Shown: positions 1-64,000 of the stretch, piece by piece
Layout: each line of letters starts with the position of its first letter
How positions within the stretch are numbered: position 1 is the first letter of the stretch
Assembly (NCBI RefSeq): GCF_022846615.1
Contig: NZ_AP025637.1
Coordinates: 1,054,001-1,118,000, forward strand
Reading direction: 5' to 3'
Source of the DNA: Roseomonas fluvialis
GTDB taxonomy: Bacteria; Pseudomonadota; Alphaproteobacteria; Acetobacterales; Acetobacteraceae
DNA length: 64,000 nucleotides
Made by a program: the position numbers and the translations under genes
The notes under the pieces: generated by a model
Database searches by the model: none
Seen by the model: the letters and a program-made list of their open reading frames with translations, nothing else
What the model was told of the DNA's origin: nothing

Positions 1-34
1 CCAGGCGATCCGGGCGATGCGCCGTCGCGGCCAT
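1..34 (-). CDS. murB: MurB start, UDP-N-acetylenolpyruvoylglucosamine reductase (partial)
   Basis: An ATG on the minus strand at 34-32 overlaps the murC stop codon as TGATG. It opens a frame reading [11 protein letters not shown] that runs off the left edge of the window. In dcw clusters the gene after murC is usually murB, which reduces enolpyruvyl-UDP-GlcNAc to UDP-MurNAc. Only 11 codons are visible, so the identity rests on gene order and on the coupled start, not on sequence motifs. Confidence 0.55.
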   Translation of the reverse strand, partial: MAATAHRPDRL

Positions 35-1476
35 CATTTCATCGCCCCCGCGAGCCGCCCACGCGCGCGCTGCTGCAGGTCGTTGAGCTGCCCCGGCAGT
101 GCATGCGCCCAGGACGTGATGTTTCCTGCGCCCAGGCAAACGACGTAGTCGCCCGACCGTGCGATGGCGTGGATCATCTCCGGCAGGCTGTCCGGCCCGG
201 GGAGCGGCACGACCGACCGGTGGCCGCGCGCGCGCAGGCCTTCCACAAGCGCGTCCTTGTCCATGCCTTCGATGGGCTGTTCACCCGCCGCATAGACATC
301 CGCCACGATCACCGTGCCGGCATCGTTCATGCACGTACAGAAATCCTCGAAGAGCGAGGCGAGGCGCGAATAGCGGTGCGGTTGCACCACCGCGACCACG
401 TCGCGCGCGCCGGCCTGGCGCGCGGCCTTGAGCACGGCTGCGATCTCGACCGGGTGGTGGCCGTAGTCGTCGATCACGGTGATGCCGCCCGCTTCACCCG
501 TGCGAGTGAAGCGGCGCTTCACGCCCTTGAAGCCGGCCAGCGCGGAGCGGATGGTGCCCTCGTCCACCTCCATCTCGACGCCGATCGCGATGGCGGCCAG
601 CGCGTTCTGCACATTGTGCTGGCCCAGCATCGGCAGGCGGAAGGGCTTCATGGACCGCACGCGCCCGGTGGCGCGGTCGGTCACCGTGACCTCGAAGGTC
701 GCGCCCATGCGGTCGGTGATGATTCGCTCGGCGCGTACATCGGCCTGGGGCGAGAAGCCGTAGGTCACGATGCGCCGGTCGGACAGGCGCGGGATCATCG
801 CCTGCACTTCCGGATGGTCCATGCACAGCACGGCGAAGCCGTAGAAGGGGATGTTGCCGACGAACTGCGCGTAGCCTTCCTTCATCGCCTCCCCGGTGCC
901 CCAGTGGTCGAGGTGCTCCGGGTCCATGTTGGTGACTACGGCGACGACGGCGGGCAGCTTGAGGAAGGACCCGTCGGATTCATCTGCCTCCACCACCATC
1001 CAGTCGCCCGCACCCATGCGCGTGTTGGTGCCATAGGCGTTGATGATCCCGCCGTTGATCACGGTCGGGTCGAGCCGCGCGGCTTCGAGCACCGCGGCGA
1101 CCAGCGACGTTGTCGTGGTCTTGCCGTGCGTGCCGCCGATGGCGATGGACCACTTGAGGCGCATCAGTTCGGCCAGCATCTCGGCGCGGCGCACCACCGG
1201 GATCAGTCGCTTGCGTGCGGCCACGACCTCGGGGTTGTCGCGCTTCACCGCGGTCGAGACGACCACCACCTGCGCATCACCGAGATTCGCCGCGTCGTGC
1301 CCAACCGCGACGGGAATGCCGACCGCGCGCAGGCGCTGCACATTGGCACCGTCGTTGAGATCGCTGCCCTGCACCTGGTAGCCCAGCGTGTGCAGCACCT
1401 CCGCGATGCCGGACATGCCGATGCCGCCGATGCCCACGAAGTGGATGGCGCCGATATTGAGCGGCAGCGCGCGCAT
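34..1476 (-). CDS. murC: UDP-N-acetylmuramate--L-alanine ligase MurC
   Basis: Cytoplasmic ATP-dependent ligase that adds L-alanine to UDP-MurNAc, the first step of peptide stem synthesis. The 480-residue product starts [23 protein letters not shown], the family's N-terminal nucleotide fold. It carries the Mur ligase P-loop [10 protein letters not shown] near residue 110 and the acidic [10 protein letters not shown] motif. The open frame extends far upstream, but homology begins only at the ATG at 1476, which overlaps the murG stop as TGATG. Length is normal for MurC, and downstream it overlaps murB. No key residue appears to be missing. Confidence 0.97.
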
Positions 1477-2609
1477 CAGGCGGCCCCCATGGCTGGCTGG
1501 CGGACAAGGGCGAGCACGCGGTCCGCAAGATCGCGCGCCGCATGCGGGCGTGCCAACGCGGACGCCGCGACCGCCGCGGATTGCAGCCGCGCCGGAAACG
1601 CAAATAGCGCGACGAGGCGTTCGGCGAGCGCGCCCGGCGTGAAGGCCGTCTGCGGGTAGACCCAGGCCGCATCCGCTTCGGCCAGCGCGCGCGCATTGGC
1701 GTTCTGATGGTCGTCGATCGCCGATGGCAGCGGCACCAGGATCGATGGACGCCCCGCGCATTCCAGTTCGGAAATCGTGGAGGCACCTGCGCGCGCGATG
1801 ACCAGGTGCGCCGTCGCGAGCCGACCGGCGATATCCGGAAAGAATGGCGCGAGGTCCGCGACCACGCCAGCATCGCGATAGGCCGTCTCGGTGCGCGCGA
1901 GGTCTTCCGCGCGGCATTGCTGCGTCACCAGCAACCGCGCGCGGATCGCTTCGGGCAGTGCGGCGATCGCGGGCGGCACGACATCGGCGAAGATGCGCGC
2001 GCCCTGGCTCCCGCCCGTCACCAGCAGCCGCAGCGCGCCGCCGTCGGGTGGGAGAGGATAGGGCTGCCCGGCCAATGCCGCGAGTGCGGGACGCACCGGA
2101 TTGCCAACCATGGCGACCGTGGCGCCCGCCGGCACCTGCGAGGTGTTGGGGAAGGACAGCGCCAGCAGGTCGGCCACGCGTGCCATCAGCCGGTTCGCGC
2201 GCCCGAGCACAGCGTTCTGCTCATGCAGCACGATCGCCGGACGTCGCGCGGGCGCCATCAGCCGAGCCGCGGCGAGTGGCGGGAAGGACGCGTAACCGCC
2301 GAAGCCCACCACCGCGGATGGCTGCAGCGCCGCGAGATGCCGGCGCGCCTGCGCGGTACCCGCGACCAGCGCCATCGCGCCCGAGGCCGCGCCGCGCAGC
2401 CCGCGCCCGGACAGCCCCCCGCCGCGCAGCACGAAGCGCTCGGCATTGGCGAAGGCGGCGCTGTCATAGGCGGCGGAACGCGCATCGGTCATCAGCGCGA
2501 TGCGTTCGCCGCGGCGCAGCAGCTCAGCCGCCAGTGCCTCGGCCGGGAACAGGTGCCCGCCCGTGCCGCCGGCGGCGATGATGATGGGGCGCACCGCGGG
2601 GCCCCTCAC
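1476..2609 (-). CDS. murG: UDP-N-acetylglucosamine--undecaprenyl-PP-MurNAc-pentapeptide GlcNAc transferase MurG
   Basis: Inner-face membrane-associated GT-B glycosyltransferase that converts lipid I to lipid II. The N-terminal donor/acceptor loop [15 protein letters not shown], the middle [12 protein letters not shown] segment and the GGSQGAR loop are clear. The start is taken as GTG at 2609 because it overlaps the ftsW stop as GTGA, giving 377 residues. A second in-frame GTG at 2594 ([10 protein letters not shown]) would give 372 residues and sits nearer the usual family N-terminus. The open frame continues upstream through ftsW, but that part is antisense-frame noise. Confidence 0.95.
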
Positions 2610-3784
2610 CGCGCCCCTCCCGCCGCCATCGCGACGGGGGCGTGTGCGGGTTCGGCATCGGCCCCTGCGCGCGATCCCGTTCGCCGGCGCGTGAGCGCAA
2701 GCAGCATCCCCATGCCCATTGCGATGGCCAGCACCGACGACCCGCCATAGGACACGAAGGGCAGCGTCATGCCCTTGGTCGGGATCAGGTGCAGCGTGGA
2801 GGCCATGTTGACGAAGGCCTGCAGGCCGAACTGCGTGAGCAGGCCCGTGCCCGCCAGCATGATGAACAGGTCGGTCTCGCCCAGCAGGCGCATCAAGCCG
2901 CGCACCACGATGAAGGCGAAGATCGCGAGGATGACCAGACACAGCACCATGCCGAACTCCTCGCCCGCCACGGCGAAGACGAAGTCGGCATGCGCGTCGG
3001 GCAGCACGTTCTTGACGCGCCCCTCGCCCGGGCCGCGGCCGAGCAGCCCGCCATTCGCGAAGGCCTCGAGCGCCACGCTCACCTGGAAGGAATCGCCCGA
3101 GGACGGGTCGAGGAAGCGATGCACGCGTGACTGCACGTGCGGAAAGATCATGTAGGCGCCAACCGCGCCCGCGATGCCGAGGCCACCCACCGCACCGACC
3201 AGGAACAGGTTCATGCCCGCCACGAAGAACTGCGCGAAGAATACCGCGCAGACCACGAGAAGCATCCCGATATCCGGCTGCCCCTTCAGGATGGCGGCCA
3301 CCATCAGGAACAGCACGACCGCGATGGTGGCCCCCCAGACCTTCGACCCCGGCAGCTTGCCCTCGGCGATCAGCCAGCCGGCGACCACGGCGAAGAACGG
3401 CTTGAGGAATTCCGAGGGCTGCAGGGACAGCCCGGGGATCGGCAGCCAGCGGCGCGCGCCCTTGATCTCGACACCGACAACGAGCGTAGCCGCGGTGAGC
3501 ACCAGCGCGGCGGCGAAGCCCAGCAGCGCGAAGCGTCGCACACCCTTCACGGAGAGCAGCGAGACCGCGACCATCAACGCGGCGGCCATCGCGAGGTACG
3601 CGACCTGCTTGATGAAGAACATGTGCCGCGACGACGCACCGATGCGTTCCGCCACCGCCGGCGAGGCCGCCAGCATCATCACATAGCCGAAGGCGATCAG
3701 CGTCATCAGCGCCGCAAGCGTCCAGCGGTCGACCGTCCACCACCAGCGGCCCAGCACGGAGGTATCGGCGCGCGAGAACGCCAT
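2606..3784 (-). CDS. ftsW: FtsW, septal lipid II polymerase (SEDS family)
   Basis: Polytopic SEDS-family membrane protein of 392 residues that polymerises lipid II glycan strands at the division septum together with the class B PBP FtsI, encoded five genes upstream. About ten hydrophobic helices are visible. So are the SEDS signatures PIPGLSLQPSEFLKP and, towards the C-terminus, IPTKGMTLPFVSYGGSS. The ATG overlaps the murD stop as TGATG, and the stop overlaps the murG GTG. Its position between murD and murG favours FtsW over its paralogue RodA, which would be expected beside mrdA at the right end of the window. Confidence 0.96.
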   Translation of the reverse strand: MAFSRADTSVLGRWWWTVDRWTLAALMTLIAFGYVMMLAASPAVAERIGASSRHMFFIKQVAYLAMAAALMVAVSLLSVKGVRRFALLGFAAALVLTAATLVVGVEIKGARRWLPIPGLSLQPSEFLKPFFAVVAGWLIAEGKLPGSKVWGATIAVVLFLMVAAILKGQPDIGMLLVVCAVFFAQFFVAGMNLFLVGAVGGLGIAGAVGAYMIFPHVQSRVHRFLDPSSGDSFQVSVALEAFANGGLLGRGPGEGRVKNVLPDAHADFVFAVAGEEFGMVLCLVILAIFAFIVVRGLMRLLGETDLFIMLAGTGLLTQFGLQAFVNMASTLHLIPTKGMTLPFVSYGGSSVLAIAMGMGMLLALTRRRTGSRAGADAEPAHAPVAMAAGGAR

Positions 3785-5172
3785 CAGGCGGCCCTTCCAT
3801 GCGTGGCGGCGATCGATCGTGCCAGGTCGCGGAAGCTGTCCCCGCGCTCATCGAAGCCGCTGAACTGGTCCCACGACGCACAGGCCGGCGAGAGCAGCAC
3901 CACCGGCGCCGCGCCCGCAAAGGCCGCTGCCGCCGCGGCCGGCACAGCGGCATCGAGCGTGCCGGCGACCTCATGCGGGATGCCATGCGCGGCGAGCGTG
4001 CGCGCCAGCACCGCCGCGTCGCGCCCGATGAGGACCGCGTGCGCGATGCGCGGGAAGTACGGCACGAGGCTCTCGATGCCGCCTTCCTTCGCCTCGCCGC
4101 CGGCAATCCAGACGACGCGGTCGTAGGAGGCGAGCGCGCGCGCTGCGCTGTCGGCGTTGGTCGCCTTGCTGTCGTTCACGAAGACCACGCCGCGCGCCTC
4201 GCCCACGCGCTCGAGCCGATGCTGCAGGCCGGCGAAGGTCGCGATCCCCGCGGCGATGTCGGCGCGCGCCACGCCGAGGGCGCGGCAGGCTGCCGCTGCC
4301 GCAGCCGCATTCTGCGCATTGTGGCTGCCAGGCAGTGCGCGCGCGTCGCGCAGGTCAGCGATCGGGCCATCGTCGTCGCGCAGCACCGGTCCTTCGGCCC
4401 AGATGCCGCCGGGCTGCGCCGTGTCGGCCGAGATCGGCACGATCCGCGCGGCCAGGCCCGCGGCCATCGCGGCCGTGATGGCGTCATCCTGGCCCAGTAC
4501 CGCGACATCCTCATGCGACTGCCGCGCGAAGATCCTCGCCTTCGCAGCGGCATAGCCGGCCATGTCGCCATGACGGTCGAGGTGATCTGGGCTGAGGTTC
4601 AGCATGACAGCCACGTTGAAGCGCAGCGTCGCGATTCGCTCCAACATGTAGGACGACATTTCGAGGGTATAGACCCCCTCCGACCCCAAGATGTTGAGAG
4701 ACAGGGCCGGCGGGCCGAGATTGCCACCGACCTGCGCGACGCGTCCCGCCTTCGTGAGGACGTGGTGGATCAGCGCCGTCGTGGTCGATTTCCCGTTGGT
4801 CCCGGTGACGCCGACGAAGCGTGCTCGGGACTGCGCGGCGAGCACGGCGCGATAGAGAAACTCCACGTCGCACAGGACCGGCGCGCCGGCCGCGCGCGCT
4901 GCTTCGGCGGCGGGATGCGCGCGCGGCAGCAGATGCGGGATACCCGGTGAGAGCAGCAGCGCATCGGCACGAAAGCGCCCCTCGCTGGGGTCGCGCAGCG
5001 TCAGCCCCGCCACCGTGGCGGCGGCGCGCTGCGCTTCGCCATCGTCCCAGGCCTCGACCTCCGCACCCCATTCGACCAGGCGCAGCGCCGCCGGCAACCC
5101 GGCACGGCCGAGCCCAACCACGGCGATCCGCGCGCCAAGGAAAGGGGTGAAGGGAGGCGAGGGTGCGTTCAT
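3784..5172 (-). CDS. murD: UDP-N-acetylmuramoyl-L-alanine--D-glutamate ligase MurD
   Basis: Cytoplasmic Mur ligase adding D-glutamate to UDP-MurNAc-L-Ala. The product is 462 residues. It begins [25 protein letters not shown], with a Rossmann-type glycine motif near residues 19-24, then the ATP-binding [17 protein letters not shown], then the central [10 protein letters not shown] motif. The C-terminal domain includes [18 protein letters not shown]. The ATG at 5172 overlaps the mraY stop as ATGA, which fixes the start over the longer open frame. Length and motif set are normal. Confidence 0.97.
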
Positions 5173-6257
5173 CGGATCTTCAGCGTGCTGAGGCCGACGA
5201 GTGCCAGGATCATCGCGATGATCCAGAAGCGGATGACGATGGTGGGCTCCGCCCAGCCCTTCTTTTCGAAGTGGTGGTGCAGCGGCGCCATCAGGAAGAC
5301 GCGCCGCCCTGTGCGCTTGAACCAGAACACCTGGATGATGACCGACACCGTCTCGACCACGAACAGGCCGCCCACGATCGCGAGAACGATCTCGTGCTTG
5401 GTCGCCACCGCCAGCGCACCCAGTGCGCCACCGAGTGCGAGCGACCCCGTATCGCCCATGAACACCGCCGCCGGTGGCGCGTTGAACCACAGGAAGCCGA
5501 GCGCCGCGCCGATCAGCGCCGAGGCGAAGACCGCGAGCTCACCGGTGCCCGGCACGTAGTGCAACTGAAGGTAGTCGGCGAAGATGCGGTTGCCGACGAG
5601 ATACGCGATCAGCGCGAAGACCGCCGCCGCGATCATCACCGGCACGATCGCGAGTCCATCGAGCCCGTCGGTCAGGTTCACCGCGTTCGACGCGCCCATC
5701 ATTACCAGCATGCCAACCAGCGGGAACAGCAGGCCGAAGGGCACCAGCAATTCCTTGAGGAACGGCACCGCCAGCGTGGTCGACAGCGGCCCGGGCATCA
5801 GCCACGTGATCCAGACCGCCGCGAGCAGGCCGAGCCCCGCCTGCACGGCCAGCTTCATGCGACCCGACACGCCCTTGGTGTTGCGCTTGGTCACCTTCAG
5901 CCAGTCATCGGCAAAGCCGAGCGCGCCGTAGCCCACCGTCACGACCAGCACCGCCCACACCATGCCGGACCGCAGGTCGGCCCACAGGAGCGTGGAGACC
6001 ACCAGCGCGCCCAGGATCATCACGCCACCCATGGTGGGCGTGCCCTTCTTTTCGATCAGGTGGCGCTCGGGGCCGTCGTCGCGGATCGGCTGGCCGCCGC
6101 GCTGGAAGGACCGCAGCCAGGCGATGATGCTGTTGCCGAACACCAGGCAGATCACGAGCGCCGTCATGGCCGCCGCGCCGGCGCGGAAGGTGTGGTAGCG
6201 CGCCAGGTTGAACAGCTGGAAGTCGTCCGCGAAGGGCGTGAGGAAGGTGTAGATCAT
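5169..6257 (-). CDS. mraY: Phospho-N-acetylmuramoyl-pentapeptide transferase MraY
   Basis: Integral membrane enzyme that transfers phospho-MurNAc-pentapeptide to undecaprenyl phosphate, forming lipid I. The 362-residue product has about ten membrane segments. It carries the family signatures KKGTPTMGG, the FADDWLK aspartate pair, [13 protein letters not shown] and the C-terminal [12 protein letters not shown]. It ends with the usual short tail LSTLKIR. Both ends overlap neighbours with ATGA junctions (murF upstream, murD downstream). Confidence 0.98.
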
Positions 6258-7633
6258 GCGCGTTCCCCAGCGGTCAGCGCATCGACCACGACCTTCATGC
6301 GCGACCCGAGCGATCCCTTCACCAAGACCGCATCCCCCGCGCGCAGCGCATCGCGCAGCACGGGCGCCAGCGCCGTCGAGTCCGGCAGATGCGCGCCGCG
6401 CCTGGCGTCAGGCAGCGCGCGATAGAGATGCCCCATCATTTCCCCGCAGCAGAAGACCAGGTCGCAGGCGGCCGCCGCATCCGGCGCGAGGGAGGCATGG
6501 ATCGCCGCACCATCCGCGCCGAGTTCGAGCATGTCGCCGAGTGCGGCGATGCGCCGCGCCGCCGCCTGTGCCGCGAGTACGGAAAGCCCCGCGCGGATCG
6601 AAGGCGGCGATGCGTTGTAGGAATCGTCGATCAGCAGCGCCTCGCCGTCGGCGACCGTGATGCGACTGCGCCGCCCACGTCCGGCCGGCGCGCCGAAGGC
6701 GGGCAGGGCTGCGGCGCCGGTGCGTGCGTTCAACCCCAGCGCGGCGATCGCGGCCAGCGCCGCGCAGGCATTCAGGGCCACATGGCGGCCGGGTGTCGCG
6801 AGCATCACGCCGATGCGCTCGCCGCGCAGGATGATCTCCGCCCGCCCGCCTTCGCTGTCGCCCTCGTAGCCGACCAGCCGCGCATCGGCGCCAGGTGTTT
6901 CGCCATGCGTCAGCACGGCCAGGCCCACGCCGTGCGCGCGCTGCGCGACCGTCGCGGCGAAGCGGCTATCCGCGGGCAGCACCAGGGTCCCGCCGGGTGC
7001 GACTCCGGCGATGATGTCGCCCTTTTCCTCGGCGATCGCGTCCTCGCTGCCCAGCCGCCCAATATGTGCGGTGCCGATGTTGGTGATGAGCGCGACATGC
7101 GGGCGCGCCAGACGCGACAGCGGCGCGATCTCGCCGCGGTTGTTCATGCCCATCTCGACCACGGCGAAGGCGGCGTCGCGCGGCAGCCGCGCCAGCGTGA
7201 TCGGCACGCCCCAATGGTTGTTGAAGGATGCCGCCGAGGCATGCGTGGGACCGAAGGCGGAGAGTGCAACGCGCAGCATCTCCTTGGTGGTGGTCTTGCC
7301 GACCGACCCGGTCACGCCCACCACGCGCGCCACGCTGCGGGCACGCCCCGCGGCGCCGAGTGCGGTGAGGCCCGCCAGCGTGTCGGCCACGCGCAGCAGT
7401 GGCGCATCGGCGTCGACACCGGGCGGGTCGCGGTCGACCAGCGCGGCCGCCGCGCCTTTCCCGAGCGCCTGGGCGACGAAGTCGTGCCCGTCGCGCGCAT
7501 CGCGCAAGGCCACGAATAGGTCGCCGGGCACGATGGACCGCGTATCGATGGAAATGCCCGTCACCGCGACCTCGCGCGCCAACGTCCCGCCGGTCGCGGC
7601 ACGCAGTTCGGCGCTGGTCCACAGCGCGGTCAT
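6254..7633 (-). CDS. murF: UDP-N-acetylmuramoyl-tripeptide--D-alanyl-D-alanine ligase MurF
   Basis: Cytoplasmic Mur ligase that adds D-Ala-D-Ala to the UDP-MurNAc tripeptide. The 459-residue product has the N-terminal substrate domain ([17 protein letters not shown]), the P-loop [15 protein letters not shown], the MGMNNRGEI motif and the [14 protein letters not shown] segment. The C-terminal domain shows [13 protein letters not shown] and the conserved ending [12 protein letters not shown]. The start overlaps the murE stop as ATGA. Nothing unusual is seen in length or motifs. Confidence 0.97.
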
Positions 7634-9090
7634 GGTTCGACACCCAGGAGGCGGCGCACCACAGCCACGTCGTCGAAGGGGTGCACGACGCCGGCGATCT
7701 CCTGCCCGCTCTCGTGCCCCTTGCCGGCCACCGCGAGCACGTCGCCCGGGTCGAGGTCCGCCAGCGCGGCGGCGATCGCCGCCTCCCGCTCACCGGCATC
7801 GATCGCGCCCGGCGCGCCGGCCAGCACGGCGGCGCGGATCGTGGCAGGGTCCTCGCTGCGCGGATTGTCGTCGGTGACCCAGACGCGGTCCGCGCCGTCG
7901 GCGGCGGCCGCGCCCATCAATGGTCGCTTGCCCGGGTCGCGATCCCCGCCCGCACCGAACAGGACATGCAGCCGCTGCGCGGTATGCGGGCGGAGCGCGG
8001 CGAGCAGCCGCGCCAGTGCATCGGGCGTATGCGCATAGTCGACATAGACCGCCGCGCCGTTCGCCAGCACTGCGGCACGCTCCATCCGACCACGCACGCC
8101 TGCGAGGTGCGGCAGCGCGGCGAAGACCTGGTCGGCCGGAAGGCCGGCGCTGACGGCGAGCGCGGCCGCGAGCAGGGCGTTGTCGGCCTGGAAGCGCCCT
8201 GGCAGCGGCAGCACGAGGTCATGGCGCGCGCCGAAGGCTTCGATGGCCAGCGCCTGGCCATCCGGTAGCGGTTGCGCCGAGAGCAGGCGCACCGCGTCGC
8301 CGGCCTCGCCCACCGTCAGCAAACGCAGCCGGCGGTTTCGCGCAATGGCCTGCAGCGCATCGAGCGTCGCGGCATCCATGCCGGTGCAGGCGACGGCCGC
8401 AGCCCCGACCGGCAGCAGCGTGTCGAACAGTCGCAGCTTGGCGGCGCGATACGCCTCCATCGACCCGTGGTAGTCCAAGTGGTCGCGCGTGAGGTTGCTG
8501 AACCCCGCCGCCGCCAGCACCACGCCATCGAGCCGCCGCTGGTCAATGCCGTGCGAGGACGCCTCCATCGCCGCCGCACCGAAGCCCGCGCGCGCGAGCG
8601 CGGCGAGCGTTGCGTGCAGCGCCACGGGATCCGGCGTGGTCAGCGTGGGGCCGGGCGGAAATCCCTCCGCCACCAGGCCGAGCGTGCCGAGCGAGGCCGC
8701 GCGTTCACCGCACGCGGTCCAGATCTGGCGCAGGAAATCGACCGTGCTGGTCTTGCCGTTGGTGCCCGTCACCGCCACCACGCTGCGCGGCTGCGCGCCA
8801 TGGAAGGCAGCGGCCATCAGTGCGAGGGTGCGGCGCGGGTCGGCGCTGGTGATCATCGGGCGCACCGGCACGCCGGGCGGCCATTCGGTGCCGGCCGGTG
8901 CGATCACCGCGGCCGCGCCACGGTCCACCGCATCAGCGATGAAGGCGCGGCCATCGGCCCGCGCACCCGGCAGGGCCGCGAAGACCATGCCGGGGCCGAC
9001 GGCGCGGCTGTCGGCGGTGAGGCCGACGATCGCCGCATCCTCCGACAGCGCGGGCAGGCCGGCGCGGTGCATCATGTCACCGAGGCGCAA
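7630..9090 (-). CDS. murE: UDP-N-acetylmuramoyl-tripeptide synthetase MurE (meso-diaminopimelate type)
   Basis: Adds the third stem-peptide residue. The P-loop AVTGTNGKTSTVDFL and the DDNPRSEDP motif are present; in this family DNPR marks use of meso-diaminopimelate, as expected for a Gram-negative. The longest frame uses TTG at 9090 and reads (M)RLGDMMHRAGL, which matches the usual family N-terminus but overlaps the end of ftsI by 14 nt. ATG codons at 9075 and 9072 just after the ftsI stop would give 481 or 480 residues. The TTG start is preferred on N-terminal similarity only. Confidence 0.95.
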   Translation of the reverse strand: MRLGDMMHRAGLPALSEDAAIVGLTADSRAVGPGMVFAALPGARADGRAFIADAVDRGAAAVIAPAGTEWPPGVPVRPMITSADPRRTLALMAAAFHGAQPRSVVAVTGTNGKTSTVDFLRQIWTACGERAASLGTLGLVAEGFPPGPTLTTPDPVALHATLAALARAGFGAAAMEASSHGIDQRRLDGVVLAAAGFSNLTRDHLDYHGSMEAYRAAKLRLFDTLLPVGAAAVACTGMDAATLDALQAIARNRRLRLLTVGEAGDAVRLLSAQPLPDGQALAIEAFGARHDLVLPLPGRFQADNALLAAALAVSAGLPADQVFAALPHLAGVRGRMERAAVLANGAAVYVDYAHTPDALARLLAALRPHTAQRLHVLFGAGGDRDPGKRPLMGAAAADGADRVWVTDDNPRSEDPATIRAAVLAGAPGAIDAGEREAAIAAALADLDPGDVLAVAGKGHESGQEIAGVVHPFDDVAVVRRLLGVEP

Positions 9091-11005
9091 GGCCGGCCTC
9101 CCGCTGCGGTTCGGCAGCGGCGGCGGGCGTGGGGCCGGGGCGCTGCACGGCGGGGCGCGCGGCGGGGCGTGGCGGCGCCGCGGCGGGCACCGCGATGCCC
9201 GGGATGCCGCGCCCGTTCATCGGCGCGGCCAGCGCGCGCTGGATCTCGGGCGTGGCGGGTTCGGGCAGCATGCCCAGGATCGGCGCGATGCGCTGGATCA
9301 CCATGCCCGCCGCCGGCGCGGCAACCCAGCCCGCGGTGGCGAAGCCATGGCTGCGCGCGTTCGGCTTCGGTTCGTCGACCATCACATAGACCGCGTACCG
9401 CGGCGCATGCATCGGGAAGGCGCCGACGAAGGCGGCGATGCGCTTGTTCTCGAGGTAGCCGCCGCGCGGGCCGGTCTTCTGCGCAGTGCCGGTCTTGCCG
9501 CCGACGAAATACCCCGGAACTTCGGCCGAACGGCCCGACCCGTCGGTCACCACCAGGCGCATGAAGCGGCGCATCAGGTCTGAGGTGCGTTCGCTCAGCA
9601 CGCGCACGCCCTCGCGCTCGACGCCGGGCTGCTGCCACAGGATGGTCGGCTGGCGCAGGATGCCGCCATTCACGATGGTGGCGCCCGCCGTCGCGACATG
9701 CAGCGGTGTTACGGAAATGCCGTGGCCGAAGCCGATCGTCATGGTGTTCAATTCGCGCCAAGTCCGCTGACCCGGCACCAGCGGTAGCGCGGTCTCCGGG
9801 ATCTCGATGCGCAGGCGCGAGGTCATGCCCATGCGCTGCATGAATTCGCGGTGCCGGGTCACGCCCACCGCCGCGGCCATGTGCGCCGAGGCCAGGTTCG
9901 AGGAGTAGGCGAGGATCTCCGGCAGCGCGAGCCACCGGTTCTTGCCGCGGTAGTCGTTGATCTCGAATCGCCCGACGCGGATCGGGCGCGAGGCGTCGTA
10001 GCCGCCCCAGGGCTGGATGGTGCCGTAGTCCAGCGCCATCGCCGCGGTCAGCAGCTTGAAGGTGGAGCCCGGTTCGTAGACGCCGACGGTGACGCGGTTG
10101 AAGCGCTGGTCGACCGTGGCCGCCCCCACGTCGTTCGCGTCGTAGTCCGGCAAGCTGACCATGGCCAGCACCTCGCCGGTCTGCACGTCCATCACCACAC
10201 CGGCGCCGCCGATGCCGTTGAATTCGGTGATGCCGCGCTGCACGGCGTCGCGCAGCGCCAGCTGCACGCGGATGTCGAGCGACAGGCGCAGGCGTTCGTT
10301 CGCCTGTTCACGCAGGCGCGTATCGTGGAAGCGCTCGACGCCGGCGATGCCGTGGCCGTCCACGTCCACGCCGCCGATGATGTGCGCGGCGGTGCGGCCC
10401 TGCGGGAAGTAGCGGCGCTCGGCTTCCTCGAAATGCAGGCCGGGGATGCCGAGCGCATTGACCTGCGCCACCTCCCGCGGCGTCAGCGCGCGCGCGATGT
10501 AGGCGAATTGCCGTTCGCCCGACAGCCGCTGCACCAGGCGTTCGCGGTCGAGCTGCGGCAGCACGCGGCGCAGCCTGTCGGCTACCTCGCCCGGATTGTC
10601 GATTTGCCGCGGGTTGGCATAGAGCGCGGTGAGCGGCAGCGAGACCGCCAGGATCTCACCATTGCGGTCGGTGACGGTCGCACGGGCGACGGGCGCCTCG
10701 GCCGCCGGGGCAGGCGGGCGCGACAGCGCAGCCGCGCGGCGCGGTTCCGCCGGCGCGATCACCGTCGCGAAGGCGAGCTTCAGCGCCACCGCGCCGAACA
10801 GCCCGGCGAAGCCGAAGGCCGCGATCACTAGGCGCCCCCGCGTGCGCTCCAGGATGGCGCGGCGCATCAGGTCCGGCTGCGTCACGCGCACCACGGCGCG
10901 GGGCGGTGCCTCGGTCGTCGCGGCGCGCCGCAGCATCTGGCTGCTGGCCGGCGCCGCGCCGGGCTCGGGCGGGCGCATGCTGATGGGTGGGGGGATGTGG
11001 GTCAT
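9077..11005 (-). CDS. ftsI: FtsI / PBP3, septal peptidoglycan transpeptidase
   Basis: Class B penicillin-binding protein that cross-links septal peptidoglycan alongside FtsW. The 642-residue product has a cytoplasmic N-terminus rich in proline and arginine, one membrane helix (residues about 59-80), a PBP dimer domain and the transpeptidase domain. The active-site serine is in GSTFK (S314 by this start), the second motif is SSN at about 368-370, and KTG begins at about 504. A Pro/Ala-rich tail follows the catalytic domain. The start is 2 nt after the ftsL stop, the only junction in this cluster with a clear gap. Confidence 0.96.
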   Translation of the reverse strand: MTHIPPPISMRPPEPGAAPASSQMLRRAATTEAPPRAVVRVTQPDLMRRAILERTRGRLVIAAFGFAGLFGAVALKLAFATVIAPAEPRRAAALSRPPAPAAEAPVARATVTDRNGEILAVSLPLTALYANPRQIDNPGEVADRLRRVLPQLDRERLVQRLSGERQFAYIARALTPREVAQVNALGIPGLHFEEAERRYFPQGRTAAHIIGGVDVDGHGIAGVERFHDTRLREQANERLRLSLDIRVQLALRDAVQRGITEFNGIGGAGVVMDVQTGEVLAMVSLPDYDANDVGAATVDQRFNRVTVGVYEPGSTFKLLTAAMALDYGTIQPWGGYDASRPIRVGRFEINDYRGKNRWLALPEILAYSSNLASAHMAAAVGVTRHREFMQRMGMTSRLRIEIPETALPLVPGQRTWRELNTMTIGFGHGISVTPLHVATAGATIVNGGILRQPTILWQQPGVEREGVRVLSERTSDLMRRFMRLVVTDGSGRSAEVPGYFVGGKTGTAQKTGPRGGYLENKRIAAFVGAFPMHAPRYAVYVMVDEPKPNARSHGFATAGWVAAPAAGMVIQRIAPILGMLPEPATPEIQRALAAPMNGRGIPGIAVPAAAPPRPAARPAVQRPGPTPAAAAEPQREAGLAPR

Positions 11006-11007
11006 GC

Positions 11008-11781
11008 CTAGCGCGCGCCGGGGAGCGTGGCCGCGGCGGCGCGTGCGATCGGCACCGGCGGCGCGAGGGCCGGCCCGCTGCCGCCCAGAGCCGAGACCAC
11101 GGTCGGCGCGGCGATGGGGGCTGCCACGCGCTGCGGCGCCACGGCGGGTGTCGCGGTGGGGCGTTCGACATGCATGGCCGCACGCACCGGCGCCGGCGGC
11201 GGTGCAGGGCGCGGCGCCGCGGGGCGTGGGGCCGGGCGGGGCGTCTCGGCGGCGGCGAGGGCAACCGGCGCGGGCGCGGGTTCGGCCGCCGCCGGGCGTG
11301 GCGCTGCGGCGGCGGGCGCGGGTGCGGCGGGTGGGGGTGCGGCTGCCGCGGGCGCGGCGGCGACCGCCACGGGCGGGGCGGGGGCGGGTGCGACGGGTGC
11401 GCGCGGCGCCGCCGCGGCCAGGGCGATCGCGGTCGCGCTGCCATCGCCGGCAGGTTCCACCGGCGCGAACAGGGACGGCACGCCGGCGAATTGCCGCGGC
11501 GGGGGCAGGCGGCGTTCCATCTCGGCGGGCCGAACGAACTGCGCGGGCGTCATCGCCTCGAGCGCCAGATGCCGCTGCGCCACCTGGCGCAGCCGGTCGG
11601 GTTCGTTCAGCAGCGCCCATTCGGCGCGCAGCACCTGGGTGCGTTCACGCGCCTGTTCGGTCTGGCGGTTGATGCCGCGCAGCTCGCGGTCGAGCTGCGC
11701 GACGGAATGCTTGACCTGATAAAGGTACAGGCCCGCCCCTGCGGCGGCGACCATGCTAAGCAGCGTGAAGGGGCGGATCAT
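11008..11781 (-). CDS. ftsL: FtsL-like cell division protein with long Ala/Pro-rich tail
   Basis: Small bitopic divisome protein by position (between rsmH and ftsI) and form: a short N-terminus, one membrane helix ([21 protein letters not shown]) and a coiled-coil stretch around residues 25-60 with the [17 protein letters not shown] segment typical of alphaproteobacterial FtsL. It should bridge FtsI/FtsW to FtsB/FtsQ. Oddly, the product is 257 residues against the usual 100-130. Residues about 110-257 are low-complexity Ala/Pro-rich sequence. The start overlaps the rsmH stop as ATGA. Confidence 0.88.
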
Positions 11782-12716
11782 GCGGCCTCCTCGAGGCGTT
11801 CCAGCGCGCGCAGGCGGGCGGAGCGCGCGCGCGGGTTGTCGCGTGTCTCGGCCTCGCTGGGCCTGAGCGCGCGCGGTGTCAGCAGGCGGAAGCGCGGAGC
11901 GGTGCGGCGGGTCAGCGCGCCGGGGTCGTGGCGGGAGGCGCCGGTGCCGCGGCCCGCGGCCTCGGCCATGAAGCGCTTGGCGATGCGGTCCTCCAGCGAA
12001 TGGAACGCCACCACCACCAGTCGCCCGCCGGGGGCGAGCAGCTGCGCAGCGGCGGCAATCCCGCGCTCGACCTCGCCGAGTTCGTCGTTCACCGCGAGGC
12101 GCAGCGCCTGGAAGGACCGCGTGGCGCCGTCGATGCCGGAGGGGTCGCGCGGCACCTTGGAACGCACCAGCGCCGCGAGGTCGCCGGTGGTCGCGAAGGG
12201 TTGTTCGGCCCGGCGCGCGACGATGGCGCGGGCAATGCGGCGGGAGAAGCGTTCCTCGCCTAATCGGTACAGGATGTCGGCCAGTTCGGCCTCGGGCAGC
12301 GTGTTCACCAGGTCGGCGGCGGACGGCCCGTGCCGTTCCATGCGCATGTCGAGCGGCCCGTCGGCGCGGAAGGAGAAGCCGCGCTCCGCCTGGTCGAGCT
12401 GGAAGGACGACACGCCGAGGTCCATCACCACGCCGTCCAGCGCGGTCACACCGCGGGCGGCCAGCAGGTCCAGCATGTCGCCGAAACGGCCTTCGATGAG
12501 CTGCAGCCGGGGGGCATGGCGCGCGACGAGGTCGGCACCGCGGGCGATCGCATCGGGATCACGGTCCATTGCGAACAGCGTGCAGCGCGGCGCGGAGTCG
12601 AGGATAGCCGCGGCATAGCCGCCGCCGCCGAAGGTACAGTCGAGGTAGGCGGCATCGTCGCGCGGGGCCAGGCTGGCCAGCACCTCGGCCAGCATGACGG
12701 GCAGGTGCCCGGTCAT
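11778..12716 (-). CDS. rsmH: 16S rRNA (cytosine(1402)-N(4))-methyltransferase RsmH
   Basis: SAM-dependent methyltransferase that N4-methylates C1402 of 16S rRNA, formerly called MraW. The 312-residue product starts [21 protein letters not shown]. It has the SAM-binding [11 protein letters not shown] motif, the [21 protein letters not shown] block and the [23 protein letters not shown] block. It overlaps mraZ upstream and ftsL downstream by ATGA, which is the standard order at the head of dcw clusters. Confidence 0.97.
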
Positions 12717-13180
12717 GGCTGCGCCCCCGTGCGGGTGCTGGCGGCCAGCGTCAGCCCCTTGTCGCGGGCGTTGGCGATGGAATCGCGCAGGAAGGCTTCG
12801 CCGCGCTCGGCATCCCAGATCTGGAAGCGGCGGCGCACGCCGATGAACAGGATCGCCTCGGTCAGGCCGGCCGCGGCGATGTGGCGTTCCTCGAGCGAGA
12901 CGCGCCCCTCGCCATCGGGGCGCATCTGCGCCGCCTGGGCGAAGACCGCGCCGGCGAGGTCGTCGGCATCCTTGGAGAACAGGTCGAGATCGTCATGGCC
13001 GGCGGTCGCGTCGTCGAAGACGCGTGCGGGCCAGCATTCGATGCAGGGTTGCGTGTAGGATGGGAAGAAGACCATCTCGTGTTCGCCGAGCCCCGCAAGC
13101 GCGCTGCGGAAGCTGGCGGGCACGGAGATGCGCCCCTTCTTGTCCAACTTCCCCTTGTGCGTGCCCAGGAACCGGGTCAT
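12713..13180 (-). CDS. mraZ: Transcriptional regulator MraZ
   Basis: AbrB-fold DNA-binding protein that heads the dcw cluster and in E. coli represses it. The 155-residue product begins [25 protein letters not shown], with the first SpoVT/AbrB-like half near residues 5-50. The second half shows the related [15 protein letters not shown]. The Shine-Dalgarno region is a G run at about 13184-13190, and a 7-bp hairpin sits just before it (13193-13210). Phased GGGA boxes at 13316-13371 may be its operator. The stop overlaps rsmH. Confidence 0.95.
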
Positions 13181-13192
13181 CGCCCCCCGCGT

Positions 13193-13210
13193 GCGGCCCG
13201 TCGGGGCCGC
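13193..13210 (-). promoter_or_regulatory. Hairpin beside the mraZ ribosome binding site
   Basis: On the minus strand GCGGCCC, a CGAC loop and GGGCCGC form a perfect 7-bp stem. It ends 12 nt before the mraZ ATG and directly abuts the G-rich Shine-Dalgarno region. It could shape translation of the whole coupled cluster. This is a sequence observation; a regulatory role is inference. Confidence 0.4.
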
Positions 13211-13315
13211 TCAAGATTGCTGTTCCGGCCCGGGTCAGCGGCCGGCGAGGCCCCCCGACCCCGCCGGCTCGCCCGACCATCCCGCTCCGGATCCCGCTCG
13301 CCCCCCCGAGCTTGC

Positions 13316-13371
13316 TGGGATCCTCATGGGATGACATGGGATAACACGGGAAAAGACGGGACAGCAAGGGA
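13316..13371 (-). promoter_or_regulatory. Six phased GGGA boxes upstream of mraZ, candidate MraZ operator
   Basis: On the plus strand, (T/C/A)GGGA pentamers begin at 13316, 13327, 13337, 13347, 13357 and 13367: three TGGGA, two CGGGA and one AGGGA. The steps are 11, 10, 10, 10 and 10 nt. E. coli MraZ is known to bind TGGGN repeats spaced by 5 nt upstream of mraZ, which is the same 10-nt period. Here the G-rich strand is opposite to mraZ coding, and the array lies 136-191 bp before the ATG. Assignment as MraZ boxes is inference from spacing and place. Confidence 0.65.
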
Positions 13372-13496
13372 GAAAGAATCTTGCGGCTGCGTGCTGTTGC
13401 ACGAAAAACACTATGTTTACCGCCGGTTGCGCGGTGAGGCTGCCCGAATTGTTGAGGAAACACGAAGGGTTTTTCGCGACGGCCTCGCGAAGGCGG

Positions 13497-13903
13497 CGCC
13501 AGACGGCCTGTAAGCCGGGTTCTGTCGCACCCGTTGCCGGGCACGGACGGCCATTCCTCTGGAACCCGCATCGCTGCGGGCTTCGCGCGGCCAACCCGGG
13601 CGGAAGGGCGGGACCGCCCCTGCGTCAACGCGTTGCCGCGCTACGCCGTCCGCCCCTATTCGGCCTTGCTCCCGGTGGGGTTTGCCGTGCCGCCGCCGTT
13701 GCCGGAAGCGCGGTGGGCTCTTGCCCCACCGTTTCACCCTTGCCCGGAAGCCTCGCGGCGTCCGGGCGGTCTGTTCTCTGTGGCACTTTCCCTGGGGTCG
13801 CCCCCGCCGGCCATTAGCCGGCACCGTAGTCCCGTGGAGCCCGGACTTTCCTCCAGCCCACGATCGCTCGCGGACCAGCGGCCGCCCGGCCGTCTGACGC
13901 CGC
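13497..13903 (-). ncRNA. rnpB: RNase P RNA (class A)
   Basis: Catalytic RNA of ribonuclease P, which matures tRNA 5' ends. The minus strand shows the universal GAGGAAAGTCCGGGCTCC block near the 5' end (complement at about 13834-13851), the AGGGTGAAACGGTGGGG block in the middle (about 13730), and the 3' GACAGAACCCGGCTTA block (about 13510-13527). The two ends form helix P1: GGCG-TCAGACGGCC near 13903-13888 pairs with GGCCGTCTGGCGCC at the 3' end, 14 bp with one G-U. Ends are set from that helix and are good to a few bases. Confidence 0.95.
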
Positions 13904-13937
13904 CGCGGGTGTGCGCCGTCGGGGCGCTGCGCGTCAA
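13901..13937 (-). promoter_or_regulatory. Candidate rnpB promoter
   Basis: On the minus strand a good -35 match TTGACG (13937-13932) is followed, 18 nt later, by a weak -10 CACACC (about 13913-13908). That would start transcription near 13901, where the rnpB P1 helix begins. Support is positional; the -10 is poor. Confidence 0.4.
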
Positions 13938-14040
13938 GCGTGCGCGACCCGTGACGTGCTTCACACCGCGACCCCGGCGGTCCTCGTCGGCCCACGCCGT
14001 TCGTGCTTCACCAAGCGCCGCCGCATCTTTCGAGAGTCTC

Positions 14041-14433
14041 ATGTTCCGCATCGTCACCACCGATATCCCGCGTATCCTGCTCGCCCTGCTGTTCCTGATC
14101 GGCGCCGCCAACGGCTTCGTCTGGATGATCACCGGCCACGACCTGATCCATCCGCCCACTTCGGATGCCGGCCTGCGCTTCGAAGCCGCGCTGCGCGACA
14201 GCGGCTTCCTCTGGCCGATGATGAAGACGATCGACCTGGTGGCCGGGCTGATGCTGCTGTTCAACCGCGCGCCGGCGCTGGGGCTGCTGATGTTGCTGCC
14301 GATCATCACCGTGATCATCCTGTTCCACCTGGTGCTGAACCCGGGCGGGTTGCCGATTGCGGGCATCCTGGCGGTGCTGACGGCGATGCTGCTGTTCGCC
14401 TATCGCGACCGCTACGCCGCGCTGCTGCGCTGA
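14041..14433 (+). CDS. DoxX-like small membrane protein
   Basis: A 130-residue product with four hydrophobic segments. It starts MFRIVTTDIPRILLALLFLIGAANGF and later has LMLLFNRAPALGLLMLLPIITVIILFH and a short basic end. The layout resembles DoxX/DoxD-like proteins. A long open frame runs upstream through rnpB, but protein-like sequence starts only at this ATG, so the shorter start is used. It is divergent from rnpB and convergent with the LysR gene. Exact function is unknown. Confidence 0.75.
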   Translation: MFRIVTTDIPRILLALLFLIGAANGFVWMITGHDLIHPPTSDAGLRFEAALRDSGFLWPMMKTIDLVAGLMLLFNRAPALGLLMLLPIITVIILFHLVLNPGGLPIAGILAVLTAMLLFAYRDRYAALLR

Positions 14434-14561
14434 CGCGCGCCCGGCCCGCGGCCCGCGGCGTGGCCATGTGCCGCCGTCGCGACTGCGGCGCGCCGGCCGC
14501 CCGGCGGCATGCTGCTGGCACAAGGCGATCGCGGGCCCGCGAAAAGCGGATACCGGCGGCA

Positions 14562-15458
14562 TCAGGCCGAGGCGCGCGCCCGCATCCAGTCCCACAAGAC
14601 CTGCGCCGGGCGGCGCAGGTGGCCGGCGGGCCTCGCCAGGTGGTGCGCACGCGGCCCCGGCGCAGCGAAGGGATGCGCATAGACCAGCCGCCCGGAGGCG
14701 ATCTCCCGGTCCGCCAGGTCCCCGCGCGCCAGCGCCAGGCCGAGCCCCGCCGCCGCGGCCTCCAGCGTCAGGCCGAAATCGCTGAACACCGGCCCGTTGG
14801 TGGGCGGCGCGCCGCGCCAGCCGGCGGCCGCCAGCCAGGCCGCCCAATGGTCACGGTTGACGTCGAAGATCAGCGGGATGCGTTCGGCGATGGCCTTGAT
14901 CGAGGGCGTGCCGCGCAGCTTGAAGTCCGGCGATCGCACCGGCCGCAGCGTCTCGGGCAGCAGCAACTCGGCCTCGAGCCCCGGCCAGGGCGGGATGCCG
15001 TGCCGCACCAGGAAATCGAGGCCCTGGCGCTGCGGGTCCTGCAATTCCGTCGTCGCCACCACATCGACGCGGATGGCCGGATGCGCGGCGTTGAACTCCG
15101 GCAGGCGCGGCAGCAGCCAGCGCGCGGCGAAGGTCGGCACCACGCCGATGCGGACCTCGCCGCCGGCATCCTGCGCGCGGCGGCGGCGCGTGGCGGCGCG
15201 GCGCGTGGCGTCCTCGATGCCCGCCAGCAGCGGCGCGACTTCCCCGTGGTAGCGCCGCGCCAGCGCGGTCGGCTCGGCCCCCTTCGGCCCGCGCCGGAAC
15301 AGCGGCGCGCCCAGCATCGCCTCCAGCGCCGCGACGTGCCGGCTGATCGCGCCATGCGTGAGGCCGAGCGCCTCCCCGGCCTGGCCGAAGCTGCCGGCAC
15401 GCAGCGCGGCATCCAGGGCGCGGAGCTGTTCCATGCTGGGCAGGCGGGTCGGGCGCAT
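14562..15458 (-). CDS. LysR-family transcriptional regulator
   Basis: A 298-residue regulator with an N-terminal winged helix-turn-helix (LRALDAALRAGSFGQAGEALGLTHGAISRHVAALEAMLGAPLF written in part here as GSFGQAGEALGLTHGAISRH, residues about 22-41) and a C-terminal substrate-binding domain beginning near residue 97. The domain style is like the GcvA/AmpR branch. It faces the DUF1127 gene across 116 bp, with a perfect palindrome just before its own ATG. The ligand cannot be told from sequence. Confidence 0.9.
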   Translation of the reverse strand: MRPTRLPSMEQLRALDAALRAGSFGQAGEALGLTHGAISRHVAALEAMLGAPLFRRGPKGAEPTALARRYHGEVAPLLAGIEDATRRAATRRRRAQDAGGEVRIGVVPTFAARWLLPRLPEFNAAHPAIRVDVVATTELQDPQRQGLDFLVRHGIPPWPGLEAELLLPETLRPVRSPDFKLRGTPSIKAIAERIPLIFDVNRDHWAAWLAAAGWRGAPPTNGPVFSDFGLTLEAAAAGLGLALARGDLADREIASGRLVYAHPFAAPGPRAHHLARPAGHLRRPAQVLWDWMRARASA

Positions 15459-15462
15459 GGGC

Positions 15463-15477
15463 GTGAGTATTCCTCAC
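15463..15477. promoter_or_regulatory. Palindrome with T-N11-A form, candidate LysR-type site
   Basis: GTGAG-TATTC-CTCAC is a perfect 5+5 inverted repeat containing TGAG-N5-CTCA, so it fits the T-N11-A rule of LysR-type operators. It lies 5 bp upstream of the LysR gene start and within the divergent region before the DUF1127 gene. Autoregulation is inference. Confidence 0.5.
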
Positions 15478-15574
15478 ACCCGTCGTGAGCGCGAGGCGCT
15501 TCTGCACGCCGGGCCATGCGGCGCACTCTCCCCAGCACGGTGCATCACGCAACCCCGCACCGCAGGAGCAGACC

Positions 15575-15835
15575 ATGTCCGTCGAACCCATCGCCAACCC
15601 CCTCCGGACCGCAGCGCGCCCGGCCCAGCGCGTCGTCACCGATGCGCCCGGCCCGCTGATGCGCCTGTGGGTGGCGGCGGTGGAGGCGGTGGAGCGCCGC
15701 CGCGCGGCGAAACTGGTCGGGGAGATGGACGACCGCATGCTGCGCGACATTGGGATCCATCGCGGCAACGCGACGAAGGCGATCCGCGAGGGGCGGGACG
15801 AAGCGCCGCGGGCCATGCCGTGGTGGAACACCTGA
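15575..15835 (+). CDS. DUF1127 (YjiS-like) domain protein
   Basis: An 86-residue product ending in the DUF1127 core: LVGEMDDRMLRDIGIHRGNATKAIREGR at about residues 48-75, of which MDDRMLRDIGI is the diagnostic part. Such small basic proteins are common in alphaproteobacteria, and some act in RNA turnover or phosphate and carbon responses; no specific role can be given here. The start at 15575 follows a good CAGGAG ribosome site at 15563-15568; an upstream GTG frame lacks one. It is divergent from a LysR regulator that may control it. Confidence 0.85.
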   Translation: MSVEPIANPLRTAARPAQRVVTDAPGPLMRLWVAAVEAVERRRAAKLVGEMDDRMLRDIGIHRGNATKAIREGRDEAPRAMPWWNT

Positions 15836-15845
15836 CCGACGCCCG

Positions 15846-16400
15846 CTACGGCGCCGCGAACTGAAGGCGCGGCCAGCGGCTGAGCCATCCCTTGGCGGCG
15901 ATACGGGCATGCATCGCCGCCGGGTCCACGGCATGGGCCGGCGTCGGGCGCAGGATCATGGCCAGCAGGTCGTCCAGGCCATGCGGGGCAAGGATCTCTA
16001 CCCCGCCGGGGCCAAGCCGCGCGGCGAAGGCGGTCGCGGTCTCCGGCCAATGCGCGATCGCCTCGGCCAGGCCGGCATAGGGTGCATGGCCGTTGCGCGG
16101 CGCCATGCGGGCCTGGTTCGTGACCGACCACGGCAGGCCGGGTGTGGCGAGCACCAGCCGCGCCTGCGCAAGGCGGTCGCGGGCCGGCGACGCATCGGCC
16201 GCGTGATGGAACACCACGTCGATATCGGAGGGCGGGATCGCGGCCGGGTCGCGCCCGCTCAGCGCATCCCACACCGCATTGCGCAGCACGCCCGCGCCGA
16301 TCCAGCCGCCGGGCGGGCCATGCGCCGCCACCGTGGCGAGCGCAGTACGGATCTCCGGGCGGCGGTCAACGAAGCGCGCGATGTCGGCGGCGTCGCGCAC
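15846..16400 (-). CDS. Nucleotidyltransferase-fold family protein
   Basis: A 184-residue product resembling the small 'nucleotidyltransferase family protein' group (COG3575-like). It has GGWIGAGVLRNAVWDALSG followed by PPSDIDVVFHH, where the DID pair resembles the polymerase-beta-fold metal motif. Its true substrate is unknown. The GTG at 16400 lies 5 bp after the amidase stop and gives a normal N-terminus; an ATG at 16454 in the same frame would overlap the amidase gene and add 18 residues. Same strand and near contact suggest cotranscription with the amidase. Confidence 0.75.
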   Translation of the reverse strand: MRDAADIARFVDRRPEIRTALATVAAHGPPGGWIGAGVLRNAVWDALSGRDPAAIPPSDIDVVFHHAADASPARDRLAQARLVLATPGLPWSVTNQARMAPRNGHAPYAGLAEAIAHWPETATAFAARLGPGGVEILAPHGLDDLLAMILRPTPAHAVDPAAMHARIAAKGWLSRWPRLQFAAP

Positions 16401-16404
16401 CGCC

Positions 16405-17031
16405 TCAGCGGCACAACGCGGCCACGGCGGCGATGCGGGCGCGCGTGGCGTCATCGGCGATGCCATCGGCGCGTCCGGGCAGCCAATGACGCTGAAAGGC
16501 CGTGACCAGCACGGGCAGCGACAGGTCGGTGCGGTAGCCGATGGCGCCGAGCAGCGGCAGCGTGGCGCCTTTGTCCGGTGCCGGCGGGTCCGCGCCAGGC
16601 CACAGCCCGACGCCGTTGCGTGCCAGGCCTTCCCAGTCGAACAACTCGCCCGGGTCCTGCTTGCGGTCCGGCGCGATGTCGCTGTGCGCGACCACGTTGC
16701 GCGGCGGGATGGGATGGCGCGCGAGGATATCGAGGCAGAGGTCGCAGACCGCCGCCATCTGCAGTGCGGGGAAGGCGCGGTAGCCCCACTCATGGCCGGG
16801 ATTGACGATCTCGATGCCGATCGAACGTGCGTTCAGTGCGGTGTGGCCGCGCCAGTGGGAGATGCCGGCATGCGCGGCGCGACGGTGGTCCGGGACCAGG
16901 CGGAAGATGGCGCCGTCTTCCTCCACAACGTAGTGCGACGACACCTTTGCGGCCGGGTCGCGCAGGCGTTCTATGGCCTCGGCGCCGGAGCGCATGCCGG
17001 TGTAGTGCAGCACGAGCATATCGATCGGCAT
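16405..17031 (-). CDS. N-acetylmuramoyl-L-alanine amidase (AmiD/AmpD-like)
   Basis: Zinc amidase of the amidase_2 family that cuts the MurNAc-L-Ala bond in peptidoglycan fragments. Expected metal ligands are in VLHYTGM (residues 7-13) and NVVAHSDIAPDRKQDPG (histidine about residue 115), and the central NARSIGIEIVNPG is typical. A C-terminal PG-binding-like stretch follows (IGYRTDLSLPVLVTAFQRHW). No signal peptide is seen. The first ATG is at 17031, but family-like sequence (VIEAPSPNQDDRPDG) continues in frame upstream without an ATG, GTG or TTG, so the true start may be non-standard. Confidence 0.88.
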   Translation of the reverse strand: MPIDMLVLHYTGMRSGAEAIERLRDPAAKVSSHYVVEEDGAIFRLVPDHRRAAHAGISHWRGHTALNARSIGIEIVNPGHEWGYRAFPALQMAAVCDLCLDILARHPIPPRNVVAHSDIAPDRKQDPGELFDWEGLARNGVGLWPGADPPAPDKGATLPLLGAIGYRTDLSLPVLVTAFQRHWLPGRADGIADDATRARIAAVAALCR

Positions 17032-17155
17032 CCCGTCCGGGCGGTCGTCCTGGTTGGGGCTCGGTGCCTCGATGACCGCGAGCGTCAGGACCCGCTCCCG
17101 AGGCCAGACTGGCGCTGCCGTTCGGTGACAGCAGCCTGGGCCGGCGCGGCGTGCG

Positions 17156-17923
17156 TCACAGCCCGCGCTCGCGCTTGATCCGGTCCCAGGCCGCGTTGAT
17201 CTCTGCCACCTTGCCCGTGGCGCGCTTGACGAATTCCTCCGGCACGCCGCGCGAGGCCAGGCTGTCCGGGTGGTTTTCCCGCATCAGCTGCTTCCAGGCG
17301 GCGCGGACCTGCTCGTCCGAGGCTTCGCGCGTCAGGCCGAGCACCGGGTAGGGGTCTTCCATCTGCTGCGCACTGATGCCGCGCGGGTTGCCGCCCTTTG
17401 CGCGCTGCCAGGCGCCGGCATCCAGGCCGAAGCGCGCATGGATGCCGCGCAGCATGTCGCCTTCGTATTTCGTGACCGGCCCATCGGCGCGGGCGATCCG
17501 CACCAGCGCGGCCAGCACGTCCTCCAGCATCGCCTTGTTGTCGGCGAAGGCCTCGCCGAGCTTTTCCGCGAAGGGTTCCCAGCCCTCGGCGGTCTCGCGC
17601 GCCTGGTCGAACAGCCGCCCGACATCGCGCAGCGATTCCTCCGGCACGCGGAACATGGTGCGGAAGGCCTCGATCTCGGCCCGCTTCACCGGGCCGTCGA
17701 CTTTCGCGAGCTTGGCCGACAGCACGACGATGGCGAAGGAGAACAGGTTCTCCTTGCCGCCCAGCATGTGCACCATATCGGCCGCGCTTGGTGGGATGCG
17801 CCCCGAGCCCGGCACGGCGCCCTGGTCGGCCGCATGGCCGACCGCCGCGCCAACCATGGCGCCGAAGGGGCCCCCCATGGCGAAGCCTGCCATGCTGCCC
17901 AGGATCTTGCCCCAGAAACTCAT
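17156..17923 (-). CDS. DjlA-like TerB/DnaJ-domain co-chaperone
   Basis: A 255-residue protein with a short glycine-rich hydrophobic N-terminus ([18 protein letters not shown]), a TerB-like helical domain (about 55-170) and a C-terminal J domain (about 185-255). The J domain keeps the HPD tripeptide in [13 protein letters not shown]. This is the order found in DjlA, which stimulates DnaK ATPase from the membrane. The gene is followed by the amidase gene on the same strand with a 124-bp gap. Confidence 0.9.
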
Positions 17924-18045
17924 CTGACGGGCGTGCTAGCACAGAGCGCGTCGCGCGTCAGGCGCGCCTTGCCCCTCCCGGGGCGGGGACTTATTGCGGA
18001 GTGTGTCTGGCGGCGACGCGCCGGGCCCTCGGAAGGGATGGTTGC

Positions 18046-21000
18046 ATGGCCGGCTGGCAGTTCTGGATCGATCGCGGCGGCACCTTCACCGACATCGTCG
18101 CGCGCGACCCGGACGGGCGGCTGTCCACCCGCAAGCTGCTGTCGGAAAACCCCGAGCGCTATCGCGACGCCGCCGTGGCCGGCATCCGCGAGGCGCTGGG
18201 CCTGGCGCCGGGCGCGCCCGTCCCCGCCGGTACCGTCGATGCCGTGAAGATGGGCACAACCGTCGCCACCAATGCGCTGCTCGAGCGCAAGGGCGAGCGT
18301 GTGCTGCTGCTGGTGAACCGCGGCTTCGCCGACATGCTGCGGATCGGCAACCAGGCGCGGCCGCGGCTGTTCGACCTCGACGTGAAGCTGCCGGAGTTGC
18401 TGCACGAACGCGTGGCCGAGATCGGCGGCCGCGTCGCCGTGGACGGCACCGAAATCGAGCCGCTCGACGAGGCCGCCGCCCGCACCGCGCTCCGCGCCGG
18501 CTTTGCCGATGGCATCCGCGCCGTCGCCATCGTGCTGATGCATGCCTGGGCGCATCCAGCGCATGAACTTCGCCTGGGCGAGATTGCGCGGCAGGAAGGC
18601 TTTCCCCAGGTCTCGCTGAGCCACCAGGCAAGCCCGCTGCCGCGTATCGTCCCGCGCGGCGACACCACGGTGGTCGATGCCTACCTGTCACCGGTGCTGC
18701 GCCGCTACGTGGACCAGGTGGCGTCCGAACTGCCGGGCGTGCGGCTGTATTTCATGCAGTCCAATGGCGGGCTGACCGAGGCCGGACGGTTCCAGGGCAA
18801 GGATGCGATCCTGTCCGGCCCCGCCGGCGGCATCGTGGGGGCTGCGCGCACCGCGGCGATGGGCGGGTTTGACCGCATCATCGGCTTCGACATGGGCGGC
18901 ACCAGCACCGACGTCGCGCTCTACGCAGGCGAATTCGAGCGTGCCTTCGAAACCGAGGTCGCCGGCGTGCGCATGCGCGCGCCCATGATGGCGATCAACA
19001 CGGTGGCGGCCGGCGGCGGATCGATCCTGCATTTCGACGGCGCGCGCATGCGCGTCGGGCCGGACTCCGCCGGCGCGGTGCCGGGTCCGGCCTGCTATCG
19101 CCGCGGCGGACCGCTCGCGGTGACCGACGCGAATGTCATGGTCGGCAAGATCCAGCCGCGGCATTTCCCGGCGATCTTCGGCCCGGATGGCGACCAGCCG
19201 CTGGATGCCGCGATCGTGCACGAGAAGTTCGCGGCCCTGGCCGATGAGATCGCCGCCGCCACCGGCACGCGCCGCGACCCGCGCGAGGTGGCCGAGGGCT
19301 TCCTGCGCATCGCCGTCGCCAACATGGCCAACGCGATCAAGCAGGTGTCCATCCAGAAGGGGCACGACGCCACGCGCTTCGCCCTGCAATGCTTCGGCGG
19401 CGCGGGCGGCCAGCATGCCTGCCTGGTGGCCGATGCGCTGGGCATGGAGACGGTGTTCATCCACCCCTTCGCCGGCGTGCTCTCGGCCTATGGCATGGGC
19501 CTGGCGGACCAGGCGGCGATCCGCGAAGGCGCGGTCGAAGCGCCGCTGTCGCCCGAAGGCATGGATGGGCTCGCCGCACGGCTCGACGCCCTGGCCGATG
19601 ACGGGCGCACGGAGCTGGCACGCCAGGGCGCCGACCCGTCGCGACTGGTCGTCGCGCGTCGGCTGCACCTGCGCTACGCCGGCACCGACGCCTTCCTGCC
19701 CGTGCCCTTCGGCGACCACGCGGCGGTGCTGGACGCCTTTACCGAGGCGCATCGCCGCCGCTTCGGCTTCGCCACGCCGGAGCGCCAGGTGGTGGTGGAA
19801 GCCTGCATCGCCGAGGTCACCATGCCCGGCGAACAGGTGGCGGAACCGGCCCTGGAACGGCGCGGGGCCGGCGCCCCCGCGCCGATCGACACGGTCGAGA
19901 TGTTCTGCGAGGGCACCACGCACGCCGCGCCGCTGCATGACCGTGCTGCGCTCCTGGCCGGCGACCGCATCCCCGGCCCCGCGCTGATCCGCGAGGCGAT
20001 CGCGACCACCGTGGTGGAACCTGGCTGGACGGCGGAACTGACGGCGCTGGACCACTTGGTGCTGCGCCGCACCTCGCCGCGTGCCGCGGCGCTGGCCGCC
20101 ACCACCGACCGGCCCGACCCGGTGATGCTGGAACTGTTCAACAACCTGTTCATGAACGTGGCCGAGCAGGCAGGCGCTGTGCTGCAGAACACGTCGCTCA
20201 GCGTGAACATCAAGGAACGGCTCGATTTCTCCTGCGCCATCTTCGACGCGACCGGCGCGCTGGTGGCGAATGCGCCGCACGTTCCCGTGCACCTGGGCGC
20301 GATGGGCGAGAGCGTGCGAACGGTGATCCGCTCGCGCAGCGCCACGCTCAAGCCCGGCGACGTGGTGGCGCTGAACAATCCATCGAATGGCGGCACGCAC
20401 CTGCCCGATGTCACGGTCATCACGCCGGTCTTCGACGCCGCGGGGCGGGAGGTGCTGTTCTTCGTGGGCTCCCGCGGGCATCACGCCGATATCGGCGGGC
20501 TGACGCCCGGCTCGACGCCGCCGGGGTCCAAGACGCTGGAGGAGGAAGGCGTCGTCATCGACGACTTCCTGCTGGTCGATGGCGGCCGCTTCCGCGAGGC
20601 GGAATTCCGCGCCCTGCTGGCCGGCGCGAAGTATCCCGCGCGCAGTCCCGACGTGAACGTGGCGGACATCAAGGCGCAGGTGGCGTCGAACGAGAAGGCC
20701 GTGCAGGAACTGCAGCGCGCCGTCGGCGAATTCGGCCTGCCCACCGTGAGCGCCTACATGAAGCACGTCATGGACAATGCCGAGGAAAGCGTCCGCCGCG
20801 TGCTGGAGCGCCTGCCCGACGGCGCCTTCGCCACCACCATCGACGACGGCACGCCGCTGCGCGTCGCGGTGCGCGTGGACCATGCGAACCGCCGCGCCGT
20901 GATCGACTTCACCGGCACCGGCCCGCAGCGGCCCGACAATTTCAACGCGCCATCGGCGGTCTGTCGCGCCGTGGTGCTCTATTGCTTCCGCTGCCTGGTG

Positions 21001-21648
21001 GGCGAGGACATCCCGCTGAACGATGGCTGCCTCAAGCCGCTCGAGATCGTCATCCCGGATGGCACCTTCCTGTCGCCGCGTCCCGGCGCGGCGGTCGTCG
21101 CGGGCAACACGGAAGTCTCGCAGATGACCTGCAACGCGCTGCTCGCTGCCCTGGGCGCCTGCGCCTCCGCCCAGGCCACGATGAACAACCTGCTGTTCGG
21201 CGATGCCACCTATCAATACTACGAGACCATTTGCGGCGGCGTGGGGGCCGGCCCCGGCTTCAACGGTGCCGGCCCGATCCAGACACACATGACCAACACG
21301 CGCATGACCGACCCGGAGATCCTGGAACTGCGCTACCCCGTGCGGCTCGAGGAATTCGCCATTCGCCGCGGCTCCGGCGGCGCGGGCGCATGGCGCGGCG
21401 GGGATGGGTCGCGCCGGCGCATCCGCTTTCTGCGGCCGATGGAGGCCGTCATCGTCGCTTCCCGTCGCACCGTCGCGCCGCATGGATTGCAGGGTGGCGC
21501 CGACGGCGCCGCCGGCCGGCAATGGGTGGAGCGCGTCGACGGCGGCGTACAGGTGCTGCGCGGGAGCGACCGCGCCAGCCTGCAGCCTGGGGATGTCTTT
21601 GGCCTCGAGACGCCGGGCGGCGGTGGCTGGGGCGCGCCCACCGCGTGA
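18046..21648 (+). CDS. Fused HyuA-HyuB hydantoinase / 5-oxoprolinase
   Basis: A 1200-residue ATP-dependent amidohydrolase, the length of single-chain 5-oxoprolinase (OplAH type). The HyuA half (residues 1 to about 680) starts [18 protein letters not shown] and has the actin-like phosphate motif [11 protein letters not shown] near residue 283. The HyuB half starts near residue 690 ([21 protein letters not shown]) and includes [10 protein letters not shown] and [11 protein letters not shown]. It may open 5-oxoproline or a hydantoin. The start at 18046 has a GGAAGGG site 8 nt upstream; the frame is open further upstream without homology. It overlaps the next gene as GTGA. Confidence 0.93.
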
Positions 21649-24488
21649 CGCGCCGCGCTGCCTTCGCGCTGCTCCTGCTGCCGCTGGCGCTGGTCGCCCT
21701 GGCCTGGGTCGGTCCACGACTGATCGATGGCGAGGCGCAGCGTGAGCGTGTCGCCGCGATCGCCTCGGCGCGGCTCGGCCGCAGCGTGACGCTGGGCGGG
21801 CCGCTGCGCCTGACGCTGTTGCCGCAGCCGATGGTCGAGGCCGCGGCCGTGCAGATCGATGCGACCGAGGGCGATGCGATCGGCGTCTCGGCGCGCGCGC
21901 TCCGGCTCCGGCTGGGGCTGCTGCCGCTGCTGGTGGGCCGCCTGGAACCGCGCGACCTGGTGCTGGTCGGCGCCGATATCCGCTTGCCCTGGCCGCCGGC
22001 GAGCATCGGCGCGCTGCGCCCGCCGCCCTGGCTGGTCGACTTCGACGCGCGCATCGAGAACAGCCGCGTCGCGATCGGCGGGGCCGTGTTCGAGGGCGTG
22101 GCGGCGCGCCTCGCCGCGCCGGGGCCGCTCGATGCCGTGCGTACCGAGGGCAGCTTCACCTGGCAGGGTGCCCCGGTGCGCTTCGAGGCGGTGCTGGGCC
22201 GCCCCGGCTTCGATGGCGCGGCGACGCTCGATGTCACGCTTGCGCTGCAGGGGGCCGGGGCCACAGCGCGCGGCGTGGTGGTGGCCGAGGGCGGCTTCGA
22301 AGGACGGGTCGAGGCGGCGGGGCCGGATCTCGCGGTGCTGATCGCCTCGGCACCCGGGCCTTTCCGCGCGACGGGGCGCCTGGTGGTGACGGCGGAACTG
22401 GCGGCGGCGGACGACCTCGCGCTCGACCTCGCGGGCGTGACCGGGCGGGCGGCGGCGACCTTCCGCTTCGCGCCGGTGCCGCGGCTCGACATGGCGCTGG
22501 CGCTGGCGCGGCTCGACCTCGATGCCTGGATCGCCGCGCTGCGCAGTGCCGCGGCGCCGCCGCTGCCGATGGGGCTCGACATCTCCGCCGACGCGGCGTC
22601 CTTCGCCGGGCAGACGCTGCGGCGCCTGCGGGGCGGCGTGTTCCGCGAAGGGCCGCGCCTGACGCTGACCGACCTCGCGGCGCTGTTGCCCGGCGACGCG
22701 CAGGTCGAAGGGTCGGGTGCCACGCAGGGCCAGCGGCTCGACCTCGCGCTGCGCTTCGCGGGACCCAGCCTGCGGGCCAGCGCCGGCGCCTTCGGCCTGC
22801 CGGTCGAGCGCTTCGGCGCCGCGGCGCTGCGCGCCTTCGAGGGCCATGCGCGGGTCGAACTGGATGCCGCACAGGTGAGCGTGCCGGAACTTGCGGCGAC
22901 GGTCGGCAACGCGCGCGTCAGCGGCGCGGGCGTGCTGCGCTTCGGCGCGCGGCCGGCGCTGGGGCTTGGCCTCACCTTCGACCGCATTGACCTCGATATG
23001 CTGGCGCCGCCGGCCGGCGGCTGGACCGAGGCGCTGCGCGCCCCACCCGCCTTCGATGCCAACCTGCGCATCGCGGCCGACGTGCTGGACTGGGGCGGCG
23101 GCACGGCGGAACGCGCGGCGATCGACGCCGTGGTGGAAGGCGGGCGCATCGGCCTGCGCCGCGCGGCCGCGCGCGTCGGCGGGGCGGATGTCAGCCTGGC
23201 CGGTGGTGTCGTTCTCGGTGCCGCGCCGCGCCTGGCGGATATGAGCCTCGAGGTCACCGCGGCCACGGCGACCGGGCTTGCGGCGTTGGTCACGCCGGCC
23301 TTGCCGCAGGGGCTGGCCGCGCTGCCGCTGCGCCTGCGCGTGGCCGGCGGCGGGCCGCTCGATGCGCTGGCGCTGACGGCCGAGGGCGAGTTGGGCGAAT
23401 TGCGCGCCGAAGGGCAGGGCAGCCTGAACGCGGCGCTGGCGCAGATGACCGGGAATGTCACGCTGCGCCATCCCGGTGCGCCGCGGTTGCTGATGCTGCT
23501 GGGCGCGCAGGCGCCGCCGGCCTGGCTCGGGGAGGGGTCCTTCTCGCTGATCACCACGGCCACCGCGGGCGGGGCGGGGATCACGGCCGACAGCCTCGAC
23601 CTGGTCGCGGGCGGGCTGCGCGCGCGCGGCAGCCTGGCGCTGGCGCTGGGTGGCGCGCGGCCGCGGATTGCCGGGCGCATCGCGGCCGAGCGCCTGCCGC
23701 TGCCCGGCCTGGCGCTGCGCGGGACCGACCTGCTGCCCTTCGGCGCGCTGGGGACCTTCGATGCGGAACTCGCGCTCGAGGCCGGCGAGGTGGTGGTACC
23801 GGACCTGCCGGTGCTGCGGGACCTGGCGACCCGCCTCCTGCTGACCGAGGGGCGGCTCGGGCTCGAGGAGATCCGTGCCGTCTGGAGCGGCGGACGGCTC
23901 GACGGGCGCATCGCGGTGGATGCGGCGGCGGCTCCGCCGGTGGTCTCGGGCGCGCTCGGCATCGCGGGCGCGGCGCTGGCCGGGCCGCTGTTCGGCACGC
24001 CCTTCGACATCGCCTCCGGCACAATCGAGGCGCAGGGGCGCTTTTCCGCCAATGGCAATGCGCCGGCGGCGCTGCTCGCGACGCTGGCGGGCGAAGGGCG
24101 CTTCGCGATCGCGGATGGCGTCCTGGCGGGCGTCGCGCTGGGGGCCGCCGCCAGCGCCGCCGCGCGCGACGATACCGCCGCCGGCGAGGTGGCGCTGCGC
24201 GAGGCGCTGGGCGGCGGTGCCACCGAGGTCGACAGGCTGGAAGGCGGCTGGCGCGCCAGCGGCGGCGTGGTGACGCTGGATGGCGTGCGCGTGGTGGCCG
24301 AGGGTGGGGCGACGGGCAGCATCGAAGGCAGTCTGGATGTGGCCCGAGGCGCGGTGGATTTGCGCTTCCTGGTGCAGCCCGGGCCGGCCGAGGCGCCGCC
24401 GATCGGCCTGCGCGTCACCGGGCCTGCCGACACGCCCCGCCGTCAGCCCGAGACCGCGGCCTGGGCGCGCTGGATGGCGGAGCGGTAG
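21645..24488 (+). CDS. AsmA-family protein
   Basis: A 947-residue envelope protein with one N-terminal membrane anchor ([19 protein letters not shown]) followed by a long beta-rich periplasmic part, [19 protein letters not shown], typical of AsmA. The C-terminal DUF3971/AsmA_2-like region repeats L-D-G and A-G-G patterns ([19 protein letters not shown]). AsmA-like proteins are thought to move phospholipids between membranes. The GTG start overlaps the oxoprolinase stop as GTGA, an odd pairing of a metabolic enzyme with an envelope protein. Downstream it converges with the RHH gene. Confidence 0.88.
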
Positions 24489-24658
24489 TACATCATGCCG
24501 GCGGCCGAGTTCGTATCGGCTTTGCCGGCCGTCGGATGCGTCATGCCGGAGACACTCCTGCGGCGTGACGCGGAAACCGCCAGGTTTCTGGGCTTGAGCG
24601 ACTGCGCGCGGCGGCCATGCGGATGCTTGGCGCGAGTCAGACGCTCGTGCCGTTGGCG

Positions 24659-24873
24659 TCAGCCCGCGCGATGCGCGCCCAGTGCGAAGACGCGCAGCGT
24701 GCTTGCGAGCGGCGTGCCCGGCGCGCGGTTCGCGTCCAGTTCCGCCACCAGCGCGGCGAGGCTGAGCCCGCGGTTCGCAGCGGCCGCGGTCAAGGCGGCC
24801 CAGAAGGCGGGTTCCAGCGCGACCGAGGTGCGGTGCCCCGCGAGGCTGAAGGATCGCTTCGCGAGATGTGGCT

Positions 24874-24877
<4 letters not shown>
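24659..24877 (-). CDS. Ribbon-helix-helix domain protein
   Basis: A 72-residue product: KRSFSLAGHRTSVALEPAFW followed by ALTAAAANRGLSLAALVAELD, the pattern of the alphaproteobacterial ribbon-helix-helix (RHH_4) family, with the basic beta strand near residues 7-20. It is probably a small DNA-binding protein, though no target is visible. Its ATG overlaps the fumC stop as ATGA, so it is translated from the fumarase message. Confidence 0.85.
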
Positions 24878-26274
<1,397 letters not shown>

Positions 26275-26291
26275 GCCACCGATATGGGGCG

Positions 26292-26699
26292 TCAGGGCGC
26301 CTGCCCGTAGGTGGCGATCTCGATCAGGTTGCCGTCCGGGTCGCGGCAATAGACCGAGGTGATGGGGCCGAGCGCGCCGTCCTTGGCGACCGGGCCCTGG
26401 GCGATGGCGACGCCGCAGCGTTGCAGGTGCGCGGCCACCTGCTCGGCATCCACGGTGACGATGAAGCAGAGGTCCGCGGTGCCTGGGATGCCGCCGGCGG
26501 TGCCCGTCCACCACTCCTGCTGTGTGGCCTCGACTGGGCGGAGGTTGATCTTCTGGCCGCCGAACTTCAGCGCGGTGCGGTTGTGCGGGCCGAATTCCTC
26601 GACCTCCATGCCCAGCACGCGCTGGTACCAGGAGGCCGAGATGGTGACGTCCCGGCAGGTGACGACGAGGTGGTCGAGTCGATCCACGGCAAAGCGCAT
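26292..26699 (-). CDS. VOC-family (glyoxalase/dioxygenase-fold) protein
   Basis: A 135-residue VOC-fold protein starting MRFAVDRLDHLVVTCRDVTIS, with one beta-alpha-beta-beta-beta module per half. Likely metal ligands are H10 and the glutamate in DPDGNLIEIATYG near the C-terminus. This subfamily includes uncharacterised glyoxalase-like proteins, and substrate cannot be read from sequence. It lies 17 bp upstream of fumC on the same strand. Confidence 0.85.
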   Translation of the reverse strand: MRFAVDRLDHLVVTCRDVTISASWYQRVLGMEVEEFGPHNRTALKFGGQKINLRPVEATQQEWWTGTAGGIPGTADLCFIVTVDAEQVAAHLQRCGVAIAQGPVAKDGALGPITSVYCRDPDGNLIEIATYGQAP

Positions 26700-26731
26700 G
26701 TCAGCTCCGGGCAGGAGGGGGTCTGCCGCCG

Positions 26732-26802
26732 TCTAGAGCAATTCCCGATCGGATGGAATCATCTGATCCGCTGAAGATGCTCGCGAAAACAAAAGGCTAG
26801 AG
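26732..26802. repeat. Dispersed 71-bp palindromic repeat, copy 1
   Basis: Aligns without gaps to 38258-38328 over 71 bp. The core GATCGGATG-GAAT-CATCTGATC is an imperfect 9-bp hairpin, followed by a conserved TGAAGATGCTCGCG block and ending CTAGAG. It sits between the VOC and WXXGXW-like genes. The form resembles intergenic palindromic elements seen in other alphaproteobacterial genomes. Confidence 0.8.
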
Positions 26803-26876
26803 GTGTGGCCGCGTGCCAGGGCGAGCGGAGGAGGCGGGAGCGCCCGCGGCGCGGGATGTCACCCGCGCCGATCGTG

Positions 26877-27194
26877 TCAGTTCCAGCGCCCGGGGCTGTA
26901 GCGCCAGCGGTCGCCATCCTGGTCCCAGCGCGGTTGGGCATAGGAGCGCCCCTGGCGGCTGCGCTGCCAGTAGCCCTCCCGCCAGACATAGCGCCGGCCG
27001 TTCCAGCGGTAATGGCCGTCCACCCAGACACGCCCGCGGCGCGGCGGCGGCGGGCGGCGGGCATAGGCGGGCGGCGGGGGCGGGCCGATATTCAACGTGA
27101 TGCTCTGCGCCGCGGCGGGGCTGGGCAGGGCAAAGCCGGCCGCCGTCGCGCCGAGACCGGCGAGCAGGGTGAAAAGGCCGCGGCGTGTCGTCAT
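26877..27194 (-). CDS. Secreted YXWXGXX/WXXGXW repeat protein
   Basis: A 105-residue product with a signal peptide. Its twin-arginine-like start MTTRRGLFTLLAGLGATAAG and AAAQ cleavage region come first, followed by a short proline-rich linker and aromatic-Trp-Gly motifs (WVDGHYRW, YVWREGYWQ). Such repeats occur in small periplasmic or outer-membrane proteins of unknown job. The ATG at 27194 has a strong GAAGGAG site on the minus strand; the longer open frame upstream does not look like protein. Confidence 0.8.
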   Translation of the reverse strand: MTTRRGLFTLLAGLGATAAGFALPSPAAAQSITLNIGPPPPPAYARRPPPPRRGRVWVDGHYRWNGRRYVWREGYWQRSRQGRSYAQPRWDQDGDRWRYSPGRWN

Positions 27195-27310
27195 GTGCAG
27201 TCTCCTTCTCAGGGCCGGGAGGCCCGTCGCACCGACCCTCGCCACGACTTGCGGCCGTGGTGGGGCAGGATTGCCGCGAAGGGTAACGCCGCGTGATTGG
27301 CCGGGTTGCC

Positions 27311-27697
27311 TCACCCGCGGCGGCGGGCTGTGACCTCGATCTCGATCTTCATCGCGTCGGTCTGCAGCCCGGCGTGGATTAGGGTGGAGGCAGGCTTGGC
27401 GCGACCCAGGTAGCGCTTCACCACCGGCCAGCAGGGTTCCCAGTCGGCGCGGTCCGGCACGATGAACAACACTCGGACCACGTCGTCGAGCCTGGCGCCG
27501 GCCTGGTCAAGCGCGGCTGCAATGTTTCGGAACGTCTGATCGCATTGCGCCACGACGTCCGGTTGGATGGTCATCGTGGCGTAGTCGTAGCCGGTAGTGC
27601 CCGAGACCCAGATGTCGTCGCCGATGACGACGGCGCGGGAGTAGCCGATCTGGTCCTCGAACTTCGAGCCGGAGGAGATGAGGCGGCGTTCGGTCAT
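27311..27697 (-). CDS. RidA-family (YjgF/UK114) protein
   Basis: A 128-residue RidA-fold protein. RidA enzymes deaminate reactive imine/enamine intermediates; this one belongs to the broader family. MTERRLISSGSKFEDQIGYSRAVV, WVSGTTGYDY and the late IEIEVTARRRG fit, but the strict RidA arginine pattern near the C-terminus cannot be confirmed by eye, so it may be a paralogue with another substrate. The start overlaps the preceding small membrane gene as ATGA. Confidence 0.88.
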   Translation of the reverse strand: MTERRLISSGSKFEDQIGYSRAVVIGDDIWVSGTTGYDYATMTIQPDVVAQCDQTFRNIAAALDQAGARLDDVVRVLFIVPDRADWEPCWPVVKRYLGRAKPASTLIHAGLQTDAMKIEIEVTARRRG

Positions 27698-27961
27698 GGC
27701 GGTGGTTCCTGCTGGTCCGGAGGCGGTTGCGATGCCGCGAGCTGGCGTTGCAGATCGGCCTGCTGCGACACCTGCAGGGCGATGATTTCGGCCGATTTGC
27801 GGATCACGTAGGAGCTGAACGTGGCGGTTGCGGTGATCAGCGCGAAGAAGATCGCGACCGCCACCCGTCCCTCGGCGAGCATGAAGACGGGTGAAGAAGC
27901 CGAAGATGATGCCGAGGGCGCCATTGGCGCCGACGCCGATCAGGCGGATGTGTTCCGGCAC
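27694..27961 (-). pseudogene. Small two-helix membrane protein, probable frameshift
   Basis: A GTG at 27961, 10 bp after the DUF1272 stop, opens VPEHIRLIGVGANGALGIIFGFF, a hydrophobic helix. The frame then turns to non-membrane sequence. One base away, another frame continues PVFMLAEGRVAVAIFFALI with a second helix and ends QPPPDQQEPPP at an ATGA overlap with ridA. Joining them needs a one-base shift at about 27886-27895 and gives a sensible protein of about 88 residues. A sequencing error, a real mutation, or a separate start in the second frame (ATG at 27924) are all possible. Confidence 0.55.
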
Positions 27962-27971
27962 GGCGCTGCCG

Positions 27972-28229
27972 TCAGGCGATGGTGGCGCCGCCGCAGCGGT
28001 CGGGGCGGTGGATACGCTCCGTGCTGGCCGGGAACTTCTCCAGCTTGGCGGCCGGACGGATCGGCCGCGGCACCAGGTTGCCGCCGCAATTGGGGCACAG
28101 CCCGCCGGGCAGGCGCGTGGACGCGCAATCGGTGCACCAGGTGCATTCGAAGGAGCAGATCAGCGCCGCGCGGCTGTCGGGCGGCAGGTCGCACCCGCAG
28201 CATTCGCAGTTGGGGCGCAGCGCCAGCAT
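27972..28229 (-). CDS. DUF1272 cysteine-rich protein
   Basis: An 85-residue product with DUF1272 form: LRPNCECCGCDLPPDS, then CSFECTWCTDC, then GGLCPNCGGNLVPRP. The paired cysteines suggest a small zinc-binding protein. The tail after residue 60 (KLEKFPASTERIHRPDRCGG) is less conserved. The ATG touches the DUF2798 stop as TGATG. Function is unknown. Confidence 0.85.
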   Translation of the reverse strand: MLALRPNCECCGCDLPPDSRAALICSFECTWCTDCASTRLPGGLCPNCGGNLVPRPIRPAAKLEKFPASTERIHRPDRCGGATIA

Positions 28230-28461
28230 CAGGGTGTCGCCACGATGCGCGAGACCATGCGCCGCACGATCGGCAGCACCACCAGCACGGTGGGGAAGGC
28301 GATGATCCAAGAGCTGATCCAGGCGATCGGCCAGGCGCCCAGCGCCATGAGCGAAAAGCCCAACGCCATGAAGGTCGACACGCCGGAGATGATGATCGTC
28401 ATGATCCCGGACAGGATGAAGCCGGTGACCGGCAGCGCGAAGCGCGCGGGCAGCCGGCCGC

Positions 28462-28465
<4 letters not shown>
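28229..28465 (-). CDS. DUF2798 membrane protein
   Basis: A 78-residue membrane protein with two helices ([22 protein letters not shown] and [19 protein letters not shown]) and a conserved late VRRMVSRIV stretch, the DUF2798 pattern. Its start overlaps the class I fumarase stop as ATGA, and its stop overlaps the DUF1272 start. Together with DUF1272 and RidA it is part of a tightly coupled tail of the fumarase operon. Function is unknown. Confidence 0.85.
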
Positions 28466-30123
<1,658 letters not shown>

Positions 30124-30432
30124 GCGCGGTCTCCGGGCGCGCCGAACCGGCGCGCATGCGGGCATCTAGCGCAGCCAAGCGGAGCGCGCCAACCGCCACC
30201 ACGCGCCGATCCTGTTCCGTTCGCGAAGGCTCGATGCGCAGGCTCCAGCCCGTGGCGTTGTCGAGCATCCACATGCACCCGGACGAGGTCTGCTCGAACG
30301 GAGGCTGTCAGGATGCGCAAATCCGAGCTGCGGGCCGGCAGCGCAACGCTCGACGGACACAGGACCGTGCTTCGGGGGGCTCCAGCCTTGTAGGCGACCG
30401 AAAGCCTCGGCCCCCGGCGCCTGGGTCCAGAC
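30124..30432. other. Gap between sspB and class I fumarase genes
   Basis: About 309 bp with no convincing gene; the short open frames here are arginine-rich noise. An inverted repeat CGGGGGG/CCCCCG spans about 30375-30417 and brackets a smaller repeat (AGGCGACC...AGCCT). It may end sspB transcription, but there is no U run. The fumarase promoter should lie here; no clear -35/-10 pair was found. Confidence 0.4.
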
Positions 30433-30951
30433 CTACGTCTTGCGGCGGAAGGCGTCGAGGCTGACGACCTGCGCCGGCGCCGCGGGGACGGGCGGGGCCT
30501 CGGGTTCCGGCGCGGGCGCTTCCTCGTCGGCGGCGTCGTCGACGAAGGCGGGAAGGTCGGCGCCGGTCACCGGGAAGCGCAGGCCGAAGCGCACCTGCGG
30601 GTCGTGGAACATGGTCAGCGCGCCGAAGGGCACCACCAGGCGGGACGGCACGCCGCCGAAGAACAGGGTCACCGCGAAGCGCTGCGCGGCGCGGTCGATC
30701 AGCAGGTCCTCGAACTGGTGTTGCAGGACGATCGTGATCTCCTGCGGATAGCGCGCCTTGAGGTGCCCCGGGACCGTCGTACCCGGATGGTCCGTGCGGA
30801 AGGTCAGGTAGAAATGGTGTTCGCCGGGCAGGCCGTGGGCGGCAGCGTGTTCCAGGGCACGGATCGCCACCTCGCGCAATGCTTCCTCCGCCCAGGAATC
30901 GTAGGGCATCAGGCTTTCTGGCGGGGCTGCATCGTCGCTCATGGCTGCCAT
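30433..30951 (-). CDS. sspB: SspB-family ClpXP adaptor
   Basis: A 172-residue alphaproteobacterial-type SspB, which delivers ssrA-tagged proteins to ClpXP. The conserved folded part runs from MPYDSWAEEALREVAIRALEHA to about residue 130 (FHDPQVRFGLRF). An acidic, proline-rich linker follows, then a short C-terminal peptide ending VVSLDAFRRKT, which resembles the ClpX-binding tail. Start is ATG 30951 or ATG 30942; neither has a good ribosome site. The tmRNA gene that makes the tag lies directly upstream on the same strand. Confidence 0.92.
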   Translation of the reverse strand: MAAMSDDAAPPESLMPYDSWAEEALREVAIRALEHAAAHGLPGEHHFYLTFRTDHPGTTVPGHLKARYPQEITIVLQHQFEDLLIDRAAQRFAVTLFFGGVPSRLVVPFGALTMFHDPQVRFGLRFPVTGADLPAFVDDAADEEAPAPEPEAPPVPAAPAQVVSLDAFRRKT

Positions 30952-30982
30952 CTACGCAGGGATAGGCGGATTGCCAAGGAGA

Positions 30983-31262
30983 AGTGGGGGGCTTCTGTTG
31001 CCCGGTGCCCCCCGGACCGCGCTTACCTATCTCTAGGCAGCGAGCGCCACGGTCTCGCGACCGTTATCGTTGGCACTTGTGATTTGGTCCGATGACGGCG
31101 GTACCATGCCGGGCAAAAGACGGATCTTTACCGTGCGCGTCGAGCCTGTTTCGCCCCCATCGGCCGCTGATAAGGCGGGTGATTGGTGGAGGCGCCGGGT
31201 ACCGCCCCCGGGTCCGCAACACTTATTCCATACGCCGTTTATCGCCATAGTCACCGAGGTGA
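30983..31262 (-). ncRNA. ssrA: Transfer-messenger RNA, circularly permuted two-piece form
   Basis: Rescue RNA for stalled ribosomes. On the minus strand the acceptor piece comes first and ends GCGCCTCCACCA, with CCA at 31186-31184. About 25 nt later the coding piece starts GGGGGCGAAACAGGCTCGA at 31158. GGGGGCG pairs with CGCCUCC to form the acceptor stem. The tag frame at 31074-31033 encodes ANDNGRETVALAA and a TAG stop. It contains a perfect ACGGTC-GCGA-GACCGT hairpin and is followed by an H-type pseudoknot ending near 30986. This permuted order is the alphaproteobacterial two-piece form. Outer ends are approximate. Confidence 0.93.
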
Positions 31263-31309
31263 CACAGCACATATAGCGCGCCGCGCGCGGGATATCGAGG
31301 GGTATCGCG

Positions 31310-32470
31310 TCACCCGCGCGACAGGCCGCGTTCGACCACGCGGGCATAGAGCGCGGCACCATAGGGGATTGCGTCGTCATTGAAGGCGTAACGCGGGTTG
31401 TGGGGCATCGCGCCATCGCCGTTGCCGACATGGATATAGGCGCCCGGGACGCGCTCCATCATGAAGGAGAAGTCCTCGGAGCCCATGCCGGGCGGGTTGT
31501 CGCGGGCCACCTTGTCGGCCCCGACCAGGTCGGCGGCAGCCTCGGCATAGGCTTCGGTCTGCGCGGGGTCGTTGATGGTGGGCGCGAAGATCAGGCGCCA
31601 GTCGGTGGTGGCGGTGGCGCCGAAGCCGGCGGCGACACCCTCGGCCACGCGACGCATCGCGGCCTCGATCTGGGTGCCGACCTCGCGGGTGAAGAAGCGC
31701 GCGGTGCCGGAGATGGTCGCGGTCTCGGGGATGACGTTGTAGGCCTCGCCGCCGATCACCTTGGTCACGCTGACCACCGCAGGGTCGCGCGGGCTGAGCG
31801 TGCGGCTGACGATGGATTGCAGCGCGCTCGTGATGTGGCAGGCGGCCAGCACCGGGTCGATGCTCGCTTCCGGGCGCGCACCGTGCGCGCCCTTGCCGGA
31901 CACCGCGATGTCGAAGAAGGCGCCGCCGGCTGCGGTCGGCCCCGGGCGGATGCCGTACTGGCCGATCGGCATGCCGGGGCGGTTGTGCATGCCGAAGATG
32001 GCATCGCAGGGGAAGCGTTCGAACAGCCCATCCGCCAGCATGGCCAGCGCGCCACCGCAGCCTTCCTCGCCAGGCTGGAAGATGAAGTGGACGATGCCGT
32101 CGAAGTTCTTCGTCTCGGCCAGGTAGCGCGCCGCACCCAGGAGCATGGTCGTGTGCCCGTCATGACCGCAGGCATGCATCACGCCGGGCGTGGTGCTGCG
32201 GAACGGCATGTCAGCGGGTTCCTGGATCGGCAGCGCGTCCATGTCGGCGCGCAGGCCGATGGCACGGTTGCCGGAACCGTTGCGGAGCACGCCCACCACG
32301 CCGGTGCCGCCCACGCCGCGATGCACCTCGATGCCCAGCGATTCCAATTCGCGCGCCACGACCTCGGCCGTCCGGTGCTCCGCCATGCCGAGTTCCGGGT
32401 GCGCATGCAGGTCGCGGCGGATCTCGGCGAGGGCTGCGTGGTGGCGGCGGATGGCGTCGAGGGCGGACAT
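31310..32470 (-). CDS. M20-family amidohydrolase (hippurate hydrolase-like)
   Basis: Zinc-dependent M20D amidohydrolase of 386 residues, in the group that cleaves N-acyl amino acids such as hippurate, N-acetyl amino acids or IAA conjugates. Motifs: RADMDALPIQE, HACGHDGHTTMLLGAA with metal ligands, FQPGEEGCGGA with the catalytic glutamate, and GSEDFSFM near the C-terminus. The start is ATG 32470 (MSALDAIRRHHAAL); a longer frame adds a weak N-terminus. It follows a TauD-like gene and TRAP transporter genes on the same strand. Confidence 0.92.
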   Translation of the reverse strand: MSALDAIRRHHAALAEIRRDLHAHPELGMAEHRTAEVVARELESLGIEVHRGVGGTGVVGVLRNGSGNRAIGLRADMDALPIQEPADMPFRSTTPGVMHACGHDGHTTMLLGAARYLAETKNFDGIVHFIFQPGEEGCGGALAMLADGLFERFPCDAIFGMHNRPGMPIGQYGIRPGPTAAGGAFFDIAVSGKGAHGARPEASIDPVLAACHITSALQSIVSRTLSPRDPAVVSVTKVIGGEAYNVIPETATISGTARFFTREVGTQIEAAMRRVAEGVAAGFGATATTDWRLIFAPTINDPAQTEAYAEAAADLVGADKVARDNPPGMGSEDFSFMMERVPGAYIHVGNGDGAMPHNPRYAFNDDAIPYGAALYARVVERGLSRG

Positions 32471-32525
32471 GGCGGCTCCGGGGCTGGATGCCGCCATGCT
32501 GCACCGGGACGCGCCCGGCGCGAAG

Positions 32526-33425
32526 TCAGACCGGGCGGGTGTCGTCCACCAGGATGATGCGGTGCAGGCGGCGCTTGTGCTGGCTCTCGTCCCATTCCGA
32601 GGCGCGATGCAGGCTGCAGCGGTTGTCGCTCATCAGCAGGTCGCCTGGCCGCCAGGCGTGCTTGTAGACGAAGTCCGGGCGGATGAGGTGGGCCAGGACC
32701 TCCTCGAACACCGCCCGCGCGTCTGCCTCCGGCAGGCCCTGGATGATCGAGCCCCATTCGCCGCCGAGGAACAGGCCGCGCCGGCCGGATTCCGGATGCG
32801 TGCGGACCAGGGGGTGGATCACGTCGGGGTACTTTTCCCCCTCCGCCTCGACCTGTGCCTCGGTGGCGTCGGGGAACAGTTCGCGGAACAGGCGCTTCCG
32901 GCTGTGCAACACCTGAAGGCCGTCGATGCGTGCGCGCAGGGCTTCGGGCATCGCGTCCCAGGCGGCGATGCCGTTGGCGTAGCTGGTCTCGCCGGCGGTG
33001 GGCGGGATCTCGATGGCATGCAGGAATGTGAACAGGCCAGGGTGTTCGAGGTGATAGTGGTCGGTGTGCCAGTTCATGCCGACCTTGACGGCACCGGCCG
33101 CCCGGCCGCCCTCGACCACGTTGCCGACCACGAAGATCTCCGGATGGCCCGGCACGCACAGGTCCTGGCGCGAATGGATGTCGAGGTTGGTGCCGAAGCG
33201 ACGCGTGAAATCGACATAGCCCGCCGTGGTCAGCGCCTGCTGGTCGCGCAGCAGTAGCAGTGTGCGATCGACGCAGGCGGCGCGGATGATGGCGGTGATT
33301 TCCGCATCCTCCGGCGCGGTCAGGTCGATGCCGCCGATCTCGACACCGATGGCGGGGGCGAGGTCCCGCACCGTCAACCCGCGCCTGGCGGCCGCGGCGC
33401 GCCAGGCCATCATACTGTTGGCCAT
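32526..33425 (-). CDS. TauD/TfdA-family Fe(II)/2-oxoglutarate dioxygenase
   Basis: A 299-residue member of the TauD/TfdA family, which hydroxylates small organic acids or sulfonates. The iron ligands H and D are in NWHTDHYH, the distal histidine in NRCSLHRASEWD, and an arginine for 2-oxoglutarate in the tail HKRRLHRII. The real substrate cannot be read. It lies 13 bp downstream of the TRAP binding-protein gene and 55 bp upstream of the M20 hydrolase gene, so it is probably part of that uptake and breakdown unit. Confidence 0.92.
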   Translation of the reverse strand: MANSMMAWRAAAARRGLTVRDLAPAIGVEIGGIDLTAPEDAEITAIIRAACVDRTLLLLRDQQALTTAGYVDFTRRFGTNLDIHSRQDLCVPGHPEIFVVGNVVEGGRAAGAVKVGMNWHTDHYHLEHPGLFTFLHAIEIPPTAGETSYANGIAAWDAMPEALRARIDGLQVLHSRKRLFRELFPDATEAQVEAEGEKYPDVIHPLVRTHPESGRRGLFLGGEWGSIIQGLPEADARAVFEEVLAHLIRPDFVYKHAWRPGDLLMSDNRCSLHRASEWDESQHKRRLHRIILVDDTRPV

Positions 33426-33438
33426 GGGGGTGCCTCCT

Positions 33439-34413
33439 TCAGGTCAGGGCCTGCACGGCAGCGAGGCGCCGGCGGTCCGCGTCGGTCGACAGGAAGCGCG
33501 CATAGAGCGGCTGTGCCGCCTGCTGGAAGGGCGCCTTGTCGGGCGTGCTGATCTTGGCACCGGCGCGCTCGGCCTGGGCGTGGAGCGTGGCTTCGCCCTC
33601 GACCACCAGGTTGCGCTCGAAGACAGCGGATTCCATTGCGGCCCGGTCCACCGCCGCGCGGAGGTCCGGCGCCAACGCCTGGTAGCGCCGTTCCGACATC
33701 ACGACCGGCGCGGTCAGCGCCAGCCAGCCGACCAGGGTGAAGTTCGGCGCCACTTCATAGAATTTCTGGCCGACGAAGTTCGTGTAGGCGGCCTCGGCGC
33801 CATCCACCACGCCGGTCTGCAGCGCGCCGTACAATTCGCCATAGGCCAACGGCGTGGCGTTCGCCCCGAAGGCGTTGAAGGCGGCGACATGCACCGGGTT
33901 CTGCTGGGTGCGGATCTTCTTGCCGCGCAGCGCGGCCATGTCCGGCACCGCCGTGCGCGTCATCAGGTGACGAATGCCGGAGGAATACAGCGACAGGAAG
34001 CGGAAGTTCCGCGCGCGCGATGCGACGCCCAGTTCCTCCATCAGCGGTGCGGTGGTCGCGATCTTTTCGAGGTGCGCATAGTCCCGCACCAGGTAGGGCA
34101 TGTCGAAAAGCTGAAATTCCTTGATGAAGTTCGCGAAGGCGGCGTGCGAGGGTACCGCCAGGTCGATGGTGCCGAGTGCCACGCCCTCGATCATCGGCAA
34201 TTCGTTGCCGAGCTGACCGTTCGGGAAGATCTGGAGGCCCAGCCGGCCCGAGGTGAGTTCGCGCAGGCGGCGATCCATCACCTTCAGGCCCTCGTCCTGC
34301 ACCTCGCCCACCGCATTGGTGTGGGCGGCGCGCAGCGTAACGGTCTGCGCATGGGCGGCGTTGGCGATGAACGGGGTCGCGAGCAGCGGCAGGTGGCGTC
34401 GGCGCAGCATCAT
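33439..34413 (-). CDS. dctP: TRAP transporter solute-binding protein DctP
   Basis: A 324-residue periplasmic binding protein with a signal peptide (MMLRRRHLPLLATPFIANAAHAQ). It shows the DctP-family pattern VTLRAAHTNAVGEVQ at the mature N-terminus, LGNELPMIEGVALGTIDLAV, and the AYGELYGALQTGVVDGAEAAYTNF segment that bears the ligand-binding core. It should deliver an organic acid to the DctM/DctQ pair encoded just upstream. Gene order dctQ-dctM-dctP reads right to left. Confidence 0.93.
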   Translation of the reverse strand: MMLRRRHLPLLATPFIANAAHAQTVTLRAAHTNAVGEVQDEGLKVMDRRLRELTSGRLGLQIFPNGQLGNELPMIEGVALGTIDLAVPSHAAFANFIKEFQLFDMPYLVRDYAHLEKIATTAPLMEELGVASRARNFRFLSLYSSGIRHLMTRTAVPDMAALRGKKIRTQQNPVHVAAFNAFGANATPLAYGELYGALQTGVVDGAEAAYTNFVGQKFYEVAPNFTLVGWLALTAPVVMSERRYQALAPDLRAAVDRAAMESAVFERNLVVEGEATLHAQAERAGAKISTPDKAPFQQAAQPLYARFLSTDADRRRLAAVQALT

Positions 34414-34426
34414 GGGTGTGGTTCCT

Positions 34427-35704
34427 TCACAGCAGGGCGCGGGGGAGCCAGAGCACGACCTCCGGCACGTAGGTGCACAGCAGCAGCATCAGGATCAGCG
34501 GAATCAGCGGGATCCAGACCAGCCGCGCCGCCTGCATCACGTTGCGGCCTGCCACGGTGCAGGCGACGAACAGGCAGATGCCATAAGGCGGCGTGATGAG
34601 CCCGATCGACAGGTTCAGCGTGACCACGATGCCGAAATGCAGCGGGTCGATGCCGAGCGAGGTCGCGATCGGCATCAGCACCGGCATCAGGATGAGGATC
34701 GCGGAGATGCTCTCCATGAACATCCCCACCACCAGCAGCAGGACGTTCACCAGCAGCAGGAAGGCCCATGCCGATCCGACATGGCCCTGGAACCAGTCTG
34801 CCAGCATCGCCGGTACGTTCTGGATGGCGACCAGCCAGGAGAAGATCGACGCGGTGCCGATGATGATCATCACCGCGGCCGAGATGCCGGCGGTCTTGAG
34901 CATCATCGCCGGCAGGTCGCGCCAGCGCAGTTCGCGATACACGAAGCCGCCGATCAGAAGCCCGGCCAGCACCGCGAGCGCGGCCGCCTCGGTCGGCGTC
35001 ACGACGCCGCCTATGATGCCGCCGGCGACGATCACCGGCATCGACAACGCCGGCAGCGCCTGGCGGAAGGCGGCGCCGAGGCGCGGCCAGCGGAAGGGCT
35101 CCGCATCCGCGTAGCGCGCCGGCTCGCGCCCGGTATAGAGCCAATGCCCGAGCAGCAGCCCCGCCGCGGCGATCAGTCCGGGGATGACGCCGCCCAGGAA
35201 CATCGCGCCGACCGACAGGTCGGAGATCATCGCCAGCACCACCATGATGATCGAAGGCGGGATGATCGGCCCGAGCGCGCCGGCCGAGGCCACCGTGACG
35301 GTCGCATAGTCCAGGTCGTAGCCGCGCCGCTTCATCTCCGGCATCAGGATGGAGGAGATGGCTGCGGTATCCGCGCTGCCCGACCCCGATATGGCCGACA
35401 GCCCCGTGGCCGTGACGGTGGCGACCATCAACAGGCTGCCGCGAATCCAGCCGACCAGCGCGGTGGCGAGTTCCACGATGGCGCGCGCTATGCCGCCCTG
35501 TTCCATGATGATGCCGGCCAGCACGAAGAAGGGAATGGCCAGCAGCGGGAAGGAATCGAGCCCGTTGAACAGCCGCTGCGCCACCACGACCAGCGGCGTG
35601 GTGCCGTCGATCGCGAGGGTCAGCGCGCCGGCCACCCCCAGCACGAAGACCATCGGTGCGCCGGCCAGGAGCAGAAACAGGAAGGATCCGAAGGTGAGCG
35701 CCAT
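34427..35704 (-). CDS. dctM: TRAP transporter large permease DctM
   Basis: A 425-residue sodium-driven permease with about 12 membrane helices. Typical segments are LAIPFFVLAGIIMEQGG, SGSGSADTAAISSILMPEM, PPSIIMVVLA and VVTPTEAAALAVL, and near the end NLSIGLITPPYGICLFV. The ATG at 35704 overlaps the dctQ stop, and homology starts there though the open frame is longer. It is cotranscribed with dctQ and dctP. Confidence 0.95.
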   Translation of the reverse strand: MALTFGSFLFLLLAGAPMVFVLGVAGALTLAIDGTTPLVVVAQRLFNGLDSFPLLAIPFFVLAGIIMEQGGIARAIVELATALVGWIRGSLLMVATVTATGLSAISGSGSADTAAISSILMPEMKRRGYDLDYATVTVASAGALGPIIPPSIIMVVLAMISDLSVGAMFLGGVIPGLIAAAGLLLGHWLYTGREPARYADAEPFRWPRLGAAFRQALPALSMPVIVAGGIIGGVVTPTEAAALAVLAGLLIGGFVYRELRWRDLPAMMLKTAGISAAVMIIIGTASIFSWLVAIQNVPAMLADWFQGHVGSAWAFLLLVNVLLLVVGMFMESISAILILMPVLMPIATSLGIDPLHFGIVVTLNLSIGLITPPYGICLFVACTVAGRNVMQAARLVWIPLIPLILMLLLCTYVPEVVLWLPRALL

Positions 35705-36282
35705 CAGTCGAGCCTCACGCCGCCACCGGTCGCGACCGGCGCGCGCCCGATGATGACGCCCCCCATGGCGATCAGCGTCTCGAGCGCGAGGTAGGCCGCA
35801 CTCGCCGGCAGCGCCGCATAGGGCACGGTCATCGGCACGCCGAGCCCGGCACTGGTCTGGATCTGCCCGATCTCCAGCAGCAGCCACCCGCCTTCCCACA
35901 CCACCCACAGGAACCACAGGCACAAGCCGAGGATCGGCACCATGACCAGGCGGCCGAGCAGCGGCGGCAATGCCGCCACCAGCGTGTCGATCGACACATG
36001 CAGCCTTGTCCGCATGGCGTACCCGGCCCCCAGCAGCACCATCCAGATCTGCGCGTAGCTGGCGAATTCGGTGGCCCAGGCGATCGAGAAGTTGAACGCG
36101 TAGCGCCCGGCGATCTGCGCCAGCACCGAGCCGAACATCGCCGCCAGAAGCAGGATCAGGATGATCTCCACGCCGCGGCGCAGCAGCGCGAGCGGCAGGC
36201 CGAGCAGCCTCGGTAGCGGGCCGCTGGGTACCTGCTGGCCGGCGGCTGGGCCGGCCGGGCCCGCGGCGGATGTTTCACTCAT
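35704..36282 (-). CDS. dctQ: TRAP transporter small permease DctQ
   Basis: A 192-residue four-helix membrane protein. It starts with a proline/glycine-rich cytoplasmic stretch, then LLGLPLALLRRGVEIILILLLA, IAWATEFASYAQIWMVLLGAGYAMRTRLHVSID, and two later helices. The AWATEF-AYAQIW pattern and a basic charged loop are typical of DctQ. It begins the minus-strand TRAP unit; a 210-bp divergent gap separates it from thyX and must hold both promoters. Confidence 0.93.
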   Translation of the reverse strand: MSETSAAGPAGPAAGQQVPSGPLPRLLGLPLALLRRGVEIILILLLAAMFGSVLAQIAGRYAFNFSIAWATEFASYAQIWMVLLGAGYAMRTRLHVSIDTLVAALPPLLGRLVMVPILGLCLWFLWVVWEGGWLLLEIGQIQTSAGLGVPMTVPYAALPASAAYLALETLIAMGGVIIGRAPVATGGGVRLD

Positions 36283-36492
36283 GCAGTCACGCTGAGCCCG
36301 TGGAATGCAGGGCTCAAGCCCGTGATTGCCTGAATTCGCATGGGCCAGGCTGTCGGCGGCCTTGCGTCGCCCAGTTTGCGGGCGTTCTGCCCCTGCCTTG
36401 GGCGCGGCCCGGGCCTATGGAATGCGCCGCCCGCCCCGCCTATAGCCGGCGGGAACGGAGTCACGGCGGCCACGAGTCGCGACGGGGGATGC

Positions 36493-37434
36493 ATGGCGCT
36501 GACCAGCGAACAGCAGCAGGACATCGCGGCCGCACGCGCCGCCGAGGGCCGCACGCGCCGCCCGAGCGTGCCCGCGCTCGAGGCCATGCTGTTCGAAGCC
36601 CTGCCCGTGCTCGACCACGGATTCGTGCGCGTGGTCGACTACATGGGCGACGATGCCGCCATCGTGCAGGCGGCCCGCGTCAGCTACGGCCGCGGCACCC
36701 GCGCGGCGAACGAGGATCGCGGGCTGATCCGCTACCTGATGCGGCACCGCCACTCCACGCCCTTCGAGATGTGCGAGATCAAGTACCACGTGAAGCTGCC
36801 GATCTTCGTGGCGCGTCAGTGGATCCGCCATCGCACCGCCAACGTGAACGAGTATTCCGCGCGCTATTCGATCCTCGACCGCGAATTCTACATCCCCGCT
36901 CCCGACCAGCTCGCCGCGCAGGCGGTGGTGAACCGCCAGGGCCGCGGCGACATCCTGGAAGGGGCCGAGGCCGCGCGCGTGCTCGACCTGCTGCGCGAGG
37001 ACGCGACGCGCAACTACGACCACTACCTCGAGATGCTGAACGAGGACGACCAGGGCACGCCGCGCGACCCGTCCCGCCAGGGCCTGGCGCGCGAACTGGC
37101 GCGCATGAACCTCACGCTCAACGCCTATACGCAGTGGTACTGGAAGACCGACCTGCACAACCTGCTGCACTTTTTGTCGCTGCGCGCCGATGCGCACGCG
37201 CAGTACGAGATCCGCGTCTATGCCGAGGCGATGCTGGAGAGCGTGAAGGCCTGGTGCCCGATCGCCTATGAGGCGTTCCGCGACTACCGGCTGGGGGCCG
37301 TCACGCTCTCAGCGCAGATGATGGGCATCGTCAGGCGCATGATGGCCGGCGAGGCGGTGACGCAGGAAGCCTCCGGCATGTCGAAGCGCGAATGGCGCGA
37401 ATTGATGCAGACGCTGGGCCGCGATGCAGGCTGA
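36493..37434 (+). CDS. thyX: Flavin-dependent thymidylate synthase ThyX
   Basis: FAD- and NADPH-dependent enzyme making dTMP from dUMP with methylene-THF. The 313-residue product has the ThyX signature RHR-x7-S as [15 protein letters not shown], the [20 protein letters not shown] block and a late [14 protein letters not shown] end ([14 protein letters not shown]). No thyA is seen in this window. ATG 36493 is chosen where similarity starts. It overlaps the following HD-domain gene by 11 bp in another frame. Confidence 0.96.
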
Positions 37435-38029
37435 GCGCGCCGACGCGATCCTGGGCTTCCTCGCACTCGCCGACCGGCTGAAGTCGGTCGAACGCCGTGG
37501 GCGCGTGGTGCTGCCCGATGGCGCGACGCGGCGCGAGAACAGCGCGGAGCATTGCTGGTCCCTCGCGCTGATCGCCACGTTGCTGCACCAGGATGTGGCA
37601 GGGCCGCTCGACCTCGGCCGCGCGCTGATGATGGTGGCGATCCACGACCTGGTGGAGATCGAGGCCGGCGACACCTTCGCCTACGACGCCGCCGGTCGCG
37701 CCACCCAGGCCGCGCGCGAGGCCGCGGCCGCCGAGACGGTGTTTTCCCTGCTGCCGCCCGACCTCGGCGCCCGTCTGCGCGCGCTGTGGGAGGAATTCGA
37801 GGCCGGGGAGACACCCGAATCCCGTTTCGCCATGGCCTGCGACCGCATGCAGGGCTTCCTGCAGAACGTGCTGTCCGGCGGCATCGCCTGGCGCGAGCAC
37901 GGCGTCACCCGCGCCGACACCGCACCACGCATGGACCCGGCGATCGCCGTGGACCCTGCCTTCGCCACGCTGATCGGCCGTCTGTACGAACGCGCGGAGG
38001 CCGGCGGGCTGCTCGGCCCGGCGCCGTGA
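37424..38029 (+). CDS. HD-domain hydrolase (YfbR/HDDC2-like)
   Basis: A 201-residue metal-dependent phosphohydrolase of the HD superfamily. Metal ligands are in [16 protein letters not shown] and [15 protein letters not shown]; the spacing resembles 5'-deoxynucleotidases that dephosphorylate dNMPs. Overlap with thyX suggests a link to deoxynucleotide supply. That link is inference from context; the family also includes enzymes of unknown substrate. Confidence 0.87.
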
Positions 38030-38262
38030 GTGGCCGTGCGGGCGCGAAGGCGCGCCCCGCCAAGGCCGGCCGCGCGCGCAAGGGCGGCCGCTGGGCATCG
38101 ATGGGCCCGGCGGCGCGGCGCTGGGTCTTCATCGGCGGCTTCACCCTCGCGCTGTTGGTCGGGCTGCCGCTGGCGCATGCGATGGTGGGGGATATCGGCG
38201 CCATACTGCTCGGCACCTTCGCCTTCGGCTTCGTTGTCGGGCGGATGACGCTGAAGCGTTAG
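38026..38262 (+). CDS. Small one- or two-helix membrane protein
   Basis: A 78-residue product. The basic N-terminus (GAKARPAKAGRARKGGR) is followed by helices WVFIGGFTLALLVGLPLAHAM and IGAILLGTFAFGFVVGRM. The GTG start overlaps the HD gene stop as GTGA. The TAG stop lies inside dispersed repeat copy 2, so the repeat supplies the last codon of this gene. No family was recognised. Confidence 0.65.
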   Translation: MSGRAGAKARPAKAGRARKGGRWASMGPAARRWVFIGGFTLALLVGLPLAHAMVGDIGAILLGTFAFGFVVGRMTLKR

Positions 38263-38328
38263 ACCAGATCCGGATCAGATGGACTCATCTGATCGGGTGA
38301 AGATGCTCGCGGAAGCAGAAGGCCAGCG
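38258..38328. repeat. Dispersed 71-bp palindromic repeat, copy 2
   Basis: Aligns without gaps to 26732-26802. Its core GATCAGATG-GACT-CATCTGATC is a perfect 9-bp hairpin, better than copy 1. The TGAAGATGCTCGCG block is kept. It lies at the end of the small membrane protein gene and just before the convergent glycerate kinase gene end. Confidence 0.8.
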
Positions 38329-38352
38329 CCGTTGCTGCGAGCCAATGCCGCT

Positions 38353-39549
38353 CTAGGCGGCGCAGCGCGACTGGCTGTCCCTGCACCGGCCCGCCATCGA
38401 CATCCCGACCATCACCGTGCGCATCGCCTGTTCCGCCGTCCGGGCGATGTCGGCGGGCGCGCGCGCGATCGCCTCGTCGAGCGGCACCGCTTGGCCGAGC
38501 GTTGATGCCACGGCATCGATCCCGGCCGCATGCACCGCCTCGTAGCCTGCGCCGACCGACCCGGCGAGCGCGATCACGGGCACGCCATGTGCGCGCGCCC
38601 GCACCGCCACGATTCCCGGCACCTTGCCCTGCACGGTCTGCTCATCGATGCCGCCCTCCGCCGTGACCACCAGGTTGGCCGCGGCGATCTCGCGATCGAG
38701 GGCGAGGCCGTCCAGCACCACCTCCTGCCAGGGACGCAGCCGCGCGCCGAGCAGCGCATGCAGACCGGCTCCGAGCCCACCAGACGCACCGGCGCCCGGC
38801 AGCGCCGGCAGTCCCCGCACCCCGAGGTCGCGCGCCGCCACCGCCGCGAACGTCGCGAGCCCAGCTTCGAGACGGCGCACCGCTTCGGGGCTCGCACCCT
38901 TCTGCGGGCCGAAGCGCCGCGCCACGCCATCCGATCCGGTCAGCATCACCCGCGTGTTGCACGCGACCATCACGGGCAACCCATCGAGCCGCCGGTCGCG
39001 CCCCGTCGCGTCGATCCGTTCCAGCCACGCGAGCGCCGCGCCACCGGGCTGGAGTTCGTCCCCTGCGGCATCCAGCATGCGATAGCCCAGGGCCTGCGCC
39101 ATCCCTGCACCGGCGTCGTTGGTCCCGCTGTCGCCGCAGCCGATCAACAGTCGGCGCGCGCCGCGATCGAGCGCCGCACGGATCAGCTCACCCACCCCGC
39201 GCGTGCTGGTGGCGAGCGGATCGCGCATGTCGCGCGGCACCAGGCGCAGGCCCGCGGCCGAGGCCATCTCGATGATCGCCGTCCCGGCCAGCGCGCCGCC
39301 CGCCCAGCCGATATGCGCCGTGACGGGCCGTCCTACGGGCCCGGTGACGGTGACCGGTTCGACATGCCCGCCGGCGCCGGTCGCGATGGCACGGGCGAAG
39401 CCTTCGCCGCCGTCGGTAACAGGCCGCCGGGTGATCCGCGCGGCGGGACATGCGCGGCCGAGGCCGGTCGCGATCGCCTCGGCCACGGCATCGGCCTGCA
39501 GGCATTCCTTGAAGCCGGACGGCGCGACGAGGATCTTGAGCGGGGTCAT
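38353..39549 (-). CDS. Glycerate kinase (GarK/GlxK type)
   Basis: A 398-residue type I glycerate kinase that phosphorylates D-glycerate, in the glyoxylate/glycerate route. Motifs: LKILVAPSGFKECLQADAVAEAI, PVTDGGEGF, IGCGDSGTNDAGAGMAQALG and VVTAEGGIDEQTVQGK. The C-terminus has a non-conserved tail GRCRDSQSRCAA. The ATG at 39549 is where similarity starts. Divergent from the DoxX-like gene 39683 across 133 bp. Confidence 0.92.
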   Translation of the reverse strand: MTPLKILVAPSGFKECLQADAVAEAIATGLGRACPAARITRRPVTDGGEGFARAIATGAGGHVEPVTVTGPVGRPVTAHIGWAGGALAGTAIIEMASAAGLRLVPRDMRDPLATSTRGVGELIRAALDRGARRLLIGCGDSGTNDAGAGMAQALGYRMLDAAGDELQPGGAALAWLERIDATGRDRRLDGLPVMVACNTRVMLTGSDGVARRFGPQKGASPEAVRRLEAGLATFAAVAARDLGVRGLPALPGAGASGGLGAGLHALLGARLRPWQEVVLDGLALDREIAAANLVVTAEGGIDEQTVQGKVPGIVAVRARAHGVPVIALAGSVGAGYEAVHAAGIDAVASTLGQAVPLDEAIARAPADIARTAEQAMRTVMVGMSMAGRCRDSQSRCAA

Positions 39550-39682
39550 GCGGTCATCCTTGCCAGGGTGCAGGGATGCAACGCGGCGGGCGGCGGAATT
39601 CTTCCCGCGATCACGATGACGGTGCGTAACCCCCCGCGGGGGCTGCGGCGAAGACTGGGACACGAGACGCAGGACCACCGCC

Positions 39683-40141
39683 ATGACCCGCACCGACCGC
39701 ATCCTCCGCCTGCTCGCCTGGCCGGCGGCGATCTGGATCGTCTACGAATTCACCTGGTACCAGCAGTACAAGCTGACCGGGCATCCTGGGTCGGTCGACT
39801 TCATCTTCCAACCGTTGGCCGACTGGTTCGGGATTTCCGCCTACGAGAAGCCGTTCCGCCTCGGCGTGGCGAGCATGGAGATCCTAGCCTCGATCCTGGT
39901 GCTGCTGCCTCGGACGCGCGCCTGGGGTGGGTTGCTGACCATCGGCATCATGTCGGGCGCGATCTTCTTCCACACCATCGGCCCGATCGGCATCGACCCC
40001 TACGGCGATGGCGGGAAGCTGTTCAAGGAAGCGATCTTCACCTGGCTGATGGGCGCCTTCGTCGCCTTCGCCCATCGCCAGGAGATCCTGGCGATGGCGG
40101 CGCGGTTCGGGCTCAGGCTGCCCGGCGCGCGGGCCGCCTGA
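39683..40141 (+). CDS. DoxX-like membrane protein
   Basis: A 152-residue product with four hydrophobic segments (ILRLLAWPAAIWIVYEFTWYQQ, FRLGVASMEILASILVLLP, GLLTIGIMSGAIFFHTIGP, AIFTWLMGAFVAFAHR). The arrangement is DoxX/DoxD-like, with a distinct extra loop YKLTGHPGSVDFIFQPLADWFG. It is a second, unrelated-looking copy of this broad fold in the window. Function is unknown. Confidence 0.75.
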   Translation: MTRTDRILRLLAWPAAIWIVYEFTWYQQYKLTGHPGSVDFIFQPLADWFGISAYEKPFRLGVASMEILASILVLLPRTRAWGGLLTIGIMSGAIFFHTIGPIGIDPYGDGGKLFKEAIFTWLMGAFVAFAHRQEILAMAARFGLRLPGARAA

Positions 40142-40150
40142 CGGCGGGGG

Positions 40151-42007
40151 TCAGCGGCGGCGAATGCCCGAGACGTCGCGCACCGCACCGCGCGACGCGC
40201 TGGTGGTGAGCGCCGCATAGGCCTTCAGCGCCGTGGTCACGTTGCGCTTGCGCGGCGCGGCCGGCTGCCAGGCATCGGCGCCCTTGGCTTCCATCGCGGC
40301 GCGGCGCTGCGCCAGGACCTCGTCCGAAACCGCCAGGTGCAGGCGACGGTTGGGGATGTCGATCTCGATGATGTCGCCATCCTCGACCAGGCCGATCAGC
40401 CCGCCCTCGGCGGCTTCCGGCGAGCAATGCCCGATCGACAGCCCCGACGAGCCGCCCGAGAAACGCCCATCGGTCACCAGCGCGCAGGCCTTCCCGAGGC
40501 CCTTCGACTTCAGATAGCTGGTCGGGTACAGCATTTCCTGCATGCCCGGCCCACCGCGCGGGCCTTCGTACCGCACCAGCACCACGTCGCCAGGCTTAAC
40601 CGAACCGCCCAGGATGGCGTCCACAGACGCATCCTGGCTTTCGAAGACGCGCGCCGGCCCGGTGAAGGTCAGGATCGAGGCATCGACGCCCGCCGTCTTC
40701 ACGATGCAGCCTTCTTCGGCGATGTTCCCGAAGAGCACCGCGAGGCCGCCATCCTTCGAGAAGGCATGCTCCATGTCGCGGATCACGCCGCCGGCGCGGT
40801 CGGTGTCGAGCTCCTCCCAGCGCGCCGCCTGGCTGAAGGCGACGGTGGTCGGGATGCCGCCGGGGGCGGCGCGGAAGAAGGTCTGCACCGCCTCGGACGG
40901 GCTGCGCTTCACGTCCCACTCGGCCAGCGCTTCCGCCAGCGTCGGCGCATCGATGCGCGAGACGGAGGTGTCGATCAGCCCGGCGCGATCCAGCTCGCCC
41001 AGGATGCCCATGATGCCGCCGGCGCGGTGCACGTCCTCGACATGCACGTTGATGACCGAGGGCGCGACCTTGCACAGCACCGGCACGCGGCGCGACAGGC
41101 GGTCGATGTCGGCCATGGAGAAGGGCACCTCGCCTTCCTGCGCGGCGGCCAGCAGGTGCAGCACGGTGTTGGTCGACCCACCCATGGCGATGTCGAGCGT
41201 CATGGCGTTCTCGAAGGCCGTAAAAGTCGCGATGGAGCGCGGCAGCACGGAGAAATCGTCCGTCTCATAGTGGCGGCGCGTGATCTCGACGATGCGGCGG
41301 CCGGCTTCGAGGAACAGGCGCTCGCGGTCGGCATGGGTCGCGACGACGGTGCCGTTGCCGGGCAGCGCCAGGCCCAGGGCCTCGGTCAAGCAGTTCATGG
41401 AATTGGCGGTGAACATGCCCGAGCACGACCCGCAGGTGGGGCAGGCGGAGCGTTCGATCACCGCCACTTCTTCATCGGTCACGGACGCATCCGCAGCCAC
41501 GATCATGGCATCGATCAGGTCCACGCTGCGCTTCACGCCGCGATGCACGACCTTGCCCGCTTCCATCGGCCCGCCCGAGACGAAGACGGTCGGGATGTTG
41601 AGCCGCATCGCCGCCATCAGCATGCCCGGCGTGATCTTGTCGCAGTTCGAGATGCAGACCAGCGCATCGGCGCAATGCGCGTTGACCATGTATTCCACCG
41701 CATCGGCGATAAGTTCGCGCGAGGGCAGGGAATACAGCATCCCGTCATGGCCCATGGCGATGCCGTCATCCACCGCGATGGTGTTGAATTCCTTGGCCAC
41801 GCCGCCGGCCTTCTCGATCTCCCGCGCGACCAGCTGGCCAAGGTCCTTCAGGTGGACATGGCCGGGGACGAACTGGGTGAAGGAATTGGCGATGGCGATG
41901 ATCGGCTTGCCGAAATCCCCGTCCTTCATGCCGGTGGCGCGCCACAGCCCGCGCGCGCCGGCCATGTTGCGGCCATGGGTGGTGGTGCGGGAGCGATATT
42001 GCGGCAT
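40151..42007 (-). CDS. ilvD: Dihydroxy-acid dehydratase IlvD
   Basis: Fe-S dehydratase of 618 residues for the third step of valine and isoleucine synthesis, and so partner of the ilvI-ilvH-ilvC genes elsewhere in the window. Motifs: [57 protein letters not shown] with cluster cysteines, and the C-terminal [17 protein letters not shown]. Length is normal. It lies 9 bp past the convergent DoxX-like gene, and 66 bp downstream of the Mrp gene on the same strand. Confidence 0.97.
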
Positions 42008-42073
42008 CGGGTCGTTTCCTGGTCGCGGGGCGGGTCGGTTTAGCGCGGTTGTCGGCGGACGCGAAAGCGGGAG

Positions 42074-43180
42074 TCAGTCGACCACGATGGCCGGTGCGGC
42101 CTGCGTCGCGGCACGCGCCTTCTCCCAGACGCGGGCCGCGATGCGTCGGTATTCTGCGGCTTCAGGGCTGTCCGGGCGGGCGGTGACGATCGGCGTGCCG
42201 GCATCCGCCAGTTCGCGGATCTCGAGCTTCAGGGGCAGTTCGCCGAGGAACTCCACACCCAGGCGTTCAGCCTCGCGCCTGGCGCCACCGTGGCCGAACA
42301 TGTCCGTGCGGTGGTTGCAGTTCGGGCAGCAGAAGTAGGACATGTTCTCGATCACGCCGAGCACGGGCACGTTCACCTTCTCGAACATCCGCACGCCGCG
42401 GCGGGCATCCAGCAGCGCCACGTCCTGCGGCGTGCTCACGATCACCGCACCCGCCAGCGGCACGCGCTGGGACATGGTCAGCTGCGCATCGCCGGTGCCC
42501 GGCGGCATGTCCACCACCATGATGTCGAGCGCGCCCCACTCCACCTGGCCCATCATCTGCTCGAGCGCGCCCATCACCATGGGACCGCGCCAGATCATCG
42601 GCGTCTCCTCATCGACCAGGAAGCCGATCGACATGGCCTTGAGGCCCCAGCGCGACAGTGGCGTGATGATGTTCCCGCTGGCACGCGGCTTCTCCCGCGT
42701 GCCGAGCATCTGCGGCAGGGAGGGGCCGTAGATGTCGGCGTCCAGCAGCCCGACGCGTAGCCCCTGCATGGCCAGCGCCACCGCGAGGTTCACCGCGGTG
42801 GTGGACTTGCCCACGCCGCCCTTGCCGGAAGCGACGGCGACGATGGCGCCGACTTCCGGCAGCAGCATCGGGCCTTGGCCGGAGGGCGCGCGCGCCGCCT
42901 GGCGCGGCGTGGCCGGCTGCGGTGCCGCGGTGCGGTGCGCGGTCAGCACGGCGGTCGCGTTCAGCACGCCGGGCACCGCGGCGGCCGCGGCCTGGGCTGC
43001 GGCGCGCAGCGGTTCCATCTGCGCAGCGCGTTCGCGCGGCACCTCCAAGCTGAATTGCACCAGCCCGTCGCGCGCCACCAGGCCCTGCACCATGCCGGCC
43101 GAGACCACGTCCTTGCCCGTCGCCGGGTCCTTCACCGCACGCAGCGCGGCGGAAACCGCTGCCGCCAGAGAGTCACCCAT
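42074..43180 (-). CDS. Mrp/ApbC/NBP35-type Fe-S carrier P-loop ATPase
   Basis: A 368-residue P-loop ATPase of the Mrp/ApbC family that carries Fe-S clusters to apo-enzymes. An N-terminal DUF59/MIP18-like domain (residues about 1-95) is joined by an Ala/Pro linker to the ATPase: AVASGKGGVGKSTTAVNLA, DADIYGPSLPQMLG, MVVDMPPGTGDAQLT. The cluster-binding FCCPNCN motif is present. ATG 43180 is chosen by similarity. The upstream neighbour of ilvD, a Fe-S enzyme, it could help mature that target (inference). Confidence 0.93.
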   Translation of the reverse strand: MGDSLAAAVSAALRAVKDPATGKDVVSAGMVQGLVARDGLVQFSLEVPRERAAQMEPLRAAAQAAAAAVPGVLNATAVLTAHRTAAPQPATPRQAARAPSGQGPMLLPEVGAIVAVASGKGGVGKSTTAVNLAVALAMQGLRVGLLDADIYGPSLPQMLGTREKPRASGNIITPLSRWGLKAMSIGFLVDEETPMIWRGPMVMGALEQMMGQVEWGALDIMVVDMPPGTGDAQLTMSQRVPLAGAVIVSTPQDVALLDARRGVRMFEKVNVPVLGVIENMSYFCCPNCNHRTDMFGHGGARREAERLGVEFLGELPLKLEIRELADAGTPIVTARPDSPEAAEYRRIAARVWEKARAATQAAPAIVVD

Positions 43181-43364
43181 CGCTTGAAAAGCCCTCGTTC
43201 CTGGACAATATCCGACCGGCCGGCGAGGGTGCCCCAGAACAAGGCGACTTCCCCGGTGCCCGGCCAGCGTCCATATGGTCGGGCGCCGCCCTTCCTGCAT
43301 CCTTCAATGGCAGGCGACGGGCAAGACGTCACCACTGGTTCACGTGTTGGAGGCCGATCGTCGC

Positions 43365-44594
43365 ATGCCCTGGAATAACAGTGGCGGACAGAGTCCCTGG
43401 GGGAACCCGCGGCCGGGTGGGCCGTGGGGATCGCCCCCGCCGCCCGGTGGCGGTGGCGGACCGACCGGTCCCGGCGGTAGCGGCAGGGGCCCCGACCTCG
43501 ATGACATGATCCGCCAGGCGCAGGACGCGGTGCGCCGCTACCTGCCGCGCGGCGGCGGGAAGGGCGCGGCGCTGCTCGGCCTGGTGCTGGTGCTGGTGTG
43601 GGCCGCGTCCGGGTTCTTCCGGGTGCAGCCGGACGAACAGGGCGTCGTGATGCGCTTCGGCGCCTTCGACCGCGCGGTGCCGCCGGGCCTGAATTACCAC
43701 ATCCCGTGGCCGATCGAATCCGCAACGACGCCGCGCGTGACGCGCATCAACCGCGTCGATATCGGCTTCGTGGGCGCCGCCGATGCGCCAATCGTGACCG
43801 GCCGTGTGCCGCCGGCGCGCGACGTGCTGGCCGAGTCCCTGATGCTGACCGGCGACGAAAACATCATCGACATCGACGTCGCGGTGTTCTGGCGCATCCG
43901 CGATGCCGAGGAATTCCTGTTCAACACCCGCAATCCGGAAAGCACCGTGAAGTCGGCCGCCGAATCAGTGATGCGCGAGGTGATCGGCCGCACCCCGATC
44001 CAGCCCGCCCTGACCGAGGCGCGCGCGCAGATCGAACAGGATGTGCGCCGCGGCACCCAGGCCATCATGGACCAGTACCGCGCCGGCATCGAGATCGTGC
44101 AGGTGCAGCTGCAGAAGGTCGACCCGCCGTCCCAGGTGATCGACGCCTTCCGTGACGTGCAGCGCGCCAATGCCGACCGCGAGCGTGCCCGCAACGAGGC
44201 GGAATCCTTCCGGAACGACATCATCCCCCGCGCCCGCGGCGAAGCCGAGCGCGTGGTCCAGGAAGCCCAGGGCTTCCGCGAAAGCCAGATCGCTCGCGCC
44301 CGCGGTGAGGCGGCGCGGTTCAATTCGGTGCTCGCCGCCTACCAGGCCGCGGGCGACGTGACTGTCCGGCGCATGTACCTCGAAACCATGGAGGAGATCC
44401 TGCGGCGCAACCCGACCATCCTGGTGGATGACCGCCTGCAGGGGATCGTACCCTTCCTGCCGCTCGGCGATGGCGCTGCGATTCCGAGGCCTGCGCAGGG
44501 CGGCGGGTTGCCGAACACGCGGCCGCAGCCGCTGCCCGCGGTGCCTCAGGGCCCGGGCGTCGTGCAAAGCCGCTCGCAGGGAGTGCCGCGATGA
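43365..44594 (+). CDS. hflK: HflK, FtsH modulator (SPFH protein)
   Basis: A 409-residue SPFH/prohibitin protein that with HflC forms the cage around the FtsH protease. A Gly/Pro-rich N-terminus (MPWNNSGGQSPWGNPRPGG) is followed by one helix (AALLGLVLVLVWAASGFF), the SPFH domain (FRVQPDEQGVVMRFGAFDRA) and an Ala/Arg/Glu-rich coiled coil. A TTGGAGG ribosome site lies about 12 nt before ATG 43365. ATGA overlap with hflC. Confidence 0.96.
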   Translation: MPWNNSGGQSPWGNPRPGGPWGSPPPPGGGGGPTGPGGSGRGPDLDDMIRQAQDAVRRYLPRGGGKGAALLGLVLVLVWAASGFFRVQPDEQGVVMRFGAFDRAVPPGLNYHIPWPIESATTPRVTRINRVDIGFVGAADAPIVTGRVPPARDVLAESLMLTGDENIIDIDVAVFWRIRDAEEFLFNTRNPESTVKSAAESVMREVIGRTPIQPALTEARAQIEQDVRRGTQAIMDQYRAGIEIVQVQLQKVDPPSQVIDAFRDVQRANADRERARNEAESFRNDIIPRARGEAERVVQEAQGFRESQIARARGEAARFNSVLAAYQAAGDVTVRRMYLETMEEILRRNPTILVDDRLQGIVPFLPLGDGAAIPRPAQGGGLPNTRPQPLPAVPQGPGVVQSRSQGVPR

Positions 44595-45526
44595 ACCGCA
44601 CCATTGCCGCGATCGCGGCGCTCGCCGTCATCGTCGTGACGGCGGCCTCCACGCTGTTCACCGTGCAGCAGACGCAGCAGGTGCTCATCACGCAGTTCGG
44701 CCAGCCGATCCGCGTCATCAACGAGCCCGGGCTGCACTACAAGCTGCCGTTCATCCAGTCGGTCATCACCTTCGACCGCCGGCTGCTCGACTTCGACGCG
44801 CCCGGCGAGGAAGTGATCCTGGGCGACCAGCGCCGCCTGATCGTGGACAGCTTCACCCGCTATCGCATCACCGACCCGCTGGAATTCTACCGGACGGTCG
44901 GTGCGACCGAGGGCGGCATTCGCGGCCGGCTGAATTCGATCGTCTCGTCGTCGCTGCGTCGTGTGCTCGGCAACGAGCCGCTGCTGTCGGTGCTGTCCAC
45001 CGACCGCACGCGGATCATGGGCGAAATCCGCAACCAGGTGAACACCGAAGCGCGTCAGTTCGGCATCGAGGTCGTGGACGTGCGCATCCGCCGCGCCGAC
45101 CTGCCGGAGGAGAACACCCAGGCGATCCTGTCGCGCATGCAGTCGGAGCGTGAGCGCGTGGCCCGCGAAGCCCGCGCCGAGGGTGCCGAAATCGGCCAAC
45201 GCGTGCGCGCCGGCGCCGAGCGCGAACGCACCGTGCTGATCGCGGAGGCGCAGGCCCAGTCCGACATCCTGCGTGGTCAGGGCGAGCAGGAAGCCATCCG
45301 CATCGTCGCGGAAGCCTTCAGCAAGGACCTCGACTTCTTCCAGTTCTGGCGCTCGATGCAGGCGTATCGGGAGGCCTTCTCCGAGGGCAATACGCGCATG
45401 GTCATGACGCCGGAATCGGAATTTTTCCGCTTCTTCCGCGACAGCGGCGGCCGCCTGCAGCCGCTGCCCGGCACGCCCGTGACGCCCCCGACGCCGACGA
45501 CGGCACCCGCTGCGACGCCGCAGTGA
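44591..45526 (+). CDS. hflC: HflC, FtsH modulator (SPFH protein)
   Basis: A 311-residue partner of HflK. It has an N-terminal anchor (MNRTIAAIAALAVIVVTAASTLF), the SPFH start VLITQFGQPIRVINEPGLHYK, and a coiled region with MQSERERVAREARAEGAEIG. The C-terminal half ends FRDSGGRLQPLPG and a threonine/proline tail. Its start overlaps hflK as ATGA, and its stop overlaps the next small gene as GTGA, so the three genes are coupled. Confidence 0.96.
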   Translation: MNRTIAAIAALAVIVVTAASTLFTVQQTQQVLITQFGQPIRVINEPGLHYKLPFIQSVITFDRRLLDFDAPGEEVILGDQRRLIVDSFTRYRITDPLEFYRTVGATEGGIRGRLNSIVSSSLRRVLGNEPLLSVLSTDRTRIMGEIRNQVNTEARQFGIEVVDVRIRRADLPEENTQAILSRMQSERERVAREARAEGAEIGQRVRAGAERERTVLIAEAQAQSDILRGQGEQEAIRIVAEAFSKDLDFFQFWRSMQAYREAFSEGNTRMVMTPESEFFRFFRDSGGRLQPLPGTPVTPPTPTTAPAATPQ

Positions 45527-45717
45527 CCTTCACGGGCCTCCTCCAGGGCGTGGCCGTCGTGCTCGCCCTGGAGGGCATTGCCTACGCGCTGGCGCCGGAG
45601 GCGATGCGCCGCGGCCTGGTCGTCCTGATCCAGGCCTCGGAGCAACGGCTTCGGATCGGTGGTCTGGTTGCGGCGTTGGTCGGCGTGTCGGTCGCCTGGC
45701 TGTTGAACGGGCTGTGA
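45523..45717 (+). CDS. DUF2065 small membrane protein
   Basis: A 64-residue two-helix protein (TGLLQGVAVVLALEGIAYALAP and GGLVAALVGVSVAWLLNGL) with the DUF2065 pattern. It starts GTG overlapping the hflC stop as GTGA. DUF2065 genes commonly follow hflC in alphaproteobacteria, so it may be a small subunit or assembly helper of the HflKC-FtsH complex; that is inference. Confidence 0.85.
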   Translation: MTFTGLLQGVAVVLALEGIAYALAPEAMRRGLVVLIQASEQRLRIGGLVAALVGVSVAWLLNGL

Positions 45718-45823
45718 CCCGGTTCGGGGTGCGCCGCCGGCCGATAAGTTGCATGATGCCCGCTTACGCCCGCCGCTGCGGGTGCCACATGTCCCGAAGT
45801 CCCGTTTCTTGAGGTGCTCCGCC

Positions 45824-47347
45824 GTGCGCTTCGCCGTCCTTGCCTTCGCCGCCGTCCTGGCGGTCGCTCCTCTCGCAACCGATGCCGTCGCGCAACGCGC
45901 GCCCGAGAGCTTCGCGCCGCTCGCGCGCCAGCTTCTCCCGGCCGTGGTCAACATCTCGACCACCCAGGCGGTCCAGGCGCGCCCCGGCCGCCCGGATGCC
46001 CCGGACGTGCCGCAGGCGCCGCCGGGCAGCCCCTTCGAGGAATTCTTCCGCGACTTCTTCAACCGCAACCGTCCGCCCGGCCAGGAAGGCGCGCCGACGC
46101 CGCCGGGCCCAGGCACCGGACCGCAGCAGCGCCCGCAACGCCGCGGCCAGTCGCTCGGCTCCGGCTTCATCATCGATGCGCAGCAGGGCATCGTGGTGAC
46201 CAACAACCACGTCATCGACGGGGCGGACGAGATCAACGTCATCCTGTCCGACAACACCTCGATCCGCGCCGAGCTGCTGGGCACCGACCCGCGCACCGAC
46301 ATCGCGGTGCTGCGCATCCGCACCGATAAGCCGCTGACCGCCGTGCCCTGGGGCAATTCGGACGAGGCGCTGGTCGGCGACTGGGTGATCGCGATCGGCA
46401 ATCCCTTCGGCCTCGGCGGGTCCGTCACGGCGGGCATCGTCTCGGCGCGCGGGCGTGACATCCGTCAGGGCCTGTACGACGACTTCATCCAGACCGACGC
46501 CGCGATCAACCGCGGCAATTCCGGCGGTCCGCTGTTCAACATGGCCGGCCAGGTGATCGGCATCAACACGGCCATCTATTCGCCCTCAGGCGGGTCGATC
46601 GGCATTGGCTTCTCGATCCCGTCGAACCTGGCCCAACGCATCGTGGCGCAGCTGCGCGACGGCGGGCGCGTGCGCCGCGGCTGGCTCGGCGTGAACATCC
46701 AGCAGGTCACGGACGAGATCGCCGAGGCGCTGCGCCTGCCCAACGGCGCGCGCGGCGCCCTGGTGGCGCGTGCGCAGGAAGGCGGGCCGGCGGCCGAGGG
46801 CGGTATCAGGTCCGGCGATGTGATCTTGCGCTTCAACGGCGCCGAGGTTCGCGAGATGCGCAACCTGCCGCGCATCGTGGCGGACAACGTGGTGGGCACG
46901 CAGGTTCCCGTCGTGGTGTGGCGCGATGGCAAGGAGGAGACGGTGACCATCACGCTCGGCGAATTGCCCGCCGAGCAGGCGCAGGCCGCCGGTGCGGCGC
47001 CCGCCGCGCCCGCGCCGGCGCAGCCGGTGGAACTCGCCGGCCTTGGCCTGCGCGTCGCGCCCATCACGGATGAACTGCGCCAGCGCTTCAACCTGCGCGC
47101 CGAGCAGCGCGGCGTCGTGATCGTCGAGGTCGCGCCGAACAGCCCCGCGGCGGAGCGCGAACTGCGCCCCGGCGACGTGATCGTCGAGGTCCAGCAGGAG
47201 CGTGTCGCGACTCCCGCCGAGGTGCAGGAGCGCATCGCGCGGCTGCGCCAGCAGAACCGCGCCGTCGCGCTGTTCGCGGTGGAGGGTGCCGGTGGCCAGC
47301 GCTTCGTGCCGCTGCGCCTGCGCGGCGAGCGCGGCGCGCCTGGCTGA
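45824..47347 (+). CDS. Periplasmic serine endoprotease DegP/HtrA
   Basis: A 507-residue Do-like protease/chaperone of the periplasm. Signal peptide (VRFAVLAFAAVLAVAPLATDAVAQ) is followed by the trypsin-like domain with catalytic H129 (TNNHVIDG), D159 (TDIAVLRI) and S233 (RGNSGGPLF), then two PDZ domains (from about residue 280 and about 400; GIRSGDVILRFNG and ELRPGDVIVEV). The GTG at 45824 is chosen for the signal peptide and a GAGG site 9 nt upstream. It lies 106 bp after DUF2065 in the hflKC unit, matching membrane-protein quality control. Confidence 0.95.
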   Translation: MRFAVLAFAAVLAVAPLATDAVAQRAPESFAPLARQLLPAVVNISTTQAVQARPGRPDAPDVPQAPPGSPFEEFFRDFFNRNRPPGQEGAPTPPGPGTGPQQRPQRRGQSLGSGFIIDAQQGIVVTNNHVIDGADEINVILSDNTSIRAELLGTDPRTDIAVLRIRTDKPLTAVPWGNSDEALVGDWVIAIGNPFGLGGSVTAGIVSARGRDIRQGLYDDFIQTDAAINRGNSGGPLFNMAGQVIGINTAIYSPSGGSIGIGFSIPSNLAQRIVAQLRDGGRVRRGWLGVNIQQVTDEIAEALRLPNGARGALVARAQEGGPAAEGGIRSGDVILRFNGAEVREMRNLPRIVADNVVGTQVPVVVWRDGKEETVTITLGELPAEQAQAAGAAPAAPAPAQPVELAGLGLRVAPITDELRQRFNLRAEQRGVVIVEVAPNSPAAERELRPGDVIVEVQQERVATPAEVQERIARLRQQNRAVALFAVEGAGGQRFVPLRLRGERGAPG

Positions 47348-47443
47348 GCGGCCTTCCGGCTCGGCCCCGGCGCGGACCGCGCCTGCTTGGCTTGAAGCGT
47401 CGGGCCAGGGCGGGGAAGCGCGCGGCTTCGGCCTGCCGATCTG

Positions 47444-49102
47444 ATGCCGCGGGTCGCATCCGTCATCGGCGGCTTCGCGGCAGCGGCCCTTGGGGTGCTG
47501 GTCATCCACAGCGCCTTCGGCGGCTTCATCCTGCCGCCATCGGATACGGGCTGGATGCTGTCGGGCCGCATCGGGCCCGACCCGGTGCAGTACTGGCTCG
47601 GCTGGACCGCCTTCGCGCGCGACGAATGGCGGGTCCCGCCAGGCGCCAATCCCGGCTGGGGCATGGAGCTGGCGTCGTCGGTCTTCTACGCGGATGCGAT
47701 CCCGCTGGTCGCCTTTGCCTTCAAGGCGCTGCGGCCGCTGGTCGAGGTCTCGCAGTATTGGGGCCTGTGGATCTACGCCTGCGGCGCTCTGCAGGCGGTC
47801 ATGGCATGGCTGCTCATGGGGCGCGCCACCGCGGACCCGCTCGCGCGGCTGGCGGTTGCGGGCCTGTTCGTGATGCAGCCGCTGCTGCTGGGCCGGCTCG
47901 GTGGGCATTTCGCACTGGGCGGGCAGTTCCTGTTGTTGGTTGGGCTTTGGTTGTGCGTGGTGCCGGGGCAGGGGGTGCGCCGCGCCATTGCCTGGGCGTT
48001 GCTGATGGCCGCGGCGGCGATGGTGCAGGCCTATATCCTGCCCATGGTGGGCGCGCTCTGGGCGGCGGATTGGCTTGCGCGCGCGGCGGATCGAGACCGG
48101 CGGCGCGCTGCTTTGGCCGGCGCCGAGGCGCTGAGCGTGCCGGCCGCCGGGATCGCGGGCCTTTGGGCGGGCGGGTTCTTCCTGCTCGGGGGCGGCTTCG
48201 GGGGGACCTGGGGCGGGTACGGGAAGATGCAACTCGACCTGCTTGCCCCGTTCGACCGCGGCTACTGGGGTGCGCTGCTGCCGGACATCGAGACCGCGGG
48301 GCACCTCGAGGCCGGCAATTCCTATCCGGGGCTCGGCGCGCTCGCGGTTATCGGATTGGGCGCGCTGGCCTGGGCGACCGGGCCGCGCGGCGCGCTGCGG
48401 CGGCACTGGGCGCTGCTGCTGGTTCTGGCGGGGCTGCTGATGCTCGCCGTGACGCATCGCGTGGCGATCGGCGGGCGGGAATTCGAGGTGCTGCCGCTGC
48501 CGGACTGGATCGTCTCCCGTGCCGATGCGTTGCGTGCCTCGGAGCGCTTCTTCTGGCCGGTGCTCTACGCCGCGCTGTTCGGTGCCGCGGTGGCGTTGGT
48601 GCGCAGGCTCGGCCGACGCGCGGGTTTCGTGCTGCTCGCCGGGTTGATGCTGCAGGCGGTCGACCTGCGCCCGGGATTCGCGCGGCTGCACCATTACTTC
48701 GTGGTTCAGCCGCCCACCGTGTCGCTGCGCCTGTCCGATCCGTTCTGGCTGGAGGCGGCCCGGCGCTACGACTTCGTGCGGGTTGTGCCCACCGGCATGC
48801 AGGCGCCGAACTGGGAGGAGGTCGCGGTCTATGCCGCAACGCTCGAGTTGCAGACCGATGCCGTGTACCTTGCACGGCTCGATCCGCGCGCGGTGGAGGC
48901 AGTGAATGCGCGCGTGGCGGGCCTGCTGGAACGCGGCGCGCACGAAGCGCGCACCTTCTACGTCCTGGGCGACGATGCCGCGCTGGCACGCGCCCGTGCG
49001 GGGATGGATCCGGCGCGCGACCTGCTGGAGCGCTTCAACGACCGGTGGGTGCTGGCCCCCGGCTGGCGGCTTCAGCCCGCGGCGAATTCACCCACGCGGT
49101 AG
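47444..49102 (+). CDS. DUF6311-like polytopic membrane protein
   Basis: A 552-residue integral membrane protein with about ten helices, starting MPRVASVIGGFAAAALGVLVIHSAFGG. The region LPPSDTGWMLSGRIGPDPVQYWLGWTAFARDEWRVPPGANPGWG resembles the first loop of DUF6311 membrane proteins (quoted in part as QYWLGWTAFARDEWRVPPG), which resemble GT-C glycosyltransferases. The acidic D-T pair fits a catalytic site in that class, but the function is not proven. Its 3' end overlaps the end of serB by 31 bp on the opposite strand. Confidence 0.8.
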   Translation: MPRVASVIGGFAAAALGVLVIHSAFGGFILPPSDTGWMLSGRIGPDPVQYWLGWTAFARDEWRVPPGANPGWGMELASSVFYADAIPLVAFAFKALRPLVEVSQYWGLWIYACGALQAVMAWLLMGRATADPLARLAVAGLFVMQPLLLGRLGGHFALGGQFLLLVGLWLCVVPGQGVRRAIAWALLMAAAAMVQAYILPMVGALWAADWLARAADRDRRRAALAGAEALSVPAAGIAGLWAGGFFLLGGGFGGTWGGYGKMQLDLLAPFDRGYWGALLPDIETAGHLEAGNSYPGLGALAVIGLGALAWATGPRGALRRHWALLLVLAGLLMLAVTHRVAIGGREFEVLPLPDWIVSRADALRASERFFWPVLYAALFGAAVALVRRLGRRAGFVLLAGLMLQAVDLRPGFARLHHYFVVQPPTVSLRLSDPFWLEAARRYDFVRVVPTGMQAPNWEEVAVYAATLELQTDAVYLARLDPRAVEAVNARVAGLLERGAHEARTFYVLGDDAALARARAGMDPARDLLERFNDRWVLAPGWRLQPAANSPTR

Positions 49103-49965
49103 CCCTGCGCGAACAGCAGCGCGCGCAGGTCGCCGTGATCGACGCGCGCGCGCGACGCGGCCGCGACCACCGGCTTTGCCCTGAACGCCACGCCCAGACC
49201 CGCCGCCTGGATCATGTCGAGGTCATTGGCGCCATCACCTACCGCCAACGTGGCGTCGAGCCCGATGCCTTCCTCCGCCGCCAGGCGCTTCAATGTCACG
49301 AGTTTCGCGTTGCGCCCGAGGATCGGGTCGGCGACATGGCCGGTGAGGCGGCCCTCCGCCTCCAGCAGGGTGTTGGAGTGATGTTCGTGGAAACCCACCA
49401 GCGCCGCGACGCGGCCGGTGAAGAAGGTGAAGCCGCCGGAGACCAGCGCGCAGCGCGCGCCGTTCGCCCGCATGGTCGCAACCAGTTCGCGCGCCCCGGG
49501 CATCAATTCGGTTTCTTCCCAGGTGCGCTGCATGGCCTCGACCGGCAGGCCGGCCAGCATGCCGACGCGTTCGCGAAGGGCGCCTTCGAAATCCAGTTCG
49601 CCATTCATCGCCCGCTTCGTGATGGCGGCGATGCGGTCCTTGATGCCGGCCTGACCGGCGAGTTCGTCCAGCGTCTCGGTGGTGACGATGGTGCTGTCCA
49701 TGTCGGCGATCAGCAGGCGCTTGCGCCGGCCTGCCGAGGCCTGGGCGATGATGTCGACCGCTGCACCCGCCAGTGCCACGCGCGCGGCGGCATCCGCCTG
49801 CTCGGCCGCGAGGCCGCTGAAGGGCAGGTCGGCCGCTTCGTCCGGCGCCAGCCAGTCCGGCGTGCCGGTGGCGGCGCCGAGCGCGGCCAGCGCATCCCGT
49901 GCGGCGTGCAGCGTCGCGGTGGAGATGCCGCCCGGCGGCGCGATCAGGGTGAGAACATGGTCCAT
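49072..49965 (-). CDS. serB: Phosphoserine phosphatase SerB
   Basis: HAD-family phosphatase making L-serine from phosphoserine. The 297-residue product has an N-terminal regulatory-like domain (residues 1 to about 75), then HAD motif I DMDSTIVTTE, motif II LVSGGFTFF, and motif III AVGDGANDLDMI. These are the hallmark SerB motifs. It is convergent with the DUF6311-like gene and divergent from miaA across only 23 bp. Confidence 0.95.
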   Translation of the reverse strand: MDHVLTLIAPPGGISTATLHAARDALAALGAATGTPDWLAPDEAADLPFSGLAAEQADAAARVALAGAAVDIIAQASAGRRKRLLIADMDSTIVTTETLDELAGQAGIKDRIAAITKRAMNGELDFEGALRERVGMLAGLPVEAMQRTWEETELMPGARELVATMRANGARCALVSGGFTFFTGRVAALVGFHEHHSNTLLEAEGRLTGHVADPILGRNAKLVTLKRLAAEEGIGLDATLAVGDGANDLDMIQAAGLGVAFRAKPVVAAASRARVDHGDLRALLFAQGYRVGEFAAG

Positions 49966-49988
49966 GCGGGCCGCGGTATGCCCGCACC

Positions 49989-50954
49989 ATGACCGTCGAT
50001 CAACCGCCCGCCCTGCTGGTCGCGGGCCCCACCGCCAGCGGCAAGTCGGCGCTGGCGCTGGCGCTGGCGGAACGTCTCGGCGGCACGGTGATCAATACCG
50101 ACAGCATGCAGGTGTATCGCGAACTGCGCGTGCTGACCGCGCGCCCGACACCGGAGGAAGAAGCGCGCGTGCCGCACGGCCTCTACGGCGTGCGGCCGGC
50201 GGCGGAGGCTGCAAGCGTCGCCTGGTGGCGCAGCGCCGCGCTGGCCGAGATGGCGCGGGCGCGCGCCGCGGGCCGCCTGCCCATCCTGTGCGGTGGGACC
50301 GGGATGTATTTCGCCGCCCTGGTGCAGGGGCTGACTGACATCCCACCGGTGCCGGCACGGGCGCGGCAGGAGGCGCGGCGGTTGCTTGCCGCACATGGCC
50401 CGGCGGCCCTGCATGCGCGGCTTGCCGAGGTCGATCCCGACACCGCCGCTCGCCTGCGCCCTTCGGACAGCCAGCGCGTCGCCCGCGCCTATGAGGTCTG
50501 GCACGGCACCGGGCGTGGCCTCGTGGCCTGGCAGGCGGGGGGCGGGACCGGGCCGGCGCCTTGGCGCTTCGCGACCATCCTGATCGATCCGCCGCGCGAG
50601 GCTCTGCGCGCGGCGATCGCGACGCGCTGGGCGGCCATGCTTGCGGCAGGCGCCATCGAGGAGGTCCGCGCGCTGGCGGAGCAGGGCCTGGATCCGGCCC
50701 TGCCGGCGATGCGCGCGCATGGCGTGCCGGAACTGGCGGCGATGCTGGCGGGGCGGATGACGCCCGAGGACGCCTCGCGTCGGGCCATCCTGAACACCGG
50801 GCAATACACCAAGCGGCAGGCGACCTGGTTCCGGCACCATCCGCTGGCCGATACGCCGCGCGTGCATACGATCCATGCGCGGATTGCGGGCATCGCGCAA
50901 TTATCGGAAAGCGATAGGGCGGGAATCTTGTCTTTTGTTGATCGGATGCATTGA
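49989..50954 (+). CDS. miaA: tRNA dimethylallyltransferase MiaA
   Basis: Adds the dimethylallyl group to A37 of UNN-reading tRNAs. The 321-residue product has P-loop LLVAGPTASGKSALALALAE, NTDSMQVYRELRVLTARPT with catalytic aspartate, GGTGMYFAALVQGL, and the late NTGQYTKRQATWFRH. Only 23 bp separate it from the divergent serB start, so both promoters must overlap. A strong GC hairpin follows its stop. Confidence 0.96.
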   Translation: MTVDQPPALLVAGPTASGKSALALALAERLGGTVINTDSMQVYRELRVLTARPTPEEEARVPHGLYGVRPAAEAASVAWWRSAALAEMARARAAGRLPILCGGTGMYFAALVQGLTDIPPVPARARQEARRLLAAHGPAALHARLAEVDPDTAARLRPSDSQRVARAYEVWHGTGRGLVAWQAGGGTGPAPWRFATILIDPPREALRAAIATRWAAMLAAGAIEEVRALAEQGLDPALPAMRAHGVPELAAMLAGRMTPEDASRRAILNTGQYTKRQATWFRHHPLADTPRVHTIHARIAGIAQLSESDRAGILSFVDRMH

Positions 50955-50984
50955 CGCCCTTCGGCGGCGGGTCTAAGGAACCGC

Positions 50985-51014
50985 CACGCCCGCGGGAGAA
51001 CCCCGCGGGCGGTG
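50985..51014 (+). terminator. Strong GC hairpin between miaA and ilvI
   Basis: CACGCCCGCGGG-AGAAC-CCCGCGGGCGGTG forms a long stem with one bulge and is followed by CCGTTT. It may end miaA transcription or act in the ilvI leader, since the ilvI ATG is 24 bp further on. The short U tract makes an intrinsic terminator uncertain. Confidence 0.5.
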
Positions 51015-51038
51015 CCGTTTGCAAGGAATGACCGACCG

Positions 51039-52838
51039 ATGTCCGCCGCCATCAAGCCCGCCAGCACCGACGCCGCCCTGACCATGTCAGGCGCCGAGGT
51101 CGTACTGCGCGCGCTGAAGGACCAGGGCGTGGAGGTCATCTTCGGCTACCCCGGCGGCGCGGTATTGCCGATCTACGACGCGCTGTTCCAGCAGAACGCC
51201 ATCCGCCACATCCTGGTGCGGCATGAGCAGGCCGCGGTGCATGCGGCCGAGGGCTATGCGCGGTCGACCGGCAAGGTGGGCTGCGTGCTGGTCACCTCCG
51301 GCCCTGGCGCGACCAACGCCGTGACAGGGTTGGTGGACGCGCTGATGGATTCGATCCCGATCGTCTGCCTGACCGGCCAGGTGCCGACCCACCTGATCGG
51401 CAACGACGCCTTCCAGGAAGCCGACACCACCGGCATCACGCGCCCGGCCACCAAGCACAACTACCTGGTCAAGAAGTCGGGTGACCTCGCGCGCGTCATG
51501 CACGAGGCCTTCTATGTGGCGAAGTCCGGCCGGCCCGGCCCCGTGGTGGTCGACCTGCCCAAGGACATCCTGATCAACAAGGCGCCCTACACCGAGCCGC
51601 CGGTCGCCGCGCACCGGTCCTATCGCCCGCAGACCGAGCCCGACATGGATCAGGTGCGAAAGGCGGTGCGCCTTCTGAAGGCTGCCAAGCGGCCGATCGT
51701 CTATGCCGGCGGCGGCGTGATCAATTCCGGGCCCGAGGCCTCGCGCCTGCTGGTCGAATTCGTGCGCATGACGGGTTTTCCCTGCACGAACACGCTGATG
51801 GGGCTCGGCGCCTATCCGGCGGGCGATCCGTTGTTCGTCGGCATGCTCGGCATGCACGGGACCTACGAGGCGAACCTCGCGATGCATGGCTGCGACGTCA
51901 TGCTGAACATCGGTGCGCGGTTCGACGATCGCGTGACGGGGCGGCTCAATGCCTTTTCGCCGAATTCGCGGAAGATCCACGTCGATATCGACCCGTCCTC
52001 GATCAACAAGAACGTGCCGGTCGAGGTGCCGATCGTGGGCGATGCCGGACGCGTGCTGGCCGCGATGATCGAATGCTGGAAGTCCGAAGAAGCGCCGCAG
52101 GACAAGCATGTGCTGACCGCTTGGTGGCGCCAGATCGACGAATGGCGTGCCAAGGACTGCCTGCGCTACCGCCAGGAAGGCAAGATCATCAAGCCGCAGC
52201 ACGCGGTAAAGCGGCTCTACGAGATCACGCAGGAACTCGGGCGCGAGACCTTCATCAGCACCGAGGTCGGCCAGCACCAGATGTGGGCGGCGCAGTACTT
52301 CGGCTTCGCCAAGCCAAACCGCTGGATGACCTCCGGCGGGCTCGGCACGATGGGCTATGGCTTGCCGGCGGCGATGGGCGTGCAGATCGCGCATCCGGAT
52401 GCGCTGTGCATCGACATCGCCGGCGAGGCCTCGATCCTGATGAACATCCAGGAGATGGGCACGCTCGCGCAGTACCGCCTGCCGGTGAAGGTCTTCATCC
52501 TGAACAATGAATACATGGGCATGGTCCGCCAGTGGCAGGAACTGCTGCATGGCGGCCGCTACTCCGAGAGCTATTCCTCGGCGTTGCCCGACTTTGTGAA
52601 GCTGGCGGAATCCTTCCATGCCAAGGGCATCCGGGTGACCGACGCGGCAGATCTCGACGCCGGCATCCGCGAAATGATCGCCTATCCCGGCCCCGTCATC
52701 GCCGATATCGCGGTGGCGAAGGACGAGAACTGCTTCCCGATGATCCCGTCGGGCGCCGCGCACAACGAGATGATCCTCGGGCCTGAGCAGGAGGGTGGCG
52801 TCAAGGGCGTCACCGACGAAGGCAAGGTCCTGGTCTGA
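51039..52838 (+). CDS. ilvI: Acetolactate synthase large (catalytic) subunit
   Basis: Thiamine-diphosphate and FAD enzyme of 599 residues, first common step of valine, leucine and isoleucine synthesis. It has FGYPGGAVLPIYDAL, the catalytic glutamate in RHEQAAVHAAEGYARS, and NNEYMGMVRQWQELLHGGRYSES. The ThDP motif reads CIDIAGEASILMN where GDGS is more usual. The ATG at 51039 has an AAGGA site about 11 nt upstream. It is followed after 10 bp by ilvH. No Leu/Ile/Val leader peptide was found in the 84-bp gap before it. Confidence 0.96.
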   Translation: MSAAIKPASTDAALTMSGAEVVLRALKDQGVEVIFGYPGGAVLPIYDALFQQNAIRHILVRHEQAAVHAAEGYARSTGKVGCVLVTSGPGATNAVTGLVDALMDSIPIVCLTGQVPTHLIGNDAFQEADTTGITRPATKHNYLVKKSGDLARVMHEAFYVAKSGRPGPVVVDLPKDILINKAPYTEPPVAAHRSYRPQTEPDMDQVRKAVRLLKAAKRPIVYAGGGVINSGPEASRLLVEFVRMTGFPCTNTLMGLGAYPAGDPLFVGMLGMHGTYEANLAMHGCDVMLNIGARFDDRVTGRLNAFSPNSRKIHVDIDPSSINKNVPVEVPIVGDAGRVLAAMIECWKSEEAPQDKHVLTAWWRQIDEWRAKDCLRYRQEGKIIKPQHAVKRLYEITQELGRETFISTEVGQHQMWAAQYFGFAKPNRWMTSGGLGTMGYGLPAAMGVQIAHPDALCIDIAGEASILMNIQEMGTLAQYRLPVKVFILNNEYMGMVRQWQELLHGGRYSESYSSALPDFVKLAESFHAKGIRVTDAADLDAGIREMIAYPGPVIADIAVAKDENCFPMIPSGAAHNEMILGPEQEGGVKGVTDEGKVLV

Positions 52839-52848
52839 GGCTACGAAC

Positions 52849-53367
52849 ATGTCGGAAGCAGGAAACGCGCAGCGCGCGGCGACCATCGCCGTGCTGGTGG
52901 AGAACGAGGCCGGCGTGCTGGCCCGTGTGATCGGCCTGTTCAGCGGCCGCGGCTACAACATCGACAGCCTGACGGTCGCGCCGGTGGACGAGACGGGGCG
53001 CGTCAGCCGCATCACGGTCGTGACGTCGGGCACCGAGATGGTGATCGACCAGATCAAGGCGCAGCTCGATCGCTTGGTGCCGGTGCACAAGGTCAGCGAC
53101 CTCACGCTGGAGGGCCCGCATTTGACGCGCGAACTGGCGCTGATCAAGGTGGTGGGCAAGGGCGAGCACCGTATGGAGGCGCTGCGCCTGGCGGACGCGT
53201 TTCGTGCCCGCGTCGTCGACGCCACCACCGAGAGCTTCGTCTTCGAGATGACCGGCAATGCCGACAAGATCGACGCCTTCTGCGCGCTGATGCGCCCCGT
53301 CGGGCTGGTCGAGGTGTCGCGCACCGGCGCGGTGGCGATCGCGCGCGGGCCGCGCGGACTGAACTGA
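52849..53367 (+). CDS. ilvH: Acetolactate synthase small (regulatory) subunit
   Basis: A 172-residue regulatory subunit giving valine feedback to IlvI. The N-terminal ACT domain (ATIAVLVENEAGVLARVIGLFSGRGYNIDSLTV, quoted in part as GVLARVIGLFSGRGYNIDSL) spans about residues 10-85, and the C-terminal domain continues to VSRTGAVAIARG. ATG 52849 is preferred over a longer frame overlapping ilvI. It lies 39 bp upstream of ilvC. Confidence 0.95.
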   Translation: MSEAGNAQRAATIAVLVENEAGVLARVIGLFSGRGYNIDSLTVAPVDETGRVSRITVVTSGTEMVIDQIKAQLDRLVPVHKVSDLTLEGPHLTRELALIKVVGKGEHRMEALRLADAFRARVVDATTESFVFEMTGNADKIDAFCALMRPVGLVEVSRTGAVAIARGPRGLN

Positions 53368-54423
<1,056 letters not shown>

Positions 54424-54480
54424 GCCACGTCGGGGGCGGTGGCGCAGGCTGCCGCCCTTCGCGCTTGCGGGGGTGTGAGC

Positions 54481-55110
54481 GTGACGACCATCGCGTGCCT
54501 GCATACGGCCGCAGGGAACATCGCGGTCTTCGACGCGGCCTGCCCGCCGGAGGCGCAGCTGACCCATGTCCTGCGCGAGGATCTTCTCAAGGACGCCGAG
54601 GCCTCGGGCGGCCTCACGCCCGAGATCGCCCAGCGCACCGCGGCCGCGCTGGAGGCCTTGGCCACGCCCGGGATTGATGCCGTTCTGCTCACCTGCTCGA
54701 CCATCGGGCCCGGCGCTGCGATCGCGCGCGGCGCGGTCCCCGTGCTCCGGGTGGATGCTGCGCTGGCCGATACGGCGACGCGGCGCGGCGGCACGGTGAT
54801 CGTGCTCTGCGCGGTCGAGACCACCGTCGAGCCGACGCGCGCGATCTTCGCCGAGGCGGCCGCGCGGACCGGCGCGACGATCGACGTGCGGCTCGTGCCG
54901 AACGCCTGGGCTGCCTTCCGCGCCGGCGAGACTGCCCGCTACCACGCCATCGTCGCCGCGGCCGCCGACGGCGCCTTCGCCGACGGCGCGACGGAGGTCG
55001 CGCTCGCCCAGGCCAGCATGTCCGGTGCGGTGGCGCTGGCGCGCGGCCGCAAGCCGCTGGCGAGCCCGCCGGTCGGTCTTGCAGCGGCGCTGGCCGCCGG
55101 GGGGCGTTGA
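54481..55110 (+). CDS. Asp/Glu/hydantoin racemase-family protein
   Basis: A 209-residue protein with Asp/Glu racemase-type pattern: IACLHTAAGNIAVFDAACP, one likely catalytic cysteine in LLTCSTIGPGA, and another in VIVLCAVETTVEPT. The family includes aspartate, glutamate, hydantoin and allantoin racemases, and maleate isomerases; the exact activity is not known. The start may be GTG 54475 or 54481 after a G-rich site, or earlier at 54439. It follows ilvC by about 57 bp and precedes a PuuE-like gene. Confidence 0.75.
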   Translation: MTTIACLHTAAGNIAVFDAACPPEAQLTHVLREDLLKDAEASGGLTPEIAQRTAAALEALATPGIDAVLLTCSTIGPGAAIARGAVPVLRVDAALADTATRRGGTVIVLCAVETTVEPTRAIFAEAAARTGATIDVRLVPNAWAAFRAGETARYHAIVAAAADGAFADGATEVALAQASMSGAVALARGRKPLASPPVGLAAALAAGGR

Positions 55111-55316
55111 CGCCCCCGCGCCAGCGCGCGGGCATCCGCTCGAATACGGCGTGCCGAATGGCGGCGCAGCCGTCATGCCGCGAAGTCGCACCGTCCGGAG
55201 GGCCGTGACCGCGGGCTTCGAGGAACTCGGCGCCGATCCCACCGACGGGGTCAGTGCCTGGCGCCCGAAGGACGCTGGATTGACCGGGGCCGCGCGCATC
55301 CGGCAGCCTCGGCGCC

Positions 55317-56246
55317 ATGACGATGCTCGCCGCCGAGACCGACTACCCCCGTGACTTCCTGGGCTACGGCCCCAGCCCACCCGACCCGCGCTGGCCGGGC
55401 GGGGCGAAGGTCGCCCTTTCCTTCGTGCTGAACTACGAGGAGGGCGGCGAGAACACCGTGCTGAACGGTGATGCCGGCAGCGAGCTTTACCTGCATGAAG
55501 TCCCGGGCGGCTCACCCGTGCTGGGCGAACGCAACCGCACCGTGGAATCGCAGTTCGAATACGGCGCGCGCGCCGGCGTTTGGCGCGTGTTGCGGGCCTT
55601 CGCGGCGCAGGGTTTTCCGCTCACCGTCTATGGCGTCGGCCGTGCGCTGGAACTCAACCCCGAGGCCGCGCGCGCCTTCGCCGCGGCGGGGCACGAGGTG
55701 GCGTCGCATGCCTGGCGCTGGATCGACTATCACGGGATGGACGAAGCCGCGGAACGCGCCGAGATCGCGCGTTGCGTCGAGACCATCGAACGCCTGACCG
55801 GCAGCCGTCCGGTCGGCTGGTACACCGGCCGCATTAGCCCCAACACGCGCCGCCTGGTCGCGGAGTACGGCGGATTTCTGTACGATTCCGACGCCTATGA
55901 CGACGACCTGCCGCATTACGTGACGGCCGCCGGCAAGCCGCACCTGGTCATACCGTACACGCTCGACAACAATGACATGAAGTACGCGGTGCCGCCGGGC
56001 TTCGGCGACCCGGGCGGCTGGGAACACCACCTGACCGATGCCTTCGAGGTGCTGCTCGCCGAAGGTCGCGCCGGGCAGCCCAAGATGATGTCGGTCGGGC
56101 TGCATTGCCGCCTGGTCGGCCGTCCGGGGCGTGCCGCGGCGCTGCAGCGTTTCCTCGCGCGGGTGGCACGCGAGAAGGACGTCTGGGTCTGCCGCCGCGC
56201 CGACATCGCCCGCCACTGGTGGGCCACGCACCCACCGCAGCCGTAA
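55317..56246 (+). CDS. PuuE-like polysaccharide deacetylase-fold allantoinase
   Basis: A 309-residue carbohydrate-esterase-4-fold protein. YPRDFLGYGPSPPDPRWPGGAKVALSF and NYEEGGENTVLNGD, then the catalytic-fold motifs GHEVASHAWRWIDY and GWYTGRISPNTRRLVAEYGGFLYDSDAYDDDLPHY (quoted in part as GWYTGRISPNTR) match PuuE-type allantoinases of purine breakdown better than secreted chitin deacetylases. No signal peptide is seen. It is next to a racemase-like gene and a cupin. Function as allantoinase is inference. Confidence 0.82.
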   Translation: MTMLAAETDYPRDFLGYGPSPPDPRWPGGAKVALSFVLNYEEGGENTVLNGDAGSELYLHEVPGGSPVLGERNRTVESQFEYGARAGVWRVLRAFAAQGFPLTVYGVGRALELNPEAARAFAAAGHEVASHAWRWIDYHGMDEAAERAEIARCVETIERLTGSRPVGWYTGRISPNTRRLVAEYGGFLYDSDAYDDDLPHYVTAAGKPHLVIPYTLDNNDMKYAVPPGFGDPGGWEHHLTDAFEVLLAEGRAGQPKMMSVGLHCRLVGRPGRAAALQRFLARVAREKDVWVCRRADIARHWWATHPPQP

Positions 56247-56257
56247 GGGGCCCCGCC

Positions 56258-56572
56258 ATGTCCTATCCGCTCGAGAAGCGTGAACTCATCGCTGAGGCAC
56301 CGGGCCTGCGCATGCAGATCCTCACGCTCGCGGCAGGGCAGGAAGTACCCTGGCATTGGCACAGCGAGGTGACCGACACCTTCTTGTGCATGGATGGCCC
56401 GATGGTGATCGAGACCCGCGCGCCGACCGAGACGGTCGAACTGGACCCCGGCCAGATGTACGCGGTGCCTTCGAAGCGTGCGCATCGCGTCACCGGGAAG
56501 GATGGCGGGCGCTGCCGCTTCGCCATCCTGCAGGGCGTGGGCACCTACGACTTCAAGCCGGTGGGCGCGTGA
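56258..56572 (+). CDS. Small cupin-domain protein
   Basis: A 104-residue single cupin. The metal-binding motif is EVPWHWHSEVTDTFLCMDG (HxH near residue 32) and the second motif is SKRAHRVTGKDGG. The fold is certain; the substrate is not. It lies 11 bp after the PuuE-like gene and its stop overlaps the start of the following binding-protein gene as TGATG, so the three genes form one unit. Confidence 0.85.
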   Translation: MSYPLEKRELIAEAPGLRMQILTLAAGQEVPWHWHSEVTDTFLCMDGPMVIETRAPTETVELDPGQMYAVPSKRAHRVTGKDGGRCRFAILQGVGTYDFKPVGA

Positions 56573-57531
56573 TGCGCCGGCGCGCGACGCTCGCGCTTCC
56601 GTTGCTGCTCGCCGCGCGGGGCGCGCGGGCGCAGGACGGGCGGCGGCTCGAACTGATCGTCCCCTATCCGCCAGGCGGGGGGAACGACATCGGTGCGCGG
56701 GCGCTCGCCCCGGCGCTGGAGCGCGAACTCGGCATGCCGGTGGTGGTTCTCAACCGCCCCGGCGCGGGCAGCCAGATCGGCATGGCGCAGGTGGCGCGGG
56801 CCCGGCCGGATGGGCTGACCATCGGCTACGGGCTCTGGCCGCAGACCACGACGCTCTACCTGGACGCGTCACGCCAGGCGGGCTTCACGCGGGAGAGCTT
56901 CACGCCCCTCGCGCTGCATGTGACCGACCCGGGCGCCATCACCGTGCGCGCCGACAGCCCGTTGCGCAGCCTGGCCGACCTGGTCGCGGCATCCCGTGCG
57001 CGGCCCGATGATTTCCGCATGTCCGACAACGGCCAGCTTGGGCACGAGCATCTCGCCTCGATCCGGCTGCAGCGCATGGCCGGGCTGCGCTTCAACCAGG
57101 TGCACTTCAACGGGGCGGGGCCCGCGCTGACCGCGCTGCTGGGCGGCCAGACCGAAGCCGCGATCTTCGCGGTCGGCACCGCTAGCGGGCAGATGCGTCA
57201 GGGCGCGGTGCGCGCGCTGGCGGTGCTCTCGGCCGAGGAAAGCCCGTTCCTGCCGGGCGTGCCGACCGCCCGTGCCCAGGGTTTCGACATCATCGCCGGG
57301 TCGACGCGTGCCTTCGTGGCGCCGGCCGGCCTGCCGCCGGACCTGCGCGACCGCCTCGCGAGCGCGCTGCAACGCGCGATCACATCGCCGGAGCATGAGG
57401 AGCGGATGCGCGCGCTCTCGATCCCCATCACCTACCGGGGTGCCGACGCCTTCGCTGCCTATTGGGCGGAGGAGGAACGCCTGCTCCGCCCGCTAATCGC
57501 GGAACTGACACGCGAGGGGCGGTCGCAATAG
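56572..57531 (+). CDS. Bug/TctC-family tripartite tricarboxylate solute-binding protein
   Basis: A 319-residue periplasmic binding protein with a signal peptide (MRRRATLALPLLLAARGARA-Q). It has the Bug-family signatures LIVPYPPGGGNDIGARALAPAL and VVLNRPGAGSQIGM and a late DIIAGSTRAFVAPAGLP. No TctA or TctB membrane genes lie beside it, as is common for these orphan binding proteins. Its start overlaps the cupin stop as TGATG. The bound ligand may be linked to the PuuE/racemase genes, which is inference. Confidence 0.92.
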   Translation: MRRRATLALPLLLAARGARAQDGRRLELIVPYPPGGGNDIGARALAPALERELGMPVVVLNRPGAGSQIGMAQVARARPDGLTIGYGLWPQTTTLYLDASRQAGFTRESFTPLALHVTDPGAITVRADSPLRSLADLVAASRARPDDFRMSDNGQLGHEHLASIRLQRMAGLRFNQVHFNGAGPALTALLGGQTEAAIFAVGTASGQMRQGAVRALAVLSAEESPFLPGVPTARAQGFDIIAGSTRAFVAPAGLPPDLRDRLASALQRAITSPEHEERMRALSIPITYRGADAFAAYWAEEERLLRPLIAELTREGRSQ

Positions 57532-57558
57532 GCGGGCGATCGCCCGGTTGGCGACTCG

Positions 57559-58527
57559 CTATTCGATCTTCTCGATGCGGTTCTGTTCCACCACCTCGCG
57601 CCAGCGCGCGATCTCGGAGCGGACATGCTCGGCAAAGCGCGCCGGCGTGCCGCCTTCGGGGCGCACGCCCAGGCCGCGCAGCCGCGCCTGCACGTCGGTG
57701 TCCGCATTGGCCTCGTTCAGCATGCGGTTGAGCCCCGCCACTACGTTCGCGGGCGTGCCGCGCGGCGCCATGTAGCCGAACCAGGGCTCCACCACGATGT
57801 TCGGTACGCCGGCCTCGGCGAAGGTCGGCACATCGGGCAGGGACGGGTCGCGCAGGCCGCCGGTGACGGCGATAGCGCGGATCTGCCCGGCGCGGATCGC
57901 CTGGATCTTGGTGGGGATGTTCTCGATCATCACCTGCACCTGGTTGGCGAGAAGCGCCTGCAGTGCCGGCGCGCCGCCCCGGAAGGGCACATGCACGAGC
58001 CCGAGGCCGAGCCGCCCGTTCAGCAGTTCGGGCGTCAGGTGGTTCGAAGACCCGAAGCCTGACGACCCGTAGTTCACCCGACCGCGATTCGCCTGCGCCC
58101 AGGCGATGAACTCCGTCAGCGTGGTGGCCGGCACCGACGGGTGCACCGCCACCACGTTCATCACGCTGCCGCTCCAGAACACCGGCACGAGGTCGCGCTC
58201 GATGTCGTAGGGCATGCGGGCGTAGATGGCCGGGTTGATGGCGCAGTTGCCGATGGTGCAGGCGCCCAGCGTGTAGCCGTCCGGCGTGCTGCGCGCGGCC
58301 GCCTCCATGCCGATGTTGCCGTTGGCGCCCGAGCGGTTCTCGACCACCCAGGGGTGTGGCGAGGTCCGGCTGATCCGGTCGGCGAGGATGCGCGCGATCA
58401 GGTCGGTGGCGCCCCCTGGCGGGAAGGGCAGGATGATGCGCACCGGGCGGTCGGGCACCCAGTCCTGGGCGAGGGCGGGCGTGGCAATAATACCCGCGAC
58501 GAGCGCGAGCGCGATCCGGCGCAGCAT
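57559..58527 (-). CDS. Bug/TctC-family tripartite tricarboxylate solute-binding protein
   Basis: A 322-residue binding protein on the opposite strand and convergent with the preceding Bug gene. Signal peptide MLRRIALALVAGIIATPALA-Q, then VRIILPFPPGGATDLIARILAD, VVENRSGANGNIGMEAAARS and HVPFRGGAPALQALLANQVQ. These are typical of the Bug family. A strong GGAGGAA site precedes ATG 58527; the longer frame beyond it is noise. No permease genes are adjacent. Confidence 0.93.
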   Translation of the reverse strand: MLRRIALALVAGIIATPALAQDWVPDRPVRIILPFPPGGATDLIARILADRISRTSPHPWVVENRSGANGNIGMEAAARSTPDGYTLGACTIGNCAINPAIYARMPYDIERDLVPVFWSGSVMNVVAVHPSVPATTLTEFIAWAQANRGRVNYGSSGFGSSNHLTPELLNGRLGLGLVHVPFRGGAPALQALLANQVQVMIENIPTKIQAIRAGQIRAIAVTGGLRDPSLPDVPTFAEAGVPNIVVEPWFGYMAPRGTPANVVAGLNRMLNEANADTDVQARLRGLGVRPEGGTPARFAEHVRSEIARWREVVEQNRIEKIE

Positions 58528-58591
58528 GGCTTCCTCCGGTTGTTGTTGCCCGCAGCCTGCCCGTGGCCGGACAGGCGGGCAACATCGCTGC

Positions 58592-58620
58592 TTGCGAGGG
58601 GCGGGCGGTCGCCGTAGTGT
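58592..58620 (+). promoter_or_regulatory. Candidate leuA promoter
   Basis: TTGCGA (58592-58597) and TAGTGT (58615-58620) are separated by 17 bp, a fair sigma-70-like arrangement. Transcription would begin near 58627, a few bases before the leader-peptide ATG at 58633. The -10 is weak. Confidence 0.3.
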
Positions 58621-58632
58621 CCCGTCCTTGCG

Positions 58633-58743
58633 ATGATCACGCGCGCCATCTTCGCCGGTCTGACCCTTGGGCTCTCCGCCCCGGTCGCCGCGCGCGCGCC
58701 GCTCGGCCTCCTTCTCCTTCGACTTAATCGCCCCTGGGCGTGA
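58633..58743 (+). CDS. Candidate leucine-rich leader peptide of leuA
   Basis: A 36-codon frame ends in PLGLLLLRLNRPWA before TGA at 58741, 89 bp before leuA. Six leucine codons lie in nine (all CTC or CTT, 58702-58725), which is the pattern of a transcription-attenuation leader that senses leucyl-tRNA. An imperfect long hairpin follows (58731-58778). No ribosome site is seen before the ATG, and the start may be near the transcript end, so it could be read leaderless. The N-terminal part also looks like a signal peptide, so chance or a secreted remnant is possible. Confidence 0.5.
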   Translation: MITRAIFAGLTLGLSAPVAARAPLGLLLLRLNRPWA

Positions 58744-58778
58744 CGCCCGGCTGATCACGGCCGGACATCGCTCAGGGG
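58731..58778 (+). promoter_or_regulatory. Stem-loop region between leader peptide and leuA
   Basis: CCCCTGGGCG (58731-58740) pairs with CGCTCAGGGG (58769-58778), with one mismatch, and encloses a smaller CCGGC/GCCGG hairpin. It lies over the stop codon of the leader peptide, where an attenuator's alternating structure is expected. There is no clear U run, so the mechanism is not settled. Confidence 0.4.
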
Positions 58779-58832
58779 AACCTGGGATCGAACGCGCACA
58801 TCCACATCATCGCCACACAGGAAACGCCTGAC

Positions 58833-60413
58833 ATGGCCATCACCCATCCCTCCTTCGGCACCCTGGCCGACGACCGCATCATCATCTTCGACACCACGCT
58901 GCGCGACGGCGAGCAGTCGCCGGGCTTCTCCATGAACCTCGAGGAGAAGCTGCGCATGGCCGAGGCCCTGTGGGAGCTCGGCATCGACGTGATGGAGGCC
59001 GGCTTCCCCATCGCCTCCCCCGGCGACTTCGAGAGCGTACTGTCCATTGCGCAGCACTTCGCCAAGGACGGCCCCGTGGTCTGCGGCCTGTCGCGCACTG
59101 CGCCGGCCGACATCCTGCGCGCCGCGGAAGCCGTGAAGCCGGCCGCGCGCAAGCGCATCCACACCTTCGTGTCGACCAGCCCACTGCACATGCGGGTCAA
59201 GCTGCGCCTCGAGCCGGAGCAGGTGCTGGACCTGGTCACCAGCAGCGTCTCGCTGGCGCGCCAGCACACAGATGACGTGGAATGGTCGGCGGAGGACGGC
59301 ACGCGCACTGACCCCGACTTCCTCTGCCGCTGCGTGGAAGCAGCGATCAAGGCGGGCGCCACCACCATCAACATTCCCGATACGGTCGGCTACGCCCTGC
59401 CCGAGGACATGACGCGCATCTTCACCATGGTGCGTGACCGCGTGCCGGGCGCGGACAAGGTCATCCTGTCCACGCACAACCACAACGACCTGGGCCTGGC
59501 GGTCGCGAACACCCTGGCCGCAATCCGCGCCGGCGCCCGCCAGGTGGAATCCACGATCAACGGTATCGGCGAACGTGCCGGCAATGCGAGCCTCGAGGAA
59601 GTGGTGATGGCGCTGCGCACGCGCCAGGACGCCATCGCGGCGAAAAACAACATCGTCACCGAACGAATCCTCAAGACATCCAAGCTGCTGTCCACCATCA
59701 CCGGCTTTGACGTGCAGCCCAACAAGGCGATCGTCGGCCGCAACGCCTTCGCGCATGAATCCGGCATCCACCAGGACGGCGTGCTGAAGGACAAGTCGAC
59801 CTACGAGATCATGACGCCCGAGAGCGTCGGCTGGTCCAACACCTCGCTGGTGATGGGCAAGCATTCGGGCCGTGCGGCCTTCCGCGACAAGCTGAAGGGC
59901 ATGGGGTACGAGGTCGGCGACAACCAGCTCAACGACGCCTTCCGCCGCTTCAAGGACCTCGCGGATCGCAAGAAGGTTGTCTACGACGAGGATATCGCCG
60001 CGCTGGTGGATGACGAGATCGTCCGCGGCAACGACCGCATCAAGCTGACCGCGCTGACCGTCGCGACCGGCATGGCGACGAAGCCGACGGCATCCATCAG
60101 CCTTGAGGTGGATGGCGAGACCAGGGACGGCGTGGCCGCCGGGGACGGCGCGGTGGATGCCACCTTCAACGCGCTGCGCAACGCCTTCCCGCACGAGGTG
60201 AACCTGAAGCTGTACGCGGTGCAGTCGGTTACCGGCGGCACCGACGCCCAGGCCCGCGTGACCGTGCGGCTCGAGGAAGCGGGGAAGCTGGTGGACGGGC
60301 AGGGGGCGGATACCGACACCATCGTCGCCTCGGCGCGCGCCTATGTGCACGCCCTCAACAAGCTGCTGGTGAAGCGCGAACGCACGGAACCCCCCGTCGT
60401 GTTGCGCGCCTGA
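58833..60413 (+). CDS. leuA: 2-isopropylmalate synthase LeuA
   Basis: First enzyme of leucine synthesis, joining acetyl-CoA and 2-oxoisovalerate. The 526-residue product has the catalytic TIM-barrel start IIIFDTTLRDGEQSPGFSMN, metal-binding STHNHNDLGLAVANTLAAI, the NAFAHESGIHQDGVLK linker block and the C-terminal regulatory domain (from about residue 390) that binds leucine. CAGGAAA lies 14 nt upstream of the ATG. The leader region before it suggests leucine-dependent control. Confidence 0.97.
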   Translation: MAITHPSFGTLADDRIIIFDTTLRDGEQSPGFSMNLEEKLRMAEALWELGIDVMEAGFPIASPGDFESVLSIAQHFAKDGPVVCGLSRTAPADILRAAEAVKPAARKRIHTFVSTSPLHMRVKLRLEPEQVLDLVTSSVSLARQHTDDVEWSAEDGTRTDPDFLCRCVEAAIKAGATTINIPDTVGYALPEDMTRIFTMVRDRVPGADKVILSTHNHNDLGLAVANTLAAIRAGARQVESTINGIGERAGNASLEEVVMALRTRQDAIAAKNNIVTERILKTSKLLSTITGFDVQPNKAIVGRNAFAHESGIHQDGVLKDKSTYEIMTPESVGWSNTSLVMGKHSGRAAFRDKLKGMGYEVGDNQLNDAFRRFKDLADRKKVVYDEDIAALVDDEIVRGNDRIKLTALTVATGMATKPTASISLEVDGETRDGVAAGDGAVDATFNALRNAFPHEVNLKLYAVQSVTGGTDAQARVTVRLEEAGKLVDGQGADTDTIVASARAYVHALNKLLVKRERTEPPVVLRA

Positions 60414-60667
60414 TGCGCCCCCGCGCGGTGGTGGGCGCATCCGTGGCGGCCGGCACTGCTCAGGCGCAAGCGCGGGCGGCGCCGATCGGCACCGCCTGGA
60501 TGCAGCCTGAGGGCTGCGATGTGCGTGACGTGGTCGCGCCGAACAGGGCGAAGGTTGGGCAGGTGCGCCTGGCCGACCCGCCCGGCCACCCCTATCGCGC
60601 CACGGTCCTGCACCACCTGGGCGGGCTGTGCCCGGGCGAGGTCAAGCCGGTGCCGCCTTTCACCTGA
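60413..60667 (+). CDS. Small secreted hypothetical protein
   Basis: An 84-residue frame whose ATG overlaps the leuA stop as TGATG. It begins MRPRAVVGASVAAGTAQAQA, a short signal-like stretch, and continues AAPIGTAWMQPEGCDV and RLADPPGHPYRATVLHHLGGLCPGEVKPVPPF. No known family was recognised with certainty. The overlap with leuA and the regular hydrophobic start suggest a real gene. Confidence 0.55.
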   Translation: MRPRAVVGASVAAGTAQAQARAAPIGTAWMQPEGCDVRDVVAPNRAKVGQVRLADPPGHPYRATVLHHLGGLCPGEVKPVPPFT

Positions 60668-60712
60668 CGCGGCCCACCCCCTTGCGGGGGAATCCGTCTT
60701 GAGCGTCGGCCC

Positions 60713-61858
<1,146 letters not shown>

Positions 61859-61925
61859 TGGGCCGTCCAGCCCCGTGGCCCAGGCCGCGGGGCCTGGGCA
61901 GGGCAGGCAGGGGGATCTGGCTCGC

Positions 61926-62792
61926 GTGATCCGGCTGAGCATTCCGCTCCGGCAGGCGCTGGCAAGGCTGTCGCTGCCGCTGATGATCGCGGCAGCCTTC
62001 GGCGTGATGCTGCTTGGCAAGGCCGATGCACTGCTGGCCGAGCGCCTGCGCAGCCACCTGGCCGATGCGCTCTCCCCGATCTACGCGGCCCTGGCCGAAC
62101 CGATGGGCGCGGTCCGCAACGCGGTCGAGGAAGTCCAGGCGCTGGCCCAGTTGCGCGAGGAGAACGCCATCCTGCGCGAGGAGAATGAACGCCTCCGCCG
62201 CTGGCAGGCCGCGGCTCTGGCGCTGGAATCCGAGAACGAACTGCTGCGCCGGCAGTTGAACTTCCTGCCCGAGGCGGCGCCCGCCTTCGTGACCGCCCGG
62301 GTCGTGGCCGATGGCGGCGGCACCTATGCCCGTGCGGTTCTACTCGCGACCGGCCCGCAGCATGCCATCCGGAAGGGCCAGGTCGCGCTGGACGAACGCG
62401 GCTTCGTCGGCCGCGTGACCGAGGTGGGCAGTCGTTCCGCCCGCGTCCTGCTCGCCACCGACATGAACAGCCGGATCCCCGTGACGCTCGAATCAAGTCG
62501 GGCGCGCGCCATCATGGCCGGCAGCAACGGCGCCCGCCCGCGCTTGTCGCATTGGCCCGAGGGCGTCATGCCGGTCGAGGGCGAGCGCATCGTGACCAGC
62601 GCCGAGGCCGGCGCCTTCCCGGCAGGGCTGCCGGTTGGCGTGGTGCGGGTTTCGCCGCAAGGCGCGCCGGAGGTCGAGCTGTTCGCCCGGCTGGACCGGC
62701 TCGATGCGGTGCGGCTGTTCGACTACGGGTTGCGGGGCATCCTGCCGCCCGAATCGGTGGCGCGGCCGGAACCGCGCCCGGGCCGGCGCTGA
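61926..62792 (+). CDS. mreC: Rod-shape determining protein MreC
   Basis: A 288-residue bitopic protein with one helix near residues 15-30, a periplasmic coiled coil (LAQLREENAILREENERLRR, about 70-100) and two beta-barrel domains (VALDERGFVGRVTEVG and TDMNSRIPVTLESSR). It bridges the MreB filament to PBP2/RodA. GTG 61926 (VIRLSIPLRQALARL) is preferred, with a GGGGGA site upstream; an earlier in-frame GTG at 61875 would add 17 low-quality residues. Confidence 0.94.
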   Translation: MIRLSIPLRQALARLSLPLMIAAAFGVMLLGKADALLAERLRSHLADALSPIYAALAEPMGAVRNAVEEVQALAQLREENAILREENERLRRWQAAALALESENELLRRQLNFLPEAAPAFVTARVVADGGGTYARAVLLATGPQHAIRKGQVALDERGFVGRVTEVGSRSARVLLATDMNSRIPVTLESSRARAIMAGSNGARPRLSHWPEGVMPVEGERIVTSAEAGAFPAGLPVGVVRVSPQGAPEVELFARLDRLDAVRLFDYGLRGILPPESVARPEPRPGRR

Positions 62793-62803
62793 TCCCCGCG
62801 GCC

Positions 62804-63361
62804 ATGGTGAGCCCCCCCTTCCGTCCGCCCCAGGGGCGCCCGGCGCCCGCGCCGGGGCTGCTGCGCCGGCTCGATGCCTTCGCACGCCTCGCCTTCCCTG
62901 GCTTTTCGACCGGGTTCCTGATGGTGCTCGCTGCCGCGCCGGTCAGCCTGCCATCCCCGGTTTTCGCCGCGACGCTGCCTTGCGTGTTCTTCTGGTCCGT
63001 GTTCCGGCCGGCGGCGATGTCGCCACCGGTGATCTTCGCGCTCGGGCTGCTGCTGGACCTGCTGACGCTGGCGCCCTTGGGCGCAGGTGTGCTGGTGCTG
63101 CTGGGGGTGCATGGGGCGGCGCTGCGGTTCCGGCGCTTCCTGGTGCGGCAGTCCTTCCTGATGGTGTGGCTTGTCTTCTGTGCCACGGCGCTGTTGGCGG
63201 CAGCCCTGTTCTGGGCGCTGCAGGCGCTGCTGGCGCTGCGCGTCGCGCCCTTCGGGCCGGCCTTGCACGCCGCGATGCTCTCGGCAGGCCTCTACCCCGC
63301 CATCGCGCTGGTGCTCGCCCGTGTACACGAAGCCATGCGCCAGGCGGAGACCGCGCCATGA
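62804..63361 (+). CDS. mreD: Rod-shape determining protein MreD
   Basis: A 185-residue polytopic membrane protein with about five helices (FSTGFLMVLAAAPVSLPSP, FFWSVFRPAAMSPPVIFALGLLLDLLTLAPLG with quoted core ALGLLLDLLTLAPLG, FLMVWLVFCATALLAAALFWALQ). ATG 62804 starts 11 bp after mreC. The LLLDLLTLAPLG block is the usual MreD signature. The stop overlaps the mrdA start as ATGA. Confidence 0.9.
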   Translation: MVSPPFRPPQGRPAPAPGLLRRLDAFARLAFPGFSTGFLMVLAAAPVSLPSPVFAATLPCVFFWSVFRPAAMSPPVIFALGLLLDLLTLAPLGAGVLVLLGVHGAALRFRRFLVRQSFLMVWLVFCATALLAAALFWALQALLALRVAPFGPALHAAMLSAGLYPAIALVLARVHEAMRQAETAP

Positions 63362-64000
63362 CCTGGCGCCCGTGGGGTGGGCCCGGCCTGCTGGGCGGCG
63401 AGCGCAGCATCCGCAAGGAAGAAGAACGCCGCCGCGGCATCTTCACGCGCCGCGCGGCCGTGCTCGGCACGATCCAGCTCGGCGCCTTCGCCTTCCTGGG
63501 TTCGCGCCTGTACCGGCTGCAGGTCGAGGAAGGCGCGCGCTACGCGACCTTGGCCGAGGAGAACCGCGTCAGCGCCCGGCTCTTCGCCCCGCCGCGGGGG
63601 CGCGTGCTCGACCGCAATGGCAAGGTGGTGGCGGGCAACCGGTTGAACTGGCGCGCGCTGCTGGTCGCCGAACAGACCGCCGACCTTGGCGCGACGCTCG
63701 AAACCTTCTCGAAGATCGTGCCGCTCGGGGACCACGAGAAGACCCGCATCGAACGGGAGGTCCGCCGCAACCGCCGCTTCGTGCCGGTGATCCTGCGCGA
63801 ATTCCTGACCTGGGAGGAAATGGCGCGGATCGAGGTCAATGCCCCCGATCTGCCGGGCATCTCGGTCGATATGGGCACCACCCGGATCTACCCGGAGACC
63901 GAGCACCTCGCGCATGTGGTGGGCTACGTGGCGGCGCCCGCGGAAGCCGATGCTGGCGACGACCCGCTGATGCAGCTGCCGGGCATCCGGGTCGGCCGCG
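63358..64000 (+). CDS. mrdA: PBP2 / MrdA, elongation transpeptidase (partial)
   Basis: The first 214 codons of a class B PBP run to the right edge. A short cytoplasmic start (MTWRPWGGPGLLGGERSIRK) leads into the helix FTRRAAVLGTIQLGAFAFLG, then the dimer-domain LYRLQVEEGARYATLAEENRV and RLFAPPRGRVLDRNGKVVAGN. It overlaps mreD as ATGA and follows mreBC, so it is PBP2 of the elongasome, not PBP3. The transpeptidase motifs lie beyond the window. Confidence 0.94.
   Translation, partial: MTWRPWGGPGLLGGERSIRKEEERRRGIFTRRAAVLGTIQLGAFAFLGSRLYRLQVEEGARYATLAEENRVSARLFAPPRGRVLDRNGKVVAGNRLNWRALLVAEQTADLGATLETFSKIVPLGDHEKTRIEREVRRNRRFVPVILREFLTWEEMARIEVNAPDLPGISVDMGTTRIYPETEHLAHVVGYVAAPAEADAGDDPLMQLPGIRVGR

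Follow-up and report, generated by a model that had tools for sequence, protein, structure and literature searches.

The permuted tmRNA gene ssrA and the adaptor gene sspB as an old, widespread but not universal pair in Alphaproteobacteria, probably read through from the ssrA promoter

We find that a 64,000-nucleotide stretch of the Roseomonas fluvialis genome (contig NZ_AP025637.1, positions 1,054,001 to 1,118,000; hereafter the window) carries a permuted tmRNA gene, ssrA, directly followed on the same strand by sspB, and the genome comparisons presented here indicate that this pairing is old and widespread in Alphaproteobacteria but not universal. tmRNA tags unfinished proteins, and SspB delivers the tagged products to the protease ClpXP. 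We consider it probable that the window locus represents the ancestral alphaproteobacterial ssrA-sspB unit, transcribed through from the ssrA promoter, with the sspB message freed by tmRNA processing.

Results

The ssrA-sspB locus of the window

The tmRNA gene is recognized on the minus strand by two Rfam models, RF01849 (alpha_tmRNA; 31302-30983, 246.3 bits against a gathering threshold of 50, model positions 1-355, full length) and RF04321 (tmRNA_permuted; 152.8 bits, gathering threshold 47, model positions 1-213). ARAGORN agrees, calling a permuted tmRNA at 31278-30942 on the minus strand with the tag ANDNGRETVALAA, whose frame ends in -AA followed by a stop codon. The first-pass annotation, made from the sequence alone, had proposed a permuted two-piece tmRNA and suggested an Rfam alpha_tmRNA search as a check, and both the proposal and the check are borne out; the Rfam search returned a single RF01849 match in the whole genome. 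The gene shares with the permuted alphaproteobacterial tmRNAs of RF01849/RF04321 the order of acceptor piece with CCA, loop, tag-coding piece and conserved 3' end, and shows no notable difference from them, the tag sequence being lineage-specific. Keiler et al. are said to have described Caulobacter ssrA as a permuted two-piece tmRNA in 2000. For the tmRNA of Orientia, cleavage into two pieces is described in an excerpt of a further paper (PMC7335160). The arms of the 5' leader hairpin differ between the listed relatives yet remain complementary, as judged by eye, and transcription of ssrA presumably begins at or near the first base of this hairpin.

The protein read from 30951-30433 is SspB (PF04386, 131.8 and 132.1 bits in two scans with a cut-off of 27) and the only PF04386 match in the genome, which confirms the adaptor gene named in the first-pass annotation; NCBIfam models gave no match to it at E 0.001. 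A start at 30942 gives ATGAGCGAC, and because ATGAGCGA- is the N-terminus in several named Acetobacteraceae relatives, this start is likelier than the one at 30951. This leaves 40 nt between the tmRNA 3' end (30983) and sspB, or 31 nt if translation begins at 30951. The earlier placement of the tmRNA about 30 bp upstream of sspB on the same strand thus stands as to strand (both genes are minus) and as to the alternative start, but falls short for the likelier one. Likewise, its span of 30433..31262 encloses two real genes but ends too early, given that ssrA with its promoter extends to about 31299. Same strand, tmRNA first and a short gap together make an operon-type layout (Table 1).

Table 1. 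Features of the ssrA-sspB locus and its immediate neighbors, in window coordinates
Feature	Position	Strand	Basis
M20 amidohydrolase, upstream neighbor, outside the unit	31310..32497	(-)	profile scans
ssrA promoter, -35 element CTCGAT	31294..31299	(-)	matches CTTGAC at 4/6, spacer 17 nt; related boxes (CTCGAT/CTCGCA) in named relatives
ssrA promoter, -10 element CTATAT	31271..31276	(-)	6/6 in the window
5' leader hairpin GTCACC/GGTGAC	31250..31263	(-)	Rfam structure line
tmRNA acceptor piece: T arm and encoded CCA (31186-31184)	31184..31246	(-)	sequence and Rfam
Intervening loop, presumably lost in maturation; boundaries approximate, as inferred	31159..31183	(-)	Rfam alignment; acceptor stem GGGGGCG/CGCCUCC
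tmRNA coding piece, to the conserved 3' end (..GGCAACAGAAGCCCCCCACT)	30983..31158	(-)	Rfam and relatives
Tag reading frame ANDNGRETVALAA-stop	31033..31074	(-)	sequence and ARAGORN
ssrA-sspB gap, 40 nt	30943..30982	(-)	relatives; no terminator-like or E. coli-type promoter match
sspB, with C-terminal VVSLDAFRRK motif	30433..30942 (alternative start 30951)	(-)	Pfam, relatives, PDB matches
Class I fumarate hydratase, downstream neighbor	28462..30120	(-)	profile scans; cluster after sspB in 22/77 loci

Among alphaproteobacterial SspB structures, phmmer matches the window protein to 2QAS (E 1.7e-33, the alignment covering residues 7-152), 2QAZ (named SspB, 1.6e-32) and 2NYS (3.5e-29). The window SspB differs from these known structures in a proline/alanine-rich linker before its C-terminal motif, and the sequence and length of this linker differ among relatives. 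The motif itself, which we take to be the ClpX-docking motif, contains residues that are invariant across 16 aligned sequences (V162, L165, D166, F168 and R169), and a strict pattern for it fits 87 of 117 loci, the misses being partly near variants and partly proteins without the motif. The closest named SspB, from Roseomonas sp. CECT 9278, is 89% identical, and its locus has the same tag and the same arrangement.

The genome contains one smpB gene, whose distance of about 2.2 Mb rules out its linkage to the pair. Elsewhere in the window, at 13495-13897 on the minus strand, lies a class A bacterial RNase P RNA (RF00010, 271 bits) in which a run of 24 nt has no counterpart in the family consensus.

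Conservation of the linkage

In 120 family-level genomes of the window's family, SspB and tmRNA were each found in 115, and 114 carry both. The tmRNA lies upstream on the same strand within 400 nt in 74 of these 114 pairs and at 0.4-5.4 kb in another 22, or 96 within 5.4 kb altogether; these distances are measured from the end of the Rfam match up to where the SspB domain match begins, rather than up to the start codon. The two genes share contig and strand in 97 of the 114 pairs, one of which is 149 kb apart in reversed order, while they are on opposite strands in one and on different contigs in 16.

The pattern extends to the class. Of 241 alphaproteobacterial genomes that are 90% complete or more, 222 have SspB and 230 a tmRNA (227 of them over cut-off), and 217 combine SspB with an over-cut-off tmRNA. 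In 155 of these 217 pairs the tmRNA is upstream on the same strand within 400 nt; five more pairs with this order and strand are separated by 0.4-1 kb and 22 by 1-10 kb, giving 182 within 10 kb. The remainder are on the same strand but far apart or reversed (6/217), on opposite strands (5/217, one of them 7 kb apart) or on different contigs (24/217). When each family is represented by a single genome, 77 of 108 pairs lie within 400 nt. For 80 named SspB loci, ARAGORN gave an upstream tmRNA at no more than 400 nt in 46 and at a greater distance in 8; of the other 26, at least 5 have little upstream sequence, and Rfam, applied to 20 of them, recovered a tmRNA in 4.

The adjacency exceeds chance in the family and class counts. 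The comparison across Acetobacteraceae that the first-pass annotation had called for therefore comes out in its favor, and the family, class and named-locus counts indicate that the linkage is old and widespread but not universal.

We surveyed the neighbors of 77 close loci, namely 76 taken one per family plus the window, all chosen for the closeness of ssrA and sspB. The gene before ssrA is mostly divergent, being ThyX in 32/77 and ThyA in 12/77, and the gene after sspB is a class I fumarase in 22/77 and a class II fumarase in 7/77; these names are our presumed identifications from the cluster sequences, only the class I fumarase of the window having been scanned. Two non-homologous thymidylate synthases thus fill one divergent slot before ssrA, and the ThyA neighbor is often accompanied by a DHFR-like gene (L032-L107).

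A further set comprised 40 loci at which the two genes are separated, 20 from the family and 20 from the class. At least one ORF intervenes in 35/40 and at least one opposite-strand ORF in 24/40, counts that come from a crude caller (longest or most-matched ORF) and certainly include shadow ORFs. Most of these ORFs belong to no shared cluster. Mobile elements were considered as the separator; after clustering of 86 intervening ORFs, no integrase was recognized by eye in the starts of the cluster representatives. The existence of separated pairs means that the linkage is not obligatory, and with other genes lying between the two, sspB must be expressed some other way at those loci. The separated loci retain some of the same flanks, with thyX or thyA before ssrA in 17/40 and a fumarase after sspB in 19/40 by our count.

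Promoters and terminators

The region before ssrA has a conserved arrangement of a CTTGAC-like box, 16-18 nt and CTATAT, with a perfect -10 element in 34 of the 58 loci (among 77) that could be anchored. Without anchoring, the promoter score upstream of ssrA is 8.87 of 12 versus 7.26 in shuffled sequence (n=77), reaching 9 or more in 52/77, and at separated loci it is 9.05 versus 7.24 (n=40). The ssrA-sspB gap scores 7.31 versus 7.07 (n=77, p 0.018), with 9 or more in 12/77. In gaps of at least 65 nt (49/77) the score is 7.78 versus 7.37 (p 0.0017), which resembles the signal before separated sspB genes (7.78 versus 7.36, n=40, p 0.0005), and these longer gaps may therefore hold a weak second promoter. 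At the other extreme, 10/77 gaps measure 36 nt or less even when sspB is taken to begin at the start codon closest to its domain, leaving no room for a separate promoter.

A scan of window positions 30850-31450 gave no terminator match and no E. coli-type promoter match, the latter scan being one that does not accept CTATAT and so missed the ssrA promoter as well. In 13/77 adjacent loci a terminator-like match falls after the tmRNA end but before the SspB domain. Terminator enrichment 3' of ssrA was tried as a test of co-transcription and discriminated neither adjacent, separated nor shuffled sequence: a match occurs within 150 nt in 23/77 adjacent loci (shuffled 18-23/77) and in 13/40 separated loci (shuffled 7-14/40).

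Since the signal in the gap is slight beside that before ssrA, short-gap loci, the window included, probably depend on read-through from the ssrA promoter for sspB. Read-through thus appears to be the likeliest source of the window's sspB mRNA. The shared promoter that the first-pass annotation had raised as a possibility gains indirect support from the conserved ssrA promoter, the slight gap signal, the lack of a terminator match in the scanned part of the window and the ten gaps that are too short.

Tag sequence and the presence of SspB

ANDN codons, which open the tag, are found in the tmRNA gene of 107/117 SspB-bearing loci versus 3/42 SspB-less genomes. Two orders have SspB in none of the sampled genomes (0/6 and 0/58) and carry tmRNA in 6/6 and 57/58, with tags such as AKSDYAEYALAA, ANDDYAELALAA, ANESYALAA, ANDELALAA, ANNKLALAA and similar. 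The 42 SspB-less genomes that were read are distinct. The larger order, with 57 tmRNA-positive genomes, contributes 30 whose loci were retrieved and one more that comes from the class sample; of the 19 SspB-less genomes in that class sample, 10 were retrieved, which leaves aside three with sub-threshold tmRNA only (G165, G186, G348) and six with no tmRNA match. ANDN occurs without SspB in G143 (ANDNELALAA), G275 (ANDNVRLAMAA) and G288 (ANDNYEGEVALAA), and for G275 and G288 a relative in the same family carries SspB. All SspB-less tags read by ARAGORN end in -AA, as do two that ARAGORN missed and that were translated separately.

At the family level, ARAGORN tags contain ANDN in 66/73 SspB-bearing versus 1/5 SspB-less families (Fisher p 0.001, with f25, which has one ANDN tag and one without, counted as ANDN, and G275 and G288 left out). 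This co-variation is suggestive only: the SspB-less clades are few and represent few independent events. The SspB-less genomes come mostly from two orders, so that lineage and genome reduction confound the association, and of the 10 SspB-bearing loci lacking ANDN, 9 belong to genomes smaller than 2 Mb, which would allow genome reduction to account for both losses.

Several tmRNA genes showed unusual features. Doubled ANDN tags are present in two SspB-bearing genomes, G235 (L134) and G318 (L143), and the SspB-less G233 (L151) has a tag resembling a decayed ANDN doublet. Genomes G384, G394, G401, G411, G414 and G415 of the larger SspB-less order carry short sub-threshold tmRNA fragments at about 0.7-3.2 kb from the complete gene, which might be remnants of integration at ssrA. 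Unusually long tmRNA matches in G262 (C27, 907 nt), G342 (C22, 778 nt), G192 (C59, 634 nt) and G177 (C36, 563 nt), where others mostly span about 290-480 nt, possibly reflect large inserts inside the permuted gene.

Discussion

From the sequence evidence, we infer that ssrA and sspB would be co-transcribed and co-regulated. RNA polymerase would start at the conserved sigma-70-type promoter just 5' of ssrA and produce the permuted tmRNA precursor; with no recognizable terminator in the window, it would continue into sspB. tRNA-type processing would then excise the two tmRNA pieces, and the sspB message would be what remains after the cut at the tmRNA 3' end. By the function established for these families, tmRNA with SmpB would append ANDNGRETVALAA to stalled nascent chains, SspB would grip the start of the tag, dock on ClpX through its C-terminal motif and hand the chain to ClpXP, and ClpXP would take the -LAA end.

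Alternatively, the neighborhood could be an old block kept by inertia, with sspB transcribed from a promoter of its own that overlaps the tmRNA 3' end and with no regulatory meaning in the adjacency. The flanking thymidylate synthase and fumarase genes are partly kept too, at close and separated loci alike, sspB survives separation from ssrA, and longer gaps show a weak promoter signal. Against this, ssrA-sspB is the most persistent link observed, though the 77 loci were chosen for it, the gap signal is small compared with that before ssrA, and some gaps are too short to fit -35 and -10 boxes outside the tmRNA gene, and we regard inertia as an unlikely explanation overall. One long operon in which the promoter of the M20 amidohydrolase gene upstream drives most transcription of the window pair seems far less credible still: the M20 gene is on the same strand, its stop codon lies about 10 nt short of the ssrA -35 box, and no terminator match separates it from ssrA, but the ssrA promoter motif is kept where the upstream gene is divergent and where the upstream sequence differs (L197, L209, L210 and L196, in which the sequence 5' of the promoter is unlike the M20 flank of the window).

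The preferred reading, an ancestral unit read through from the ssrA promoter, can be extended, more tentatively and with somewhat less than even confidence, to a unit in which release of the sspB message by tmRNA processing ties the supply of the tag reader to tagging capacity. In this extended reading SspB would also keep the ANDN start under selection; in lineages that lose sspB the tag start would drift away from ANDN, whereas the -AA end read by ClpX would stay.

The ssrA and sspB components of the unit are textbook. In E. coli, SspB likewise delivers ssrA-tagged proteins to ClpXP; there, however, sspB follows sspA in an operon, whereas in the window it follows ssrA itself. Among the matches listed in our literature search, no paper treats class-wide ssrA-sspB adjacency or co-variation between tag and SspB, although earlier notice is possible.

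The conserved unit illustrates well, and in simple form, a link between making a tag and reading it, and the tag co-variation deserves a proper test. The SspB-less orders are natural tests of which tag residues serve the adaptor alone. If ssrA and sspB form one transcript, more tmRNA would bring with it more adaptor to clear the tagged products, and tagging and disposal would be kept in step.
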